Positions 1 to 64,000 of a stretch of DNA of 64,000 nt are shown here, one piece after another. The stretch's first letter is position 1. Every line of letters begins with the position of its first letter. The notes beneath the pieces are model-generated. The model was not told the origin of the DNA and made no database searches. It saw only the letters and a list, made by a program, of their open reading frames with translations. The stretch lies in NCBI GenBank assembly GCA_016195085.1, contig JACQAG010000039.1:1-64000 (forward strand), written 5' to 3'. This DNA is from Pseudomonadota bacterium. Its GTDB lineage: Bacteria; Pseudomonadota; Alphaproteobacteria; SHVZ01. Both the position numbers and the translations under genes were made by a program.

Positions 1-102
1 CTCAACAACAAAATCCGCGTCATCCAGCGCCGCGCCTACGGCCTGCGCGACCAGGAATATCTCAGACTGAAGGTGCTGACTTGCATGCTGCCGACGCTCT
101 AA
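1..102 (+). CDS. ISL3-like transposase, C-terminal fragment
   Basis: Partial gene: only the last 33 codons are in the window, read in frame 1 and ending in TAA. The tail includes NNKIRVIQRRAYGLRD and then EYLRLKVL, which resembles the C-terminal end of ISL3-type DDE transposases, where a N-x-K-(I/V)-(R/K) stretch followed by RRA-x-G and a basic/leucine helix closes the protein. The catalytic residues lie outside the window. The stop codon is 37 bases from the presumed inverted repeat, the usual tight packing of an IS. Whether the element is intact is unknown. Confidence 0.55.
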   Translation, partial: LNNKIRVIQRRAYGLRDQEYLRLKVLTCMLPTL

Positions 103-139
103 AGTTCCCAAAATCACCCACACAACTTCCGGAAGACCC
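1..139 (+). mobile_element. Right end of an ISL3-like insertion sequence
   Basis: The window opens inside a transposase reading frame that stops at 100-102. It is followed by a stretch whose reverse complement begins GGGTCTTCCGGAAGTTGTG (ends at base 139). Inverted repeats that begin GG(G/C)TCTTC and run into a G/T-rich stretch are typical of ISL3-family elements, so 139 is probably the outer edge. The next eight bases (140-147, ATAATTTT) are AT-rich and would fit an 8-bp target duplication, but the left end lies outside the window and this cannot be confirmed. The family call comes from the terminus and the transposase tail together. Confidence 0.6.
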
Positions 140-178
140 ATAATTTTATCGCAGATCCAAAGGATCCCGGCCGTCCCC

Positions 179-496
179 ATGCTCCGCCGACCAATCGAGA
201 ACCCGAAGCTGCAGGAGGCGGTGAACCGACTGGTTGCCGCCCTGCAGCCGCGCGCCGTCATCCTTTTTGGCAGCCGCGCACGACGCGCCCATCGACCGGA
301 CAGCGACTACGACCTCCTCGTGGTTTCGGATCAGCTTCGTGACTATGACGAAGTCTATCGGCCGGTTGCAGGCCGTGGTCTCCACTGCGAAGTCGTCCCA
401 TGCACGGCTGAGACGTGGAGAGAAGCGAGCCTCGACGCCGGCGGCGTTCTCCGCGCCGCGCTCGACGAGGGCGTCCTGATCTATGGCGAACCCTAA
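179..496 (+). CDS. MNT-type nucleotidyltransferase (antitoxin-like) of a HEPN/MNT pair
   Basis: 105-residue minimal nucleotidyltransferase. The signature GSRARRAHRPDSDYDLLVV (about residues 31-49) carries the G-S helix and the D-x-D metal-binding pair of the polymerase-beta fold. Such small MNT proteins are usually encoded with a HEPN protein; in studied pairs the MNT neutralises the HEPN partner, in some cases by adding AMP groups. The next gene starts 14 bases before this one ends, in another frame, so the two are almost certainly translated together. The ATG at 179 is chosen because the fold begins soon after it. The gene lies just 40 bases from the IS end, so its promoter may have been supplied or disrupted by the insertion. 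Function as antitoxin is inferred from family and context. Confidence 0.75.
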   Translation: MLRRPIENPKLQEAVNRLVAALQPRAVILFGSRARRAHRPDSDYDLLVVSDQLRDYDEVYRPVAGRGLHCEVVPCTAETWREASLDAGGVLRAALDEGVLIYGEP

Positions 497-869
497 GCGG
501 GTCGAAGCCTTCCTCGCCATGGCGGACGAGGATCTCGGTGCCGCGAGCATGCTGCTGGCGTCATCGACGCGGATCGCCCGCTATCACGTCCAACAGAGTG
601 CGGAAAAGGCGGTGAAGGCTCTCCTCGAGCACCGAGGCTTGAACCCCGGTCGCGAGCACCGCTTTGAATTCCTAGCGGAGATGTTACCCGAATCCGACAT
701 CTGGCGGGCCCGCATTAGAGACCTCGATCTGCTGTCACCGGCCGCTACGACATATCGTTATCCCACTTCCGAAGGGCGAATCCTCCCTCCACCCGAGAGG
801 GAACCAATCCTGCGCGAGATCGCTATGGTGAGGCAATCCATTCAGGACGTCAGGGCGGCGGTCAGTTAG
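483..869 (+). CDS. HEPN-domain protein (toxin-like partner of the MNT gene)
   Basis: 128-residue all-helical HEPN domain protein. The segment YHVQQSAEKAVKALLEHRG (34-52) is the conserved second helix of the family, and AATTYRYP (about 92-99) matches the conserved A-x-x-x-R-Y-P segment. An R-x4-H pair is present (R30, H35) but lies in the N-terminal helix, where most members carry Y-H-x-Q-Q, so I do not take it as proof of RNase activity. It overlaps the upstream MNT gene by 14 bases. Pairs of this kind act as toxin-antitoxin or abortive-infection modules in several bacteria; some uncharacterised pairs are housekeeping. The start is the ATG at 483. Confidence 0.72.
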   Translation: MANPKRVEAFLAMADEDLGAASMLLASSTRIARYHVQQSAEKAVKALLEHRGLNPGREHRFEFLAEMLPESDIWRARIRDLDLLSPAATTYRYPTSEGRILPPPEREPILREIAMVRQSIQDVRAAVS

Positions 870-944
870 ACCGTATCCGTGGAAATCGTCTCTGACTCCA
901 ATACCTCCGGCACCGCCTCAGCCGTAAGCTGGCCGGCCAGACAT

Positions 945-1652
945 CTATGCGGCCTGAACCGCGGCCTGCTGGACGTGGAAAAAGCTCTGCCAGAGCGGGT
1001 TTGCACCGAACACTGCATCAAAATCACGTCGCGGCCTCATGTCACCGAGCGACCATGATAGGGCTCGCCGTCCGGCGGCGTTTACAATGAAGTCTGCTAC
1101 TTCCATTGCTTCATCACCACGCGCCTTCGACATGAAGCCTTGATGTACCTTCACTGTTTGGCCATTCACCTTAACAAATGTCGGACCGAAGTAGCGCTTC
1201 ACGAACCGATCTCCACGCTTGGACTCTTCGTGGATGAACGCGACCTCAATCAACGTCGGCTGGCATCGAGAAGCTAGCTCCGCGCATCTCTTGCGGATTG
1301 CACCTGGCATGATCTCGTAAGCGATGCGATTTGCGGGCAGTTGGGTTCCACCGGTCATCGTTACCGCAAACCGTCCAAATTCCTGCCTCCGGAAGAACTC
1401 CCCAATCGCGCTCAATTGCGCCTGGGAAGCGGTACGCATGTCGGAGGCGTGCAATCTCACGTCAGCCCCACCGAAATACTCTTCCTTCAACGCTCGCCAT
1501 GGCGTCCTCAGGTAAGCAGCGATTGCGCCCGCCATGATCGCGCATCCACCGAGCCCAAAAACCGGGTAATTGGGGTCAGCAAACGACTCATGCCCGGTCT
1601 CATCGACGAAAAACATGAGGCAATGCGGATGGACCCTTAGAACCTCTTCCAT
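945..1652 (-). CDS. DUF3800 domain-containing protein
   Basis: 235 residues. The N-terminal part contains FFVDETGHESFADPNYPVF (about 14-32), the D-E-(S/T)-G motif of DUF3800, a RNase H-like fold family found in many accessory regions and often in defence neighbourhoods. Later acidic residues that could complete an active site are present (for example E127-IAF-HEESK around 137-146), but I cannot place them without an alignment. No signal peptide or membrane segment. The gene faces the HEPN gene convergently, with 75 bases between. A 17-codon reading frame with its own ribosome binding site lies directly upstream. The biological role is not known; nuclease activity is a fold-based guess. Confidence 0.65.
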   Translation of the reverse strand: MEEVLRVHPHCLMFFVDETGHESFADPNYPVFGLGGCAIMAGAIAAYLRTPWRALKEEYFGGADVRLHASDMRTASQAQLSAIGEFFRRQEFGRFAVTMTGGTQLPANRIAYEIMPGAIRKRCAELASRCQPTLIEVAFIHEESKRGDRFVKRYFGPTFVKVNGQTVKVHQGFMSKARGDEAMEVADFIVNAAGRRALSWSLGDMRPRRDFDAVFGANPLWQSFFHVQQAAVQAA

Positions 1653-1655
1653 GAG

Positions 1656-1709
1656 TTATCTCGTTTCGACTTGCTTAATGCGGCGGATATTATCGTATTT
1701 CGTGCTCAT
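1656..1709 (-). CDS. Possible 17-residue leader peptide upstream of the DUF3800 gene
   Basis: A short frame starts with ATG at 1709, has GAGG five bases upstream, and stops with TAA at 1656-1658, leaving 3 bases before the DUF3800 start codon at 1652. The peptide (MSTKYDNIRRIKQVETR) is basic and polar. The arrangement fits translational coupling by a leader, or the remnant of a larger upstream gene. No homolog is recognised, and chance occurrence is quite possible. Confidence 0.25.
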   Translation of the reverse strand: MSTKYDNIRRIKQVETR

Positions 1710-1761
1710 TGATTCCTCTACGCCTAACAGACCTATTCCCTAATCCCTCCCCCCGAATCGC

Positions 1762-1794
1762 ATCCGGCGCCCAGGGTGCCCCCGGGCGCCGGAT
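1762..1794 (-). terminator. Hairpin downstream of nrdJ
   Basis: A perfect 11-bp inverted repeat (ATCCGGCGCCC / GGGCGCCGGAT) with an 11-base loop lies 64 bases beyond the nrdJ stop codon. A second weaker dyad (GCCTGG...CCAGGC) lies between it and the gene, near 1811-1835. Neither is followed by a T run on the minus strand, so it is at best a non-canonical or Rho-assisted end. Confidence 0.35.
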
Positions 1795-1857
1795 CGTTAT
1801 CCAGCCTCCGACGCCTGGCGCGTCCGCACCAGGCGCCGGGCCCCCGCCCCGAACTCG

Positions 1858-4800
1858 TCAGCTACAGCCGCTGGTCCCTCCGCAGCTATCGCACTTCATG
1901 CAGGTGCCGTTGCGCACCAGTGTGAAGTTGCCGCATTCGCCGCAGCTGTCGCCTTCGTAGCCCTTCATCCTGGCTTCGCGGATCCGCGAGAGCTTGCCGT
2001 CGACCGCGGCCATGACCGCTTGGCTGACTTGCACCGACGTCACACCGGCCCCGTTGACCGCCGCCGCCAGCCCGTTGGCGCCATGGGCGTGCGCGTGGCC
2101 GTTTCCGCTGGCGGCACCCATCGCCACGGTGGCGGTGGCCGTTGTCACGTTCGCCTCGCTGGCGATCATCGTCGTGCCGTTGCCGCCGCCACCCACGGCA
2201 TGGCCGACCGCATGTGCAACGGTCGTATGACCGTTGGTGCCGTTCTTCCCGGCCCCGCCATGGAGCACGGTGAAGGTGCGGACGTCCGTGCGCACGAAGC
2301 CGCGGCTGGCAACCTTGCCGACATCGATGTCCTCGGGCTCGTTGAGCGCGCCTTCGGAGACACCCTTGCCGATGGCGCCGGGCAACAGGTCTTCCGGCTG
2401 CACATGGGCTAGATCGGTGCGGTCGAGATAGGAGATGGCGAGCTCGCGGAAGATGTAGTCGAGGATCGAGGTCGCCATCTTGATCGCCTGGTTGCCTTCG
2501 ACCATGCCCGAGGGCTCGAAGCGGGTGAAGGTGAAGGCCTCGACGAACTTCTCCAAGGGCACGCCGTATTGCAGGCCCAAGGAGACGGCGATGGCGAAGT
2601 TGTTGGCCCAGGAGCGGAGTGCGGCCCCCTCCTTGTGCATGTCGATGAAGAGCTCGCCGACGCTGCCATCCTCGTATTCGCCGGTGTGGAGATAGACCTT
2701 GTGGCCGCCGACGGTGGCTTTCTGGGTGTAGCCCTTGCGCCGCTGCGGCAGCATGCGGCGCTGGGCGCGGCGCTCGATCACCCGCTCGACGATCTTCTCC
2801 ACCACCAGGGAGGCGCGGGCGGCCAAGGGTGCCTCGGCGATCTCCTCGGCGAAGTCGACCGCGTCGTCGTCGTCCAGAAGCGAGGCGGACAAGGGCTGGG
2901 AGAGCTTGGAGCCGTCGCGGTAGAGCGCATTCGCCTTCAGGCCCAGCCGCCAGGAGAGCATGTAGGCGTTCTTGCAATCCTCGACCGTGGCCGCGTTCGG
3001 CATGTTGATGGTCTTGGAGATGGCGCCGGAGATGAAGGGCTGGGCGGCCGCCATCATGCGGATGTGGCTCTCGACCGAGAGCGAGCGCGTGCCGGTGCGC
3101 CCGCAGGGGCTGGCGCAGTCGAACACCGAGAGGTGCTCGGGCTTGAGATAGGGCGCACCCTCGACCGTCATGGCGCCGCAGCAATAGATATTGGCGGCTT
3201 CGATATCGGCCTTGCTGAAGCCAAGCGCCAACAGCATGTCGAAGCCGGCATCGTCGAGCTGCTCCGATGACAAGCCCAGCTTCGCCTTGCAGAAGTCTTC
3301 GCCAAGCGCCCATTTGTTGAAGGCGAACTTGATCTCAAAGGCGCTGGCGAGGCCCTGCTCGAGCTGCTCGAGCGCGGCATCGGTGAAGCCCTTGGCCTTG
3401 AGGCTCGCGTGGTTGATCCCGGGTGCGGTCTTGAGGGTGGCGTGGCCGACGGCGTAGCGGACGATCGCCTCGATCTCGCTCTGGGGATAGCCAAGCGCGG
3501 CGAGCGCATCCGGCACCAGGCGGTTGATGATCTTGAAGTAGCCGCCGCCGGCGAGCTTCTTGAACTTAACGAGAGCGAAGTCCGGCTCGATGCCGGTGGT
3601 GTCGCAATCCATGACCAAGCCGATGGTGCCGGTGGGTGCGACCACGGTTGCCTGGGCGTTGCGATAGCCGTGGATCTCGCCCAATTCCAGCGCCCGGTCC
3701 CAGGCGCGGCGCGCGGCGTCGACGAGAGCCGCATCGGGGCAATTGGCATGGTCCAAGGGAACGGGACGGATCGCCAGGGACTCATAGCCGTCGCGCTCGC
3801 CCCAGGCGGCGCGGCGATGGTTGCGGATGACCCGGAGCATGGCCTCGCGGTTGCCCTTGAAGCCGGGGAAGGGACCGATCTCGGAGGCCATCTCGGCCGA
3901 GGTCTCATAGGCGATGCCGGTCATCAAGGCGGTGATGGCCCCGCACAAGGCGCGGCCCTCGTCGGAATCGTAGGAGAGGCCCGAGGCCATCAGCAGGCCG
4001 CCGATATTGGCGTAGCCCAAACCCAAGGTGCGGAACTCGTAGGAGAGCTCGGCAATGGCGCGGGACGGGAACTGCGCCATCATGACCGAGATCTCGAGCG
4101 CCACCGTCCACAGCCTGGTCGCATGCTCGAACTCGGCGACGTCGAAGCTGCCATCCTCGCGGCGGAAGCCGAGGAGATTGAGCGAGGCCAAGTTGCAGGC
4201 GGTGTCGTCCAAGAACATGTATTCCGAGCAGGGATTGGAGGCGTTGATGCGCCCCGACTGCGGACAGGTGTGCCACTCGTTGATGGTGGTGTCGTATTGC
4301 AGGCCGGGATCGGCGCAGGCCCAGGCCGCCTCGCCGATCTCTTCCCAGAGCTCGGCGGCCTTCACTGTCTTCGAGATCTTGCCGTCGGTGCGGCGGATGA
4401 GCTTCCAGTCGCCGCCGTCGAGCACCCGCTCCAGGAACTCGTTGGTGACGCGCACCGAGTTGTTGGAGTTCTGCCCGGAGACGGTGAGATAGGCATCGGA
4501 ATCCCAATCCGTGTCGTAGGTCGGGAACTCGATCTCGGTGTAGCCCTGACGCGCGAACTGGATCACGCGCTGGACGTAGTTCTCCGGGATCATCGCCTTG
4601 CGCGCCGCGATGATGGCGCGCTTCAGGGCCTTGTTCTGCTTCGGCTGGAAGCGCTCCTCGCCCCTTGCATCGGCAGAGGGTCCCTCGCTGCAGGTCTTGA
4701 TGATGGCGTTCATGTGCAGGTTGCAGAGGCGCGAGCCGGAAACCATCGCCGCCACCTTCTGCTCCTCCACCATCTTCCAGCGGATATAGGTCTCGATATC

Positions 4801-5664
4801 CGGATGGTCGATGTCGACGGTCACCATCTTGGCCGCGCGCCTGGTGGTGCCGCCGGACTTGATCGCACCCGCGGCACGGTCGCCGATCTTAAGAAAGCTC
4901 ATGAGCCCGGAAGAGCGGCCGCCGCCCGACAGCGTCTCGCCGTCGCCGCGGAGCTTGGAGAAGTTGGAGCCGGTGCCCGAGCCGTATTTGAACAGGCGGG
5001 CTTCCCGCACCCACAGATCCATGATGCCGCCCTCGTTCACCAGATCGTCGGAGACGGACTGGATGAAGCAGGCATGGGGCTGCGGATGCTCGTAGGCCGA
5101 GGCCGATTGGGTGAGCTTGCCCGAGCGGTAGTCGACGTAGTAATGGCCTTGCGCCGGACCGTCGATGCCATAGGCCCAATGCAAGCCGGTGTTGAACCAT
5201 TGCGGGCTGTTGGGGGCGCAGAGCTGGCGGGCCAGCATGGCGCGCATCTCGTCGTAATAGGCGCGCGCGTCCTCCTCGGAATCGAAATAGCCGCCCTTCC
5301 AGCCCCAATAGGTCCAGGTGCCCGAAAGGCGATCGAACACCTCCTTGGCCGAGCGCTCGTGGGTGGTGCGCAATTCCGGCTCGAGCTTGGCCAGCGCCTT
5401 CTCGTCGGGCACATGGCGCCACAGCCATGACGGCACCGCGTTCTCTTCCACCCGCCGGCGCTTGGTCGGCACGCCCGCCTTGCGGAAATACTTCTGTGCC
5501 AGCACGTCGGAGGCGACTTGGCTGTAGAGGGCGGGGATCTCGATATCGCTCAGGCGAAAGACGACCGAACCATCCGGGTTTCGGATCTCGCTGGTGGTCG
5601 TTCGGAACTCGATTCCAGCGTAAGCATCCTTGCCTTCGGTCGTGAATCGCCGCGCGATACGCAT
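1858..5664 (-). CDS. nrdJ: Vitamin B12-dependent (class II) ribonucleotide reductase NrdJ
   Basis: About 1268 residues. It reduces ribonucleotides to deoxyribonucleotides using adenosylcobalamin, in the cytoplasm, with or without oxygen. Visible features: [19 protein letters not shown] (about 272-290), the [21 protein letters not shown]-type active-site segment in the middle, and PTGTIG in the substrate-binding loop. A C-terminal zinc-type cysteine cluster (C-x-x-C, then C-x-x-C and C near the end) matches long proteobacterial NrdJ proteins and probably re-reduces the active site. A low-complexity Gly/Ala/His-rich linker of about 80 residues (roughly 1130-1215) precedes the cysteine tail. I place the start at ATG 5664, with AGGAGG eight bases upstream, rather than an upstream TTG at 5688. 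It is monocistronic, and two NrdR-like boxes lie directly upstream. Confidence 0.96.
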
Positions 5665-5682
5665 GAGCCGCCCCTCCTGAAA

Positions 5683-5730
5683 CCACAATATCTTGTGTTG
5701 ATGGAGGGGAGGTTACGCTAGATCTGGGAG
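5683..5730 (-). promoter_or_regulatory. Tandem NrdR boxes in the nrdJ promoter
   Basis: Two 16-bp sites match the NrdR consensus acaCwATATwTwGtgt: 5683-5698 (CCACAATATCTTGTGT) is strong and 5715-5730 (ACGCTAGATCTGGGAG) is weaker. They start exactly 32 bp apart, the three-helical-turn spacing known for paired NrdR boxes. A possible promoter on the minus strand (TTGCAG, 17 bases, TAACCT) overlaps the upstream box. NrdR is the ATP/dATP-sensing repressor of ribonucleotide reductase genes; its own gene is not in this window. The match and spacing are read directly; regulation is inferred. Confidence 0.72.
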
Positions 5731-6071
5731 GGCTGCAAGGGTGAAATTAACCAAAAATCAACGATCGTAAATGCGTATAGTCTTCTTTAAATGTTGTACT
5801 GCAGCATAGCCGTGTAATCGACTGAATCGGCTGTCACATTTGGATTGGAAAGAATGGCCGCGCGTGCGTACGCGGCAACCGGCTTTGCCCGGTTTTTCGC
5901 CCTGTTTTGCCGTCGTCGACGGCCTTCTTGCTCGCTCCGTTCGCAACCGGCCAAAGGCGACCCCCATCGAGGCTGGAACAGTGAGGGCGGCCAGTCTGCC
6001 ACAACCGCCGGCCCAAGCAACTAGATTTTGTGGCAGAAATGTGGAGCTGCCCAAATGCTACAGATAAGTGC
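5731..6071. other. Intergenic region between nrdJ and the Nudix gene
   Basis: About 340 bases without a supported gene. The part next to nrdJ (to about 5800) is AT-rich and probably holds its promoter. The remainder (5830-6050) is GC-rich, with short dyads such as CCGGCTTTGCCCGG near 5880. Open frames exist on both strands, but none has a recognisable product or a convincing ribosome binding site. Confidence 0.5.
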
Positions 6072-6482
6072 CTATTTTCGTGCGATTCTTTCTTTGATAT
6101 CCACAGCCCTCGCGATCGCCCGGCGATACACCTGGGGCAGCTTGATCGAGGCGAGTTCGGAGAGGGCGAACACCTGGGCCCGGCGGTGTTCGGGGCTGAC
6201 CCGGAGCCCCTCGATTCCGCCCGCGACCCAAGCCCGGTAGCTGACGATGAAGACATGACGCCCGGGGATCACCTCGAAGAGCTCGCTCGTCAGAATCTCC
6301 TGCCCATCGGCGGCGAGGCCCAGCTCTTCGGCGATCTCGCGGGCGAGGCATTCCTCCGGCCTCTCGCCCGGCTCCAGCCGGCCGCCGGGGAGCTCCCATT
6401 CCAGCCGCTCATTCTCCAGCAGTACCACCCGGTCCCCCTCGAGAATGACCGCCTTGATCGACACGGGATAGCGCACGTCCAT
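6072..6482 (-). CDS. Nudix hydrolase
   Basis: 136 residues. It has the full Nudix box G-x5-E-x7-REUxEE-x-G-U: GGRLEPGERPEECLAREIAEELGL-type segment at about residues 34-57, preceded by the ELPGG strand. Enzymes of this fold hydrolyse a nucleoside diphosphate linked to another group; the substrate cannot be read from the motif. The frame is open a further 100 residues upstream, but that extension runs through tandem and dispersed repeats (6500-6720) and has no family character, so I start at ATG 6482 (MDVRYPVSIKAV). The upstream Shine-Dalgarno is weak. It is transcribed toward nrdJ and probably stands alone. Confidence 0.85.
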   Translation of the reverse strand: MDVRYPVSIKAVILEGDRVVLLENERLEWELPGGRLEPGERPEECLAREIAEELGLAADGQEILTSELFEVIPGRHVFIVSYRAWVAGGIEGLRVSPEHRRAQVFALSELASIKLPQVYRRAIARAVDIKERIARK

Positions 6483-6512
6483 CGCCCGCCTGATAGCACG
6501 GAATTCTGCGTT

Positions 6513-6569
6513 GCCCCCACCTGTCGCCGTTGCCCCCACCTGTCGCCGTCGCCCCCACCTGTCGCCGTC
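6513..6569. repeat. Three tandem copies of a 19-bp unit
   Basis: The unit GCCCCCACCTGTCGCCGT(T/C) occurs three times with one base difference (starts at 6513, 6532, 6551). A truncated fourth copy at 6570 merges into the adjacent family-A palindrome. It lies just upstream of the Nudix start codon. The unit shares its GCCCCCACC core with the end of the family-A repeat, so it may have grown from that end by slippage. Confidence 0.9.
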
Positions 6570-6675
6570 GCCCCCACCCCAGCCCTCCCCCGCTATGAAG
6601 CGAGGGAGGGAGCAAGAGCACCGCACGCGTGACTCCCTCCCCCACCGACGGTGGGGGAGGGTCGGGGTGGGGGCA
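6570..6675. repeat. Dispersed palindromic repeat, family A, copy 1
   Basis: Ends are CCCCCACCCC and GGGGTGGGGG. Inside are two small hairpins (CCCTCCCCCGC...GCGAGGGAGGG and CTCCCTCCCCCACCG...GGTGGGGGAGGG). Further copies lie at 7663, 16082 and 24703, with looser relatives at 39701 and 56988. All but one lie between genes; the 7663 copy runs into the DUF2155 frame. The size (about 105 bp) and paired hairpins resemble bacterial BIME/REP-type elements; no coding capacity of its own. Confidence 0.85.
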
Positions 6676-6714
6676 ACCTTGCCGATGCAAGCGGGGGCAA
6701 CCTTGCCGATGCAA
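6669..6714. repeat. Two tandem copies of a 24-bp unit
   Basis: The segment GGGGGCAACCTTGCCGATGC occurs twice with a 24-base period, directly abutting family-A copy 1. Its GGGGGC start equals the outer end of the family-A element, as with the 19-bp repeats on the other side. Both flanks of this repeat copy have therefore been tandemly amplified. Confidence 0.85.
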
Positions 6715-6768
6715 AATGTTGCTGCCATAGTCCGGCCCGCATCGGCGTTGCGGCGTTGGAACTCGAGA

Positions 6769-7131
6769 ATGAGCATCAGCACCAAGCTCTATACCTGGCT
6801 CCACGGCGCGCTCGTGGGCACCGACCAGTTCGGCAATCGCTATTACCGGGCGAAGAGCGGGGCCAAGCGCAGCGACCAGAAGGAGCGGCGCTGGGTCATG
6901 TATGAGGGCATGGCCGAGGCAAGCAAGGTGCCGCCGATGTGGAATGCCTGGCTGCACCACACGGTGGATGCGCCGCCCACCGACGGCGGCCGGGCGCCGC
7001 CGAAATGGGTGAAAGAGCACGAGCCCAACCTGACCGGGACCGCCGCCGCCTACCGCCCGCCGGGCGATCTCATGAAGGGCGGGCATCGTTCCGCCGCCAC
7101 CGGCGACTACGAACCCTGGCAACCGAGCTGA
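6769..7131 (+). CDS. NDUFA12-family NADH:ubiquinone oxidoreductase accessory subunit
   Basis: 120 residues, homologous to the mitochondrial complex I accessory subunit NDUFA12 (B17.2). The N-terminal core TWLHGALVGTDQFGNRYYR, followed by a basic RRWVMYEG segment and PPMWNAWLHHTVD, is the family hallmark. In alphaproteobacteria this subunit sits on the peripheral arm of complex I. ATG 6769 is chosen because the family begins a few residues before the WLHG core; upstream codons in frame are derived from repeats. mlaD follows after 10 bases, so the two are probably co-transcribed. The pairing with MlaD, DUF2155 and Aat genes is a recurring alphaproteobacterial arrangement. Confidence 0.92.
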   Translation: MSISTKLYTWLHGALVGTDQFGNRYYRAKSGAKRSDQKERRWVMYEGMAEASKVPPMWNAWLHHTVDAPPTDGGRAPPKWVKEHEPNLTGTAAAYRPPGDLMKGGHRSAATGDYEPWQPS

Positions 7132-7141
7132 GGACGGCCCC

Positions 7142-7630
7142 ATGGGGCGTAACCTGATCGAAACGGTGATGGGCGCCGTGGTGCTGCTGGTGGCCGCCGG
7201 CTTCCTCGCCTTCGCCTACAGCCACTCCAATCTGCGCAGCGTGCAGGGCTACAATTTGACCGCCAGGTTCGAGCGCATCGACGGGGTCAATCCGGGCACC
7301 GATGTGCGCATCAGCGGCATCAAGGTCGGCACCGTGGTGAGCGAGCGGCTCGATCCCGAGCGCTTCCAAGCCATCGTCACCTTGACGATCGATTCCTCGA
7401 TCAAGCTGCCGGCCGACACCATCGCCGAGGTGGCGACCGAAGGCCTCTTGGGCGGGCGCTTCATGGCGCTGGTGCCGGGCGGGGCCGATGAGATCCTCAA
7501 GCCGGGCGATGAGATCAAATACACGCAATCGCCGATCGACGTGGTGCAGCTCCTCGGCCGCTTCATCTTCTCCATGGGCGAGGCGAGCCAGCAGAAGCCG
7601 GGCGCCGGACCGCAGAAGCCGGCGCCGTAA
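7142..7630 (+). CDS. mlaD: MlaD-family outer-membrane lipid transport protein
   Basis: 162 residues. One N-terminal membrane anchor (about 8-27, VMGAVVLLVAAGFLAFAYS) precedes a MCE/MlaD domain with RFERIDGVNPGTDVRISGIKVGTV (about 40-64). The protein is held in the inner membrane and its MCE domain forms a hexameric ring in the periplasm that carries phospholipids for the Mla transporter, which keeps the outer membrane asymmetric. The partner genes mlaE, mlaF and mlaC are not nearby. The annotated start has GAGGACGG upstream. The gene sits ten bases after the NDUFA12 gene. Confidence 0.9.
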   Translation: MGRNLIETVMGAVVLLVAAGFLAFAYSHSNLRSVQGYNLTARFERIDGVNPGTDVRISGIKVGTVVSERLDPERFQAIVTLTIDSSIKLPADTIAEVATEGLLGGRFMALVPGGADEILKPGDEIKYTQSPIDVVQLLGRFIFSMGEASQQKPGAGPQKPAP

Positions 7631-7653
7631 TCTGCCGGCGCCGAATTTCGTCG

Positions 7654-8127
7654 ATGCCTGATGCCCCCACCCCGGCCCTCCCCCACGCTTCGCGCGGGGG
7701 AGGGTGTCGAAGTCTCGGCCTCCTGCCCCCTCCCCCGCCTCAGAGCGGGGGAGGGCCGGGGTGGGGGCATGTCGGCGCCATCGCGCTCGCGTGTCTGGTA
7801 CTGCTCCCTCGCGCTTCGGCGGCGGCGGAGGCGGCGGCGGTGCTGCAGGGGTTGGACAAGGTGACGGCGCGGGTCTCCACCTTCGAGGCGCCGATCGGGC
7901 GGATGGTCAAGTTCGGGACCCTCGAGATCACGGTCCGCACCTGCCGCAAGCGGCCGCCCGAGGAGCCGCCGGAGAGTGCGGCCTTCCTCGACATCGCCGA
8001 GCGACCCCCGGGCGAGAACCCGGTCATGCGCTTCACCGGCTGGATGTTCGCCTCCAGCCCCGGCCTCAACGGACTCGAGCACCCCGTCTACGACGTCTGG
8101 GTGCTGGACTGCCGCCCCGCGTCCTGA
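7654..8127 (+). CDS. DUF2155 domain-containing protein, 5' end overlapped by a dispersed repeat
   Basis: 157 residues from ATG 7654. The DUF2155 domain occupies the last 105 or so residues (VLQGLDKVTARVSTFEAPIG, then LEITVRTCRKRPP, then FTGWMFASSPGLNGLEHPVYD and VWVLDC). The family is a periplasmic protein of unknown function found next to aat/accBC in alphaproteobacteria. A secretion-signal core (AIALACLVLLPRASAAAEA) is visible, but no start codon lies just before it: the upstream codons (residues 3-38) are read through a family-A repeat. Either translation begins at 7654 and adds a proline/glycine-rich leader, or it begins at a rare codon near the signal core. The 3' end overlaps the convergent aat gene by 40 bases. 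Confidence 0.78.
   Translation: MPDAPTPALPHASRGGGCRSLGLLPPPPPQSGGGPGWGHVGAIALACLVLLPRASAAAEAAAVLQGLDKVTARVSTFEAPIGRMVKFGTLEITVRTCRKRPPEEPPESAAFLDIAERPPGENPVMRFTGWMFASSPGLNGLEHPVYDVWVLDCRPAS
7663..7769. repeat. Dispersed palindromic repeat, family A, copy 2
   Basis: GCCCCCACCCCGGCCCTCCC at the left and GGGCCGGGGTGGGGGC at the right enclose two hairpins built on CCCTCCCCC/GGGGGAGGG. This copy lies inside the DUF2155 reading frame rather than between genes. Confidence 0.88.
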
Positions 8128-8759
8128 ATCATCTTGTCGACCCAGGGCCAGTCATCGGCCTCGGTGGGAAACACCGCGGGGATGGCGAGCGCCCCCGCCA
8201 GCCGGCGGCGATATTCGGCGCGGCCGATCTCGAAGGCCCCGAAGCGCTCGAGATGCCGGGTCACGAACTGGCTGTCCAACAAGACGAAGCCGCCATGGCG
8301 CAGGCGGGCCACCAGATGCGCCAGCGCCACCTTGCTCGCATCCGCCACCCGGCTGAACATGCTCTCGCCGAAAAAGGCGCCGCCGAGCGCCACGCCATAG
8401 AGACCGCCGACGAGCTCGCCCTCGAGCCAGGCCTCCAGCGAGTGCGCATTGCCTTGCTCGAAGAGGGCGGTGTAGAGGCGAACGATCTCGGCATTGATCC
8501 AGGTATCGGGCCGCTCCGGCGTCGGCTCGGCGCAGCCTTCGAGCACGGAGGCGAAATTCGTGTCGCAGCGGACCTCGAATTGGCGGCGCTTCAAGGTCTT
8601 CTTCAGGCTCTTCGCGAGGTGGAAGCGGTCCAAGGGCAAGATGCCGCGCCGGTCCGGCTCGATGAACACCAGATTGGGATCATCGCGCCGCTCGGCCATC
8701 GGGAACACGCCCACGGCATAACCCTGCAGCAGCAGCTCCGGCGTCAAGTCGCTGGTCAT
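8088..8759 (-). CDS. aat: Leucyl/phenylalanyl-tRNA-protein transferase
   Basis: 223 residues, the usual length. It moves Leu or Phe from its tRNA to the N-terminus of proteins that begin with Arg or Lys, making N-end-rule substrates for ClpS-ClpAP. Motifs typical of Aat: LLQGYAVGVFPMAE (9-22), FIEPDRRGILPLDRFH (32-47), TWINAEIVRLYTALFEQGNAHSLE (85-108) and LVGGLYGVALGGAFFGESMFS. The adaptor and unfoldase for this pathway (clpS, clpA) are also in the window at 60-63 kb. It overlaps the convergent DUF2155 gene by 40 bases. Confidence 0.96.
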   Translation of the reverse strand: MTSDLTPELLLQGYAVGVFPMAERRDDPNLVFIEPDRRGILPLDRFHLAKSLKKTLKRRQFEVRCDTNFASVLEGCAEPTPERPDTWINAEIVRLYTALFEQGNAHSLEAWLEGELVGGLYGVALGGAFFGESMFSRVADASKVALAHLVARLRHGGFVLLDSQFVTRHLERFGAFEIGRAEYRRRLAGALAIPAVFPTEADDWPWVDKMIQDAGRQSSTQTS

Positions 8760-8781
8760 CCGGCCAGCGATCCGAAAGGGC

Positions 8782-8879
8782 TCACCACGGAGGCACGGAG
8801 AACACGGAGAGGAATCCGACGGCCGCGCAAGGCGCGGCTACGATTCTCATCTCCGCGATCTCCGTGTCTCCGTGGTGAA
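8782..8879. repeat. Dispersed palindromic repeat, family B, copy 1
   Basis: An imperfect inverted repeat: TCACCACGGAGGCACGGAGA on the left and TCTCCGTGTCTCCGTGGTGA on the right, about 100 bases long, between aat and accC. Other copies are at 18567 and 27672. Confidence 0.88.
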
Positions 8880-8896
8880 TTCATCCTCGATGAATT

Positions 8897-10249
8897 CTAC
8901 GCGCCCTTGGCGGTTCCGGCGACGAAGCTTTCGAGCCAGTGGATGTCGTAGGCGCCGTCGATGAAGCGCTGGTCGGCGAGCACGCGCACATGCAAGGGAA
9001 TGGTGGTGTCGATGCCGCCGATCACATACTCGCCGAGCGCGCGCTTCAGGCGCATGAGACACTCGTTGCGCCCCGCCCCGTGCACGATCAGCTTCGCCAC
9101 CAGGCTGTCGTAGTGCGGCGGCACCCGGTATCCCGGATAGAGCGGGGAGTCGATGCGCACGCCCAAGCCGCCCGGCGCGTGGTAGTCGGTGATGGTTCCG
9201 GGCGAAGGGCGGAAGCTCTCGGGATGCTCGGCATTGATGCGGCACTCGATGGCGTGGCCCTGGAAGCGGATGTCGGACTGGCCAAAGCCGAGCTTGGCGC
9301 CGCTCGCCACCCGGATCTGCTCGCGCACGAGATCGATGCCGGTGATCATTTCGGTGACCGGGTGCTCGACCTGGAGACGGGTGTTCATCTCGATGAAGTA
9401 GAACTGGCCGTCCTCGAACAGGAATTCCAAGGTGCCCACACCGCTATAGCCCAAGCGCCGCATGGCCTCGACCGCGCCGGTGCCGAGCTTGCCCCGCTGG
9501 TCGGCGTTCAAGGCCGGCGACGGCGCCTCCTCCAGGAGCTTTTGATGCCGGCGCTGGATCGAGCAGTCGCGCTCGCCCAGATGCACCACCCCGCCCTGCC
9601 CGTCGGCCAGGATCTGCACCTCGATATGGCGCGGATGGGCGAGATATTTCTCCAGATAGACGGCATCGTTGCCGAAGCCGGCCTTGGCTTCGCTCTTCGC
9701 CAGGCGCAAGGCATCGGAGAGCTCCGCCTCGCCGGCGGCCACCTTCATGCCGCGGCCGCCACCGCCGGCGGTGGCCTTGACGATCACCGGATAGCCGATG
9801 TCGCCGGCGAGGCGCTTGGCGACACCGTCATCGGTGATGGCTCCTTCCGAGCCCGGCACGCAAGGCACGCCGAGATCCAGCATGGCGCGCTTGGCGGTGA
9901 TCTTGTCGCCCATGAGACGAATGTGCTCCGGGCTCGGGCCGATGAAGGTGAAGCCGTGTTCCTTCACCATCTGCGCGAAGGCGGCGTTCTCGGCCAAGAA
10001 GCCGACGCCGGGATGGATCGCATCGGAATTGGTGATGGTGGCCGCCGACAGGATCGCCGGAATGTTGAGATAGGAGTCGCGCGCCGGCGCCGGGCCGATG
10101 CAGACACTCTCATCGGCCAGGCGCACATGCATGGCATTGGCGTCCGCGGTCGAATGCACCGCCACGGTCTGGATGCCCATCTCGCGCGCCGCGCGGTGGA
10201 TGCGCAGCGCGATCTCGCCCCGGTTCGCGATCAAGATCTTTTCGAACAT
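8897..10249 (-). CDS. accC: Biotin carboxylase subunit of acetyl-CoA carboxylase
   Basis: 450 residues. It carboxylates the biotin on AccB using ATP and bicarbonate, the first half of malonyl-CoA formation. Features: N-terminal MFEKILIANRGEIALRIHRA, the ATP-grasp glycine loop KATAGGGGRGMKV, ATP-grasp residues in FIEMNTRLQVEHPVTEMITG, and a C-terminal biotin carboxylase domain. ATG 10249 is preferred over TTG 10255. It follows accB on the same strand, but 173 bases separate them and a family-C repeat sits in the gap, longer than in most accBC operons. The C-terminal tail runs up to a family-B repeat. Confidence 0.96.
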   Translation of the reverse strand: MFEKILIANRGEIALRIHRAAREMGIQTVAVHSTADANAMHVRLADESVCIGPAPARDSYLNIPAILSAATITNSDAIHPGVGFLAENAAFAQMVKEHGFTFIGPSPEHIRLMGDKITAKRAMLDLGVPCVPGSEGAITDDGVAKRLAGDIGYPVIVKATAGGGGRGMKVAAGEAELSDALRLAKSEAKAGFGNDAVYLEKYLAHPRHIEVQILADGQGGVVHLGERDCSIQRRHQKLLEEAPSPALNADQRGKLGTGAVEAMRRLGYSGVGTLEFLFEDGQFYFIEMNTRLQVEHPVTEMITGIDLVREQIRVASGAKLGFGQSDIRFQGHAIECRINAEHPESFRPSPGTITDYHAPGGLGVRIDSPLYPGYRVPPHYDSLVAKLIVHGAGRNECLMRLKRALGEYVIGGIDTTIPLHVRVLADQRFIDGAYDIHWLESFVAGTAKGA

Positions 10250-10310
10250 GGGCAATGAGTGCTCGCGGCAAACGCTAAGGTGCGGACCCGACCGCTCGCT
10301 TCCCTCTTGC

Positions 10311-10387
10311 CGTCATGCCCGGACTTGATCCGGGCATCCATCGCAGTCCGACACGATGGATTGCCGGGTCAAGCCCGGCAATGACGA
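10311..10387. repeat. Dispersed palindromic repeat, family C, copy 1
   Basis: Two adjacent hairpins (GCCCGGACTTGATCCGGGC and TGCCGGGTCAAGCCCGGCA) inside outer arms CGTCATG.../...AATGACGA. It lies between accB and accC. A second copy, with the order of arms preserved, is at 18488. Confidence 0.87.
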
Positions 10388-10422
10388 CTAAAGAGTGAAA
10401 GGTGAGCAGGTGCACCACGACG

Positions 10423-10872
10423 CTAATCGATGACCATCAACAGCTCGCCGAACTCGACCGGCTGACCGTTGCCGACGGCGATGCGCTGGATGGTGCCGGC
10501 GCGGGGGGCGGGAATCGGGTTCATGACCTTCATCGCCTCCACGATCAGCACGGTCTGGCCTTGACGGACCTTGTCGCCCTCCTTGACGAAGGGTGCCGAG
10601 CCGGGCTCGGCCGAGGCATAGACGGTGCCGACCATGGGCGAGAGCAAGGCACCGGGATGATCGGAGCCGAGCTCCTCCGGCTGGGATAGGGACGCCACGC
10701 TCGGGACGGGATTGGCGATGATGGCGGCGGGGGCGACATGCGCCACCGGGGCCGGCGCCTTCGCCACCCTTAGGCTCCAGTCCTTGGCCGCATATTCGAT
10801 TTCGGTGAGGCCGGTCTCCTCCAGGAGCTGCGCCATGCGGCGCACCAGCGCCTCGTCGATCTCGCGGGTCAT
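10423..10872 (-). CDS. accB: Biotin carboxyl carrier protein of acetyl-CoA carboxylase
   Basis: 149 residues. The C-terminal biotinyl domain (about 74-149) has the lipoyl/biotinyl fold and EAMKVMN with the biotinylated lysine at K115. An N-terminal segment (1-40) and an Ala/Pro-rich linker precede it, as in bacterial BCCP. The start ATG (10872) overlaps the TGA of the upstream aroQ by one base (TGATG), so the two are translationally coupled. accC follows downstream. The aroQ-accB-accC order is common in proteobacteria. Confidence 0.95.
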   Translation of the reverse strand: MTREIDEALVRRMAQLLEETGLTEIEYAAKDWSLRVAKAPAPVAHVAPAAIIANPVPSVASLSQPEELGSDHPGALLSPMVGTVYASAEPGSAPFVKEGDKVRQGQTVLIVEAMKVMNPIPAPRAGTIQRIAVGNGQPVEFGELLMVID

Positions 10873-11333
10873 CAGCCGCGCCCGTTCGCGGTCTGGAGCA
10901 GCCGTTGAACCGCGTCCAGGGCCAAGAGGTAGCCATGACCGCCGAAGCCGCAGATGACGCCCTTCGCCACCAGGGAGATGTAGGAATGGTGGCGAAACGG
11001 CTCGCGCAGAAAGATGTTGGACAAATGCACCTCGATGACCGGCAGCTCGGTGAGCTTGAGCGCATCCAGAAGGGCGACCGAGGTGTGGGTGTAGGCGCCG
11101 GCATTGAGGATGATGCCGTCGGCGCCGCCACGACCTTCCTGCACCCAAGTCACCAGCTCGCCCTCGAGATTCGATTGGCGAAAGTCGATGGTGAGACCCA
11201 GCTTGTGCGCGTGCTCGCGGCAGGCTTCCTCGATGTCGCCCAGGGTCTCGCGTCCATAGATGTCCGGCTCGCGCATGCCCAACATGTTGAGGTTGGGGCC
11301 GTTGAGCACGAGGATCGTGGGGGTCTCGGCCAA
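10872..11333 (-). CDS. aroQ: Type II 3-dehydroquinate dehydratase
   Basis: 153 residues, standard length for the dodecameric type II enzyme, third step of the shikimate pathway. The N-terminal strand [21 protein letters not shown] supplies the Asn and the catalytic Tyr of the flexible loop (Y26 region). [18 protein letters not shown] (about 77-94) and [20 protein letters not shown] (about 99-118), with its conserved His and Arg, complete the active site. It is the first gene of the aroQ-accB(-accC) group and stops one base into the accB start. Confidence 0.96.
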
Positions 11334-11476
11334 GGTCTGTCATCGCCGCCGGTTGATGGCCTCGGCCTTATACCATGATCGGCCTATGGTGCAACGCAAC
11401 AGAGCAGTCGGCCACGGCACGGACTTGCTGCGCCGGCCCGATTTCGCCGATGCTGTGATTCAAAGCAGGAGCCACG

Positions 11477-12745
11477 TTGATTGCCATGGACGACGCCCGC
11501 CCCGAGACCCCACCCACCCGCGAATCCCTGGAGCGCCTCGACCGCGCCGATCCCTTGGGCGGCATCCGCGATCGCTTCTATCTGCCGGCGGGGGTGATCT
11601 ACCTCGACGGCAATTCGCTGGGGGCCTTGCCGAAGACGGCTCCGGTCCGTGTCGCCCAGGTGGTCGAGGAGGAATGGGGCCGGCACTTGATCGGCGGCTG
11701 GCGCCGGGATGGCTGGATGGATTATCCCGAGCGTCTGGGCAACAAGATCGCGCACCTCATCGGCGCCGGTGCGGGCGAGGTGATCACCGTCGACACCACC
11801 TCGGTCAATCTCTTCAAGCTGATCGCCGCGGCGCTGACCTTGCGGCCGACGCGCAAGACCGTGCTGTCGGACACCGGCAACTTCCCCTCCGATGTCTACA
11901 TGGCGCAAGGCCTGATCGAGCTCCTCGGGGCCAAGCATCGCCTGAAGCTGGTGGAGGAGGACCAAATCGAGGCGGCGATCGACGGCGACACCGCCTTGGT
12001 CATGGTGACCCATGTCAACTACAAGAGCGGCCGCGTGCACGACATGGCGGCGATCACGCGCGCCGCGCAAGCCAAGGGCGCGCTCATGCTCTGGGATCTC
12101 TGCCACTCGGCAGGCGCGGTGCCGGTCAACCTGACGCGCGCCGGCGCCGACCTCGCCGTCGGCTGCGGCTACAAATTCCTGAATGGCGGCCCTGGCGCCC
12201 CCGCCTTCCTCTACGTGGCCCAGCGCCACCACGACCGCACCCGCCAGCCCCTGACCGGATGGCTCGGCCATGCCGATCCCTTCGCCTTCGACTTGGCCTA
12301 CCGGCCGGCGCCCGGCATCCTCCACTACAAATGCAGCACGCCGCCGATCGTGGCCCTGGCGGCCCTCGAATGCGGCGTCGACATCATGCTGGAGGCGGGG
12401 ATGGATCGGCTCCGCCAGAAGTCGATGGCGCTCGGCGACCTCTTCATCCGGCTCATGGACACGCGGCTTGCAGACCGCGGCTTCCGTCCGGCCTGTCCAC
12501 GGAACGCCGAAGCGCGCGGCAGCCAGGTCTCCTTCCACCATGATGCGGGCTACGCGATCATGCAGGCCTTGATCGAGCGGGGCGTGGTCGGCGACTTCCG
12601 CGCCCCGGACATCATGCGCTTCGGGCTCACCCCCGCCTACACGCGCCATGTCGACATCTGGAATGCGGTCGAGATCCTGGCCCGGATCATGGACACCAAG
12701 GCCTATGACCGGCCGGAATGGCGGGAGCCGAGCGGGGTGACGTGA
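11477..12745 (+). CDS. kynU: Kynureninase
   Basis: 422 residues, a PLP-dependent fold-type I enzyme that cleaves kynurenine to anthranilate and alanine in tryptophan breakdown. Family segments: IYLDGNSLGALPK (about 36-48), ERLGNKIAHLIGAGAGEV, DTGNFPSDVYMAQGL, and the PLP-lysine segment VGCGYKFLNGGPGAPAF near residues 230-246, plus a STPPIVALAALE stretch. The TTG at 11477 has AGGAG five bases upstream; an ATG at 11486 is the alternative and would lose three residues. It is divergent from aroQ and convergent with the serine hydrolase at 12777. The other kynurenine genes (kynA, kynB) are not in the window. Confidence 0.93.
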   Translation: MIAMDDARPETPPTRESLERLDRADPLGGIRDRFYLPAGVIYLDGNSLGALPKTAPVRVAQVVEEEWGRHLIGGWRRDGWMDYPERLGNKIAHLIGAGAGEVITVDTTSVNLFKLIAAALTLRPTRKTVLSDTGNFPSDVYMAQGLIELLGAKHRLKLVEEDQIEAAIDGDTALVMVTHVNYKSGRVHDMAAITRAAQAKGALMLWDLCHSAGAVPVNLTRAGADLAVGCGYKFLNGGPGAPAFLYVAQRHHDRTRQPLTGWLGHADPFAFDLAYRPAPGILHYKCSTPPIVALAALECGVDIMLEAGMDRLRQKSMALGDLFIRLMDTRLADRGFRPACPRNAEARGSQVSFHHDAGYAIMQALIERGVVGDFRAPDIMRFGLTPAYTRHVDIWNAVEILARIMDTKAYDRPEWREPSGVT

Positions 12746-12776
12746 GCGGGGTGCAGCGTCCGGCGACCCGCCTGAG

Positions 12777-13907
12777 CTAACGTTCCGCGTCGACCGCCGA
12801 CAGCACATAGTCGTTGAAGACCGTCCGCGGGACGAGGCCTGACAAGCGGTCGTTTCCATAGTAGAGACCCGCCGTGACGACGACGACGAGGTCGAGCTTC
12901 GGAACGATGAAGATGCGCTGTCCGCCCTGGCCCAAGGCTCCCACCCAATCGATCAACCGACCGGATGCGAGCGAGCGGCCCAGCCAGAACTGATAGCCAT
13001 ACGCCTCGCCGGAGCTCGTCTTTATCTGCGGTGCCGTGGCAGCATCGATCCACGCCTCCGACACCACCTGCTTGCCATTCCAGCGGCCGTGGTCGAGCAC
13101 AAGCTGGCCGATCTTGGCCATGTCCCGCGGGCGCATCCAAAAGCAGCACCAGTCTTTTGGATCGCCGTTCGGGAGGATCGTCCAGGCCACATCTGAGATG
13201 CCCAGCGGGTCTAAAAGCAGCGATGCCGCCAGCGCATCGAAGCGCTTGCCGGTCACACGCTGCAGGACGGCACCGATCAAGGCCGTTCCTCCACCGCTGT
13301 AGTTCCAGACCGTTCCTGCCGGGTGGACTACGGGCTGTCCGAGCACGTAGCGGTATGGAGCGAGGGAACGATTGAGTTCGTTCTCATTCGTGAATGGCGC
13401 CTCCTCGCTCCAGTAGAGGCCCATGGACATCGTCAGCAGATGCCGCATGGTGATGCGGTCCTTTTCCGGAGTGCGGAGATCGGCATAGTCCGGGAAGAAG
13501 GAAAGCACGGATTGATCCACATCGGAGATGAGGCCGCGGTCGATGGCAACGCCCATCACCAAGGAGGTGACGCTCTTGGTCATCGAGCGCAAATCGTGGG
13601 TGGTGGCCACATTGAAATCGACGATGCCCGGACCATTCCGACCCTTCAGGTCATAAGCAGCAAAGTAGTGTTCAAAGGCGAGCTTGCCGTGGCGCACCAC
13701 GACGACGCCGTGCAGATTGGCCTCTTTCCATTCGTCAAACCTCGTCACCAGCGCGCAGAGCTTGCCGCCGTCCAGCCCGACGCTCTCCGGAGTCGCCACC
13801 TGCCACTGATCATCGCTCGCGACCGGCGGTGCGCACACCGTCTCAGCGCGCGTCTCATGGACGGCGAAGCCGAGGCCGAGGAGCAAGACGAGAACGAATG
13901 CGCGCAT
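12777..13907 (-). CDS. Secreted serine hydrolase of the beta-lactamase/esterase class C family (paralog 1)
   Basis: 376 residues. An N-terminal signal peptide (MRAFVLVLLLGLGFAVHETRA) precedes a beta-lactamase (class C)/EstB-like domain. The nucleophile motif S-x-x-K is in LRSMTKSVTSLVMG (S107-M-T-K110 region), and WNYSGGG supplies the tyrosine of the Y-x-N-like motif. C-terminal GALGQGGQRIFIVP stands where the H/K-x-G motif falls. Such proteins act as esterases or peptidases, seldom as true beta-lactamases. The start at 13907 has AGAAGGAG upstream; codons above it are not conserved in character. It is the divergent sister of the gene at 14044, with which it shares long near-identical stretches. 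Confidence 0.85.
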   Translation of the reverse strand: MRAFVLVLLLGLGFAVHETRAETVCAPPVASDDQWQVATPESVGLDGGKLCALVTRFDEWKEANLHGVVVVRHGKLAFEHYFAAYDLKGRNGPGIVDFNVATTHDLRSMTKSVTSLVMGVAIDRGLISDVDQSVLSFFPDYADLRTPEKDRITMRHLLTMSMGLYWSEEAPFTNENELNRSLAPYRYVLGQPVVHPAGTVWNYSGGGTALIGAVLQRVTGKRFDALAASLLLDPLGISDVAWTILPNGDPKDWCCFWMRPRDMAKIGQLVLDHGRWNGKQVVSEAWIDAATAPQIKTSSGEAYGYQFWLGRSLASGRLIDWVGALGQGGQRIFIVPKLDLVVVVTAGLYYGNDRLSGLVPRTVFNDYVLSAVDAER

Positions 13908-14043
13908 GGCCACTCCTTCTGTACGGAGCGCGCGGAAGCCCACGGCAGGATTGTAGCGAGGATCATCAACAACCGCCAATTGCATCCTCGCGGGTGCTGC
14001 CTATACTTGCGCGGTGCCGCGTTCCCAGCTGGAGGTGACGAAC

Positions 14044-15207
14044 ATGAAAACGTCGGCTGGCGCACTGAGGTATAAAAGGACGGCGAAGCACCCCACGCTT
14101 GCGGTCGTCATTGTCGCCATCTCCCTCCTGTCGCTCTCTGTACCTGCCAAGGCCGACTGCAACCCACCGCAGGAAGGCCTGGATTGGCCGATAGCAACGC
14201 CGGAGAGCGTCGGGCTCAACCGGACGACGCTGTGCGCACTGGTGGACAAATTCGATGCGTGGACCACTTCCGAGCTGCACTCGGTTCTTGTCGTGCGGCA
14301 TGGCAAGCTCGTCTTCGAGCATTATTTCACCGCAACCTTCCAAGACCAGCGCATCCAATACGACGCCGAGCGCAAGAACGACATGCGCTCCATCACCAAG
14401 AGTGTGACATCTCTCTTGCTCGGTGCTGCGATTGACCGCGGTTGGGTCGCAAGCATCGATCTGCCGGTGTTGTCCTTTTTTCCGGAATACGCCGATCTCG
14501 CCACCCCGGAAAAGGAGCGCATCACCATTCGACATCTGCTGATGATGGCTCATGGATTGGAGTGGGACGAAAGGCGCCCATACTCGGATCCTACCAACAG
14601 CGAGATTGTGATGGGGCGTTCGCCCGACCCATATCGCTACGCACTGGAGCAGCCAGTCGCCAAACCGCCGGGAACGGTCTTCAACTACAGTGCAGCATCT
14701 TCCGCTCTGATCGCGGGCATGCTGCGCAAGCAGACCAATCGACCCCTCGATGCTCTCGCCCGGATCCTGCTTCTCGATCCTCTGGGGATCGCGAGTGTCG
14801 AGTGGTATCGGTACAGCAATGGCCATCCCGCCGCCTCATACGGCCTGATAATGCGTCCGCGCGACCTCGCGAAGATCGGCCAGCTCGTGCTCGGGCGCGG
14901 CCTATGGAACGGCACGCAGATCGTGTCATCGGCATGGATCGATGCGGCTACGGCCCCGCAGATCCAGGTGAACGCGTTTGGCACCCCGCAATACGGCTAT
15001 CAATTCTGGTTGGGCTACTCCGTCTCCTCGGACGGGAAGCGCAAGGTGGACTGGAGCGCCGGCTTGGGGCTTGGCGGACAGCGCGTCAACATCATGCCGT
15101 CCCTCGATCTCGTCGTGGTCATAACCGCCGGCCTCTACACGAGCTCCCTGCAGTCCACCGTACCGACCATCATCCTCAGCAACTACGTGCTTCCGGCGGT
15201 CGAGTGA
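14044..15207 (+). CDS. Secreted serine hydrolase of the beta-lactamase/esterase class C family (paralog 2)
   Basis: 387 residues. It has a signal peptide after a basic N-terminus (hydrophobic core TLAVVIVAISLLSLSVPAKA). The S-x-x-K motif is in MRSITKSVTSLLLG, the tyrosine in FNYSAASSALI, and GLGLGGQRVNIMPSLDLVVVI closes the domain. ATG 14044 is preceded by GGAGG at a good distance. It shares ATPESVGL, LCALV, VVRHGKL and the whole domain order with the divergent gene at 12777, so the two arose by duplication in inverted orientation. The dienelactone-hydrolase-like gene follows after 23 bases and may be co-transcribed. The substrate is unknown. Confidence 0.85.
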   Translation: MKTSAGALRYKRTAKHPTLAVVIVAISLLSLSVPAKADCNPPQEGLDWPIATPESVGLNRTTLCALVDKFDAWTTSELHSVLVVRHGKLVFEHYFTATFQDQRIQYDAERKNDMRSITKSVTSLLLGAAIDRGWVASIDLPVLSFFPEYADLATPEKERITIRHLLMMAHGLEWDERRPYSDPTNSEIVMGRSPDPYRYALEQPVAKPPGTVFNYSAASSALIAGMLRKQTNRPLDALARILLLDPLGIASVEWYRYSNGHPAASYGLIMRPRDLAKIGQLVLGRGLWNGTQIVSSAWIDAATAPQIQVNAFGTPQYGYQFWLGYSVSSDGKRKVDWSAGLGLGGQRVNIMPSLDLVVVITAGLYTSSLQSTVPTIILSNYVLPAVE

Positions 15208-15230
15208 TGCGCTGATTTAGGAGATTTGCG

Positions 15231-16043
15231 ATGGGCGTGCGCATGGAAACTCGATTCCTTCGGACATTCGCGCTCCTTGGCGCTCTTGGTGCGGTCGCCA
15301 TCGCGGCGGTGCTATCGGCGTCTGCAGCAGCGGCGGGTGAGCTCGTCCACTTTGACTTGGATTGGAAACAGCCGAGCCAGTGCGAGCGTCTGGGCTACCT
15401 GGCGCGGCCTCAGGGCGCCGGGACCCACCCGGCGATCATCGTGCTGCATGGCAGCTCGGGCTTCGCCCCGGAGACGGTGCTCTGGGCCGAGCGGTTGGCG
15501 TCTTGGGGCTATGTCGGCCTTGCGATCGACAGCTCCGAGGAGACCTGGGGCAGGGATTGCGGTCGGGGCCAGTTCCGCCAGACCTTCGATGCATTGGCCG
15601 CGCGACGATTCCTGATCGAGCAGCCCTATGTCAGCGCCGGACGCATCGGGGTCATCGGGTTCTCCATGGGCGCCGGTTCGGGGCTGGCTCTAATGGAGCG
15701 CCGCTTGACTGACCAATCCATGCAGGCGGTCGTCGCGGTCTCACCCCCCTGTGCAGGCCGCGCCGGCATCGTGCGCGGGCCGACCTTGATCCTGATCGGG
15801 GAGCTGGATGAGCTGACGCCGGCTGCGGCCTGCCGCGACATGATGGCGCGGCGCAATGACGAGGGCGCCGAGCTGCGTCTCCTGGTCTATCCCGAGGCCC
15901 ACCACGGGTTCACGGCCCCGTCCCTCAAGCCCGGACGACGGTGGGGCAATGGCTGGATCGAATACAACGAGGCTGCGGCGAATGCCGCGATCGAGGAGAC
16001 GCGCCGCTTCCTGCAGGCGACGCTTTCCGAGGCGGCCCACTAG
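15231..16043 (+). CDS. Secreted dienelactone-hydrolase-like alpha/beta hydrolase
   Basis: 270 residues. A signal peptide (about 1-33, ending ASAAAAGE) is followed by an alpha/beta hydrolase of the dienelactone hydrolase family. The nucleophile elbow is GVIGFSMGAGSG, with Ser in place of the Cys of classic dienelactone hydrolase. The acid is probably the Asp of LIGELDELTP and the base the His of PEAHHGF. AGGAG lies ten bases before ATG 15231. It probably shares a transcript with the serine hydrolase upstream; together they look like exported esterases or peptidases. The substrate cannot be read from the sequence. Confidence 0.85.
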   Translation: MGVRMETRFLRTFALLGALGAVAIAAVLSASAAAAGELVHFDLDWKQPSQCERLGYLARPQGAGTHPAIIVLHGSSGFAPETVLWAERLASWGYVGLAIDSSEETWGRDCGRGQFRQTFDALAARRFLIEQPYVSAGRIGVIGFSMGAGSGLALMERRLTDQSMQAVVAVSPPCAGRAGIVRGPTLILIGELDELTPAAACRDMMARRNDEGAELRLLVYPEAHHGFTAPSLKPGRRWGNGWIEYNEAAANAAIEETRRFLQATLSEAAH

Positions 16044-16081
16044 GTCAAGCGCCGGCGTTTCTCAGGCTGCAGCCGCCGAAT

Positions 16082-16187
16082 GCCCCCACCCCGTCCCTCC
16101 CCCACGCTGACGCATGGGGGAGGGAGTTTTAAGACGCAGGTTTATCGCCCTCCCGCACGCATGTGGGGGAGGGACGGGGTGGGGGCG
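16082..16187. repeat. Dispersed palindromic repeat, family A, copy 3
   Basis: GCCCCCACCCCGTCCCTCCC at the left and GGGACGGGGTGGGGGCG at the right; inside are two CCCTCCC.../...GGGAGGG hairpins. It lies between the convergent hydrolase and exoD-like genes, where it might also serve as a bidirectional transcript end. Confidence 0.88.
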
Positions 16188-16198
16188 TCAAACGGTGA

Positions 16199-16852
16199 TT
16201 ACCCCACCCAATGGGCGATCGCGCGGATCATCTCCTCGCCCACATAGATGAGCGCCAGGTTCCACAGCACGGCGGGGATGGCGAAGAGGGCGGCCACCGC
16301 GATCGCCGCACCGTCGCGCTGGATGAGGCCGAGCGCCATCAGCGCCAAGGCCCAGGCCGGCGGGAAGTTGCCGAACGGGATCGGCAGCGCCAGCACCAGG
16401 CCGACGAGGCAGATATAGAATCCCACCAGGCGATCCAGGACAGGAGTTGCCGGGCCGACGAGGCGCGGCCGGATGCGCCGTTCGCACCAGGCGAGCACCG
16501 GCCGGGCGCGCGCGAGCAGGTTTAGGAGCCCTGCCCGCGGCAAGGAGCGCCGGCCGAGCCAGCGGGGCAGCCAGGGCCTGGGATAGCCCAGCGCCATCTG
16601 GAGCGCGACAAAGATGAGCGGCACGCCGGTCAAGGTGGAAAGCCCGGGAAGGCTCGGACCGGGCACGCCGTTTGGGATCGCGAAGATGAAGATGAGAAAG
16701 CCGTAGGTGCGGTCGCCGAGGCCCTGGACGATCTCCTCCAAGGTGACCCGCGGCGCGTCCGATGCCGCCAGCACCCGGGCCAGGATCTCCGATGCGGGTT
16801 CCGCCGCACCGCCCGATCCGGGCCGAGCGGACGACGCGGTGCCGGCGCTCAT
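16199..16852 (-). CDS. ExoD-like exopolysaccharide synthesis membrane protein
   Basis: 217 residues. The ExoD family is recognised by LGDRTYGFLIFIFAIPNGVPGPSLPGLSTLTGVPLIFVALQ-type sequence (about 47-87) and YPRPWLPRWLGRRSL. Three or four membrane helices are predicted by eye, including LVGFYICLVGLVLALPI and AIAVAALFAIPAVLWNLALIYVG. ExoD was first described in rhizobial exopolysaccharide production and alkali tolerance; its molecular action is unknown. The start ATG (16852) overlaps the stop of rodA (ATGA), so translation is coupled to rodA. The stop is 12 bases from a family-A repeat. Confidence 0.85.
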   Translation of the reverse strand: MSAGTASSARPGSGGAAEPASEILARVLAASDAPRVTLEEIVQGLGDRTYGFLIFIFAIPNGVPGPSLPGLSTLTGVPLIFVALQMALGYPRPWLPRWLGRRSLPRAGLLNLLARARPVLAWCERRIRPRLVGPATPVLDRLVGFYICLVGLVLALPIPFGNFPPAWALALMALGLIQRDGAAIAVAALFAIPAVLWNLALIYVGEEMIRAIAHWVG

Positions 16853-17997
16853 GCCGCGGCGGCGCGCCAGCGCGGGATTTCGACGTCGCGGTGGATGGAG
16901 ACGCTCATCAGGAGGCCGCAGCCGATGAGCAAGGTCAGCATGGCGGTGCCGCCATAACTCACCAGCGGCAAGGGCACGCCCACCACCGGCAACAGGCCCA
17001 TCACCATGGCGATGTTGATGAAGACGTAGAGGAAGAGCTGGGCGGCGATGCCGATCGCCACCAGCCGGCCGAAATGGCTGCGCGAGCGGAGAGCGATCGC
17101 ATAGCAATAGACCAGGAGCAGCATGTAGAGGCCGAGCAGCGCCAAGCAGCCGACCATGCCGAACTCCTCGGCCAGCACGGTGAAGATGAAGTCGGTCTGC
17201 ATCTCCGGCAGGAAGTGCAGCTGGCCTTGGGTGCCGTTGAGCCAGCCCTTGCCGAAGAGCCCGCCCGAGCCCAAGGCGATCTTCGATTGCAGGATGTTGT
17301 AGCCGGCACCCAAGGGATCCTGCGAGGGATCGAGGAAGGTGTAGATCCGGCGCTTCTGATAATCGTGCAGGAAATGCCAGGCGACCGGCACGACGGAGCC
17401 GGCCAAGACCGCCCCCAGCACGAACTTCCAGATGCGGACGCCGGCGGCGAAGAATATGATCGCCGACCCCGCGGCCAAGAGCATGGCGGTGCCGAGATTG
17501 GGCTGGCGCAGCACCAGCGCAACCGGCATGGCGATGAGCAGCACCGGGGGAATCAGCATGATCGGGCGGGCCACCTGATCCAAGGTCAACCCATGGAAGT
17601 AGCGCGCCAGCGCCAGCACCAGGGCCACCTTCATCAGCTCCGATGGCTGCAGCTGGATGACGCCCAGATTGATCCAGCGCTGGGCGCCGCCGCCGATATG
17701 GCCGACGACGTCGACCACCACCAGGAGCAGGAGGGCCGCCAGATAGATCACATAGGCCAGACGCAGCCACATGCGGATGTCGACCAGCGCCATCAGGAAC
17801 ATGGCGATGACGCCGATGCCGAGGCGCAGCACCTGCTTGGCGGCCCAGGGATCCCAGGCGCCGCCGGCGGCCGAATAGAGCATGGCGATGCCGATGGCGG
17901 CGATGCCGGAGACCAGCATCACCAGCCCCCAGTTCACCATCACCAGCTTGCGGAGCAGCGAAAGATCCGGTGACCGTTCGCTGAGTTCCTGCGCCAC
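16849..17997 (-). CDS. rodA: Rod-shape-determining peptidoglycan glycosyltransferase RodA
   Basis: 382 residues, a SEDS-family integral membrane enzyme with about ten helices that polymerises lipid II during cell elongation. Visible marks: GGAQRWINLGVIQLQPSELMKVALVLALARY (about 95-125), PNLGTAML, and VLAEEFGMVG in the late loop; the SEDS signature near the C-terminus (NIAMVMGLLPVVGVPLPLVSYGG, about 323-345) is clear. In most proteobacteria rodA follows mrdA (PBP2) in the mre cluster. Here it heads its own pair with an exoD-like gene, and the upstream neighbour is divergent, so PBP2 and MreBCD must be elsewhere. Confidence 0.95.
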   Translation of the reverse strand: MAQELSERSPDLSLLRKLVMVNWGLVMLVSGIAAIGIAMLYSAAGGAWDPWAAKQVLRLGIGVIAMFLMALVDIRMWLRLAYVIYLAALLLLVVVDVVGHIGGGAQRWINLGVIQLQPSELMKVALVLALARYFHGLTLDQVARPIMLIPPVLLIAMPVALVLRQPNLGTAMLLAAGSAIIFFAAGVRIWKFVLGAVLAGSVVPVAWHFLHDYQKRRIYTFLDPSQDPLGAGYNILQSKIALGSGGLFGKGWLNGTQGQLHFLPEMQTDFIFTVLAEEFGMVGCLALLGLYMLLLVYCYAIALRSRSHFGRLVAIGIAAQLFLYVFINIAMVMGLLPVVGVPLPLVSYGGTAMLTLLIGCGLLMSVSIHRDVEIPRWRAAAA

Positions 17998-18141
17998 GCC
18001 GCCTCGCGTTAACTATCGAGACTGTCGATAAGCCCCGCCGGCCTTGGTTTAGCCGATTCCAAGGGGCCGGGAAAGGCGCGGCGCGGCGCGGCGGCCATCC
18101 GCGCAAGAAGATTTGCCTTGCCGGGACTGCCGGGCCTCAGC

Positions 18142-18453
18142 ATGCTGTCCTCGATGGAGCTCGATAAGACCACGGTTCGCGCCGTCGAGATCCTGGCCGA
18201 TGAGACCGCACGGGTCACCGGCACCGGCTCGATGGCCTATCTGCACTTGACGCGCGCCGCCAGCGTCAAGACCGACCGCGCGTTGGATGCGGCCAAGACG
18301 GAATTCGACAAGCTCCCGGGCGAGCGCCGGCGCTCCATCAGCTCCAGCGCCATCGAGCATGCGAGCCGGGTGGCCTCGGGCAACGACAGCATCCTCAAGC
18401 CGATCGCGACGACCGGCAAGAAGGTCTGGCCGCTCCTCATCCGCGGCCGCTAA
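18142..18453 (+). CDS. Small hypothetical protein
   Basis: 103 residues from ATG 18142; the ATG at 18154 (MELDKTTVRAVEIL) is an equally good start and neither has a clear ribosome binding site. No domain is recognised. The protein is soluble-looking, rich in Ala, Ser, Lys and Thr, with amphipathic helices (TVRAVEILADETARV; TDRALDAAKTEFDKL). Composition resembles true genes of this genome better than antisense frames, and it is not overlapped by another gene. It is divergent from rodA. Confidence 0.5.
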   Translation: MLSSMELDKTTVRAVEILADETARVTGTGSMAYLHLTRAASVKTDRALDAAKTEFDKLPGERRRSISSSAIEHASRVASGNDSILKPIATTGKKVWPLLIRGR

Positions 18454-18487
18454 GCGAATCTTCGATCGGCTGAGATCGCTCTCCTAT

Positions 18488-18665
18488 CGTCACCCCCGGG
18501 CTTGACCCGGGGGTCCATCGATGGATTGCCGGGTCAAGCCCGGCAATGACGAAATAAACTAGGAGTTCACCGCGGAGACACGGAGGTCACGGAGACGATT
18601 GGCTTCGTGGCGCGCTACGCGTGTGAGCTTCATCTCGTCTCCGTGTTCTCCGTGTCTCCGGGGTG
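18488..18665. repeat. Composite of family C (copy 2) and family B (copy 2) repeats
   Basis: 18488-18551 has the family-C arms (CCCGGGCTTGACCCGGG and TGCCGGGTCAAGCCCGGCA, ending AATGACGA). 18567-18665 has the family-B arms (TCACCGCGGAGACACGGAG and CTCCGTGTCTCCGGGGTGA). Two repeat families sit side by side in one 240-base gap between a small gene and a convergent hydrolase gene. Confidence 0.85.
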
Positions 18666-18694
18666 AGTTCTCTTCTGCTTCTGCGTCGTCGTCC

Positions 18695-20788
18695 CTACCT
18701 CAGCACGTTGCTCGCCTCGGCGGCGGCGATGAGGGCTTTGGCGTCGGCGGGCAGCAGGAATTTCTCGGCGATCGCCGTCTCGGCGGCTTTGGCGACGGCG
18801 GCGACATAGCCCGCATGGGAGCCGTAGCGCTCCTCCAAGGAGGGCCTCGGATCGTTTGCGGCCAGGCGCTCGGCCTTCGTCTTGGCGAACGGGATCATGC
18901 CGCCGGCATAGTTGCAGATCTGATCCTTGTGGAAGCCGGCGGCGGTGATGTTCCAGCCGAGATAAGTGCCAAGCGGCGCATCGCGGAGCACGACGGGAAC
19001 GCCGCCCAGCTCGTTGCCGTCGGCATCGACCTTGGGCACCTTCATGGCGATGGCGCGTTTCACTCCCGGCGGCACCAGCGTCTGGATTCCGGAGCCGTCC
19101 CTATAATTGAAGTCGGGGCCGAAATCGTAATCGATGACCGGGTTGATGAGACCGGTCGGCGCATCGCCGGGCAGCTCGGCGAGTGCGGGAAAGCCCATCG
19201 CCTGCCTGGTGGCGTCGACCAAATTCCCGTCCGCCAGCCTCGGATAGCGGCTCGGCGGCGGGGTGGCGCCCGTCATCACCCAATCGCGGAAATGCGCACG
19301 GATGGCGTTCACCGTTTCCGTGTGGGGAACCGGATTGGCGGCGAGCAAGCCCTGGCCGTAGCCGGCGCTGGGGCAGGCGGGTGCGGCTGCCACGGTGGTG
19401 GTGAAGCCGCCGGAGCCGCCGCCATGCTGGGTCGATGGGATGTAGTAGCGCCTGACCGTGTCGGGCAGCTTGATGTCGGCATCGCCCGATGTCCCGACCC
19501 ATTCCGGCGTCAGCTTCAGGCCCCAGACCTCCGCCGCGCCGAAATGCTCGATGATCTTCGGACAGGTGTTGCTGGCGGTGCAGCGATCGAGGATGCCCGC
19601 CTCCGGCAGCCCGCGCACGGGGTCCGGCCAGCGCGTCCACCATTGCGGGCCCTCGCTGCCGGGCTCGTACAGCTTCAAGACGCCGTCGGGCATGGCAAAG
19701 CGCACATTGAGCGCCACCCGCCGCCCGGCGATGATCGGCCAGGCGCCGTCATAGACCTGCCGTCCGGCTTCGTCCTGATTGAAGCCCAGATGCAGGAAGG
19801 CGCGGACGAAATTGCCCGATTGCGACACGCCGCGGGTGATCGCCCAGCGGACGCCGCCGGCAATGGGATTGGGCGTGCCGGCATCGTCCTTGGCTTCGTA
19901 GCGAAAGAAGGTGCCGAGATCGCGGAAGGCGGCGAAGCCGATGCCCAGCACCGGCGGGTCTGCCGCGGTGAACACGACCTGATAGAGGAGGCTCGGATCG
20001 AAGCCGTTCTTGAGGCAGATCTCGGTCGGATCGGGCGTACCGGGAAATGGCTTCTCGGCGCTGCACTTGGCCCAGGCCCAATCGGATGACGGGACGGTCG
20101 CGGCGCCGCCGACCACGCCCTCGGCGGTCTCGGAAGCGTGCGTGGTCAAGCTCGCCTGCGTCGTGTCCAGGCTTACCGGGCGGTAGGGCAGCGGATTGGA
20201 ATGCACGATCATCGGCTGCGAGCTCTTGCCCGCGGCGTTGAGGATCCGCCCCATGACCTTGCCCGCGATGGGAGAACCGTCAGGGTTCTTCGCCACCGGC
20301 ACGACGACATAATCGTTGTTGGCGGCGGGCCGGGTGGCGCCGGAATTGTCGCCCTGCCAGCCGCTGGAGAGGCCGATGTCGCCGGTCATGCGCTCCTGGG
20401 GCACGATGGTGAGGCGGCCGCCGCGATTGGGCACGTCGTGCCACAGGAGCCGGCTCGATTTCGCCATGTCGATCGGCTTGGTGAGCTGGAAGGTCGCGGT
20501 GTATTCGACCATGCCGCTTGCGTTCTTCGGCGCCGCAGCGATGTCCTGGATGAGGGCGTTCTCGGGCAGCGCCGGGTCGAGCTCGCCGATCGCCCGGCCC
20601 GTGAGCACCTCATAGGGACCGGCATCGCCGAAGCTCCGGCCCTCGAAGGCGGGCCGGGTCTGGGACTCGATTTGAATCTTGGTGACCCGCGCCTCGGCGG
20701 CCGGGCACGTGGCCAGGCCGGCAAGCAGGGTGGCGACGGCGAGCGCCACGGCCGCGCTGCGCGCCTGCATCCTGGATCGTCCAATCAT
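18695..20788 (-). CDS. Large secreted alpha/beta hydrolase-domain protein
   Basis: 697 residues. A signal peptide (core AAVALAVATLLAGLATCPAAEA) is followed by a long alpha/beta hydrolase domain of the type often annotated 'alpha/beta hydrolase domain-containing'. GVSQSGNFVRAFLHLGFN (about 315-332) is the likely nucleophile elbow (G-x-S-x-S/G). Other conserved-looking blocks are TRPAFEGRSFGDAGPYE near the N-terminus and HGGGSGGF near 455. Reading from ATG 20788 gives a strong upstream GGGGAGGA. Enzymes of this family are esterase-like; the substrate is unknown. It is a single gene, transcribed away from the receiver gene at 20911. Confidence 0.8.
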   Translation of the reverse strand: MIGRSRMQARSAAVALAVATLLAGLATCPAAEARVTKIQIESQTRPAFEGRSFGDAGPYEVLTGRAIGELDPALPENALIQDIAAAPKNASGMVEYTATFQLTKPIDMAKSSRLLWHDVPNRGGRLTIVPQERMTGDIGLSSGWQGDNSGATRPAANNDYVVVPVAKNPDGSPIAGKVMGRILNAAGKSSQPMIVHSNPLPYRPVSLDTTQASLTTHASETAEGVVGGAATVPSSDWAWAKCSAEKPFPGTPDPTEICLKNGFDPSLLYQVVFTAADPPVLGIGFAAFRDLGTFFRYEAKDDAGTPNPIAGGVRWAITRGVSQSGNFVRAFLHLGFNQDEAGRQVYDGAWPIIAGRRVALNVRFAMPDGVLKLYEPGSEGPQWWTRWPDPVRGLPEAGILDRCTASNTCPKIIEHFGAAEVWGLKLTPEWVGTSGDADIKLPDTVRRYYIPSTQHGGGSGGFTTTVAAAPACPSAGYGQGLLAANPVPHTETVNAIRAHFRDWVMTGATPPPSRYPRLADGNLVDATRQAMGFPALAELPGDAPTGLINPVIDYDFGPDFNYRDGSGIQTLVPPGVKRAIAMKVPKVDADGNELGGVPVVLRDAPLGTYLGWNITAAGFHKDQICNYAGGMIPFAKTKAERLAANDPRPSLEERYGSHAGYVAAVAKAAETAIAEKFLLPADAKALIAAAEASNVLR

Positions 20789-20910
20789 CGCTTCCTCCCC
20801 TTTCGGCGTCGGCTTCGCTCCGGCTGCGAGCCGATCATTGGCGCAAGGATAGGCGGCTCGGCCGGGACCGGCAATTCACAGGGGCTTGTGCGGGGGCGGC
20901 GGCGATGAGG

Positions 20911-21282
20911 CTAGGAAGCAGGGGCGCCGGTGGCGCCGGCGACGGCGGCCAAGAGGGCTGCCGCATCGAAGGGCTTGGCGAGCGTAGCGACGGCGCCGGC
21001 GCTCTGCGCAAACATGAGCAGGCTCCTGCTGCCGCCGGACATGGCGATGATCGGCACCGTTCGATCCATCTCCTGCAGCATGACGATGGTCTCGATGCCG
21101 TCCCGGTTGGGCAGAATTATGTCGGTGATGACGAGATCGGGACGACGCTCGGCGAAGCTCTCGATGCCGTGGTTGCCGTCGGCGACGGAGCGAACCACAT
21201 GGCCGCTCCCCTCCAGCATGGCGCGGACCACCTTGCGGTATTGCGGATCGTCTTCGATGAGGAGAACCGCAGCCATGCGCAT
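20911..21282 (-). CDS. Single-domain response regulator (CheY-like receiver)
   Basis: 123 residues, only a receiver domain. The acidic pocket is IEDD near residues 9-12, the phospho-acceptor Asp is in LVITDIILPN (about D55), and the conserved Lys is in ATLAKPFD. There is no output domain, so it acts by protein contact or as a phosphate sink. It lies divergently 134 bases from a hybrid histidine kinase, which is the natural partner candidate. The start may be ATG 21282 or ATG 21276. Confidence 0.9.
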   Translation of the reverse strand: MRMAAVLLIEDDPQYRKVVRAMLEGSGHVVRSVADGNHGIESFAERRPDLVITDIILPNRDGIETIVMLQEMDRTVPIIAMSGGSRSLLMFAQSAGAVATLAKPFDAAALLAAVAGATGAPAS

Positions 21283-21416
21283 GCCGATCCGGCTTGTGGT
21301 GAAAGCGGCGCCTCAGAGGATTTAGGGCAAATTCACATCAAAGTCAAAACACTGCCGGCGGATCGGCGCTAAACTGCGCTCGCTATTGCGCCGGTTTGGG
21401 CAACAAAGGAACCAAA

Positions 21417-24668
<3,252 letters not shown>

Positions 24669-24702
24669 GCCGAGGGCGGCGCCTGTACCCGACCTCAAAG
24701 AA

Positions 24703-24806
24703 CCCCCACCCTCCCCCGCGCTAACGCACGGGGGAGGGAGATTCAAAAGTGTTCGTGCGGCGCTCCCTCCCTCGCCGACAGGCGGGGGAGGGTCGGGGTG
24801 GGGGCA
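24703..24806. repeat. Dispersed palindromic repeat, family A, copy 4
   Basis: CCCCCACCCTCCCCCGCG at the left (four bases shorter than other copies) and GGGTCGGGGTGGGGGC at the right, with the two internal CCCTCCC/GGGAGGG hairpins. It lies between the histidine kinase gene and the convergent MarR gene. Confidence 0.88.
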
Positions 24807-24850
24807 TTTTTCGCTGCTAACGGAACCCGATCCAGCGCCCCTCGTCTTGT

Positions 24851-25324
24851 CTACAGCCGCGCTGCCTGCGCCTGCAGCTTTGCGAGCAGCCGGTCGAGGA
24901 GCGCGGATTCTGTCGGCGTGAGGGCGGCCATCAGATTCGCCTCGCGGCCAAGCGCCAAGGGCACGATCTCGGCATAGATCGCGCGGCCCCTGGGCGCCAG
25001 GCTCAGAACCCGGCGCCGGCGATCCGCGGCATCGCCGATGCGGCTGATAAGACGGCGATCGAGCATGCGTCCGACGGCGCGGCTCACCTGCACCTTGTCC
25101 ATGGCTGTCACCCCGCAGATCTCGCTGGCCGAAAGCCGCCGATACCGGCCGAGGGCCGCCATTACCCGCCATTCGGGAATGGAAAGCCCGAAGCGCTCGG
25201 CATAGAGCCGGGCAATGGCGCGGCTCACCGTGTTGGTCAAGACCGAGAGCCGGTAAGGCAGGAAACGCTCGAGCTCGAGCCCGGGTGCGGCAATCGCTTC
25301 GGGGGGGCTTGGAATTGGTTTCAT
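24851..25324 (-). CDS. MarR-family transcriptional regulator of the homogentisate cluster
   Basis: 157 residues, winged-helix MarR fold: recognition-helix region LSASEICGVTAMDKVQVSRAVGRM (about 70-93) and wing DAADRRRRVLSLAPRG (about 100-115). It is divergent from hppD with 73 bases between start codons, the classic layout of a repressor that controls both itself and the neighbouring operon. The ligand is probably an aromatic acid of the tyrosine pathway, inferred from position. ATG 25324 is chosen; a TTG six bases upstream is also in frame. An imperfect dyad directly upstream of the start is the likely operator. Confidence 0.88.
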   Translation of the reverse strand: MKPIPSPPEAIAAPGLELERFLPYRLSVLTNTVSRAIARLYAERFGLSIPEWRVMAALGRYRRLSASEICGVTAMDKVQVSRAVGRMLDRRLISRIGDAADRRRRVLSLAPRGRAIYAEIVPLALGREANLMAALTPTESALLDRLLAKLQAQAARL

Positions 25325-25347
25325 TTGCAACTAATATCCTAGCTCAA
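25325..25347. promoter_or_regulatory. Candidate MarR operator between marR and hppD
   Basis: Imperfect dyad TTG-CAA-CTA-atatcc-TAG-CT-CAA, immediately adjoining the start codon of the MarR gene and about 50 bases before hppD. CTA-N6-TAG cores flanked by TTG/CAA fit the general size of MarR sites, but no defined consensus for this regulator is known to me. Confidence 0.4.
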
Positions 25348-25397
25348 GGGCCATGGGTCAAGCGCCGCCCGCGGATCGGCGGCCGGGAGGAAGCGAC

Positions 25398-26492
25398 ATG
25401 CCGACGAAACCGGTGGCCGGTGCCGACGCCGTCAATCCGATGGGAACCGACGGCTTCGAGTTCGTCGAATACACCGCCCCCGACGTGGCCGCGCTCGGGC
25501 GGCTGTTCGAGGGCATGGGCTTCACCGCGGTGGCGCGGCACCGCTCGAAGGACGTGACCCTCTATCGCCAGGGCGACATCAACTTCATCGTCAACGGCGA
25601 GCCCGACAGCTTCGCCCAGTCCTTCGCCCGCGTGCATGGTCCCTCGGTCTGCGCCATCGCCTTTCGCGTCAAGGACGCGCCGGCCGCCTTGAAGCGCGCC
25701 GAAGCCTTGGGCGCCAAGCCCTTCGAGGGGCGGATCGGACCGATGGAGCTCAACATCCCGGCCATCCGCGGCATCGGCGACAGCTTGATCTACCTGGTCG
25801 ACCGCTATGGCGAGCGCACCATCTACGACGTCGATTTCCGCCCGGTGCCGGGTGCCGATCCGAGACCCAAGGGTGCGGGTCTGCTGGCCATCGATCACCT
25901 GACCCACAACGTGCACCAGGGCCGCATGGATCACTGGGCGCGCTTCTATGAGCGGCTCTTCAATTTCCGCGAGATCCGCTACTTCGACATCGAAGGCAAG
26001 CTCACCGGCCTGAAGAGCCGGGCGATGACCAGCCCCTGCGGCAAGATCCGCATTCCCATCAACGAGAGCGCCGACGACAAGTCGCAGATCGCCGAATATC
26101 TCGAAGCCTATCGCGGCGAAGGCATCCAGCACATCGCGCTCGCCGCCCACGACATCTACGAGTCGGTCGAGGGCCTGGCGAAACGCGGCGTCGCCTTCTT
26201 GGCCGACGTCCCCGAGACCTATTACCAGATGCTGGCCGAGCGGCTGCCGGGCCACGGCGAAGACGTGGCGAGGCTGAAGCGCGACAAGATCCTGATCGAC
26301 GGCGCGCCAACCGACAAGGGCGGCACGCTCTTGCAGATCTTCACCAAGACGGTGATCGGTCCGATCTTCTTCGAGCTCATCCAGCGCAAGGGCGACGAAG
26401 GCTTCGGAGAAGGCAATTTCCGCGCGCTGTTCGAATCGATGGAGCGCGACCAGATCGCCCGCGGCGTGCTGCAAGACGTGCCGCGGTCCTGA
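25398..26492 (+). CDS. hppD: 4-hydroxyphenylpyruvate dioxygenase
   Basis: 364 residues. It converts 4-hydroxyphenylpyruvate to homogentisate, using Fe(II) and O2. There are two vicinal-oxygen-chelate domains; iron ligands are H167 (AIDHLTHNV), H245 (GIQHIALAAHD) and E326 (GPIFFELIQRKG), all present and in the usual spacing. ATG 25398 has GGGAGGAAG upstream; the open frame before it is in the regulatory gap. It is the first gene of the tyrosine degradation cluster, 17 bases before hmgA, and divergent from a MarR gene. Confidence 0.97.
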   Translation: MPTKPVAGADAVNPMGTDGFEFVEYTAPDVAALGRLFEGMGFTAVARHRSKDVTLYRQGDINFIVNGEPDSFAQSFARVHGPSVCAIAFRVKDAPAALKRAEALGAKPFEGRIGPMELNIPAIRGIGDSLIYLVDRYGERTIYDVDFRPVPGADPRPKGAGLLAIDHLTHNVHQGRMDHWARFYERLFNFREIRYFDIEGKLTGLKSRAMTSPCGKIRIPINESADDKSQIAEYLEAYRGEGIQHIALAAHDIYESVEGLAKRGVAFLADVPETYYQMLAERLPGHGEDVARLKRDKILIDGAPTDKGGTLLQIFTKTVIGPIFFELIQRKGDEGFGEGNFRALFESMERDQIARGVLQDVPRS

Positions 26493-26509
26493 GCGAAGGG
26501 ACGCACACC

Positions 26510-27655
26510 ATGAGCAAAAGCTGGATCTCGTTCCCCCGTGTGGAAGGCATCGCGTCGCGCCAGGCGCACACCGATCTGCCCGACGGCACCTATGAGCGCG
26601 AGCTCGGCAAGGAGGGCTTCTTCGGGCCTTCGAGCCACATGATCCACCGCCATCCGCCCACCGCCTGGACCGATTGGCAGGGCCCGCTCCGCCCCCGCGC
26701 CTTCGATCTCGCCAAGCTCAACGGCATCGATGCCTCGCCTTGGGAAGCGGCCGAGCTCCTTGGCAACGCCCATCTCCGCCTCAGGCAATGGCGCACCAGC
26801 GGCGCCATGGACCACCTCGTGCGCAATGGCGACGGCGACGAGCTCGTCTTCCTGCATCAAGGCCGCGCCGAGTTCTTCTGCGACTATGGGCATCTCTCGC
26901 TCATCGACGGCGACTATCTGATGATCCCGCGCGGCACCCTGTGGCGGATCGAGGCCGCGGGCGATCTGACGGCACTCCTCATCGAGGCGACCGGCGACAG
27001 CTACTGCCTGCCGGAGAAGGGCATGGTCGGCCAGCATGCGGTGTTCGATCCGGCGATGCTGGACGTGCCGGCCATCGATGCCGCGTTCAAGGCGCAGCAG
27101 ACCGAGGATCCCTGGCGGGTCATGATCAAGCGCCGGGGCCGGATCTCCACCGTCACCTACCCGTTCAATCCCTTGGATGCCGTCGGCTGGCACGGCACGT
27201 TGTTGCCAGTCAGGATCAATTGGCGCGACATCCGCCCGCTGATGAGCCACCGGGCCCACCTGCCGCCTTCGGCGCACACCACCTTCCTTGCCTCCCGCTT
27301 CGTCGTCTGCACCTTCGTGCCCAGACCGGCGGAGAGCGATCCCGGCGCCCTCAAGCTGCCCTTCTTCCACAACAACGACGACTTCGACGAGGTGATCTTC
27401 TATCACCGTGGGCGTTTCATGAGCCGCGACAACATCCATCCCGGCATGGTGACGTTGCACCCCTCGGGCTTTCCCCATGGGCCGCATCCGAAAGCCTTGG
27501 CGCTCGCCGCCAAGTCCCCGGGCGGGCAGATGCTGGACGAGGTCGCGGTCATGATCGATGCCCGCGATGCCCTCGACATCGCCACGCTGCCCGAGGGCGT
27601 GGAATGGACCGGCTATGTCGATAGCTGGAGGACGCAAGCGAAGGCGGCGGAATAG
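26510..27655 (+). CDS. hmgA: Homogentisate 1,2-dioxygenase (short form)
   Basis: 381 residues, cupin-fold iron enzyme that opens the homogentisate ring to maleylacetoacetate. The metal-binding stretch FFHNNDDFDEVIFYHRGRF (about 288-306) and PSGFPHGPHP (about 322-331) hold the His/Glu/His ligands. The protein is shorter than the classical enzyme of about 430-445 residues; this compact form is common in bacteria of this group. The neighbourhood (hppD before, fahA and maiA after) makes the role secure. The start has AAGGGA eight bases upstream. Confidence 0.9.
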   Translation: MSKSWISFPRVEGIASRQAHTDLPDGTYERELGKEGFFGPSSHMIHRHPPTAWTDWQGPLRPRAFDLAKLNGIDASPWEAAELLGNAHLRLRQWRTSGAMDHLVRNGDGDELVFLHQGRAEFFCDYGHLSLIDGDYLMIPRGTLWRIEAAGDLTALLIEATGDSYCLPEKGMVGQHAVFDPAMLDVPAIDAAFKAQQTEDPWRVMIKRRGRISTVTYPFNPLDAVGWHGTLLPVRINWRDIRPLMSHRAHLPPSAHTTFLASRFVVCTFVPRPAESDPGALKLPFFHNNDDFDEVIFYHRGRFMSRDNIHPGMVTLHPSGFPHGPHPKALALAAKSPGGQMLDEVAVMIDARDALDIATLPEGVEWTGYVDSWRTQAKAAE

Positions 27656-27671
27656 TCAAGAAACGATGAGT

Positions 27672-27772
27672 GCACCACGGAGACACGGAGAGCACGGAGA
27701 CGAAAGGATCTAATGCGCGCCTTGCCCGCCAACGCTCCTTCTTCTCCGTGCTCTCCGTGTCTCCGTGGTGAA
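27672..27772. repeat. Dispersed palindromic repeat, family B, copy 3
   Basis: Arms CACCACGGAGACACGGAGAG and CTCTCCGTGTCTCCGTGGTG form a nearly perfect long inverted repeat with a central spacer. It lies between hmgA and fahA, inside what should be one operon. Confidence 0.92.
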
Positions 27773-27807
27773 TCTCCTAAAAGTCGAGAAGGGAGAGGCA
27801 AGAAACG

Positions 27808-28800
27808 ATGAAGCTCGCATCATTGAAGCTGGGCGGCCGCGACGGGACGCTGGTGGTCGTCGACCGCACGCTGACCCGCGCCGTGCCGGTGCCCGACATC
27901 GCCCCCACGCTCCAGCGCGCGCTCGAGGATTGGGGCTTTGTTGCCGCCGAGCTGCGCTCGGTCTACCGCCTCCTCGATCACGACCAGATGCAAGGCGCCT
28001 TTCCCTTCGATCCGGCAGCGTGCGCCTCGCCCTTGCCGCGCGCCTATCAATGGGCCGATGGCTCGGCCTATCTCAATCATGTCGAGCTGGTCCGCCGTGC
28101 GCGGGGTGCAGAGATGCCGAAGAGCTTCCTCTCCGACCCGCTCATGTATCAAGGCGGCTCCGATTATTTCCTCGGGCCACGGGATCCGATCCTGGCCGGC
28201 TCCGAGGAGTTCGGCATCGACTTCGAAGCCGAGGTCGCGGTCATCGTCGACGACGTGCCCATGGGTATCGGCGCCGCCGTGGCCCGTTCCCGCATCAAGC
28301 TCGTCATGCTGGCGAACGACGTCTCCTTGCGGAACCTCATCCCGGGCGAGCTCGCCAAGGGCTTCGGCTTCTTCCACGGCAAGCCGCCGACGGCATTCTC
28401 GCCGGTCGCGGTCGAGCCTTCCGAGCTCGGGGCTGCCTGGGACGGCGGCAAGCTCAGCCTGCCGCTGTTGAGCCATCTCAACGGCAAGGAGTTTGGCCAC
28501 CCCAATGCCGGGGTGGACATGAATTTCGATTTCCCCCGCCTCATCCAGCATGCGGCGCTGACGCGGCCGCTCGGCGCCGGCACCATCATCGGCTCGGGCA
28601 CCGTCTCCAACCGGGATCCCGCGGCGGGCTATGCCTGTGTCGCCGAGAAGCGCACGGTGGAGACGCTGGAATCCGGCAAGCCCGTAACCCCCTTCCTCAA
28701 ATTCGGCGATGTGGTGCGCATCGAGATGCTGGATGGCGGCGGCAGGACGATCTTCGGGGCCATCGAGCAGACCGTCGCCGCAGCGATGCCGGTGCGCTAG
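27808..28800 (+). CDS. fahA: Fumarylacetoacetase (FAA hydrolase family)
   Basis: 330 residues. It hydrolyses fumarylacetoacetate to fumarate and acetoacetate, the last step of tyrosine breakdown. The C-terminal FAH domain carries the metal-binding acidic residues: EFGIDFEAEVAVIVDD (about 132-147) gives the E-x-E pair, followed by a conserved D in LANDVSLRNLIPGEL. The N-terminal part (1-95) is the smaller FAH N-domain. This two-domain bacterial form is shorter than the eukaryotic enzyme (about 420 residues). GGAGAGGCAAGAAACG precedes ATG 27808. The symbol is assigned from context. Confidence 0.88.
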   Translation: MKLASLKLGGRDGTLVVVDRTLTRAVPVPDIAPTLQRALEDWGFVAAELRSVYRLLDHDQMQGAFPFDPAACASPLPRAYQWADGSAYLNHVELVRRARGAEMPKSFLSDPLMYQGGSDYFLGPRDPILAGSEEFGIDFEAEVAVIVDDVPMGIGAAVARSRIKLVMLANDVSLRNLIPGELAKGFGFFHGKPPTAFSPVAVEPSELGAAWDGGKLSLPLLSHLNGKEFGHPNAGVDMNFDFPRLIQHAALTRPLGAGTIIGSGTVSNRDPAAGYACVAEKRTVETLESGKPVTPFLKFGDVVRIEMLDGGGRTIFGAIEQTVAAAMPVR

Positions 28801-28818
28801 ACGACACCCTGCACGTCC

Positions 28819-28938
28819 GTCGTGCGTTCTTCGACAGGCTCAGAATGAGCAGATTATGTGCATGGCATAAATACTGATGGCAAAAAGACGAGGCTCATCC
28901 TGAGCCTGTCGAAGGATGAGCTTGCCGAAGGACGCACA
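28819..28938. repeat. Dispersed palindromic repeat, family D
   Basis: Inverted arms TTCGACAGGCTCAGAATGAG (28830 region) and CTCATCCTGAGCCTGTCGAA (28893-28912), with outer arms CGTCGTGCGTTC / GAAGGACGCAC. Only one copy occurs in this window. It lies between fahA and maiA. The core is a sequence type I recognise as frequent in alphaproteobacterial genomes. Confidence 0.8.
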
Positions 28939-28977
28939 ATCGCCGTCCGAGACTACGTCATGCGAGGGGAAACGAGG

Positions 28978-29616
28978 ATGAAGCTCTACGGCTATTTTCG
29001 CTCGTCGGCGGCGTTTCGCGTGCGCATCGCGCTCGGCCTCAAGAACCTCGACTATGAAAACGTCTTCATCCATCTGCGCAAGGGCGACCAGTCGACGCCT
29101 TCTTTCCTCGGGCACAACCCGCAGGGATTGGTGCCGGCTCTGGCCGATGGCGCGGCCCTTCTCACCCAATCACTCGCCATCATCGAGTATCTGGACGAGA
29201 CCCGCCCGCACCCGCCGCTGATGCCCTCGACCCCGGTCGAACGGGCGCGCGTGCGAGCGCTGGCGCAAGTCGTCGCCTGCGACATCCATCCGATCGACAA
29301 TCTCCGGGTGCTCACCTACTTGACCGGCGATCTCGGCGTCTCGGAAGCCAATCTGCAGCGTTGGTACAATCACTGGATCCAGATCGGCTTCCAGGCAATG
29401 GAGTCGATGCTGGCGGGCCACCCCTCGACCGGCCGCTTCTGCCACGGCGACACGCCGGGACTGGCCGACATCTGCCTGGTGCCGCAAGCCTTCAACGCCC
29501 GGCGCTTCCAGCTCGACATGAGCGGCTTTCCCACGATCCGGCGCATCGTCGAGGCCGCGATGGCGCTCGCCCCCTTCGATCAGGCGCAACCCTCGAAGCA
29601 GCCGGATGCGGAGTAG
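28978..29616 (+). CDS. maiA: Maleylacetoacetate isomerase (zeta-class glutathione transferase)
   Basis: 212 residues. It isomerises maleylacetoacetate to fumarylacetoacetate with glutathione. The N-terminal motif YGYFRSSAAFRVRIALGLKNL (3-23) has the S-S-x-x-x-R-V-R-I-A signature of zeta-class enzymes, then NPQGLVPALADG and SLAIIEYLDE in the thioredoxin-like half. The C-terminal half contains the acidic N-capping segment GDTPGLADICLVPQAFNARRF. ATG 28978 has CGAGG close upstream; codons before it belong to the family-D repeat. It is the last gene of the tyrosine cluster. Confidence 0.95.
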   Translation: MKLYGYFRSSAAFRVRIALGLKNLDYENVFIHLRKGDQSTPSFLGHNPQGLVPALADGAALLTQSLAIIEYLDETRPHPPLMPSTPVERARVRALAQVVACDIHPIDNLRVLTYLTGDLGVSEANLQRWYNHWIQIGFQAMESMLAGHPSTGRFCHGDTPGLADICLVPQAFNARRFQLDMSGFPTIRRIVEAAMALAPFDQAQPSKQPDAE

Positions 29617-29853
29617 ACGCCCTACTCCTCTTAAGCCCCTCGCCCGCATTGCGGCGACTGACGACTCACGGATCGTTGATATCCTTGACGCTTCAGAGGA
29701 AACTGCTGGTGCCTTGCGTCAGGAGTTACCCCAAGGTTCAACCGACCCAATCACATACGCCCGCCCGACGACGGCGCTCTTGTCTGGACGTCTTGGTCAA
29801 TAGTTCGGTAGCCCCAGCAGTACAGCGCAACTCACGCGGGAGATAGAAGGAGT

Positions 29854-31836
29854 ATGAGCAACGGCGATTTGAACTGGATCACGAACTTCATCTGGGGGAT
29901 AGCCGACGACGCCCTGCGCGATCTCTATGTGCGCGGCAAGTATCGGGATGTGATTTTGCCGATGATGGTGCTTCGCCGTCTCGACGCGGTGCTTGAACCC
30001 ACCAAGCAGGCCGTGCTCTCGATGAAAGTGAACCTCGACAAGGCGAAGATCTCCAATCAGGACGCCGCTCTCCGGCAGGCGGCCGAACAGGCGTTCTACA
30101 ACACGTCGCGCTTCACCTTGCGCGATCTGCGCAATCGCGCGAGCCAGTCGCAGCTCAAGGCCGACTTCGAGGCCTTTCTCGACGGCTTCTCGCCGAACGT
30201 GCAGGAAATCCTCGACAACTTCGAATTCCGCAATCAAATACCGAAGCTCTCGAAGGCCGACGTGCTGGGCACGCTGATCGAGAAGTTCCTCGATTCCGCG
30301 ATCAATCTCGGCCCCAAGCCCGTGCTGAACGGCGATGGCTCGGTGAAGCATCCGGGCCTCGACAATCATGCGATGGGCACGATTTTCGAGGAGCTCGTCA
30401 GACGCTTCAACGAGGCAAACAACGAGGAAGCAGGCGAGCACTGGACGCCGCGCGACGCCGTCAAGCTCATGGCAAAACTGGTCTTCGTTCCGGTCGCCGA
30501 TCAGATCACGTCGGGCACCTACCTGCTTTATGACGGGGCCTGCGGCACCGGCGGCATGTTGACGGTGGCGGAAGCGACATTGAACGAGCTCGCTGCGCAG
30601 CACGGCAAGAAGGTCTCGACCCACCTCTTCGGGCAGGAGATCAACGCGGAGACCTATGCCATCGCCAAGGCCGATCTGCTGCTCAAGGGCGAAGGCGAGG
30701 AAGCCGACAACATCGTCGGCGGTCCTGAATGGTCCACGCTCGCCAACGACGCCTTCCCCTCGCGCGAGTTCGATTTCATGCTGTCGAACCCGCCTTACGG
30801 CAAGAGCTGGAAGAGCGATCAGGAGCGCATGGGCGGCAAGGATGGCATGCGCGATCCGCGCTTCGTCATCAAGCACGCCGGCGATTCCGAATTCAGTCTC
30901 GTCACCCGTTCAAGCGACGGGCAGATGCTGTTTCTCGCCAACATGTTGTCGAAGATGAAGCACGATACGCCGCTGGGCAGCCGCATTGCCGAGGTTCACA
31001 ACGGCTCGTCGCTGTTCACGGGCGACGCCGGCGGCGGCGAAAGCAATGTGCGGCGCTGGATCATCGAGAACGATTGGCTGGAAGCCATCGTCGCCCTGCC
31101 GCTCAACATGTTCTACAACACCGGCATCGCAACCTATGTCTGGGTTCTGACCAACCGCAAGCCGGCCCACCGGCGCGGGCGGGTTCAGCTCATCGACGCG
31201 ACTGTCTGGTTCAAGCCGCTGCGCAAGAACCTCGGCAAGAAGAGCTGCGAACTGGCCGATGCCGATATCGAACGCATCGTCGAGACCTTCCTGAAGTTCG
31301 AGGAGAGCGATCAATCGCGCATCTTCGACAATGTGGAGTTCGGCTATTCGAAGGTGACAGTGGAGCGACCTTTGCGCGCGCGCGGCATCGATCCGAACCG
31401 CGCCTATGCGCCGAAGGAAATCAAGGCACTCAAGGATGAAGGCCGAATCATCGAGGATGGCGCGCCCGTCATCCGCCGTATCCACAAGCCCGGCAAGTCG
31501 GAGGCCGATGCGTTACGCGGGCTCTTCCCGGCCACGATCGAAGGCAAGCGCTGCGTGGTCGAATTCGAGCCCGACAGCGACCTGCGCGATACCGAGACGG
31601 TGCCGTTGACGGAGCCGGGCGGGATCGAGGCGTTCATTCGCCGGGAGGTGCTGCCGCATGCACCTGATGCGTGGATCGAAGAGAGCAAGACCACGATTGG
31701 CTATGAGATCAGCTTTACGCGTTACTTCTATAAGCCGCGGCCGCTGCGCCCGTTGGAAGCGATCCGCGCCGACATCCTGGCGCTGGAGCGCGAGACGGAC
31801 GGGCTGATGGCCGACATCATTGGAGCCAATCGATGA
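29854..31836 (+). CDS. hsdM: Type I restriction-modification system, methyltransferase subunit HsdM
   Basis: 660 residues. Adenine-N6 methyltransferase subunit: an N-terminal helical domain (1-170), the SAM-binding motif YDGACGTGGML (D227) and the catalytic NPPYG (N312 in FMLSNPPYGKSW). SREFDFM and ETYAIAKADLLL complete the N6-methylase core. AAGGAG lies just before ATG 29854. It is the first gene of the defence operon, and its stop overlaps the hsdS start (ATGA). The 237 bases upstream to maiA should hold the promoter. The genes before and after the operon are ordinary metabolism genes, so this is an insertion relative to them. Confidence 0.96.
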   Translation: MSNGDLNWITNFIWGIADDALRDLYVRGKYRDVILPMMVLRRLDAVLEPTKQAVLSMKVNLDKAKISNQDAALRQAAEQAFYNTSRFTLRDLRNRASQSQLKADFEAFLDGFSPNVQEILDNFEFRNQIPKLSKADVLGTLIEKFLDSAINLGPKPVLNGDGSVKHPGLDNHAMGTIFEELVRRFNEANNEEAGEHWTPRDAVKLMAKLVFVPVADQITSGTYLLYDGACGTGGMLTVAEATLNELAAQHGKKVSTHLFGQEINAETYAIAKADLLLKGEGEEADNIVGGPEWSTLANDAFPSREFDFMLSNPPYGKSWKSDQERMGGKDGMRDPRFVIKHAGDSEFSLVTRSSDGQMLFLANMLSKMKHDTPLGSRIAEVHNGSSLFTGDAGGGESNVRRWIIENDWLEAIVALPLNMFYNTGIATYVWVLTNRKPAHRRGRVQLIDATVWFKPLRKNLGKKSCELADADIERIVETFLKFEESDQSRIFDNVEFGYSKVTVERPLRARGIDPNRAYAPKEIKALKDEGRIIEDGAPVIRRIHKPGKSEADALRGLFPATIEGKRCVVEFEPDSDLRDTETVPLTEPGGIEAFIRREVLPHAPDAWIEESKTTIGYEISFTRYFYKPRPLRPLEAIRADILALERETDGLMADIIGANR

Positions 31837-33251
31837 TCGACGGGCTTCGCCCCTACCCGGAGATGAGTCCGACCGGGTTGCCGTGGTTAGCCGAACTGCC
31901 GACCGCTTGGGAAGTCCATCGCGCGAAATACTCCTTTCGCGAAGTGGATGACCGGTCAGAGGAGGGGGGCGAGGAGTTGCTCTCGGTTTCGCACAAGACG
32001 GGCGTGACCCCGCGCAGCCAAAAGAACATCACGATGTTCATGGCGGAGAGCTATGAGGGGCACAAGGTCTGCCGTCCGGGTGACGTTGTCGTAAATACGA
32101 TGTGGGCGTGGATGGCAGCCATCGGCGTAAGCCGCCACGTCGGCATTGTCAGCCCTGCCTACGGTATCTATCGGCCGAGAACGACCAACCAATTTGAACC
32201 AAAGTATCTCGACTACCTGCTGCGGACTGAGGTCTATCGGGCAGAATATGTGCGCAGCTCGCGCGGCATCACGACATCGAGGCTGCGGCTCTATCCGCCA
32301 GATTTCCTCAACATCCCATTCGTGCAGCCGCCCCTCGATGAGCAGCGGCTGATCGTGCGGTTTCTGGATTGGCACGGGGCGCAGACGGCGAAGCTGATCC
32401 GCGCCAAGAAGAAGCTCATCGCGCTGCTGGATGACCAGAAGCAGGCCATCGTCCATCGCGCCGTCACGCGCGGCTTCGACCCGAGCGTAAAGCTCAAACC
32501 CTCCAGCATCCACTGGCTCGGCGACGTGCCGGAGGGGTGGGAGGTGATTCCTTTCAAGCGATGCATTGGGTTCCAAGAGGGGCCAGGCATTATGGCGCTC
32601 GACTTCCGAGATGTCGGGATTCCGCTGTTGCGGATAGCTGGGCTGCATGGCGATGAGGCAACCCTTCGCGGGTGCAATTTTCTCGATCCCGACATGGTTG
32701 ATAAGCGCTGGCCGCACTTCCGAGTCCAAGAAGGAGACTATTTACTCAGCTCTAGCGCGAGCACGGGCAAAATATGTCTCGCTACCAAAGTCGTTGAAGG
32801 TGCAATCCCGTATACGGGGATCATTCGCCTTTGGCCGATTTCAAGCAACGTATCCATGCCGTTCCTGAAGTACTTGATCAGCGCACGTCCGTTTCAGGAT
32901 CAGCTCGATGCCGCAAAATCAGGCGTGGCCATCGAACATTTTGGACCGACCCACCTAAAACGTATTTTGATTTGCCTACCGTCTCGATCTGAACAAGATG
33001 TCCTTGCTCAACATATCGCGGAAACGACGGTGCGGTTCGATATAGCGGCAACCGCCGTCGAACGCGAGATCGCCCTGCTTCAGGAATTCCGCGCTCTCCT
33101 GATTGCCGATGTCGTCACCGGCAAGCTCGATGTGCGCGCGGCCACAGCGAGCTTACCCGAGATCACTGAAGCGGAACCCATCGACGAAATTGCGGCCGAC
33201 GATCTCGAAGAGGAGGTCGGCGACAACGAGAACGAGGAGGTTGCCGCCTGA
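31833..33251 (+). CDS. hsdS: Type I restriction-modification system, specificity subunit HsdS
   Basis: 472 residues with two target-recognition domains, each followed by a conserved helical spacer. TRD1 is about 1-150; spacer 1 is PPLDEQRLIVRFLDWHGAQT (about 169-188). TRD2 starts after SIHWLGDVPEGWEVIPFKR (about 222-240), and spacer 2 is near 385-425. The protein is therefore full-length and should recognise a bipartite DNA site. The second TRD region (about 32700-33000) is visibly more AT-rich than its neighbours, as is normal for exchanged TRDs. The start overlaps the hsdM stop by four bases. An acidic tail (EEVGDNENEE) ends the protein, two bases before darT. Confidence 0.94.
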   Translation: MIDGLRPYPEMSPTGLPWLAELPTAWEVHRAKYSFREVDDRSEEGGEELLSVSHKTGVTPRSQKNITMFMAESYEGHKVCRPGDVVVNTMWAWMAAIGVSRHVGIVSPAYGIYRPRTTNQFEPKYLDYLLRTEVYRAEYVRSSRGITTSRLRLYPPDFLNIPFVQPPLDEQRLIVRFLDWHGAQTAKLIRAKKKLIALLDDQKQAIVHRAVTRGFDPSVKLKPSSIHWLGDVPEGWEVIPFKRCIGFQEGPGIMALDFRDVGIPLLRIAGLHGDEATLRGCNFLDPDMVDKRWPHFRVQEGDYLLSSSASTGKICLATKVVEGAIPYTGIIRLWPISSNVSMPFLKYLISARPFQDQLDAAKSGVAIEHFGPTHLKRILICLPSRSEQDVLAQHIAETTVRFDIAATAVEREIALLQEFRALLIADVVTGKLDVRAATASLPEITEAEPIDEIAADDLEEEVGDNENEEVAA

Positions 33252-33253
33252 GG

Positions 33254-33910
33254 ATGCCCGTTCCCGCCCAGCCCAAAATCTACCACATCGTGCACGTCGA
33301 TCGCCTGGCTTCGATCATCGCGGACGGCTTCCTGTGGTCGGACGCGATGATGGTTCAGCGGCCGGGTGTGGGCACGACAATCGGCATGAACAACATCAAG
33401 GCTCGCCGCTTGAACGAGCTTCGTCTGAGCTGTCACCCCGATCTGCGTGTGGGGCATTGCACCCCGTTCTACTTTTGTTCAAGATCGGTTATGCTTTATC
33501 TGATCTACAGAAGGAACGAGGAGCTTACTTACAGGGGTGGGCAAGAGCCGATTGTTCATCTTGAAGCCGATCTTCATGCCACCATCAGCTGGGCTCAGCA
33601 AAACAATTTGCGCTGGGCGTTCACCCTGTCGAATGCAGGCGCATATTATTTTGAAGATCGTTCGGATGTCGCAAATCTTGGCGATGTCAACTGGGACGCA
33701 GTTCAGGCCCGCCAATGGTCCGGAAATGGCGTTTCGCGATCCGTGAAGGAAGGCAAGCAAGCGGAGTTCCTGATAGAGCGCTCATTTCCGTGGCATCTAG
33801 TGGAGCGCATCGGCGTTCACTCCCAGGGCATCGTGCCCCTGGTATCGAACGCGATGCAGGGCGCGGCGCATCGGCCGAGAATCGAAATAAGAAGGGAATG
33901 GTACTATTGA
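33254..33910 (+). CDS. darT: DarT toxin, DNA ADP-ribosyltransferase (DUF4433)
   Basis: 218 residues, the usual DarT length. DarT enzymes use NAD to attach ADP-ribose to bases in single-stranded DNA, which blocks replication; some defend against phages. Visible DarT marks: YHIVHVDRLASIIADGFLWSD (10-30), the MNNIKARRLNEL segment (45-56) and KQAEFLIERSFPW (168-180), where E171 aligns with the catalytic glutamate of the family. R51-R52 and H11 lie in the expected NAD-binding places. No catalytic residue appears to be lost. It starts two bases after hsdS and is followed 13 bases later by the DarG gene. Thymidine or guanosine specificity cannot be read by eye. Confidence 0.9.
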   Translation: MPVPAQPKIYHIVHVDRLASIIADGFLWSDAMMVQRPGVGTTIGMNNIKARRLNELRLSCHPDLRVGHCTPFYFCSRSVMLYLIYRRNEELTYRGGQEPIVHLEADLHATISWAQQNNLRWAFTLSNAGAYYFEDRSDVANLGDVNWDAVQARQWSGNGVSRSVKEGKQAEFLIERSFPWHLVERIGVHSQGIVPLVSNAMQGAAHRPRIEIRREWYY

Positions 33911-33923
33911 GGGGGAGATGGCG

Positions 33924-34958
33924 ATGATCGAATTCAGGATCGGAGATATCTTGAAGGCGGACGCCGAAGCGCTCGTCAACACGGTCAATTGCGTCGGCAT
34001 CATGGGCCGCGGCATCGCGCTTCAGTTCAAGAATGACTTCCCGGAGAACTTCAAGGCTTACGAAGCCGCCTGCAAGCGCAAGGAAGTACAGCCGGGGAAG
34101 ATGTTCGTGTTCGAGACGGGCACGTTTACCAAGCCGAAGTTCATCATCAACTTCCCGACCAAGCGCCACTGGCGCGGCAAGAGCCGAATCGAGGACATCG
34201 AGTCCGGCCTGAAGGCGCTGGTCGAGGAGATCCGCAATCGTGGCATCCGCTCGATCGCCATCCCGCCGCTCGGCAGCGGCCTCGGTGGACTGAACTGGGC
34301 TGACGTGCGCCCGCGTATCGAAGCGGCGCTGCGGGACATCAACGATCTGAACGTCATCGTGTACGAGCCCAACACCGCGCCGGTCGCGACCAAGTCACGC
34401 GAAGTCCCCAAAATGACCCCAGGGCGCGCGGCGCTGGTCGTGCTCATGCACCGCTATCTCGGCGGCCTGATGGACCCGTTCGTGACGCTGCTGGAAGTCC
34501 ATAAGCTCATGTACTTCATGCAGGAAGCCGGCGAGAAGCTGCGCCTGCAATACGCCAAGGCCGCCTATGGCCCCTATGCCGAGAACCTTCGGCATGTGCT
34601 TAATACGGTCGAGGGGCATCTCGTATCGGGTTATGCCGATGGCGGCGACGCGCCGGACAAGCAGATCGAGCTCGTTCCCGGCGCGGTGCAGGACGCCGAG
34701 GCCTTTCTGAGTGACAAGCCGGAGACAGTCGACCGCTTCGATCGCGTCGGCAAGCTGGTCGAAGGATTCGAGACGCCGTTCGGGCTTGAATTGCTCGCAA
34801 CCGTCCATTGGGTCGCCACGCGCGAGAATGCGGCAAGCGCCGAGGACATGACGGCAAAGGTCTATGCCTGGAGCGATCGGAAGAGGCGCTTCTCGCCGCG
34901 CCAGATCGGGATCGCGTTTGAGACCCTTCGCGCGAAGGGGTGGCTTGTGGCTGCGTGA
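33924..34958 (+). CDS. darG: DarG antitoxin, macrodomain DNA ADP-ribosyl glycohydrolase
   Basis: 344 residues. The N-terminal macrodomain (1-155) has GDILKADAEALVNTVNCVG (7-25), MGRGIALQFK and the phosphate loop IPPLGSGLGGLNW; it removes ADP-ribose from DNA. The C-terminal domain (about 165-344, with LLEVHKLMYFMQEAGE and YGPYAENLRHVL) is the part that in DarG binds and masks DarT. ATG 33924 is preferred because GGGGGAG lies eight bases upstream; ATG 33918 is too close to it. The stop overlaps the GTG start of hsdR (GTGA). Loss of DarG would be expected to leave DarT active, so the gene should be maintained with the operon. Confidence 0.92.
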   Translation: MIEFRIGDILKADAEALVNTVNCVGIMGRGIALQFKNDFPENFKAYEAACKRKEVQPGKMFVFETGTFTKPKFIINFPTKRHWRGKSRIEDIESGLKALVEEIRNRGIRSIAIPPLGSGLGGLNWADVRPRIEAALRDINDLNVIVYEPNTAPVATKSREVPKMTPGRAALVVLMHRYLGGLMDPFVTLLEVHKLMYFMQEAGEKLRLQYAKAAYGPYAENLRHVLNTVEGHLVSGYADGGDAPDKQIELVPGAVQDAEAFLSDKPETVDRFDRVGKLVEGFETPFGLELLATVHWVATRENAASAEDMTAKVYAWSDRKRRFSPRQIGIAFETLRAKGWLVAA

Positions 34959-37957
34959 AAACCGACACCTCGGAAAAAGGCCTGGAGGCCCTCATCGTCG
35001 CCGACATGATGGGCCGTGCGACGGCGCCGCCGGCTGGTCGATTATCCGAGGAGCCGGAACCCTTTGTCGGCCTGCACAATTGGCTGCTCGGCGATCCGAA
35101 GGCCTATGACCGGGCATGGACGGTCGATCTCGTGCAGTTCCGCTCCTTCATTGCCGCGACCCAGCCGCCATTGCTGGCGGCACTCGATCTCGACAACGAC
35201 AGCCCGGTACGCCAAAAATTCCTGATGCGGCTGCAAGGTGAGATCGGCAAGCGCGGCGTCATCGATGTGCTGCGGACCGGGCTCAAGCATGGCCCGCATG
35301 ACGTGGACCTATTCTACGGAACGCCGTCTCCGGGCAACATCAGGGCCGCCGGCCGCTTCGCGCTGAACCGATTCTCGGTCACGCGCCAGCTTCGCTATAG
35401 CCGCGACGACACTGCCCATGCGCTCGATCTGGTGCTGTTCATCAATGGGCTGCCCCTGGCAACATTCGAGCTCAAGAACAGCCTGACGAAGCAGACGGTG
35501 GAAGACGCCGTCGAGCAATACAAGCGCGACCGCGATCCGCGCGAGAAGCTGTTCGAGTTCGGCCGCTGCATCGTTCACATTGCGGTGGACGACGCGCAGG
35601 TGAAATTCTGCACTCACCTCAAGGGAAAGAGCTCGTGGTTCCTGCCGTTCAACAAGGGCTGGAACGACGGCGCCGGCAATCCGCCCAATCCCGCGGGATT
35701 GAAGACGGATTACCTCTGGAAGAGCATCCTCACGCCATTGAGCCTCACGGACGTCATCGAGAACTATGCCCAAATCGTCAAGCGGAAAGATCCAAAGACC
35801 GGCAAGGTCAAACGCGATCAGCTCTTCCCGCGCTATCATCAGCTCGATGTGGTCCGCGAACTCCTCGCCGATGCCAAGCTAAAGGGCGCCGGCCGAAGAG
35901 TGCTAATCCAGCATTCAGCCGGGTCGGGGAAATCGAATTCGATAGCGTGGTTTTCGCACCAACTCGTTCGGCTCGAGAGCGGTGCCGCTCAAGTCTTCGA
36001 CTCCGTGATCGTGGTGACCGACCGTCGCATTCTCGATCAGCAGATTCAGGACTCGATCAAGCAATTCGCTCAGGTGGGTGCCACCGTCGGCCATGCCAAA
36101 CATTCCGGCGATCTTCGCCGCTTCATCTCCGAGGGCAAGAAGATCATCATCACAACGGTTCAGAAATTTCCGTTCATTCTCGACGATATCGGCTCGCAGC
36201 ATCGAGACCGCCGCTTCGCGATCATCATCGATGAGGCGCATTCAAGCCAAGGTGGCAAGGCCGCTGCCGCGTTGAACGCCGCGCTGACGGGCGCAGAGGA
36301 CGGTGACGACGCGGAAACGGTCGAAGACAAGATCAACGCGATCATGGAGCAACGAAAGATGCTCCCGAACGCCAGTTATTTCGCCTTCACCGCGACGCCG
36401 AAAAACAGGACCCTCGAGATATTCGGAGAACCCTTCCCCGAAGGCGACACGATCAAACATCGACCCTTCCACTGCTACACGATGAAGCAGGCGATCCAGG
36501 AAGGCTTTATCCTCGACGTGCTTCGCTACTATACGCCGGTCAATAGCTACTATCGCCTGGTCAAGACCGTCGCCGCCGACCCTGAGTTCGACACCAAGCG
36601 CGCCACCAAGAAGCTGCGCCGCTATGTCGAAAGCAACGACCACGCAATCCGCCTCAAGGCCGAGATCATGGCTGATCATTTCCACGAACAGGTGCTGGCG
36701 CTGAACAAGATCGGAGGTCAGGCGCGCGCCATGGTCGTTACCTCAGGCGTGGAGCGAGCTATTCAGTATTTCCAAGCGATCAGCGCCTATCTCGTCGAAC
36801 GCAAGAGCCCTTACCGCGCGATCGTCGCCTTTTCCGGCGACCATGAGTTCCGCGGCCCCAAGGTGAGCGAAGCCAGCCTGAACGGCTTCCCGTCGAAGGA
36901 TATCGTCGATCAGATCGAGAATGACCCGTATCGGTTCCTAATCTGTGCCGACAAATTCCAGACGGGCTACGACCAGCCTCTGCTTCACACGATGTATGTC
37001 GACAAGGTGCTTTCGGGCATCAAGGCTGTCCAGACGCTCTCAAGGCTGAATCGGGCTCATCCGCAGAAGTACGACGTATTCGTGCTCGATTTCATGAACG
37101 ACACGGAAACGATCCGCGCCTCATTCGACACGTTCTATCGCACCACGATCCTCAGCGACGAAACCGACCCGAACCGATTGCACGATCTCAAGGCAGCCCT
37201 CGACGGCTACCAGGTTTATCAGCGCGGGCAGATCGATCAGCTCGTCGAACTGTATCTGTCGGGCGCCGACCGGGATCGTTTGGACCCGTTCCTCGATGCC
37301 TGCGTGGCCTCCTATAATTCCCAACTCGATGAAGACGGACAGGTTGATTTCAAGGGGAAGGCGAAGGCGTTTGCCCGAACCTATGCATTCATCGCATCAA
37401 TCCTGCCCTTCACGAACTCAGATTGGGAAAAGCTCTCGATATTCCTGAATTTCTTGCTTCCGAAGCTGCCGGCACCGCGCGAGGAAGACCTCTCCAAAGG
37501 CATCCTCGAAGCCATCGACATGGACAGCTATCGGGTTGAGAAGCAAGCGGCTCAGCGCGTTCAACTGGCCGATCAAGATGCGGAGGTCGATCCCGTTCCC
37601 ACCGATGGCGGCGGGCGCAAGGCTGAACCTGAGCTTGACCGGCTTTCCAACATCATCAGGAACTTCAACGACCTCTTCGGCAATATCACTTGGGAAGATG
37701 CCGATCGAATTCGACAACTGATCGCGACCGAGATCCCGAACAAGGTTGCCGCGAACGAAGCGTACCAAAACGCGAAGCAGAACTCGGACAAGCAGAACGC
37801 TCGCATCGAACACGATAAGGCGCTGGCGAGCGTCATCGTTGGATTGATGAAGGACGACACGGAATTGTTCAAGCAATTCAGCGATAATCCTGAATTCAAG
37901 CGCTGGCTGACCGACACGATTTTCTCGGCGACCTACGATCAGCTTGACGGCAAATAA
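34955..37957 (+). CDS. hsdR: Type I restriction-modification system, restriction/translocase subunit HsdR
   Basis: 1000 residues from GTG 34955, chosen because it overlaps the darG stop (GTGA). Order: PD-(D/E)xK nuclease in the N-terminal third (D158 and E172-L-K174 in LDLVLFINGLPLATFELK). Then the SF2 helicase motor: Walker A GSGKSN (K326), DEAH box (D426-E-A-H) and FTATPKNRTLEIFG. C-terminal helicase half is FLICADKFQTGYDQPLLHTMYVDK. The C-terminal helical domain contacts HsdM. All catalytic motifs are intact, so the system should restrict DNA. HsdR normally follows hsdS directly; here darT and darG stand between. The convergent ABC permease stop is only 16 bases away. Confidence 0.95.
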   Translation: MKTDTSEKGLEALIVADMMGRATAPPAGRLSEEPEPFVGLHNWLLGDPKAYDRAWTVDLVQFRSFIAATQPPLLAALDLDNDSPVRQKFLMRLQGEIGKRGVIDVLRTGLKHGPHDVDLFYGTPSPGNIRAAGRFALNRFSVTRQLRYSRDDTAHALDLVLFINGLPLATFELKNSLTKQTVEDAVEQYKRDRDPREKLFEFGRCIVHIAVDDAQVKFCTHLKGKSSWFLPFNKGWNDGAGNPPNPAGLKTDYLWKSILTPLSLTDVIENYAQIVKRKDPKTGKVKRDQLFPRYHQLDVVRELLADAKLKGAGRRVLIQHSAGSGKSNSIAWFSHQLVRLESGAAQVFDSVIVVTDRRILDQQIQDSIKQFAQVGATVGHAKHSGDLRRFISEGKKIIITTVQKFPFILDDIGSQHRDRRFAIIIDEAHSSQGGKAAAALNAALTGAEDGDDAETVEDKINAIMEQRKMLPNASYFAFTATPKNRTLEIFGEPFPEGDTIKHRPFHCYTMKQAIQEGFILDVLRYYTPVNSYYRLVKTVAADPEFDTKRATKKLRRYVESNDHAIRLKAEIMADHFHEQVLALNKIGGQARAMVVTSGVERAIQYFQAISAYLVERKSPYRAIVAFSGDHEFRGPKVSEASLNGFPSKDIVDQIENDPYRFLICADKFQTGYDQPLLHTMYVDKVLSGIKAVQTLSRLNRAHPQKYDVFVLDFMNDTETIRASFDTFYRTTILSDETDPNRLHDLKAALDGYQVYQRGQIDQLVELYLSGADRDRLDPFLDACVASYNSQLDEDGQVDFKGKAKAFARTYAFIASILPFTNSDWEKLSIFLNFLLPKLPAPREEDLSKGILEAIDMDSYRVEKQAAQRVQLADQDAEVDPVPTDGGGRKAEPELDRLSNIIRNFNDLFGNITWEDADRIRQLIATEIPNKVAANEAYQNAKQNSDKQNARIEHDKALASVIVGLMKDDTELFKQFSDNPEFKRWLTDTIFSATYDQLDGK

Positions 37958-37973
37958 ATAGACCGCCCGATCG

Positions 37974-38855
37974 CTAGAACCCGATATCGACCCCCTGGGC
38001 CGGGCGCCACTTGATGAGGGCGTTCTCCAACAGCGTGATCAGGGACTCGGCCACCAGCGCCACCACGCCCAAGACGAACATGGCCGCGAACACGCCGGCG
38101 GCGTTGAACGTGCCCTGGGCGGTGGCGATCAGGAGGCCGATGCCTTTGCGCGCACCCAGGAACTCGCCCACCACCGCACCCACCAAGGCGAAGCCGAAGC
38201 TCACATGCAGGCTGGCGATGATCCAGCTCAGGGCCGAGGGGATCACCACCGAGAGTGTGACCTGGCGCGGCGAGGCGCCGAGGATGCGGGCATTGGCGAT
38301 GAGGTTGCGGTCGGCCTCGCGCACGCCTTGAAAGGCGTTGCCGAAGACCACGAAGAACACCATGACCACGGCCAGCGCCACCTTGGAGGGCATGCCGAGG
38401 CCGAGCGAGATGATGAAGATCGAGCCCAGCACCACGCGCGGGATCGAGTTCGCGACCTTGATGTAGACGCTGAAGATGTCGGCCAGCAATTGATTGCGGC
38501 CGAGCCCGATGCCGCAAAACACCCCGAGCACGGCGCCGATGAGGAAGCCCAGCACCGTCTCCTCCAAGGTCACCAGCACCTGCTCCCAGAGCGGACCCTG
38601 GGAGGTGCCCTCGGTCATCCATTCCCAGAGCTGGTCGGCCACGTCGCTCGGCATGGCGAAGAAGAACGGGTCGATCGCCTCGGTGCGGGCGGCGAGCTCC
38701 CAGCCGCCGAGCATCGCCACCAGCACGGCGATGCGCAGGGTGATCACCAGCCGGCGGCGGCGCTGCATTCGGAGGAGTGCGGCCACGGTCTCGGCGGTGG
38801 GCTTGGGGGGCGTCTGGCTCTCAGGGGCCGACGCGGTCTCGATGGTCGTGTTCAT
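37974..38855 (-). CDS. ABC transporter permease, nitrate/sulfonate/taurine type
   Basis: 293 residues. A cytoplasmic N-tail (1-40) is followed by about six membrane helices. The coupling segment typical of BPD permeases is present: EADRNLIANARILGASPRQV (E-A-x3-G type, near 178-197). Close relatives are SsuC, TauC and the NMT1/THI5-associated permeases. The upstream ATPase gene ends 3 bases before this start, and the substrate-binding protein is encoded two genes upstream, so the three form one importer of small organic anions or similar. The substrate is not determinable from sequence. Confidence 0.9.
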   Translation of the reverse strand: MNTTIETASAPESQTPPKPTAETVAALLRMQRRRRLVITLRIAVLVAMLGGWELAARTEAIDPFFFAMPSDVADQLWEWMTEGTSQGPLWEQVLVTLEETVLGFLIGAVLGVFCGIGLGRNQLLADIFSVYIKVANSIPRVVLGSIFIISLGLGMPSKVALAVVMVFFVVFGNAFQGVREADRNLIANARILGASPRQVTLSVVIPSALSWIIASLHVSFGFALVGAVVGEFLGARKGIGLLIATAQGTFNAAGVFAAMFVLGVVALVAESLITLLENALIKWRPAQGVDIGF

Positions 38856-38858
38856 GGC

Positions 38859-39683
38859 TCAGCTCTCCAGGGCGCGGGAGCGGCGATAGCTGATCATCAC
38901 CTCGTCGCGGAGATCGTTCCAGATCATCTTGGACAGCTCGATGAATCTCGGCTCGTAGCGGATCTCCGAGGTGACCCTGGGCCTCGGCAGGTCGATGTCG
39001 TAGACGGCCTTCACCGTCGCCGGACCCGCCGTCAGCACGAACACCCGGTCGGCGAGCGCGATCGCCTCCTCGAGATCGTGGGTCACGAACACGACCGAGG
39101 CCGAGCCCGCCGACCAGAGCTGCAAGAGCTCGTCCTGCATCAAGACCCGCGTCTGCACGTCGAGCGCGCTGAACGGCTCGTCCATGAGGAAGATCTCGGG
39201 CTCGTTGATGAAGGTCTGCGCCAGCGCCACGCGCTTGCGCATGCCGCCGGAGAGCTGATGGGGATAGTGCTTCTCGAAGCCGGCGAGACCCACGCGCTTC
39301 ACCCAATCGCCGGCCCGGCGATAGGCGTCCTCGCGCCTAGCGCCCCGGAACAGCGGACCGGCGACGACATTGTCGATGACGCTCCGCCAGGGAAAGACCG
39401 CATCGGCCTGAAAGACGAAGCCGACCCTGGGATCGATGCCGGTGACCGGAGTTCCCATGACGCGGACCTCTCCTTGGGTCGGCCGGGCGAGGCCGGCCAC
39501 CAGGGTCAAGGTCGTCGACTTGCCGCAGCCCGTGGGCCCGACCACCGCGCAGAACTCACCGCGCTTCACCGTCATGTTGAAGTCGCGGAGCGCCTGCAGG
39601 CTCTTGCCCTCCGGCGTCACGAAGCTGCGCGCGACAGCCTCGAGCTCGATCGCCGGCGCCACACTCGATTGAGTCGTGCTCAC
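38859..39683 (-). CDS. ABC transporter ATP-binding protein, nitrate/sulfonate/taurine type
   Basis: 274 residues. Walker A GPTGCGKSTT, Q-loop FVFQADAVFPWRS, signature HQLSGGMRKRVALAQ and Walker B EIFLMDEPFSALD, then the switch His in VFVTHDLEEAI. The wording matches the SsuB/TauB/NrtD group. GTG 39683 is preferred because GGGAGGTG lies directly upstream; an earlier in-frame GTG at 39707 begins in the repeat region. It is followed by the permease gene at 3 bases. A family-A-like repeat separates it from the binding-protein gene. Confidence 0.93.
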   Translation of the reverse strand: MSTTQSSVAPAIELEAVARSFVTPEGKSLQALRDFNMTVKRGEFCAVVGPTGCGKSTTLTLVAGLARPTQGEVRVMGTPVTGIDPRVGFVFQADAVFPWRSVIDNVVAGPLFRGARREDAYRRAGDWVKRVGLAGFEKHYPHQLSGGMRKRVALAQTFINEPEIFLMDEPFSALDVQTRVLMQDELLQLWSAGSASVVFVTHDLEEAIALADRVFVLTAGPATVKAVYDIDLPRPRVTSEIRYEPRFIELSKMIWNDLRDEVMISYRRSRALES

Positions 39684-39700
39684 AGGCACCTCCCCGAGGC

Positions 39701-39818
39701 CCCTCACCCGCCTCGCTCCCGCTCGGCACCCTCTCCCGCAGTGCGGGAGAGGGGACCACGAGGACGGCCCTCTTCCCCCCTCTCTCGCACCGCGGGAGAG
39801 GGTCGGGGCGAGGGTCGA
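39701..39818. repeat. Variant family-A palindromic repeat between ABC transporter genes
   Basis: CCCTCACCCGCCTCGCTCCC at the left and GGGTCGGGGCGAGGGTC at the right. Two internal hairpins (CCTCTCCCGCAGTGCGGGAGAGG and CTCTCGCACCGCGGGAGAG) match the plan of family A, but the arms differ. The copy at 56988 is of the same variant. Confidence 0.75.
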
Positions 39819-39824
39819 GCAATG

Positions 39825-40838
39825 CTACTTCACCTTGCTGACGAACTCCGTCGTGTAGGTTTTCGCCAGGTCGATCTTCTTGCCTTGCAGGTTCTTGCTG
39901 AAGGCCGAGAGCACCTTCAAGACCGTCTCCGGGCCGTCCGGCGGCATCGTGCCGTCGACCGTGAACATCGCCTTGCCGTCGGCGAGCGCCTTCACATACA
40001 TGTCCTTGTCGCCGGCGTAGTAGTCCTTCGGCATCTGCTCGGTGATCTCGGCAGCGCTGTGCGTGTCGATGTAGTGCAGCGTCTTGACGAAGGCATTCGC
40101 CAGCTTCTGCGTCTCGGCTTTGTGCTTATTCACCCAGTCCGTCATCATGTAGAGGCATGCCGCCGGATAGGTGCCGCCGAGGGCCTCTTTGGTCAGCTCC
40201 TTGGTGCGCATGTCGACCAGCACCTTGGCGTCACCGGTCTTCAGCATGCGCGAGATGGTCGGCTCGGTGGTCATGCCGGCATCGATCTTGCCCTGCTGCA
40301 TGGCGGCGATGAAGGTGTTGCCGGCGCCGACGGCAACCGAGGTGATCTCGCTCACCTTCACGCCGTTCTTGACCGCGAGATATTGGGTGAGGAAGTTGGT
40401 CGAGGAGCCGAGCCCGGTCACGCCCAGGCTGCGGCCCTTGAAGTCGGCGGGCGACTTGATCTTGTCCGCCAGCTTTGCCGACACCAGCTCGACCTCCCCC
40501 GGCGCCTGGCTGAACTGCACCACCGACATCAGCATCTTGCCCTTGGATTGCAGGTCGATGGTGTGGTCGTAGAAACCGACCACGCCCTGGGTCTCGCCGG
40601 CGATCAAGGTTTGCTCGGCATCGACGCCCGCAGGCTCGGTCAGGAGCTCGACCTCGATGCCCTCCGCCTTGAAATAGCCGAGGCGCTCGGTCAGCATCGC
40701 CGGCAGATAGATCTGCTTCTCCAGACCGCCGACCATGATGATGATCTTGGCGTCCGCGGCCTGCAGGCTTCCGGCGCCGAACGCAGACGCGGCCGCGATC
40801 GTCGCCCCTAACGCCAAGATTTTTGTCAAGGCACGCAT
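39825..40838 (-). CDS. ABC transporter substrate-binding protein (NMT1/SsuA-like)
   Basis: 337 residues. A signal peptide (about 1-28, hydrophobic core ILALGATIAAASAFGAG, cleavage near LQAADA) precedes a periplasmic binding fold. GYFKAEGIEVELLTEPAG and DFKGRSLGVTGLGSSTNFLTQYLA are typical NMT1/THI5-like segments that bind nitrate, sulfonate or aromatic/pyrimidine ligands. The ligand is not evident. ATG 40838 has GGGAGGAGC upstream. It is the first gene of the transporter and likely drives expression of the ATPase and permease; a palindromic repeat after it could set a higher level for the binding protein, as in many ABC operons. Confidence 0.92.
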   Translation of the reverse strand: MRALTKILALGATIAAASAFGAGSLQAADAKIIIMVGGLEKQIYLPAMLTERLGYFKAEGIEVELLTEPAGVDAEQTLIAGETQGVVGFYDHTIDLQSKGKMLMSVVQFSQAPGEVELVSAKLADKIKSPADFKGRSLGVTGLGSSTNFLTQYLAVKNGVKVSEITSVAVGAGNTFIAAMQQGKIDAGMTTEPTISRMLKTGDAKVLVDMRTKELTKEALGGTYPAACLYMMTDWVNKHKAETQKLANAFVKTLHYIDTHSAAEITEQMPKDYYAGDKDMYVKALADGKAMFTVDGTMPPDGPETVLKVLSAFSKNLQGKKIDLAKTYTTEFVSKVK

Positions 40839-40997
40839 AGTCGCTCCTCCCAAAATGACTCTTCACCTTGCCATGGCGCCGCGGCGGCGGGCAAGATCGT
40901 GGGGGGGTGCCCGAGCGAGGCGCTCGTCGCAGCCTTCCTAGTCGCAACACGCGACCTTGCCCAGCCCTAATGGGCGACCCACCGGGATCGGCAGCGG

Positions 40998-41750
40998 CTA
41001 CTCTTGGCTGCGGGCCTCGGCGACGAGGGACTTGAGCGCCGCCTTGTCGAGCGCGCCCGGCACGAACTGCTTGCCGATGACGAACGCCGGCGTGCCGCCG
41101 ACGCCGAGCGCTGCCGCCAGGTCATGGTTGCGCTTGAGGATCTCGTCGATCTCCGCCGATGCCATGTCGCGCTTGAGGCGGGCGACATCGAGCCCGACCT
41201 CGCCGGCGGTGCGGAAGATCGCCGCCTCGTCGAGCGCGCCCTTGGATCCCATCATGGCGCTGTGGAAGGGCTGGTAGCGTCCTTGCGCGCGCGAAGCGAG
41301 CGCGGCGCGGCTGGCGATGACCGAGTCCGGGCCGAGGATCGGAAACTCCTTCATCACCAGCCGGACCTTGCCATCCTCGCCCAGGAGCTCGGCCAGGCTC
41401 GGCTCCATCTGCTTGCAGTACGGGCAGCGGTAGTCGAAGAACTCGACGATGGTGACGTCCCCGGCGGCATTGCCCAGGACCGGCGCCGTCGGATCCTCCG
41501 TGAGCTCCTTCAGATGCAGGGCGACCGCCGCCTTGCCGTGGTCCAGCTCGGCCTGGCGCTCGCGCTGCTGCAGCACCTGGACGGCTTCGCGAATGATTTC
41601 GGGGTGGGTCAGCAGATAGTCGCGAATGAGCGTCTCGATCGCCCGCTTCTCATCGGCATCGAAGCTCTGCTTCTGCGCGGGCGCCGATGCGCCGAAAAGG
41701 AGGACCCCGCAGGCCGCCGCCAAGACGAGCCCAAGCCGACGAAGGAGCAT
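40998..41750 (-). CDS. DsbA-family thioredoxin-like protein
   Basis: 250 residues. A signal peptide (about 1-26) is followed by a helical N-terminal extension (30-85) and a DsbA-fold domain with C109-P-Y-C112 in VEFFDYRCPYCKQM. The cis-proline loop is GVGGTPAFVIG. Proteins with such an N-terminal helical segment belong to the ScsC/Com1-like group of periplasmic oxidases or isomerases. It is probably membrane-associated only through the signal. It lies 71 bases after the M48 protease gene, so the two may share a transcript and both act in envelope protein folding. Confidence 0.9.
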   Translation of the reverse strand: MLLRRLGLVLAAACGVLLFGASAPAQKQSFDADEKRAIETLIRDYLLTHPEIIREAVQVLQQRERQAELDHGKAAVALHLKELTEDPTAPVLGNAAGDVTIVEFFDYRCPYCKQMEPSLAELLGEDGKVRLVMKEFPILGPDSVIASRAALASRAQGRYQPFHSAMMGSKGALDEAAIFRTAGEVGLDVARLKRDMASAEIDEILKRNHDLAAALGVGGTPAFVIGKQFVPGALDKAALKSLVAEARSQE

Positions 41751-41821
41751 GCCATCACCCAATCGAGGAACCGTGCCTGGCCGAGTATGGCCGGCGGTGC
41801 CAGCCCCGTCCATGCGGCATG

Positions 41822-43192
41822 CTAGCCGCGCTGCTGCCGTTGATGCTGGCGCTCGCGCTCGGCCTGCTGCAGCAGGTCCTGGGCGCGCAGCCAGCCCGGC
41901 GAGCCCGTCGGCAACAGCTGCTGGGCGCGCTTCGACTGCTGGATCGCATCGCGCAAGCGACCGTCGATGATCGCCTGCTCGGCCAAGGCGAGCGAGGCAT
42001 CGCCGATGCGGTTCTCGCGTCCGTAGACGATGCCGAGCAAGCGCCAGGCGAGCGAGAACTCCGGCTCGTGATTGACCGCATCGGAAAGGTTCTGCAGCGC
42101 ATCGGCATTGAGCTTCGGATCGTCGAGCTCGAGCTCGGTCTGCGCCAGGCCCACCCTGAGCAAGGCGGAGTTCGGCAGCAGCCGCACCGCCTCCTTATAG
42201 GAGGCCATCGCCGGCACGCCGCGGCCGTTCTCGAACAGCATCTGGCCCTTGAGCTCGTGATAGTAGGGATCGACCGGGTGCTCGGCGATGAGGCCGTCGA
42301 TGAGCGCCAGCGCCCGGTCGAGCTGCGGTATCCGATAGTAGGCGATCGCCCTGGCATAGCGCGCATATTCGGAGTTGTCGGTCTCCGGATAGGATTGCAG
42401 CGTGCGCCCGAGCGGCTCGGTGAAGCCGAGCAGCTTCGCCCGCACCCGCTGGAAGGCATACACCGCCCCCGGCGCGTCCGGCCGATCGGCGAAGCGCGAT
42501 TGGGCGACCGCGTTCTTCACGAAGTCGATGCGCTCGCGGGTGAGCGGATGGGTTCTGAGGTAGGGCGCTTGGCGCGAGGCGGAGAGCAGCTCCTGGTTCC
42601 ACAACGTCTCGAAAAACTCCAAGAGGCCGCGCGGCGATTGGCTGGTGTGGTCGAGGAAGGTGATGCCGGCCTGGTCGGCGGAGGATTCCTGTGTCCGGCT
42701 GAATTGCAACACATTGGCGGTGGCGAGCGTCTGGCCCACGCCGGCGACCGCACCCAACGCGTTGCCTTGGCCGGTGGCGATCGCCGCGCCGATGCCGAGC
42801 AGCATCGAAGCGATGGCCAAGGCCGAGGCCCCCTGCATCTGGTCGTTCCAGCGCGAGAGATGGCCGCCGGCGATATGGCCGGTCTCGTGCGCGATCACGC
42901 CGATGAGCTGATTGGGCGTTTCGGCCCGCATGATGGTGCCGGTGTTGAGGAACAGATTCTGACCGCCGGCGACGAAGGCGTTGAGCTGGTTGTCGCGGAT
43001 GATGTAAATGTGGACGTCGTTGGCATTCAGCCCGGCGGTCGTGAACAGTGGCGCCGCCAGGGTGCGGATGGTATTTTCCGTTTCCGCGTCGCGGATCAAG
43101 GATAACCGCTGCGCTTCGGCGATCGTCGGCGCATAACCAAACCAAGCCGCGAGCCCGGCAACGGCCATCGACGAAATGCGTTTTCTCAGCAA
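41822..43192 (-). CDS. BepA-like M48 family metalloprotease with TPR-like C-terminus
   Basis: 456 residues. A signal peptide (about 1-27) is followed by a M48 peptidase domain with HETGH (H102-E-x-x-H106) and NAFVAGGQNLFLNTGTI upstream; the third ligand is probably the Glu in RTQESSADQAG. The C-terminal half (about 265-440) has helical repeats of TPR character (ARAIAYYRIPQLDRALALIDGL). This plan is that of BepA/YfgC, a periplasmic protease-chaperone for outer-membrane proteins such as LptD. It is divergent from the gamma-glutamyltransferase-like gene, whose earliest start codon it overlaps by 17 bases. Confidence 0.9.
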   Translation of the reverse strand: MLRKRISSMAVAGLAAWFGYAPTIAEAQRLSLIRDAETENTIRTLAAPLFTTAGLNANDVHIYIIRDNQLNAFVAGGQNLFLNTGTIMRAETPNQLIGVIAHETGHIAGGHLSRWNDQMQGASALAIASMLLGIGAAIATGQGNALGAVAGVGQTLATANVLQFSRTQESSADQAGITFLDHTSQSPRGLLEFFETLWNQELLSASRQAPYLRTHPLTRERIDFVKNAVAQSRFADRPDAPGAVYAFQRVRAKLLGFTEPLGRTLQSYPETDNSEYARYARAIAYYRIPQLDRALALIDGLIAEHPVDPYYHELKGQMLFENGRGVPAMASYKEAVRLLPNSALLRVGLAQTELELDDPKLNADALQNLSDAVNHEPEFSLAWRLLGIVYGRENRIGDASLALAEQAIIDGRLRDAIQQSKRAQQLLPTGSPGWLRAQDLLQQAERERQHQRQQRG

Positions 43193-44780
43193 GTCCGCGC
43201 TTCCTTCGCCCGTGCGCCGTTTCCGCCGATACTGGCCGATGATCGTGCTCTTGGGCGCGGCGATTGGCCTTCAAGCATGTGGGAGCAGCAATCTACTAGG
43301 CAAGAGGCAAGAGGGCGATAGCTTCGCCGGCGGCGCCGTGGCCGACGAGCCCAGCGCCGCGCTGGCCGCCCGCGACATGCTGGCCGCCGGCGGCAGCGCC
43401 GCCGATGCGGCCGTCGCTGCTTCCTTCACCCTGGCCGTGAGCCTGCCCTCCTCGGCCGGGCTCGGCGGCGGCGGCAGCTGCCTCGTGTGGGAGAAGGCGA
43501 AGAAAGCGGCCCAGCTTCTCGACATGATCGAGCCCGCGGCCCCGCACGGCGACGTCGCGAGCCCGATGCTGGCCCGGCTCCTGTTCGCGCTCCATGCGCG
43601 CTATGGCCGCCAACCCTGGGCGCAAGCGGTCTCTCCGGCGGAGCAGCTGGCACGGTTTCCGCAGCCCATATCACGCGCCCAGGCGCGGGAACTTGCGGTG
43701 GCGCCGGCGGCGGTCTTGCGCGTGCTGGCCGAACAGCGCCTGTTCGTTCGAGCCGATGGCGGCGTGCTCGAGTAAGGCCAGCCTTCGGCGCAGGTTCAGC
43801 TCGCCGCCACGCTCGGGCAGATTCGCGCCCGCGGCGCCGGCGTGCTCTACACCGGCCCGGTCGCGCGCGAGCTGGCCCAAGCCTCGGCGGGCAAGATCTC
43901 GCTCGAGATGCTGAGCCAGACGCGCCCGCGCTGGCGCGAGCCGGCAAAGGTCGGCTTCGGCGACCGCACCGCCTATTTCACCATGGAACCGGAGCGGGCG
44001 GGGATGCTGGCGGCCCGCCTCCTCGCCCTGCTTGGCGACGGAAAGAGCTACGAAGAGACGCCCGAGGCCGAGCGCCCGCATCTTTTGGCCGAAGCGATGG
44101 CGCTGGCCGGGCGCGATCTCGCCCGCGACCAGATGAGCCGCGCCGGCGCGGTCCTCAGCGTTTATGGGCGCGACCAAGCCCGTTCGGCGATGGCCAGCTA
44201 CCGCGCCGATCGCCATGCGTCCGCCGACAGCGCCGGTGCTGAGGCCCCGATGCCCGCGCCACCCATCGGTTCCACCAGCCTGGTGGTCACCGATCGCGAC
44301 GGTCTCACGGTTGCATGCGCGCTCAGCATGAACGCGCCTTTCGGTACCGGACGCGCGCTTCCCGGCTTCGGCTTCCTCACCGCACCGGCCGAGCCCAAGG
44401 GCGAGGCCGCTGCCGCCGCCGTGATGGTGGGGACGCCCGACGGCGATCTCTTGCTGGCGGGGGCTTCCAGCGGCGGCAGTCCCGGCGCAGCCGCCTTGGA
44501 TCAGGTGGCGCTCGGCGTGCTGGCAGACCACTTGCCGGTCGATCGATCGATCGCCCGCCCCCGCCTCTGGCATTCGGGCGATGCCGACGTGCTGTACGAC
44601 GAAGCGCTGCCGGCTGCGATCGAGGAAGGGTTGCGGCGCCGCGGCCACCGGCTGCTTGCGGCACCTGCCCTGGGCCGCGTGAACGCGCTCGCCTGTCCCA
44701 TCGGCATGGCGCGCGCCATGGAGCGCTGTCGCCTGGAAGCCGACCCGCGCAGCAACGGCATTTGGGTCGGCGGAGGCTGA
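43176..44780 (+). pseudogene. Gamma-glutamyltransferase-like gene split by an in-frame stop
   Basis: Two halves in the same reading frame are separated by a single TAA at 43773-43775. The first codes for about 199 residues with a lipoprotein-like signal (MIVLLGAAIGLQAC, start ATG 43239 or 43176) and ARDMLAAGGSAADAAVAASFTL and GLGGGGS, the N-terminal hallmarks of gamma-glutamyltransferase. The second continues to the family C-terminus (STSLVVTDRDGLTVACALSMN, FGTG). Changing one base (TAA to GAA) would restore one frame of about 534 residues. The catalytic T-(S/T)-H segment reads T-S-L, so the product was already divergent. Readthrough or a sequencing error could explain the stop; otherwise the gene is dead. 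Confidence 0.75.
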
Positions 44781-44783
44781 TCC

Positions 44784-45929
44784 TTGCTCAAGATCGCCCG
44801 CCGCGGCCTGGTGCCCCCGTTCATCGTGATGGATATCCTGCGGCGGGCCAACGAACGCGCGGCGGCGGGGGGCGACGTGCTGCATCTCGAAGTGGGGCAG
44901 CCCTCGACCGGGGCGCCGGCAGCGGTGCTGGCGGCGGCCCATGAGGCGCTCGACGGCGAGACCCTCGGCTATACCGAGGCCCTCGGCCTGCCGGCGCTGC
45001 GGGAGACGATCGCCCGGCATTACCGCGACTATTACGCAATCTCCGTGCCGCCCGGCCGCATTGCGGTGACCACCGGCTCGTCCGCCGGCTTCATCCTGGC
45101 ATTCCTCGCCGCCTTCGAACCCGGCGACCGGGTGGCGCTGGCGGCACCGGGATATCCCGCCTACCGGAACATCCTGGCCGCACTCGGCATCGAGCCGGTC
45201 GAGCTCGCGGTCGGCGCCGAAAGCCGCTTCCAGCCGACCGTCGCCGATCTCGAAGCTGCGGGCCCGCTCGCCGGCCTCATCGTCGCCAGCCCGGCCAACC
45301 CGACGGGCACGGTCTTGAGCAGAGAGGCCCTCGGCCTCATCGCACAGCATTGCCGGGCCAACGGTATCCGCCTCATCTCGGATGAGATCTATCACGGCAT
45401 CGGCTACGGCCCGGCGATCACCAGCGCGCTCGTCCTCACCCATGAGGCGGTGGTGATCAACAGCTTCTCGAAATACTTCTCGATGACGGGTTGGCGGATC
45501 GGCTGGATGGTGATGCCGGAGGAGCTGGTGCGCCCGGTCGAGTGCTTGGCGCAGAACCTGTTCATCTCGCCGCCGAGCTTGGCGCAACTGGCGGCGGTCG
45601 CCGCGTTCGGCTGCCGCGCCGAGCTCGATCGGAACGTCGCCCGCTATGCCGAGAACCGCGCCATTCTGCTGCAAGGTTTGCCCGAGGCCGGTCTCGACAG
45701 CCTGGCCCCGGCCGACGGCGCCTTCTACGTCTATGCCGACGTCGGCCGCTTCACCAACGACAGCGAGGCGTTTTGTCGGCGCCTCTTGGCCGAGACCGGT
45801 GTGGCGATCACGCCCGGCGTCGACTTCGACCGCGAGCGCGGCCACCGCTGGGTCAGGTTGTCCTTCGCCGGCAGCACCGAAACGGTCGCCAGGGCCGTCG
45901 ACCGCATCGGTCCGTTCCTCCGGCGCTAG
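44784..45929 (+). CDS. PLP-dependent aminotransferase, class I/II
   Basis: 381 residues, fold-type I aminotransferase of the aspartate aminotransferase superfamily. Marks: YTEALGLPALRETIARHY (67-84), SPANPTGTVLS (substrate-side Asn), SDEIYHGIGY (PLP-binding Asp/Tyr), and NSFSKYFSMTGWRIGWMV with the PLP lysine. C-terminal RLSFAGS carries the carboxylate-binding Arg. TTG 44784 is taken as the start, with GGAGG seven bases upstream; the nearest in-frame ATG would cut conserved residues. The amino donor is not determinable. The gene follows the broken transferase by 3 bases. Its stop overlaps that of the convergent rne gene in the shared sequence CTAG. Confidence 0.9.
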   Translation: MLKIARRGLVPPFIVMDILRRANERAAAGGDVLHLEVGQPSTGAPAAVLAAAHEALDGETLGYTEALGLPALRETIARHYRDYYAISVPPGRIAVTTGSSAGFILAFLAAFEPGDRVALAAPGYPAYRNILAALGIEPVELAVGAESRFQPTVADLEAAGPLAGLIVASPANPTGTVLSREALGLIAQHCRANGIRLISDEIYHGIGYGPAITSALVLTHEAVVINSFSKYFSMTGWRIGWMVMPEELVRPVECLAQNLFISPPSLAQLAAVAAFGCRAELDRNVARYAENRAILLQGLPEAGLDSLAPADGAFYVYADVGRFTNDSEAFCRRLLAETGVAITPGVDFDRERGHRWVRLSFAGSTETVARAVDRIGPFLRR

Positions 45930-48745
45930 CGAATCATGCGGTTCCACCAGCCCCGCTTCGGCTTGTCGTCGTCGGGCGCTTCGCCACCGACGACGACGAC
46001 CGGCGGATTGGGATCGACCGGCGCCGGCTCGGGCTCGCTCGGAGCGCCATTGCCGCGCGCCTGCGGGACCGGCTCCGGCGGCGGCACCGGCGTCAGCTCG
46101 CGGAGGGGAGCTGGCTCCGGCGGCGGTGCTGGCTCGGCCAGCTCCGGCCGATGCGCGGCGTCATGCTCCCCCCGCTCGCGATGCTCGTCGCCGTCGGGGG
46201 CGGCGATCGGCCGCGCCTCGACCGGTCCGTCGGCCTCGCGTTCCTCCAGCCGCTCGAAGATATCGGCGACATCGGTCTTGAGATCCGAGGGCGCCAATTG
46301 CGGGAAGGGTGCGGGGTAAGCGGGGGCGCTCGGCTCCACCGGCGGCGGCGGAACGCCCGCGTTCGACTCGGGTTGATCACTGCGCCGTCCACGACGCCGA
46401 CCACCGCGGCGACCGCGGCGACGCCGGCGGCGCTCGGCTTCGCCCTCGCCTGCGCCGCCATCTGCGGCCGGCTCGGCGCCGGCATCGCGCGGTGCTTCGC
46501 CGGCTGCCCGGGGTGCCGCGGGTTCGCTTGCACCCTCGGCCGCGATCGGCGCCTCATCGCCGCGGCGACCGCGACGCCGACGCCGACGCCGACGACCGCG
46601 CTCCTCACCCTGTTCGCCGCGCGGGCTTTGTTCGCCCCGAGGGCCCGGTTCGCCGCGTGGGCTTTGCTCGCTGCGCCGGCCGCGCTCGCGTCGAGCGCCG
46701 CGCTCGCCCGGCTCGGCCGGCGCCGGCTCGGGATGGCGCTCCTCGCTATCTTCCGACTCCACGTCGGCGTCGACCGCCTCCTCGGCGGGCTCGTCCATCG
46801 GCGGCGGCACCACGGCGGCGACCGGCATCCCCACGTCTTCGGCACCGCGCAGCTTGGTGCGATCGATCCGGTGCGCCGGCGGGATCAGCGTGTCGTCCTG
46901 GTCGAGCAGCACGTGGAAGGCGTAGCGCTGCTCGATCTCGGCGACGTCCGCGCGCTTGTGGTTGAGGATGTAGAGCGCAACCCCGGCCGGTACATAGACC
47001 TTGATCTCGCTCGCCTTGCGGCGCACCCCCTCCTCCTCGATCGCGCGCAGCACATGCAGCGCCGTCGACTCGGTCGAGCGGATGTGGCCGGTACCCCCGC
47101 AATGGGGGCAGAGAAGCGTGCTGGCCTCGACCAGGCTCGGCCGCAAGCGCTGGCGCGACAGCTCCAACAGGCCGAACGGGCTGATGCGGCCGAGCTGGAT
47201 GCGGGCGCGGTCATGCCGCATCGCCTCCTTCAGCCGCCGCTCGACCTGGGCGTTGTGCCGGCTTTCCTCCATGTCGATGAAATCGATGACGACGAGGCCG
47301 GCCATGTCGCGCAGCCGGAGCTGGCGCGCGATCTCGTCAGCGGCTTCGGCATTGGTCTTGAGCGCCGTCTCCTCGATGTGCCGCTCGCGCGTGGCGCGCC
47401 CGGAGTTGACGTCGATGGCGACCAAGGCCTCGGTCTGGTTGAGCACGATCGAGCCGCCGGACTTGAGCGGGACCATCGGGCTGTGGATGGCATCGAGCTG
47501 GCTTTCCACCTGGAAGCGCTGGAACAGGTGAACCGCCGGGTCCTTGTAGCGCTGCACGCGCTTGGCATGGCTCGGCATCAGCATCTTCATGAAGTCTTTG
47601 GCGGCTTTGTAGCCGTCCTCGCCCTCGACCAGCACCTCGTCGATGTCGCGGGCATAGAGGTCGCGGATTGCGCGCTTGATCAGGTTGGCTTCTTCATGGA
47701 TGAGGCAGGGGGCGGTGGATTTCAGCGTCTGCTCGCGGATCGTGTCCCAGAGCCGGACGAGATAGTCGCAGTCGCGCTTGATCTCGACCTTGGTGCGCTC
47801 GGAGCCGGCGGTCCTGACGATGAGACCCATGCCGTCGGGAAGATCCAGATCCTCGATCAGCGACTTCAGCCGCTTGCGGTCGGGGGCGCTGGTGATCTTG
47901 CGGCTGACGCCGCCGCCTCTGGCCGTGTTCGGCATCAGCACGCAATAGCGCCCGGCCAGCGAAAGATACGTGGTGAGCGCGGCTCCCTTGGTGCCCCGCT
48001 CCTCCTTGACCACCTGCACCAGCAGGATCTGCCGGCGCTTGATCACTTCCTGGATCTTGTATTGGCGGAGGATCCGATGGCGCTTGCGCGCCAGGTCGTC
48101 GATCTCCTCTCCGCCCAAGGTCTCCACCGCCTCAGCCTGGGCCGCCTCCGGCTTCTCGGCCCGCTCGCTGGGCTCGGCTGCTTCGCCCGTCTCGGCCGCA
48201 CCGTGGGTCGTGCCTTCGGCCGCCGCCTCCTGGGGACCCTCGAGCAGCACCGGCGCCGCCGTGGCCAGAGATTCCTCAACCAAGGCCGGGGCAGCGCCGC
48301 CCGCCTCGGAGACCGGCTCGCTCAGGCTCTCCGTGGAAACAGCCGCGGGGAGCGCCGGGGTGGCGTTCTCGTCGGGCTGCGCGGCGGACCCGTTCTCGCC
48401 TTCGGCGCCGTTGTCCCCGCGCTCGCCAATTGCGCCCTCTTGGCCCTCCTCGCGCTCGAGCGCGGCGTGCTGGGCCAAGAGCCGTTCGCGGTCGGCGATC
48501 GGGATCTGATAATAGTCGGGATGGATCTCGCTGAAGGCGAGAAAGCCGTGGCGGTTGCCGCCGTAGTCGACGAACGCGGCCTGCAGGGACGGCTCGACCC
48601 TGGTGACCTTCGCTAGGTAGATATTGCCTTTGAGCTGCTGCTTGGTCGAACTCTCAAAGTCGAAGTCTTCCAAGCGGTTGCCGGACACGACCACCACCCG
48701 GGTCTCCTCCCGGTGGGTCGCGTCGATAAGCATGCGTCTTGCCAT
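45926..48745 (-). CDS. rne: Ribonuclease E
   Basis: 939 residues. This is the endonuclease of RNA decay and rRNA/tRNA processing. The catalytic half has the S1 domain near the start (GNIYLAKVTRVEPSLQAAFVDYG, 40-62). A long acidic/Ala-rich insertion follows (about 85-205), then the RNase H-like and DNase I-like parts (IVIDFIDMEE; VAIDVNSGR) and the zinc-link C-P-H-C in LLCPHCGGTGHIRS. The C-terminal third (from about 640) is disordered, with runs of arginine (about 715-730 and 768-788), SPRGE/EPG repeats (688-712) and Pro-Glu-rich stretches, as expected for the RNA-binding and degradosome scaffold. A long leader of about 330 bases precedes it. It is convergent with the aminotransferase. Confidence 0.96.
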   Translation of the reverse strand: MARRMLIDATHREETRVVVVSGNRLEDFDFESSTKQQLKGNIYLAKVTRVEPSLQAAFVDYGGNRHGFLAFSEIHPDYYQIPIADRERLLAQHAALEREEGQEGAIGERGDNGAEGENGSAAQPDENATPALPAAVSTESLSEPVSEAGGAAPALVEESLATAAPVLLEGPQEAAAEGTTHGAAETGEAAEPSERAEKPEAAQAEAVETLGGEEIDDLARKRHRILRQYKIQEVIKRRQILLVQVVKEERGTKGAALTTYLSLAGRYCVLMPNTARGGGVSRKITSAPDRKRLKSLIEDLDLPDGMGLIVRTAGSERTKVEIKRDCDYLVRLWDTIREQTLKSTAPCLIHEEANLIKRAIRDLYARDIDEVLVEGEDGYKAAKDFMKMLMPSHAKRVQRYKDPAVHLFQRFQVESQLDAIHSPMVPLKSGGSIVLNQTEALVAIDVNSGRATRERHIEETALKTNAEAADEIARQLRLRDMAGLVVIDFIDMEESRHNAQVERRLKEAMRHDRARIQLGRISPFGLLELSRQRLRPSLVEASTLLCPHCGGTGHIRSTESTALHVLRAIEEEGVRRKASEIKVYVPAGVALYILNHKRADVAEIEQRYAFHVLLDQDDTLIPPAHRIDRTKLRGAEDVGMPVAAVVPPPMDEPAEEAVDADVESEDSEERHPEPAPAEPGERGARRERGRRSEQSPRGEPGPRGEQSPRGEQGEERGRRRRRRRRGRRGDEAPIAAEGASEPAAPRAAGEAPRDAGAEPAADGGAGEGEAERRRRRRGRRGGRRRGRRSDQPESNAGVPPPPVEPSAPAYPAPFPQLAPSDLKTDVADIFERLEEREADGPVEARPIAAPDGDEHRERGEHDAAHRPELAEPAPPPEPAPLRELTPVPPPEPVPQARGNGAPSEPEPAPVDPNPPVVVVGGEAPDDDKPKRGWWNRMIR

Positions 48746-49286
48746 GAATTAAATACTCCGCTGCGCCTCCCACCGGCTCCGCTGAGACCGTGCGGCGGGA
48801 GAGGCGGCTTCTGTCTTGGTGGAAGCCGGGCCAGGGTCGGAGTCCCCTCGTCGGACGGCGCCTCTGCGGCCAGCCAGGACGGGACATGACAACTCTGGGC
48901 GCGCCGCAGCGCGCGGCCGCGGCAGGCTTCGGGTTTCGATGGGAGGAAGGTCTCGCGCTGTTTCAAGCGTCGTCACGCGGCCTCATAAGGAGGCCTTCAC
49001 CATGGGTTGGATCGACCGACCCACGGCGCCGGCACCAGCGGCGCTGGCGTGGGCGGCCCGAGGGCTCCAAGTCGATAGGCCTAACATAATGACCGGCTGG
49101 GGATTTCACAATGCTCTTCAGGCCTCGGCAAAAAGCCAGGCGGCGCCAGCACTTGCGGCTTGCCTGCGGCCCGGCGAGGGATCGCGCCGACACTCGTTGG
49201 AGGAATTCGCCCCAGGCGCAAGCCATTTGGCGTGACCGGCTGGGTGCAGTATATCTAGTGGGTTCTCATGTATTGGACCCAATAGC
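48746..49286. other. Long gap between rne and the amidase gene: rne leader and divergent promoters
   Basis: 541 bases without a supported gene. About 330 bases next to rne probably form its 5' leader, a common place of RNase E self-control. It is GC-rich and full of short dyads around 48890-48930. Nothing recognisable as a small RNA or coding gene was seen. The 60 bases before 49287 are more AT-rich and should hold the amidase promoter. Confidence 0.55.
49083..49111 (-). promoter_or_regulatory. Putative rne promoter
   Basis: On the minus strand: -35 TTGTGA (49106-49111), 17 bases, -10 TATGTT (49083-49088). It matches four of six bases in each hexamer and has ideal spacing. Transcription from it would leave a leader of about 330 bases before the rne start codon. 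Confidence 0.45.
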
Positions 49287-50507
49287 TTGATCGACTTCGG
49301 CTGGGCGGCGCGGCTTCGGCCATGGGCCTTGTTTGTCCTCGCTTTGGCTTTGAGCTGGCCCGGTGCTGCGGCCGAGACGATGGTCACCGCGGTCCGCGTG
49401 GCCAGCCAAGGCGACCGGCTGCGCTTCCAGCTCGACCTCAGCCAACGGCCGGAGTTCCGCGTCTTCCTCTTGGCCGACCCTTACCGGGTGGTCATCGACC
49501 TGACGCAAGCCGCCTGGCGCCTGGGGGAGCCGCCGCCCAGCTTCGCCGATGGGCCGATCGCGGGTTTCCGCTTCGGCCAGTTCCAGCCCGGCACCAGCCG
49601 CATCGTGCTGGACGCCCGCCAACCGCTGGTGGTGCAGCAGGCGCTCGTGCAAGAACCCCAGGCGCCCCTCGGCTGGCGGCTGCTGGTCGAGCTGCAGCCG
49701 ACCACGCGGGAGGCCTTCCTGCAGGCCATGCGTCAGCCCGTCGGCGCGCCGCCGGCGAGCCAGGCAGCATCCCGGCCGCCCGCGGCCCCGTCCCAGCCGA
49801 AGCGGAGCGAGGCCAAGCGGGTGGTGGCGCTCGACCCCGGCCATGGCGGCGTCGATCCCGGCACCATCGGCGCCACCGGCACCTTGGAGAAGAACCTGAC
49901 CCTCGAGGTCGCCCGCGAGATCAAGCGGACGCTGGAAGCGACCCAGCGCTACCGCGTCGTGCTCACCAGGGAAGACGACAGTTTCATCCGTCTGCGCGAG
50001 CGCATCCAGGTGGCGCGCGCCGCCGGGGCCGAGCTGTTCGTCTCGCTCCATGCCGATGCCCTGGGGGACGCCAAATTCCACGGCGCCACCGTCTACACGC
50101 TCTCCGACAAAGCCTCCGATGCGGAAGCCGAAGCCCTTGCCCAACGCGAGAACAAAGCCGACCTCATCGCCGGCATCGACCTGACGGACGAGGCGCCCGA
50201 GGTGACCGGCATCCTCATCGACCTGGCCCAGCGCGAGACCATGAACCTATCGGCGCGGCTCGCCGGCTATCTGGTCGAGGAAATGGCGCATGAAACGCAA
50301 TTTTTGCGCAAGAGCCACCGATTCGCCGGCTTCGCCGTGCTGAAGGCGCCCGACGTGCCCTCGGCCCTGATCGAGCTCGGCTATCTGTCGAACCGCCAGG
50401 ATGAGGCGCTGCTGACCCAGCCCGCCTACCGCAAGCGGCTGGCCGGCGTGCTGCTGAAGGCGATCGACCGCTTTTTCCAGGGGCGTACCGGAGCGAAGCG
50501 ACCTTGA
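49287..50507 (+). CDS. amiC: N-acetylmuramoyl-L-alanine amidase, AmiC-type (AMIN + Amidase_3)
   Basis: 406 residues. A signal peptide (core WALFVLALALSWPGAAAE) is followed by an AMIN domain (about 35-145, targeting to the division site), a Pro/Ala linker, and a zinc amidase domain from about 170. The zinc ligands are His in ALDPGHGGVDPGT, Glu in TLEKNLTLE and His in FVSLHADAL; the catalytic Glu is in SALIELGYLSN. It cleaves the amide bond between muramic acid and the stem peptide, separating daughter cells. The start TTG 49287 is the only start codon shortly before the signal. PBP1A follows 161 bases later on the same strand. Confidence 0.93.
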   Translation: MIDFGWAARLRPWALFVLALALSWPGAAAETMVTAVRVASQGDRLRFQLDLSQRPEFRVFLLADPYRVVIDLTQAAWRLGEPPPSFADGPIAGFRFGQFQPGTSRIVLDARQPLVVQQALVQEPQAPLGWRLLVELQPTTREAFLQAMRQPVGAPPASQAASRPPAAPSQPKRSEAKRVVALDPGHGGVDPGTIGATGTLEKNLTLEVAREIKRTLEATQRYRVVLTREDDSFIRLRERIQVARAAGAELFVSLHADALGDAKFHGATVYTLSDKASDAEAEALAQRENKADLIAGIDLTDEAPEVTGILIDLAQRETMNLSARLAGYLVEEMAHETQFLRKSHRFAGFAVLKAPDVPSALIELGYLSNRQDEALLTQPAYRKRLAGVLLKAIDRFFQGRTGAKRP

Positions 50508-50668
50508 TCAGACCGAGCGAAGCGGCTGTGATCAGGCCCTGCCAAGCGCTCCCGAGGCCGGGCTAAATTTCGCCACCGTTGTCGGATAGCCACGCCGGAT
50601 CAATTTTAGGCTTGTCACACGCGCCCAGGCGGGCGCGGCAGCCGACAAAATGCTAGGGTAGCGGCTTC

Positions 50669-53104
50669 ATGTTCCGAGCACTCGCCTTCATCTTCGCCAC
50701 CCTCACGGTGCTGGCGGTCGCCGCCGCTGGCGGCGGCGTGTACGTGCTGTGGCATTACGGCCGCGGGCTGCCCGACTACACGCAGCTCGCCGACTATCAG
50801 CCGCCGATGGTCACTCGCGTGCATGCCGGCGACGGCCGGCTCTTGGCCGAGTATTCGACCGAGCGTCGCATCTTCGTGCCGATCGAGGCGATGCCCAAGG
50901 GCGTGATCAAGGCGTTCCTTGCCGCCGAGGACAAGAACTTCTACAGCCATCCCGGCATCGACGTCTTCAGCATGGCGCGTGCCGCCTTACAGAACCTGGC
51001 CAAGATCGGGCAGAACCGGCGCCCGATCGGCGCCTCCACCATCACCCAGCAGGTGGCGAGGAACTTCCTCCTCACCAACGAGGTCTCCTTCGACCGCAAG
51101 ATCAAGGAAGCGATCCTCGCCTTCCGTATCGAGCGCGCCTACACCAAGGACCGCATCCTCGAGCTCTATCTGAACGAGATCTATCTCGGCGCCGGCTCCT
51201 ACGGCGTCGCCGCCGCGGCGCTCAACTACTACAACAAGTCGTTGAACGAGCTGAGCGTGGCCGAGGCGGCCTATCTGGCGGCCCTGCCCAAGGCCCCCAA
51301 CAACTACAACCCGCAGCGCAACCCCAGCGGCGCCAAGGCCAGGCGCGACTGGGTGCTGGACCGCATGCTGGAGGAAGGCTTCATCCGCCCGGAGGAGTAT
51401 GAGGCGGCGCGCACCGCCCCCATCGTCATCAGGCGGCGGGACGAGACCGAGTTCGTGCGTGCCGATTATTTCGCCGAGGAGGTCCGCCGCGAGCTCATGC
51501 AGCGCTATGGCGAGCGGGGCCTCTATGCCGGCGGATTGTCGGTCAGAACCACGGTCGATCCCCGGTTGCAGGCGATCGCCGACAAGGCGCTCAAGGACGG
51601 CCTCATCGCCTATGACCGGCGCCATGGCTGGCGCGGGCCGCTCGGCGAGATCGCCGCCGGCCCCGGCTGGGCGGAGCGGCTGGCGGAGATTGCGCCGCCT
51701 GCGGGCATCGGCAGCTGGCAATTGGCGGTGGTGCTGACGATCGATCCGGGCGAAGCCGGCATCGGCCTCGCCTCGGGCGAGCGCGGGCGGATTCCCCTGG
51801 ACGAGCTCCGCTGGGCGCGAGAGACCCGCGACGGCCAGACCCGCGGGCCGGCGATCGAGCGGGCGAGCAACGTGCTCGAAGCCGGCGACGTCATCATGGT
51901 CGAGCCGGTCGCCGCCGACGACAAGGGCAAGCCCTACCCGGCAGCGACCTTCGGACTCCGGCAGATCCCCGACGTCGGCGGCGGTCTCGTCGCCATGGAT
52001 CCGCACACCGGGCGCGTGCTCGCCATGTCCGGCGGCTACAGCTACGAGATGAGCCAATACAACCGCGCGACCCAGGCGCAGCGGCAGCCCGGCTCGTCCT
52101 TCAAGCCCTTCGTCTATCTGGCGGCACTCGAGGCCGGCTACACGCCGTCCACGATCATCCTCGACGCGCCGGTCAGCTTCGATCCCGGCGCGGGCCAGCC
52201 GATGTGGCAGCCACGGAACTATGGCAACCAGTCGCTTGGGCCGAGCACGCTTCGCGTCGGGCTCGAGAAGAGCAAGAACCAAATGACGGTTCGCGTGGCG
52301 CTCGATATCGGCATGGATCGCATTGCCGAAGCAGCCGAGGCCCTCGGCATTACCTCCTATCTGCCGCGTTACTATTCGATGGCTCTTGGTGCCGCCGACA
52401 CGACACTGCTCAAGATGACGACGGGTTATGCCATACTGGTGAATAGCGGCAAGCGCATCACGCCGACGCTCATCGACCGCGTCCAGGACCGCAACGGCAA
52501 GACCATCTTCCGCCACGACGGGCGCACCTGCGAAGACTGCCGGGACGTCGCCTGGCAGAACCAGCCGCCGCCGCGCCTGCCCGACGCGCGTGCGCAGATC
52601 GTCGACCCGGCCACCGCCTATCAGATGGTGTCGATGATGCAGGGCGTGATCGAGCGCGGCACTGGGATCCGCATCCGCGATCTCCGGCGGCCGCTGGCAG
52701 GCAAGACCGGCACCAGCAATGATGCAAAAGATACCTGGTTCCTCGGCTTTTCGCCCGATCTCGCGGTCGGCGTCTTTGTCGGTTTCGACCAGCCGCGGAC
52801 GTTGGGCGAGAATGAGCAAGGTTCATCGGTCGCGGTGCCGATCTGGAAGGATTTCATCGCCGAGGCGCTCAAGGGCCAGCCGGTGATCCCGTTCCGCATC
52901 CCGCCTGGCATCCGGCTGGTGCGGGTCAACGCGCATGATGGGAAGCTCCCGGTCCCCGGCGACAAGGACGTGATCCTGGAGGCCTTCAAGCCCGGCACCG
53001 AGCCCGGCGCGCATCCGGCGATGAGCGAGCTCGAAGAAGAGCCGCCCATCACCGCGATCCCGGCCAGGGCCAGCCCGCCCGTCAACGGCGGCGGGATTTA
53101 CTAG
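50669..53104 (+). CDS. mrcA: Penicillin-binding protein 1A
   Basis: 811 residues, a bifunctional class A enzyme. It has a short cytoplasmic tail and one membrane helix (about 5-27), then the GT51 glycosyltransferase domain with EDKNFYSHPGID (about 89-100) and STITQQVARNFLL. An OB-like insert follows, then the transpeptidase domain: S476-S-F-K479 with the acyl-serine, S535-K-N537, and K679-T-G681 in AGKTGTSNDAKDTWF. It makes and cross-links glycan strands. It is next to the amidase on the same strand, but 161 bases separate them, so a promoter of its own is likely. Symbol follows Escherichia coli usage. Confidence 0.96.
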   Translation: MFRALAFIFATLTVLAVAAAGGGVYVLWHYGRGLPDYTQLADYQPPMVTRVHAGDGRLLAEYSTERRIFVPIEAMPKGVIKAFLAAEDKNFYSHPGIDVFSMARAALQNLAKIGQNRRPIGASTITQQVARNFLLTNEVSFDRKIKEAILAFRIERAYTKDRILELYLNEIYLGAGSYGVAAAALNYYNKSLNELSVAEAAYLAALPKAPNNYNPQRNPSGAKARRDWVLDRMLEEGFIRPEEYEAARTAPIVIRRRDETEFVRADYFAEEVRRELMQRYGERGLYAGGLSVRTTVDPRLQAIADKALKDGLIAYDRRHGWRGPLGEIAAGPGWAERLAEIAPPAGIGSWQLAVVLTIDPGEAGIGLASGERGRIPLDELRWARETRDGQTRGPAIERASNVLEAGDVIMVEPVAADDKGKPYPAATFGLRQIPDVGGGLVAMDPHTGRVLAMSGGYSYEMSQYNRATQAQRQPGSSFKPFVYLAALEAGYTPSTIILDAPVSFDPGAGQPMWQPRNYGNQSLGPSTLRVGLEKSKNQMTVRVALDIGMDRIAEAAEALGITSYLPRYYSMALGAADTTLLKMTTGYAILVNSGKRITPTLIDRVQDRNGKTIFRHDGRTCEDCRDVAWQNQPPPRLPDARAQIVDPATAYQMVSMMQGVIERGTGIRIRDLRRPLAGKTGTSNDAKDTWFLGFSPDLAVGVFVGFDQPRTLGENEQGSSVAVPIWKDFIAEALKGQPVIPFRIPPGIRLVRVNAHDGKLPVPGDKDVILEAFKPGTEPGAHPAMSELEEEPPITAIPARASPPVNGGGIY

Positions 53105-53204
53105 TCGCTGCACCAGCCAGCAGACAGAAGAGTCACCGCTGTTGGCCGCACCGGAACGGGGGCGCTAAGATCCGCGCCGCCCTAGGCTTCGCATGGGAGA
53201 AAGC

Positions 53205-54086
53205 ATGGGAGAGCAGCTTGCCGCCTTGGCCCCGAGCCGGCTGAAGGCACGATGGCTCGAGGTCGAGGCCAACCGGCTCTCCAAGGAGGCATTTCTCGCC
53301 GAGGAAGCCGACGCGCTCGCCCGCTATCGCCGGCTTTGGAACGAGGCTCTGCCGCTGCCTGGCGCTGAGAGCCTGGAGGAAAGCATCCTCAGCGAGGTCG
53401 CGCGCTGGCGCGGGACCAGCGATCTCGCCTTGACGCGACGCCGCTGCGAAGCGGCTCTGGCCGCCCTCAAGGCGAGATGGCTCGCCACCGTCGATGCCGC
53501 GCGCTCCAAGGAAACGATCATCGCCTACTATGATCAGAGCCAGGAGCTGATCGAGGAGCTGATGTGGTGGCATGCGCTCATCGATGACACCTCGCCGCTT
53601 GCCTATGTGGCGGCGCTCGACTTCGCCAGGGCTCATGGCTGCCGCGACCTGCTCGATTTCGGCTCCGGCGTGGGCGCCGGAGCGATCCTGTTTCGGCCCC
53701 ATTGCCGCATCGTCGCCTTGGCGGATGTGAGCTCGACCTTGCTCGCCTTCTGCCGCTGGCGGCTCGAGGCGCGCGGGATGGACGCGAAGCTCATCGATCT
53801 CAAGCAAGCGAAGCTGCCGGCGCGTACCTATGATTTCGTGACCGCGATGGACGTCTTCGAGCATCTGGACGACCCGGCCTCCGCCATCGATGCCATCGAC
53901 GCGGCCTTGGTGCCGGGCGGCTACATCTATGGCCGCTTCGACTGCGAGCCCGAGGACGCCGATCGGCCGCAGCATATCCTCAGCGACTTCGTGGGCGTGT
54001 TCGAGCATTTCCGCCGGCGCGGCTTCACCGAAGTGTGGAAAGACGAGTGGTTCTGGGGCCACCAGGTGTTTCGCAAGGCCGGATGA
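53205..54086 (+). CDS. SAM-dependent methyltransferase
   Basis: 293 residues from ATG 53205, which has GGGAGA upstream (ATG 53193, four codons earlier, has none). An N-terminal helical region (1-110) precedes a class I methyltransferase fold. Motif I is DLLDFGSGVGAG (about 147-158), motif II VALADVS, and motif IV/post-I FVTAMDVFEHLDDP. C-terminal GGYIYGRFDCEPED and FWGHQVFRKA are its final strands. The substrate is not known. The closely following glutathione transferase is probably in the same operon. Members with this architecture occur in glycan or metabolite modification loci, but nothing here points to one. Confidence 0.82.
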   Translation: MGEQLAALAPSRLKARWLEVEANRLSKEAFLAEEADALARYRRLWNEALPLPGAESLEESILSEVARWRGTSDLALTRRRCEAALAALKARWLATVDAARSKETIIAYYDQSQELIEELMWWHALIDDTSPLAYVAALDFARAHGCRDLLDFGSGVGAGAILFRPHCRIVALADVSSTLLAFCRWRLEARGMDAKLIDLKQAKLPARTYDFVTAMDVFEHLDDPASAIDAIDAALVPGGYIYGRFDCEPEDADRPQHILSDFVGVFEHFRRRGFTEVWKDEWFWGHQVFRKAG

Positions 54087-54115
54087 GTTTGAATAGGAAA
54101 AGAGGGAGGGCAGCG

Positions 54116-54736
54116 GTGCTTAAAATTTGGGGACGCGCAACGTCGTCCAATGTGATGAAGGTGGTCTGGGCTTGCGAGGAGATGCGGCTCAATTACCAAC
54201 GGATCGACATCGGCGGCTCGTTCGGAGGCAATCGCGAGCCGAAATACCTGGCGATCAATCCCAACGGCCTGGTGCCGACCATCGAGGACGATGGCTTCGT
54301 GCTTTGGGAGTCGAACGCGATCGTGCGCTACCTGACCGCCAAGCACGGCGCCGGCGGGCTCTGGCCGAACGACCTCAAGGTCCGCGCCGACGCCGACCGC
54401 TGGATGGACTGGGTGAATGGCGTCGCCACGCCGCCGATGGGCGCCATGCTGTTCGGCTATTACCGCACTCCCGTGGAGAAGCGCGATCCGGCCGCCCTGG
54501 AGGCTGCCCGCATGAAAGCGATCGAGGCCTGGACGATGGCCGAGGCGATCTTGGCGAAGCGCCCCTTTCTCGCCGGCGACAAGCTCAGCATCGGCGACAT
54601 CGCCATCGGCCCACATGTGCACCGGTGGTTTTCCTACCCGATCGAGCGGCCGAACCTGCCCGGGCTCGCCGCCTACTATGGACGCCTCAAGGAGCGTCCG
54701 GCCTATGCCAAGCACATCGCCTTCCCGGTGAGCTGA
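54116..54736 (+). CDS. Glutathione S-transferase
   Basis: 206 residues from GTG 54116 (MLKIWGRATSSNVMKVVWAC), with GGGAGGG five bases upstream; an ATG at 54083 would add eleven residues and overlap the methyltransferase stop. The thioredoxin-like N-domain carries the catalytic Ser in RATSSNVMK and the conserved cis-proline in NPNGLVPTIEDDG, then WESNAIVRYL. The C-terminal helical domain has KLSIGDIAIGPHV with the N-capping Asp. This wording is that of the theta/beta-like bacterial transferases. Substrates are not determinable. Confidence 0.9.
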   Translation: MLKIWGRATSSNVMKVVWACEEMRLNYQRIDIGGSFGGNREPKYLAINPNGLVPTIEDDGFVLWESNAIVRYLTAKHGAGGLWPNDLKVRADADRWMDWVNGVATPPMGAMLFGYYRTPVEKRDPAALEAARMKAIEAWTMAEAILAKRPFLAGDKLSIGDIAIGPHVHRWFSYPIERPNLPGLAAYYGRLKERPAYAKHIAFPVS

Positions 54737-54815
54737 CCCGCGCCAGGTTCGATCCGGGTCTTGCGCTTTGGCCGTGAACACGGCAGTTTCCGCGCCCCGA
54801 AGGAGGGTCGTTCAG

Positions 54816-55941
54816 ATGCGTGCCGAGGTCGAGCAGACCGTCACCCACATCAAGCAGGCGCTGGACTTGCTGAGGAGGCATCTTTGACTGGGATCGCGCG
54901 GTCAAGCGCCTGGAGGGGCTGAACGCGCTGGCGCAGGGCGAGGGGTTGTGGAACGACCCCGCCAAAGCGCAGGCGATCATGCGCGAGCGCACCCAGCTGG
55001 AGAAGGCCATCGGCGACACGACCCAGATCGAGCGCGCGCTCGAAGATGCGGTCGGCTTGCTGGAGCTGGGCGAGGCCGAGGGCGACAGCGCGGTCGTCGA
55101 AGAGGCGGAGCAGGCGATCTTCGCCCTCAAGCCCATAGCCGACCAGAAGCAGCTCGAAAGCCTGCTGTCGGGCGAAGCCGATGGCAACGATGCCTATCTC
55201 GAGGTCCATGCCGGGGCCGGCGGCACCGAGGCGCAGGACTGGGCCGAGATGCTGGCGCGCATGTACACGCGCTGGGCCGAGCGTCGCGGCTACAAGGTGG
55301 AATGGCTGGAGGAGAGCCCGGGCGAAGAGGCCGGGATCAAGTCGGCCACCCTCAAGGTCATCGGCGTCAATGCCTATGGCTGGCTGAAGACCGAGAGCGG
55401 GGTGCACCGGCTGGTGCGCATCTCGCCCTTCGACAGCCAGGCCCGCCGACACACCAGCTTCGCCAGCGTCTGGGTCTACCCCGTGGTCGACGAGACCATC
55501 GACATCGACATCCAGGACAAGGATCTCCGCGTCGATACCTACCGCGCCTCGGGTGCGGGCGGCCAGCATGTGAACAAGACCGAGAGCGCCATCCGCATCA
55601 CCCATATGCCGACCGGCATCGTGGTCGCCTGCCAGACCGACCGCTCCCAGCACCGCAACCGCGCCACCGCCATGGCCATGCTGAAGGCGCGCATGTATGA
55701 GGCCGAGCTGCAGCGCCGCGAAGCCGAGGCGGCGGCCCAGGCCGCCGGCAAGACCGACATCGGCTGGGGCCACCAGATCCGCAGCTACGTGCTGCAGCCC
55801 TACCAGATGGTGAAGGATCTCCGCACCGGCGTGGAGATCGGCAATGCCGGGGCGGTGCTGGACGGCGCCATCGACCGCTTCCTCGAGGCCTCCTTGGCCT
55901 CGCGTGTGGGTGGCGGTGCCGATTCCGGCGCGCGCGCCTAG
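54816..55941 (+). CDS. prfB: Peptide chain release factor 2, with programmed +1 frameshift
   Basis: 374 residues when the frameshift is included. The first 23 codons are read from ATG 54816 (AGGAGG nine bases upstream) to an in-frame TGA at 54885-54887. The ribosome shifts +1 at CTT-T and continues with GAC at 54886 to 55941. Domains: helical domain 1, the SPF anticodon-like motif (203-205, recognises UGA/UAA) and the GGQ motif (248-250) that triggers peptide release. SD-like AGGAGG stands three bases before the slip codon, the same spacing as in Escherichia coli. The protein thus controls its own synthesis: low RF2 lets the shift happen. Confidence 0.97.
54873..54888 (+). promoter_or_regulatory. 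prfB programmed +1 frameshift site
   Basis: AGGAGG (54873-54878), CAT spacer, then CTT TGA C (54882-54888). This is the canonical RF2 recoding signal: an internal Shine-Dalgarno that pulls the ribosome, a slippery CUU codon and a weak UGA-C stop. All elements and spacings fit the known design. Confidence 0.95.
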
Positions 55942-56131
55942 GATTCCTGCCGCGGATGCCCGGGCATCTCGAAAAATACTGGTAAAATCCGCATGTTAAA
56001 GGCGCTCGACGGAGCCCGTCGCTTAACCCTTCGGCAACCACTTCCGCGTTAGCATCCGGCCTTGTGCGAGCCCCCGTTCGGGACTATCGTGGGGCTGCTA
56101 AAATAGCCTAGTGGCCGAGGAGCCCAAGAAC

Positions 56132-56950
56132 ATGGCCAACTCGATCAACACCAATCATGGCGCCTTCGTCGCCCTCCAAAATCTCAACTCGGTAAATCGC
56201 CAGGGCCAGACGCTGGGCAACCAGCAGTCGACCGGCAAGCGCGTCAACAGCGCCGTCGACAATGCCGCGAGCTTCGTCATCGCCCAGCAGATCCGGGGCA
56301 CGCTGCAGGCCACCTCCGCGGTGAGCCAGGGCATCAGCAATGCCCAAGGTGTCACCGCGGTCGCGCTGGCCGCCGGCAACGCGCTCTCCGATCAGCTGAC
56401 CAATCTGCAGGCAACCGTGATCGCCGCACAGAACGGCGCCAACACCCCGCAGCAGCAGGCGATCTACGCCCAGGACTTCCAGGCGCAAACCGCGCAGATC
56501 AGCCAGACCATCCAGAACGCCTCCTACAACGGCACCAACCTGTTCAACGCCGGGGCGAACTCGGTCAACGTGCTGGCCAACACCGACGGCTCCACGCTGA
56601 CGGTGCAGTCCAACAGCTTCTTCTCCACCGCCGCGGCCAATCTCGGCGCCCAGAGCCTGGCCACCACGGCCGGCGCCCAGCAGGCGTTCTCCGCGCTGCA
56701 GCTGGCCCAGGGCTCGCTCTCGACCGCGCTCGGCAATCTCGGGTCCGATACCCGCACGCTCTCCGCCCAGCAGCATTCGCTGCAGGGCCAAAGCGATGCG
56801 CAAGCCATCGGCCTCGGCAGCATCGTCGATGCCGATCTCGGCCGCGTCTCGGCGCTGGCGACCGCCAATCAGGTCCAGCAGCAATTGGCGACGCAGACCC
56901 TCAGCATCGCCAACCGCAATCCGCAGGTTCTGGTCAGCCTGTTCCGCTAG
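56132..56950 (+). CDS. Flagellin (short form)
   Basis: 272 residues, with only the conserved D0/D1 ends and little between. The N-terminal part SINTNHGAFVALQNLNSVNR and STGKRVNSAVDNAASFVIAQQI (about 4-57) is the flagellin helix pair; the C-terminal helix QVQQQLATQTLSIANRNPQ packs against it. Middle domains D2/D3 are missing, as in many short alphaproteobacterial flagellins. ATG 56132 is used, with CGAGGAG upstream. The protein polymerises into the flagellar filament after export. No other flagellar gene lies nearby, so it is an isolated locus. The preceding gap (56050-56130) should hold its promoter; I see no clear sigma-54 or sigma-28 site. Confidence 0.92.
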   Translation: MANSINTNHGAFVALQNLNSVNRQGQTLGNQQSTGKRVNSAVDNAASFVIAQQIRGTLQATSAVSQGISNAQGVTAVALAAGNALSDQLTNLQATVIAAQNGANTPQQQAIYAQDFQAQTAQISQTIQNASYNGTNLFNAGANSVNVLANTDGSTLTVQSNSFFSTAAANLGAQSLATTAGAQQAFSALQLAQGSLSTALGNLGSDTRTLSAQQHSLQGQSDAQAIGLGSIVDADLGRVSALATANQVQQQLATQTLSIANRNPQVLVSLFR

Positions 56951-57326
56951 CAGCTCGACCCCGGGCGGGGTGTGATCTCCGCCTCAGTCCCGACCCTCAC
57001 CCGCCTCGCTCTCGCTCGGCCCGTCGGTCCGCTCTGCGCGGCCCCGACCCCGCAATGCGGGAGAGATTCCATGGGGTGAGGGTCTTACCTCCGCTGTCCC
57101 AGGATGGGTGCCCGGGACTGGGACGCTGGGACAGGCCAAGCTCTCCCGAGCATAGACCCCCTTTCGCCAGGCCCGGACCGGCATCGGCAGTGGCATGTCC
57201 GCCGGTTTACGGCTAATTGTAGGGAGCGTCTAAGAAGATCCCGCTCGGGGATCCGGACGCTGGAGTGGGAGGCGTTGAGGTCATGCGGATGCGCATCGTC
57301 AAGACGGCTCCGCGCCGGAGGCAGGG
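56951..57326. other. Gap between flagellin and aapQ, with a variant family-A repeat
   Basis: 376 bases without a gene. 56988-57084 is a repeat of the same variant as at 39701 (CCCTCACCCGCCTCGCTCTC... and ...GGGTGAGGGTC), with a CCCCGCAATGCGGGAGAG hairpin. The rest (57085-57326) should hold the aapQ promoter. The open frames in it lack any family character. Confidence 0.65.
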
Positions 57327-58550
57327 ATGACGCAGCTCGATACGCGGCGCGGTGCGGCCGCCGCTGGCGGCGGCGTCGGCGCGTTCGGCCAGGCCCGGCG
57401 GGGCGGGGCGTGGTGGAACGACGCCAAGGTCCGCGCCGTCCTCTACCAGCTCTTGGTTCTGGCGGGGCTGATCGTGCTGGGCTGGTGGTTCGCCAGCAAT
57501 GCGATCGACAACATGCGCCGGGCCAACATCACGTCGGGCTTCGGCTTCCTCAGCCACGAAGCCGGCTTCGGCATCAGCGAGACGATCGTTCCCTATACGC
57601 CGGCGGACAGCTATGGGCATGCCTTGGTGGTGGGCTTCCTCAACACGATCAAGGTCGCCGTCATCGGCTGCTTGCTGACCACGGTGCTGGGTGTGCTGCT
57701 GGGCGTGCTCAGGCTCACCAAGAACCCGCTGCTCTCGCGCCTGGTGTCGGGCTATATCGAGGCCATCCGCAACATCCCGGTGCTGCTGCAGCTGTTCTTC
57801 TGGTACGCGCTCATCACCCAGCTCCCCGGCCCGCGGCAAGCGATCAATCCGATCCCCGGCTTCTTCCTGTCCAACCGAGGCATGCAGGTGCCGGCGCTCG
57901 AGCTCAATCCCTTGCACAAGATCGTCGCGGGCGTGCTTCTGCTGGGGCTGGTCGCCACCATCGCGCTCTATCATCGGGCGCGGCGCCAGCAGGAGCTGAC
58001 CGGCCACCATAGCCCCGTGCTGCCGGCGGCACTCCTCCTCCTCGTGGGCGTGCCGCTCCTCATCGGCTACCTCATCGGCGCGCCGCTGACCTTGGAGATC
58101 CCCGAGCTGCAAGGCTTCAACTTCGCCGGCGGGCTCACGCTCTCGCCGGAGTTCAGCGCGCTCCTGTTCGGCCTCACCATCTACACCTCCGCCTTCGTCG
58201 CCGAGATCGTGCGCGCCGGCATCGAGGCGGTGAGCAAGGGCCAGTGGGAAGCCTCCGCCGCACTCGGGCTCAACCGGCGCCGGACCTTGCGTCTGGTGGT
58301 GCTGCCGCAGGCGCTCCGCACCATCATCCCGCCGATCACCTCGCAATACTTGAACTATACGAAGAACAGCTCGCTCGCGGTGGCGATCGGCTATCCCGAT
58401 CTGGTGAGCGTCGCCAACACGACGATGAACCAGACCGGCCAGGCGGTGGAGTGCATCGCCATCTTCATGACCGTCTACCTGGCGCTCAGCCTCGGCATTT
58501 CCGCCTTCATGAACTGGTACAACACGCGCGTCGCGCTGAGAGAGCGTTAA
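57327..58550 (+). CDS. aapQ: General L-amino-acid ABC transporter permease AapQ
   Basis: 407 residues. An N-terminal cytoplasmic tail (1-35, Gly/Arg-rich) precedes about eight membrane helices. Large for a polar amino-acid permease because of an extra insertion between helices, as in AapQ/BztB of the aap/bzt group. Permease motifs: GYIEAIRNIPVLLQLFFWYA (about 146-165), and the late EAA-type coupling segment GQWEASAALGLNRRRTLRLVVLPQALR (about 306-332). It forms a heterodimer with AapM for uptake of broad-range L-amino acids. aapM follows after 3 bases. The binding protein AapJ and the ATPase AapP are absent. Confidence 0.93.
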   Translation: MTQLDTRRGAAAAGGGVGAFGQARRGGAWWNDAKVRAVLYQLLVLAGLIVLGWWFASNAIDNMRRANITSGFGFLSHEAGFGISETIVPYTPADSYGHALVVGFLNTIKVAVIGCLLTTVLGVLLGVLRLTKNPLLSRLVSGYIEAIRNIPVLLQLFFWYALITQLPGPRQAINPIPGFFLSNRGMQVPALELNPLHKIVAGVLLLGLVATIALYHRARRQQELTGHHSPVLPAALLLLVGVPLLIGYLIGAPLTLEIPELQGFNFAGGLTLSPEFSALLFGLTIYTSAFVAEIVRAGIEAVSKGQWEASAALGLNRRRTLRLVVLPQALRTIIPPITSQYLNYTKNSSLAVAIGYPDLVSVANTTMNQTGQAVECIAIFMTVYLALSLGISAFMNWYNTRVALRER

Positions 58551-58553
58551 CCC

Positions 58554-59660
58554 ATGGCAGATATCGCCGAGGAAATGCCCGGCTCCGGCGGCGGCACCAC
58601 CGCTCCACCGGGAAAGTCCGCGAGCGCTTTGAGGCAGTTCGTGCTGGCGCTGTTCGGCACTCCCCTCAACGCCGCCATCAGCATCGTCTGCATTCTGCTC
58701 CTCCTCTGGATCGTGCCGCCCTTGCTCAACTGGCTGTTCTTCAACGCCACGTGGATCGGCACGTCCAAGGAATGCCGGGCCGCCGCCGGCGCCTGCTGGG
58801 CGCTCATCGGCGAAAAATTCCGCTTCATGCTGTTCGGCTTCTACCCCTATGAGGAGCAATGGCGGCCGCTGCTCGTGACCCTGCTGCTCTTGGCGATGAT
58901 CGGCCTCAGCATGCTCAGGCGCTTGTGGCGGCGCGAGCTGCTCTACGCCTGGATCGTGACGCTGCCGGTCATGTTCGTATTGATGATGGGCGGCTTCGGC
59001 TTGAGCCTGGTGTCGACGGAGAAGTGGGGCGGCTTTCCGGTCACGCTGCTGCTCTCGGTATTCGGTCTGGCGCTTGCCTTCCCGCTCGCGATCTTCCTGG
59101 CGCTCGGCCGCCGCTCGCACATGCCGATCATCAAGACCTTGTCCATTTGCTACATCGAGGTCATCCGCGGGGTGCCGCTCATCACCTTCCTGTTCATGGC
59201 CTCGATCATCTTTCCCTTGTTCCTGCCGGCGGGAGCCAGCCCCGACAAGCTGCTGCGCGCCCAGATCGCCATCATCATGTTCGCGGCCGCCTATATCGCC
59301 GAGGTGGTCCGCGCCGGGCTCCAGGGAGTGGCGCGCGGCCAATACGAGGCCGCCGACGCGCTCGGCCAGAGCTACTGGCAATCGATGCGGCTCGTCATCC
59401 TGCCGCAGGCCCTCAAGATCGTGATCCCGCCCCTGGTCAACACCTTCATCGGGTTCTTCAAGGACACGACCTTGATCATCATCGTCGGTCTCTTCGATTT
59501 CCTTACCACGGTCCGCGGCGCCCTCACGGACGCGGCTTGGCAGGGTTTTGCCAACGAGGCTTATGTGTTTGCCGCGGTGGTGTATTTCGTCTGCTGCTTC
59601 ACCATGTCCAAGTACAGCCAATACCTGGAGAAGGAGCTGAACCCGGAACGCCGCCGCTGA
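58554..59660 (+). CDS. aapM: General L-amino-acid ABC transporter permease AapM
   Basis: 368 residues, partner permease of AapQ. Several helices (about 30-45, 100-180, 190-350) and the coupling loop QYEAADALGQSYWQSMRLVILPQALK (262-287). It shares the polar-amino-acid permease pattern CYIEVIRGVPLITFLFMA. In the usual aapJQMP operon the ATPase gene aapP follows; here the next gene, after 169 bases, is a XRE regulator. The stop is followed by a short GC dyad (59680-59740) but no clear terminator. Confidence 0.93.
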   Translation: MADIAEEMPGSGGGTTAPPGKSASALRQFVLALFGTPLNAAISIVCILLLLWIVPPLLNWLFFNATWIGTSKECRAAAGACWALIGEKFRFMLFGFYPYEEQWRPLLVTLLLLAMIGLSMLRRLWRRELLYAWIVTLPVMFVLMMGGFGLSLVSTEKWGGFPVTLLLSVFGLALAFPLAIFLALGRRSHMPIIKTLSICYIEVIRGVPLITFLFMASIIFPLFLPAGASPDKLLRAQIAIIMFAAAYIAEVVRAGLQGVARGQYEAADALGQSYWQSMRLVILPQALKIVIPPLVNTFIGFFKDTTLIIIVGLFDFLTTVRGALTDAAWQGFANEAYVFAAVVYFVCCFTMSKYSQYLEKELNPERRR

Positions 59661-59829
59661 GAACGTCTCTAGGGAGCGGTTGCCAGGCATGACCGGGCTT
59701 GCATATCAAGGGTTGCATTCCCGGCAGGCCGGGCCTAAATAAGAGTGCTGCGGGATTTCGGACAAGAAACATTCATAATCGAGTCGCGCTGCCTCAATTC
59801 CAATTAGCAGTACGCAAGGAGTTTCAGCA

Positions 59830-60315
59830 GTGCCAAAGAAGCGAGTCCCTCTGCCCTCGGCCAAGACCACGAGAGCCAATCCCCGCGGCGCCAGCTCGAT
59901 CGATGCCCATGTCGGGTTGCGGGTTCGCCAGCGTCGAACCCTGATGGGCTTGAGCCAGACCCAGCTCGGCGAGGCGCTCGGCCTCACCTTCCAGCAGGTG
60001 CAGAAATATGAACGGGGCTTCAATCGCATCGGCGCCAGCCGGCTGTTCGAGCTGAGCCGCGTGCTGGGCGTCCCCATCACGTATTTCTTCGAGGGATTGG
60101 GCCCGGACACCGAGGCGATCCCGTTCAGCCGCACCGGCGCGCCGGCGGTCGCACCCGACCCGATGAACAAGCGCGAGACCCTGGAGCTGGTCAGAGCCTA
60201 TTACCGCATCGAAGACGTGGCTCTCAGGCGGCGCCTGATGGAGCTCATCCGGCAGATTGCCGGCGCCAGCGAGACGGTCGAGGACTTCGACGGCAGCGAC
60301 AAGCAGGTCGCTTAG
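59830..60315 (+). CDS. XRE-family helix-turn-helix transcriptional regulator
   Basis: 161 residues. The helix-turn-helix domain is at about 26-84 (HVGLRVRQRRTLMGLSQTQL, then FQQVQKYERGFNRI), followed by the ISASRLFELSRVLGV-type fifth helix and a C-terminal helical tail (115-155, LVRAYYRIEDVALRRRLMEL) typical of a large alphaproteobacterial group. The N-terminus (1-25) is a basic, disordered tail. GTG 59830 is the start, with AAGGAG eight bases upstream. Members of this group often act as global or cell-cycle related regulators, but the target here is unknown. It stands alone, convergent with clpA. Confidence 0.88.
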   Translation: MPKKRVPLPSAKTTRANPRGASSIDAHVGLRVRQRRTLMGLSQTQLGEALGLTFQQVQKYERGFNRIGASRLFELSRVLGVPITYFFEGLGPDTEAIPFSRTGAPAVAPDPMNKRETLELVRAYYRIEDVALRRRLMELIRQIAGASETVEDFDGSDKQVA

Positions 60316-60476
60316 GCGGCTCGAGGCACCGGCCGGGGCCGTCAGGCCCGTGGACAAGAAGCCTACCGACACCCAATAGCCATGTGCGGGGATTCAGCAC
60401 CGCGCATCCAACTCTTCCCCGAAATAAGCGGGGGCTTCGTGGACGGCCGGACCGGTGGGCTCGGCCGTGACGAACG

Positions 60477-62783
60477 CTACTCGGCGAGCGCCGGGACCTT
60501 CGCTTCCGGACGCGGCGCGGGCGGGCTCGGATAATGGAAGGCGAGCTTGCCTTCGACGAGATCGACAGTGACCGTGCCGCCGCCGGCGAGACGACCGAAT
60601 AGCAGCTCCTCGGCCAGCGGCTTCTTCACATGCTCCTGGATCACCCGGCTGAGCGGCCGGGCGCCGTATTGCCGGTCGTAGCCCTTCTCGGCGAGCCAGT
60701 TGCGTGCCGCCTGCGTCAGCTCGATCTTGACGCCGCGCTCGCCCAGCTGGGTCTCGAGCTGGCCCACGAACTTGTCGACGACCTTGGCGACGATCTCCGG
60801 CGATAGCCCGGCGAAACCGATGATCGCATCCAGCCGGTTGCGGAACTCGGGCGTGAACAGGCGGTTGATCGCCTCGGTGTCGTCGCCTTCGCGCTCCTTC
60901 CTCTCGAAGCCGATCGCCGGCTTCACCATCTCGGCCGCACCGGCATTGGTGGTCATGATCAGGATCACGTTGCGGAAGTCGACCGACTTGCCGTTGTGGT
61001 CGGTCAGTTTGCCGTGGTCCATGACCTGCAGCAGGATGTTGAACAAATCCTGGTGCGCCTTCTCGATCTCGTCCAAGAGCAGGACCGAATGCGGATGCTG
61101 GTCGATGGCGTCGGTCAGCAATCCGCCCTGGTCGAAGCCGACATAACCCGGCGGCGCGCCGATGAGGCGGCTGACGCTGTGCCGCTCCATGTACTCCGAC
61201 ATGTCGAAGCGGGTGAGCTCGATGCCGAGGATGTGCGCCAGCTGACGCGCCACTTCGGTCTTGCCCACGCCCGTGGGACCGGAGAAGAGATAGCAGCCGA
61301 TCGGCTTCTCGGGCTCGCGCAGCCCCGCGCGCGCCAGCTTGATGGCACTCGCCAAGGCTTCGATCGCCTTGTCCTGGCCGAAGACGACGCTCCTCAGATC
61401 CTTCTGCAGATCGCGCAGCACTTCCTTGTCGTCGGCCGAGACGCTCTTGGGCGGAATGCGGGCGATCTTCGCCACGATCGCTTCCACGTCCTTGACGCCG
61501 ATCGTCTTCTTGCGCCTGGAGACCGGCACCAGCATCTGCGCGGCACCGACCTCGTCGATGACGTCGATGGCCTTGTCCGGCAGCTTGCGGTCGTTGATGT
61601 AGCGCGAGGAGAGGTCGACCGCCGCCTTGATCGCCTCGTTGGTATAGCGCACGTGGTGATGCTCTTCGTAATAGGGCTTGAGGCCGAGCAGGATCTTGAT
61701 CGAATCCTCCGGCGAGGGCTCCTTGATGTCGATCTTCTGGAAGCGCCGGACCAGCGCCCGGTCCTTCTCGAAGTAGTTGCGATATTCCTTGTACGTGGTC
61801 GAGCCGATGCAGCGGAGATTTCCGCTCGCCAGCGCCGGCTTCAGGAGATTGGAGGCGTCCATCGCCCCGCCCGAGGTGGCGCCGGCGCCGATCACGGTGT
61901 GGATCTCGTCGATGAACAGCACGGCACCTTCCATCGCCTCCAGCTCGCCGATCACCGCCTTCAGCCGCTCCTCGAAATCGCCGCGATAGCGGGTGCCGGC
62001 CAAGAGCGCTCCCATGTCGAGGGCGTAGATGGTCGAGGCCTGCAGAACCTCGGGCACCTCCCCATGCACGATGCGCCGTGCCAGGCCTTCGGCGATCGCG
62101 GTCTTGCCGACGCCGGGGTCGCCCACATAGAGCGGATTGTTCTTGGTGCGCCGACACAGGATCTGAATGGTGCGCTCGACCTCATCCGCGCGCCCGATCA
62201 AGGGATCGATGCGTCCGGCGGCCGCCTTCTTGTTCAGATTGACGCAATAGGCATCCAGCGCCTCGTGGCCGCGCTTGTTGGACTTCTCGCCGGCGGCGGG
62301 AGCCGGCTCCTCGTCCGCACCCTGGACCCGGCGCTGCTCGGTCCGTCCATGCACCTTGGCGATGCCGTGGGAGATGTAGTTGACCGCATCGAAGCGGCTC
62401 ATGTCCTGCTCTTGCAGGAAATACACGGCGTGGCTCTCGCGTTCGGAGAAGAGCGCCACCAGCACATTGGCGCCGGTCACCTCGCTGCGTCCGGAGGACT
62501 GCACGTGGATGACGGCCCGCTGCACCACCCGCTGAAAACCGGCGGTCGGCTTCGCCTCGTCGGCGCGCTTGGATACGAGCGCCGACAGCTCGCCGTCGAT
62601 ATAGGCCGCGAGGTCGCGCCTGAGGCGCTCGACGTCCACCCCGCAGGCCCGGAGCACGGCGATCGCATCCTGGTCTTCGGTCAGCGCCAGCAACAGGTGC
62701 TCGAGGGTCGCGTACTCATGATGTCGCTCATTGGCGTGATCGAGGGCGCGGTGCAGGGATTTCTCGAGATTCCGCGACAACAT
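60477..62783 (-). CDS. clpA: ATP-dependent Clp protease ATP-binding subunit ClpA
   Basis: 768 residues, standard length. It unfolds substrates and feeds them into ClpP. N-domain (1-145; [15 protein letters not shown]), first AAA module with Walker [16 protein letters not shown] (about 222-236) and Walker [13 protein letters not shown], and second AAA module with Walker [16 protein letters not shown] and Walker [12 protein letters not shown]. The ClpP-binding loop is the I-G-F tripeptide in [10 protein letters not shown]. It is 7 bases downstream of clpS, with which it is co-transcribed. clpP is not in the window. Confidence 0.96.
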
Positions 62784-62790
62784 GAGACTG

Positions 62791-63132
62791 CTAATCCTTC
62801 TCCAGGGTGCACTGTAGGGGGTGCTGATGCTGGCGCGCGAAATCCATCACCTGAGTCACCTTGGTTTCCGCCACCTCATAAGTATACACCCCACAGATGC
62901 CGACGCCGCGATGGTGCACATGCAGCATGATGCGTGTGGCCTCCTCCCGGCTCTTGCCGAAGAAGCGCTCGAGCACATGAACGACGAACTCCATGGGGGT
63001 ATAGTCGTCGTTAAGCATTAAAACTTTGTACATGGACGGCTTCTTGGTCTTCGGCTTCGCCTTGACCACAACCCCCGTCTGCGGGTTGTCACCGCCGCGC
63101 TTGGTGCCATTACCGGTGGCCCGGATCGTCAT
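62791..63132 (-). CDS. clpS: ATP-dependent Clp protease adaptor ClpS
   Basis: 113 residues. A flexible N-tail (1-30) is followed by the ClpS fold: [25 protein letters not shown] (34-58) holds the N-degron pocket (N-D-D and M/F positions). [22 protein letters not shown] binds ClpA. It delivers proteins with Phe, Leu, Trp or Tyr N-termini to ClpAP; aat at 8.1-8.8 kb makes such termini. It is the first gene of the clpS-clpA operon. Confidence 0.95.
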
Positions 63133-63241
63133 CGTGACGCTCGAATCCCATTAGCGAATGGTTCGGAGAAGATCATATTGGATTAAGGGAGCCCGGGAAA
63201 AGGGCCTAGCGACTACATGGCGTTCGCCGTGACATAATGAC

Positions 63242-63275
63242 AACGGCCCGGCGAGGGGTCCCTCGCCGGGCCGTT
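63242..63275 (-). terminator. Hairpin terminator after the phasin gene
   Basis: A perfect 16-bp GC-rich inverted repeat (AACGGCCCGGCGAGGG / CCCTCGCCGGGCCGTT, loop of two, really a 14-bp stem with a six-base loop) ends 24 bases beyond the phasin stop. The minus-strand run after the stem (TTGTCATTATG) is only mildly T-rich. Its length and symmetry make a terminator likely. Confidence 0.7.
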
Positions 63276-63298
63276 TACTTCGATTCGAGTCGACCGGG

Positions 63299-63841
63299 TT
63301 AAGCAGCGATCTGCTTGAACATCCGCTCGACCGTAACGTTCATCCGCGCCTGGATCGGCTCGATCGCCTCATTGGTGGTCTTGACGCTGAGCTCGGAGAA
63401 CTTGGTGGTCTCGACCACGGCCGCATCGAAGCTCTTCTTCGCCCAGTCATTCTGCAGCTCGACGAACTCGCGGAGCGTCTTCGCCGCCATCAACCCCTGC
63501 ACGGCGGCCACGCTCTGCTCGACCGAGGCCTGGGTGAAGCTGACCCACTCCTTGCCGAGGTCTTCCATCGCCTTGGCGACGATGGTGCCGGACTTCACCA
63601 GGGCTTCGTAGTTGTCCTTGGACAGCGCGTTCAGCTCGTCATAGCCCTTGAACAGGGTCTCGCTCGCCTTGGCGACCTGCTCGGAGGTCAGCTGGAGGGC
63701 CTGCTCGTAGTGCTTGGTCGCTGCCGCGGTGCCGGCCTTGATGGCGGTCTCGACGGTTCCCTTGCCGGCGGCGGCGAGGGCTTCGACATGCTTGAAGGCG
63801 TCGTTCGCCGCATCCGCGGCCTTGGTCTTCGGCTGTGCCAT
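63299..63841 (-). CDS. Phasin family protein (PHA granule-associated)
   Basis: 180 residues from ATG 63841 (an ATG two codons earlier, 63847, lies too near the AGAGG). The Phasin_2-type domain is helical throughout: AFKHVEALAAAGKGTVETAIKAG (15-37) and LFKGYDELNALSKDNYEALVKSGT (65-88) and LREFVELQNDWAKKSFDAAV, the latter being the family hallmark. It coats polyhydroxyalkanoate granules and limits their size. No signal or membrane segment. The upstream PhaR-like dyad and a strong promoter fit the known control of phasin by the PHA-sensing repressor PhaR. Confidence 0.9.
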   Translation of the reverse strand: MAQPKTKAADAANDAFKHVEALAAAGKGTVETAIKAGTAAATKHYEQALQLTSEQVAKASETLFKGYDELNALSKDNYEALVKSGTIVAKAMEDLGKEWVSFTQASVEQSVAAVQGLMAAKTLREFVELQNDWAKKSFDAAVVETTKFSELSVKTTNEAIEPIQARMNVTVERMFKQIAA

Positions 63842-63933
63842 AATCATTTTCCTCTCCGATGGTGGCGGCGAACCGATGTTTCGGTCGCCTTGCGTATGAT
63901 GTCCCGGCGGGTCCGCCGCCCAACAACATTTTG

Positions 63934-63981
63934 CTGCAGCGCAGCATGCAACTAAAATAGGCACTGCAGCCCTATTGTCAA
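63934..63981 (-). promoter_or_regulatory. Phasin promoter with PhaR-like operators
   Basis: On the minus strand: -35 TTGACA (63976-63981, perfect), 16 bases, -10 TATTTT (63954-63959). The spacer contains GCTGCAGTGC. Just downstream lies CTGC-AGC-GCAG (63934-63944), which fits the CTGC-N3-4-GCAG site known for PhaR of Paracoccus. TGC-rich half-sites continue beyond the -35 (63991-64000). PhaR leaves such sites when it binds PHA or 3-hydroxybutyrate oligomers, allowing phasin synthesis. Confidence 0.65.
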
Positions 63982-64000
63982 GACCCCTTTGCAGTGCAGC

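Follow-up and report, generated by a model that had tools for sequence, protein, structure and literature searches.

A conserved lipoprotein gene with the fold of gamma-glutamyltransferase (GGT) is interrupted by a single in-frame TAA in the window, by which we mean the whole stretch of DNA analysed (64,000 nucleotides, the first 64 kb of contig C39 in a draft genome of 95 contigs, 4.81 Mb and 95.92% completeness). The best explanation is a single recent nonsense substitution in a gene whose alphaproteobacterial orthologs encode a conserved GGT-fold lipoprotein, a reading to which we assign a probability of roughly 0.55. It is supported by the restriction of the stop to one of 49 class-wide matches, by open frames in all 35 aligned relatives and by a coding signal that runs unbroken, while an upstream half that is the most diverged of 33 taxa relative to the neighbouring genes and a methionine in place of an invariant phenylalanine count against it. 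Here, we infer that the TAA is real rather than an assembly error. Translation would then yield only 187 to 199 residues and stop short of the strands bearing the former active site. What is made would be an N-terminal fragment, anchored by its lipid and unable to complete the fold, with probable loss of function. The remaining message would be left untranslated, and expression of the aminotransferase gene might fall through polarity. Taken alone, a nonsense interruption confined to one genome is ordinary and of little consequence.

The interrupted frame

The frame comprises 535 codons, including one internal TAA (codon 200) and a terminal TGA (Table 1). An initial annotation had described one reading frame with this TAA as its sole interruption and no visible frameshift, and the coordinates, the frame and the stop are all confirmed; both the GGT similarity and the coding signal cross the TAA, and alignment of the gene to 35 relatives revealed no frameshift. 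When the whole frame is compared with the PF01019 profile, with X at the stop, the match reaches 1.6e-55 (189 bits against a cut-off of 27), and the parts upstream and downstream of the TAA each match on their own, at 1.9e-20 and 1.8e-27, respectively. A coding model trained on the host genome was applied to the frame cut into 14 blocks of at most 40 codons. The score was above zero in 13 of 14 blocks, the sole exception being the first, which covers the signal-peptide region, and every block scored higher in this frame than in either of the remaining forward frames. One reverse frame scores higher still in the block closed by the TAA (43656-43775), yet contains a stop of its own. The lipoprotein-like signal that the same annotation had noted upstream is present, with its LQAC lipobox. 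The GTG start is as plausible as the ATG, and it leaves a compact signal peptide.

Table 1. Features of the GGT-like gene and its two neighbours, in window coordinates
Feature	Position	Strand	Remarks
BepA-like M48 metalloprotease gene, divergent neighbour	41822..43192	-	longest ORF overlaps first GGT-like start
Interrupted GGT-like lipoprotein gene	43176..44780	+	start ATG 43176 or GTG 43212; PF01019 on both sides of stop
Lipoprotein signal peptide, lipobox LQAC	43212..43280	+	Cys codon 43278-43280; Cys in 35/35 relatives
In-frame TAA	43773..43775	+	Glu 33, Asp 1, Ala 1 at same column in 35 relatives
Ser-Thr-Ser at places of E. coli GGT T391-T392-H393	44271..44279	+	from alignment to T391A precursor 2e0w
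PLP aminotransferase gene	44784..45929	+	three bases past GGT-like gene; conserved neighbour

The protein was modelled as read through, with Gln at the stop (mean pLDDT 87.4), and the modelled fold is that of GGT over its whole length. Among solved chains, uncleaved precursors come closest: 2e0w, the T391A precursor from E. coli, aligns best, over 464 residues at an rmsd of 2.6 (Z 45.4), followed by 4y23 (Z 39.8). The stop falls at model residue 188, in the loop that joins the helices at 166-174 and 195-207, and the former nucleophile lies 166 residues beyond it, at model residue 354. This position bears on the least probable of the readings that we weighed, in which the gene works as two separate proteins and the second half is restarted downstream. 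A GTG at 43842 does open a frame of 312 residues, but the coding signal resumes directly after the stop, 22 codons ahead of any start codon, and inspection by eye found no Shine-Dalgarno-like stretch before 43842. The break is also far from the natural maturation site of GGT, which corresponds to that same residue 354, and for this reason a two-chain arrangement is not favoured.

Relatives and gene neighbourhood

Matches at 1e-60 or below were found in 48 genomes of a class-wide sample of 385, 49 matches in total, and of these the window copy alone contains a stop within the frame. The alignment, A1, consists of the window protein and 35 relatives (36 rows), and every one of these relatives is unbroken across the stop column. 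Left out of A1 were the weak or partial loci L015-L019 and the loci L006-L009 and L013, which mark the same places as L021-L025; 18 of the 49 class-wide matches were given no locus in that search, and those without an existing locus stayed unaligned. The window gene is an ortholog of the alphaproteobacterial GGT-like lipoprotein. In all 35 aligned relatives the M48 gene precedes it on the opposite strand and the aminotransferase gene follows on the same strand, and among the five weak or partial loci the M48 gene adjoins in four and the aminotransferase gene in two. The M48 neighbour is BepA-like and scores below the BepA family cut-off (159.5 of 570 bits). The trio at 41822-45929 is kept across many alphaproteobacterial families, and in the window the start codons of the divergent pair almost touch.

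The host order is sampled by seven genomes and the host genus by the host genome only. In the tree, which was midpoint-rooted and carries the paralog L004 on a very long branch, the window protein belongs to a supported set of nine rows together with five rows of its own family and three of family f135 (97/92). It sits nearest the f135 rows, without firm support (94/79), on a long branch of 0.94, where the median is 0.43. An intact second copy was not found in the host genome, whose three further matches show 27 to 31% identity, and plasmid records searched for a further copy of the gene gave no match. A contig scan of further genomes returned six loci, all distant. Two other genomes, G002 and G005, gave no match to the GGT-like or the M48 protein at the limits used; both are drafts that are 77-89% complete and hence uninformative, so that gene loss within the family, considered from these two genomes, is unsupported.

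Several irregularities were seen in the neighbouring genes of relatives. The M48 matches of G003 and G006 each contain one TAG, probably because the match was extended beyond the genuine start codon, given that plain tblastn picks up these two only from residue 25. At L012 (2501-2899) the aminotransferase matches at its two ends only (query 2-61 and 305-380), a pattern resembling an internal deletion, and at L023 (325-1435), one of two trio copies in G004, the aminotransferase match lies in two frames.

Age of the break and the possibility of a base error

At columns conserved in at least 90% of relatives, the window protein keeps 24 of 25 conserved residues downstream of the stop and 33 of 37 upstream. 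The corresponding counts are 41 of 48 and 47 of 53 at the 80% limit, and 55 of 69 and 52 of 64 at the 70% limit. At these two lower limits the window ranks low among the relatives, both upstream and downstream: 5 (80%) and 8 (70%) of the 35 relatives keep fewer residues after the stop, and 6 and 2 keep fewer before it. The divergence of each half was also compared with that of the two neighbours in 33 of the 36 taxa, after removal of pairs that overlap only briefly. Relative to neighbour divergence, the downstream half ranks 9th lowest of the 33 and is not unusually diverged; the upstream half is the most diverged of all, with a mean residual of -0.045 (residual s.d. 0.044). Nothing in these comparisons suggests extra decay after the stop. 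Because the conserved downstream residues are kept (24 of 25), the break is either recent or a base error. The upstream half also contains unusual residues, such as a Met in the window where 35 of 35 relatives have Phe. Together with its high divergence, this hints that constraint before the stop may have been relaxed to some degree, in which case "very recent", as the initial annotation put it, would be only part of the story.

The same retention of downstream constraint would be seen if the gene were whole in the organism and the TAA had entered the draft consensus as a base error or from a minority variant. This is a substantial possibility that falls short of an even chance, and it gains from the draft state of the assembly (95 contigs, 95.92% complete) and from the wholeness of all aligned relatives. 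Evidence against it comes from a partial screen of 404 kb of the host genome, which yielded 36 cases of two stretches in one frame, each with coding signal, parted by a stop, frameshifts being outside its scope. The seven cases in which the first start codon lies at least 15 codons past the stop were examined, namely the GGT-like gene and six others, and 29 were left aside. None of the six other stops breaks a Pfam domain, which argues that such errors are infrequent.

Recoding and readthrough

The initial annotation had offered three accounts of the stop: a very recent nonsense mutation, a sequencing error or recoding. These were the right options to list, and the third has lost most of its ground. 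If the stop were read through or recoded, full-length protein would be made at some level, as might be thought from the full frame and the constraint kept downstream. In-frame stops in bacterial genes are moreover reported to be widespread and partly under constraint, with a dN/dS of 0.74 around in-frame TAA (PMC7918605). The window gene resembles these in-frame stops and nonsense pseudogenes in having a single stop in an otherwise intact gene, and differs in that its stop occurs in one genome only and is not common to orthologs. None of the 35 relatives has a stop at this column, TAA terminates 25 of 232 long coding frames in the 404 kb, and the anticodon TTA is found in none of 38 tRNAs predicted by ARAGORN, an incomplete set from which some normal tRNAs are missing. 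Recoding of the window TAA is unlikely because TAA is an ordinary stop here, no UAA-reading tRNA is among the 38 and no relative shares the stop, and production of full-length protein by either route has only a slim chance of being the explanation.

A change of code in which TAA became a sense codon was considered separately and rejected, since TAA ends those 25 frames and the six other no-start candidates of the 404 kb screen have no Pfam domain across the stop. The host genome does encode a tRNA-Sec with anticodon TCA, at L111 (G000:C84:53864-53954). This tRNA reads UGA, and the organism may recode UGA to selenocysteine.

Catalytic residues and the nature of the clade

A recent nonsense substitution, the reading that we prefer, would have struck a gene whose product had already departed from canonical GGT. 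Residues 391 to 393 of the wild-type E. coli enzyme are Thr-Thr-His. When the window protein is aligned to 2e0w, Ser (44271-44273) stands at the place of the nucleophile, Thr at the second place and Ser at that of His. Across the 35 relatives the nucleophile column holds Ala in 19, Gly in 11, Ser in 3 and Thr in 2, and the His column holds Ser in 20, Gly in 8, Ala in 6 and Thr in 1, with His in no row. The initial annotation had read this motif as T-S-L and considered it non-canonical before the break; non-canonical it is, in a register shifted by one, and this is a property of the whole clade rather than of the window copy alone. Two other GGT homologs in the host genome keep Thr at the nucleophile place and have Ser at the His place, so that a missing His alone says little. 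The combination of a mostly Ala or Gly nucleophile column with a His column devoid of His suggests that most of the clade cannot use the known GGT mechanism. The window protein itself is without the Thr nucleophile that catalytic GGT enzymes carry at the autocleavage site. It also scores 131.2 bits against TIGR00066, the NCBIfam gamma-glutamyltransferase equivalog, whose cut-off is 357.85 bits, and two intact relatives fall below the cut-off too (218.2 and 132.6 bits).

Four Cys besides that of the lipobox are invariant in all 36 rows (43479-43481, 44316-44318, 44694-44696 and 44727-44729), and could form disulfides, a metal site or a catalytic site. Canonical bacterial GGTs are not known to have these four Cys. 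In essence, the window protein shares with E. coli GGT (PF01019, PDB 2e0w) the family profile and the whole-length fold, and is set apart, along with its clade, as a lipoprotein with a nucleophile column that is mostly Ala or Gly (Ser in the window), no His after it, the four invariant Cys and, for the window protein, a score under the equivalog cut-off.

The clade is a better lead than the window stop. Its protein is a conserved GGT-fold lipoprotein, probably without a nucleophile. A more far-reaching and tentative proposal, which we consider rather doubtful as a whole, is that the clade represents an uncharacterised alphaproteobacterial lipoprotein pseudoenzyme, in which the Thr nucleophile has mostly been lost, maturation does not occur and the invariant Cys hold the protein together, and which would serve as a non-catalytic partner (e.g. 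substrate adaptor or chaperone) of the adjoining M48 protease in outer-membrane assembly. It is gene order that suggests the partner role. If the proposal holds, clade proteins would easily be misnamed gamma-glutamyltransferase in many alphaproteobacterial genomes, and the constant M48 neighbour would suggest a part in envelope assembly. A search of open papers for the clade, the gene trio or a broken GGT gene found nothing on the clade. Among known systems, LmbA-type GGT homologs (PDB 6j3a and 6j3i) share the GGT fold, with Z about 34.6, and are said to be without GGT activity (PMC6085292). LmbA is reported to keep an Ntn-hydrolase activity (PMC5519988), whereas the nucleophile of the clade is mostly lost.
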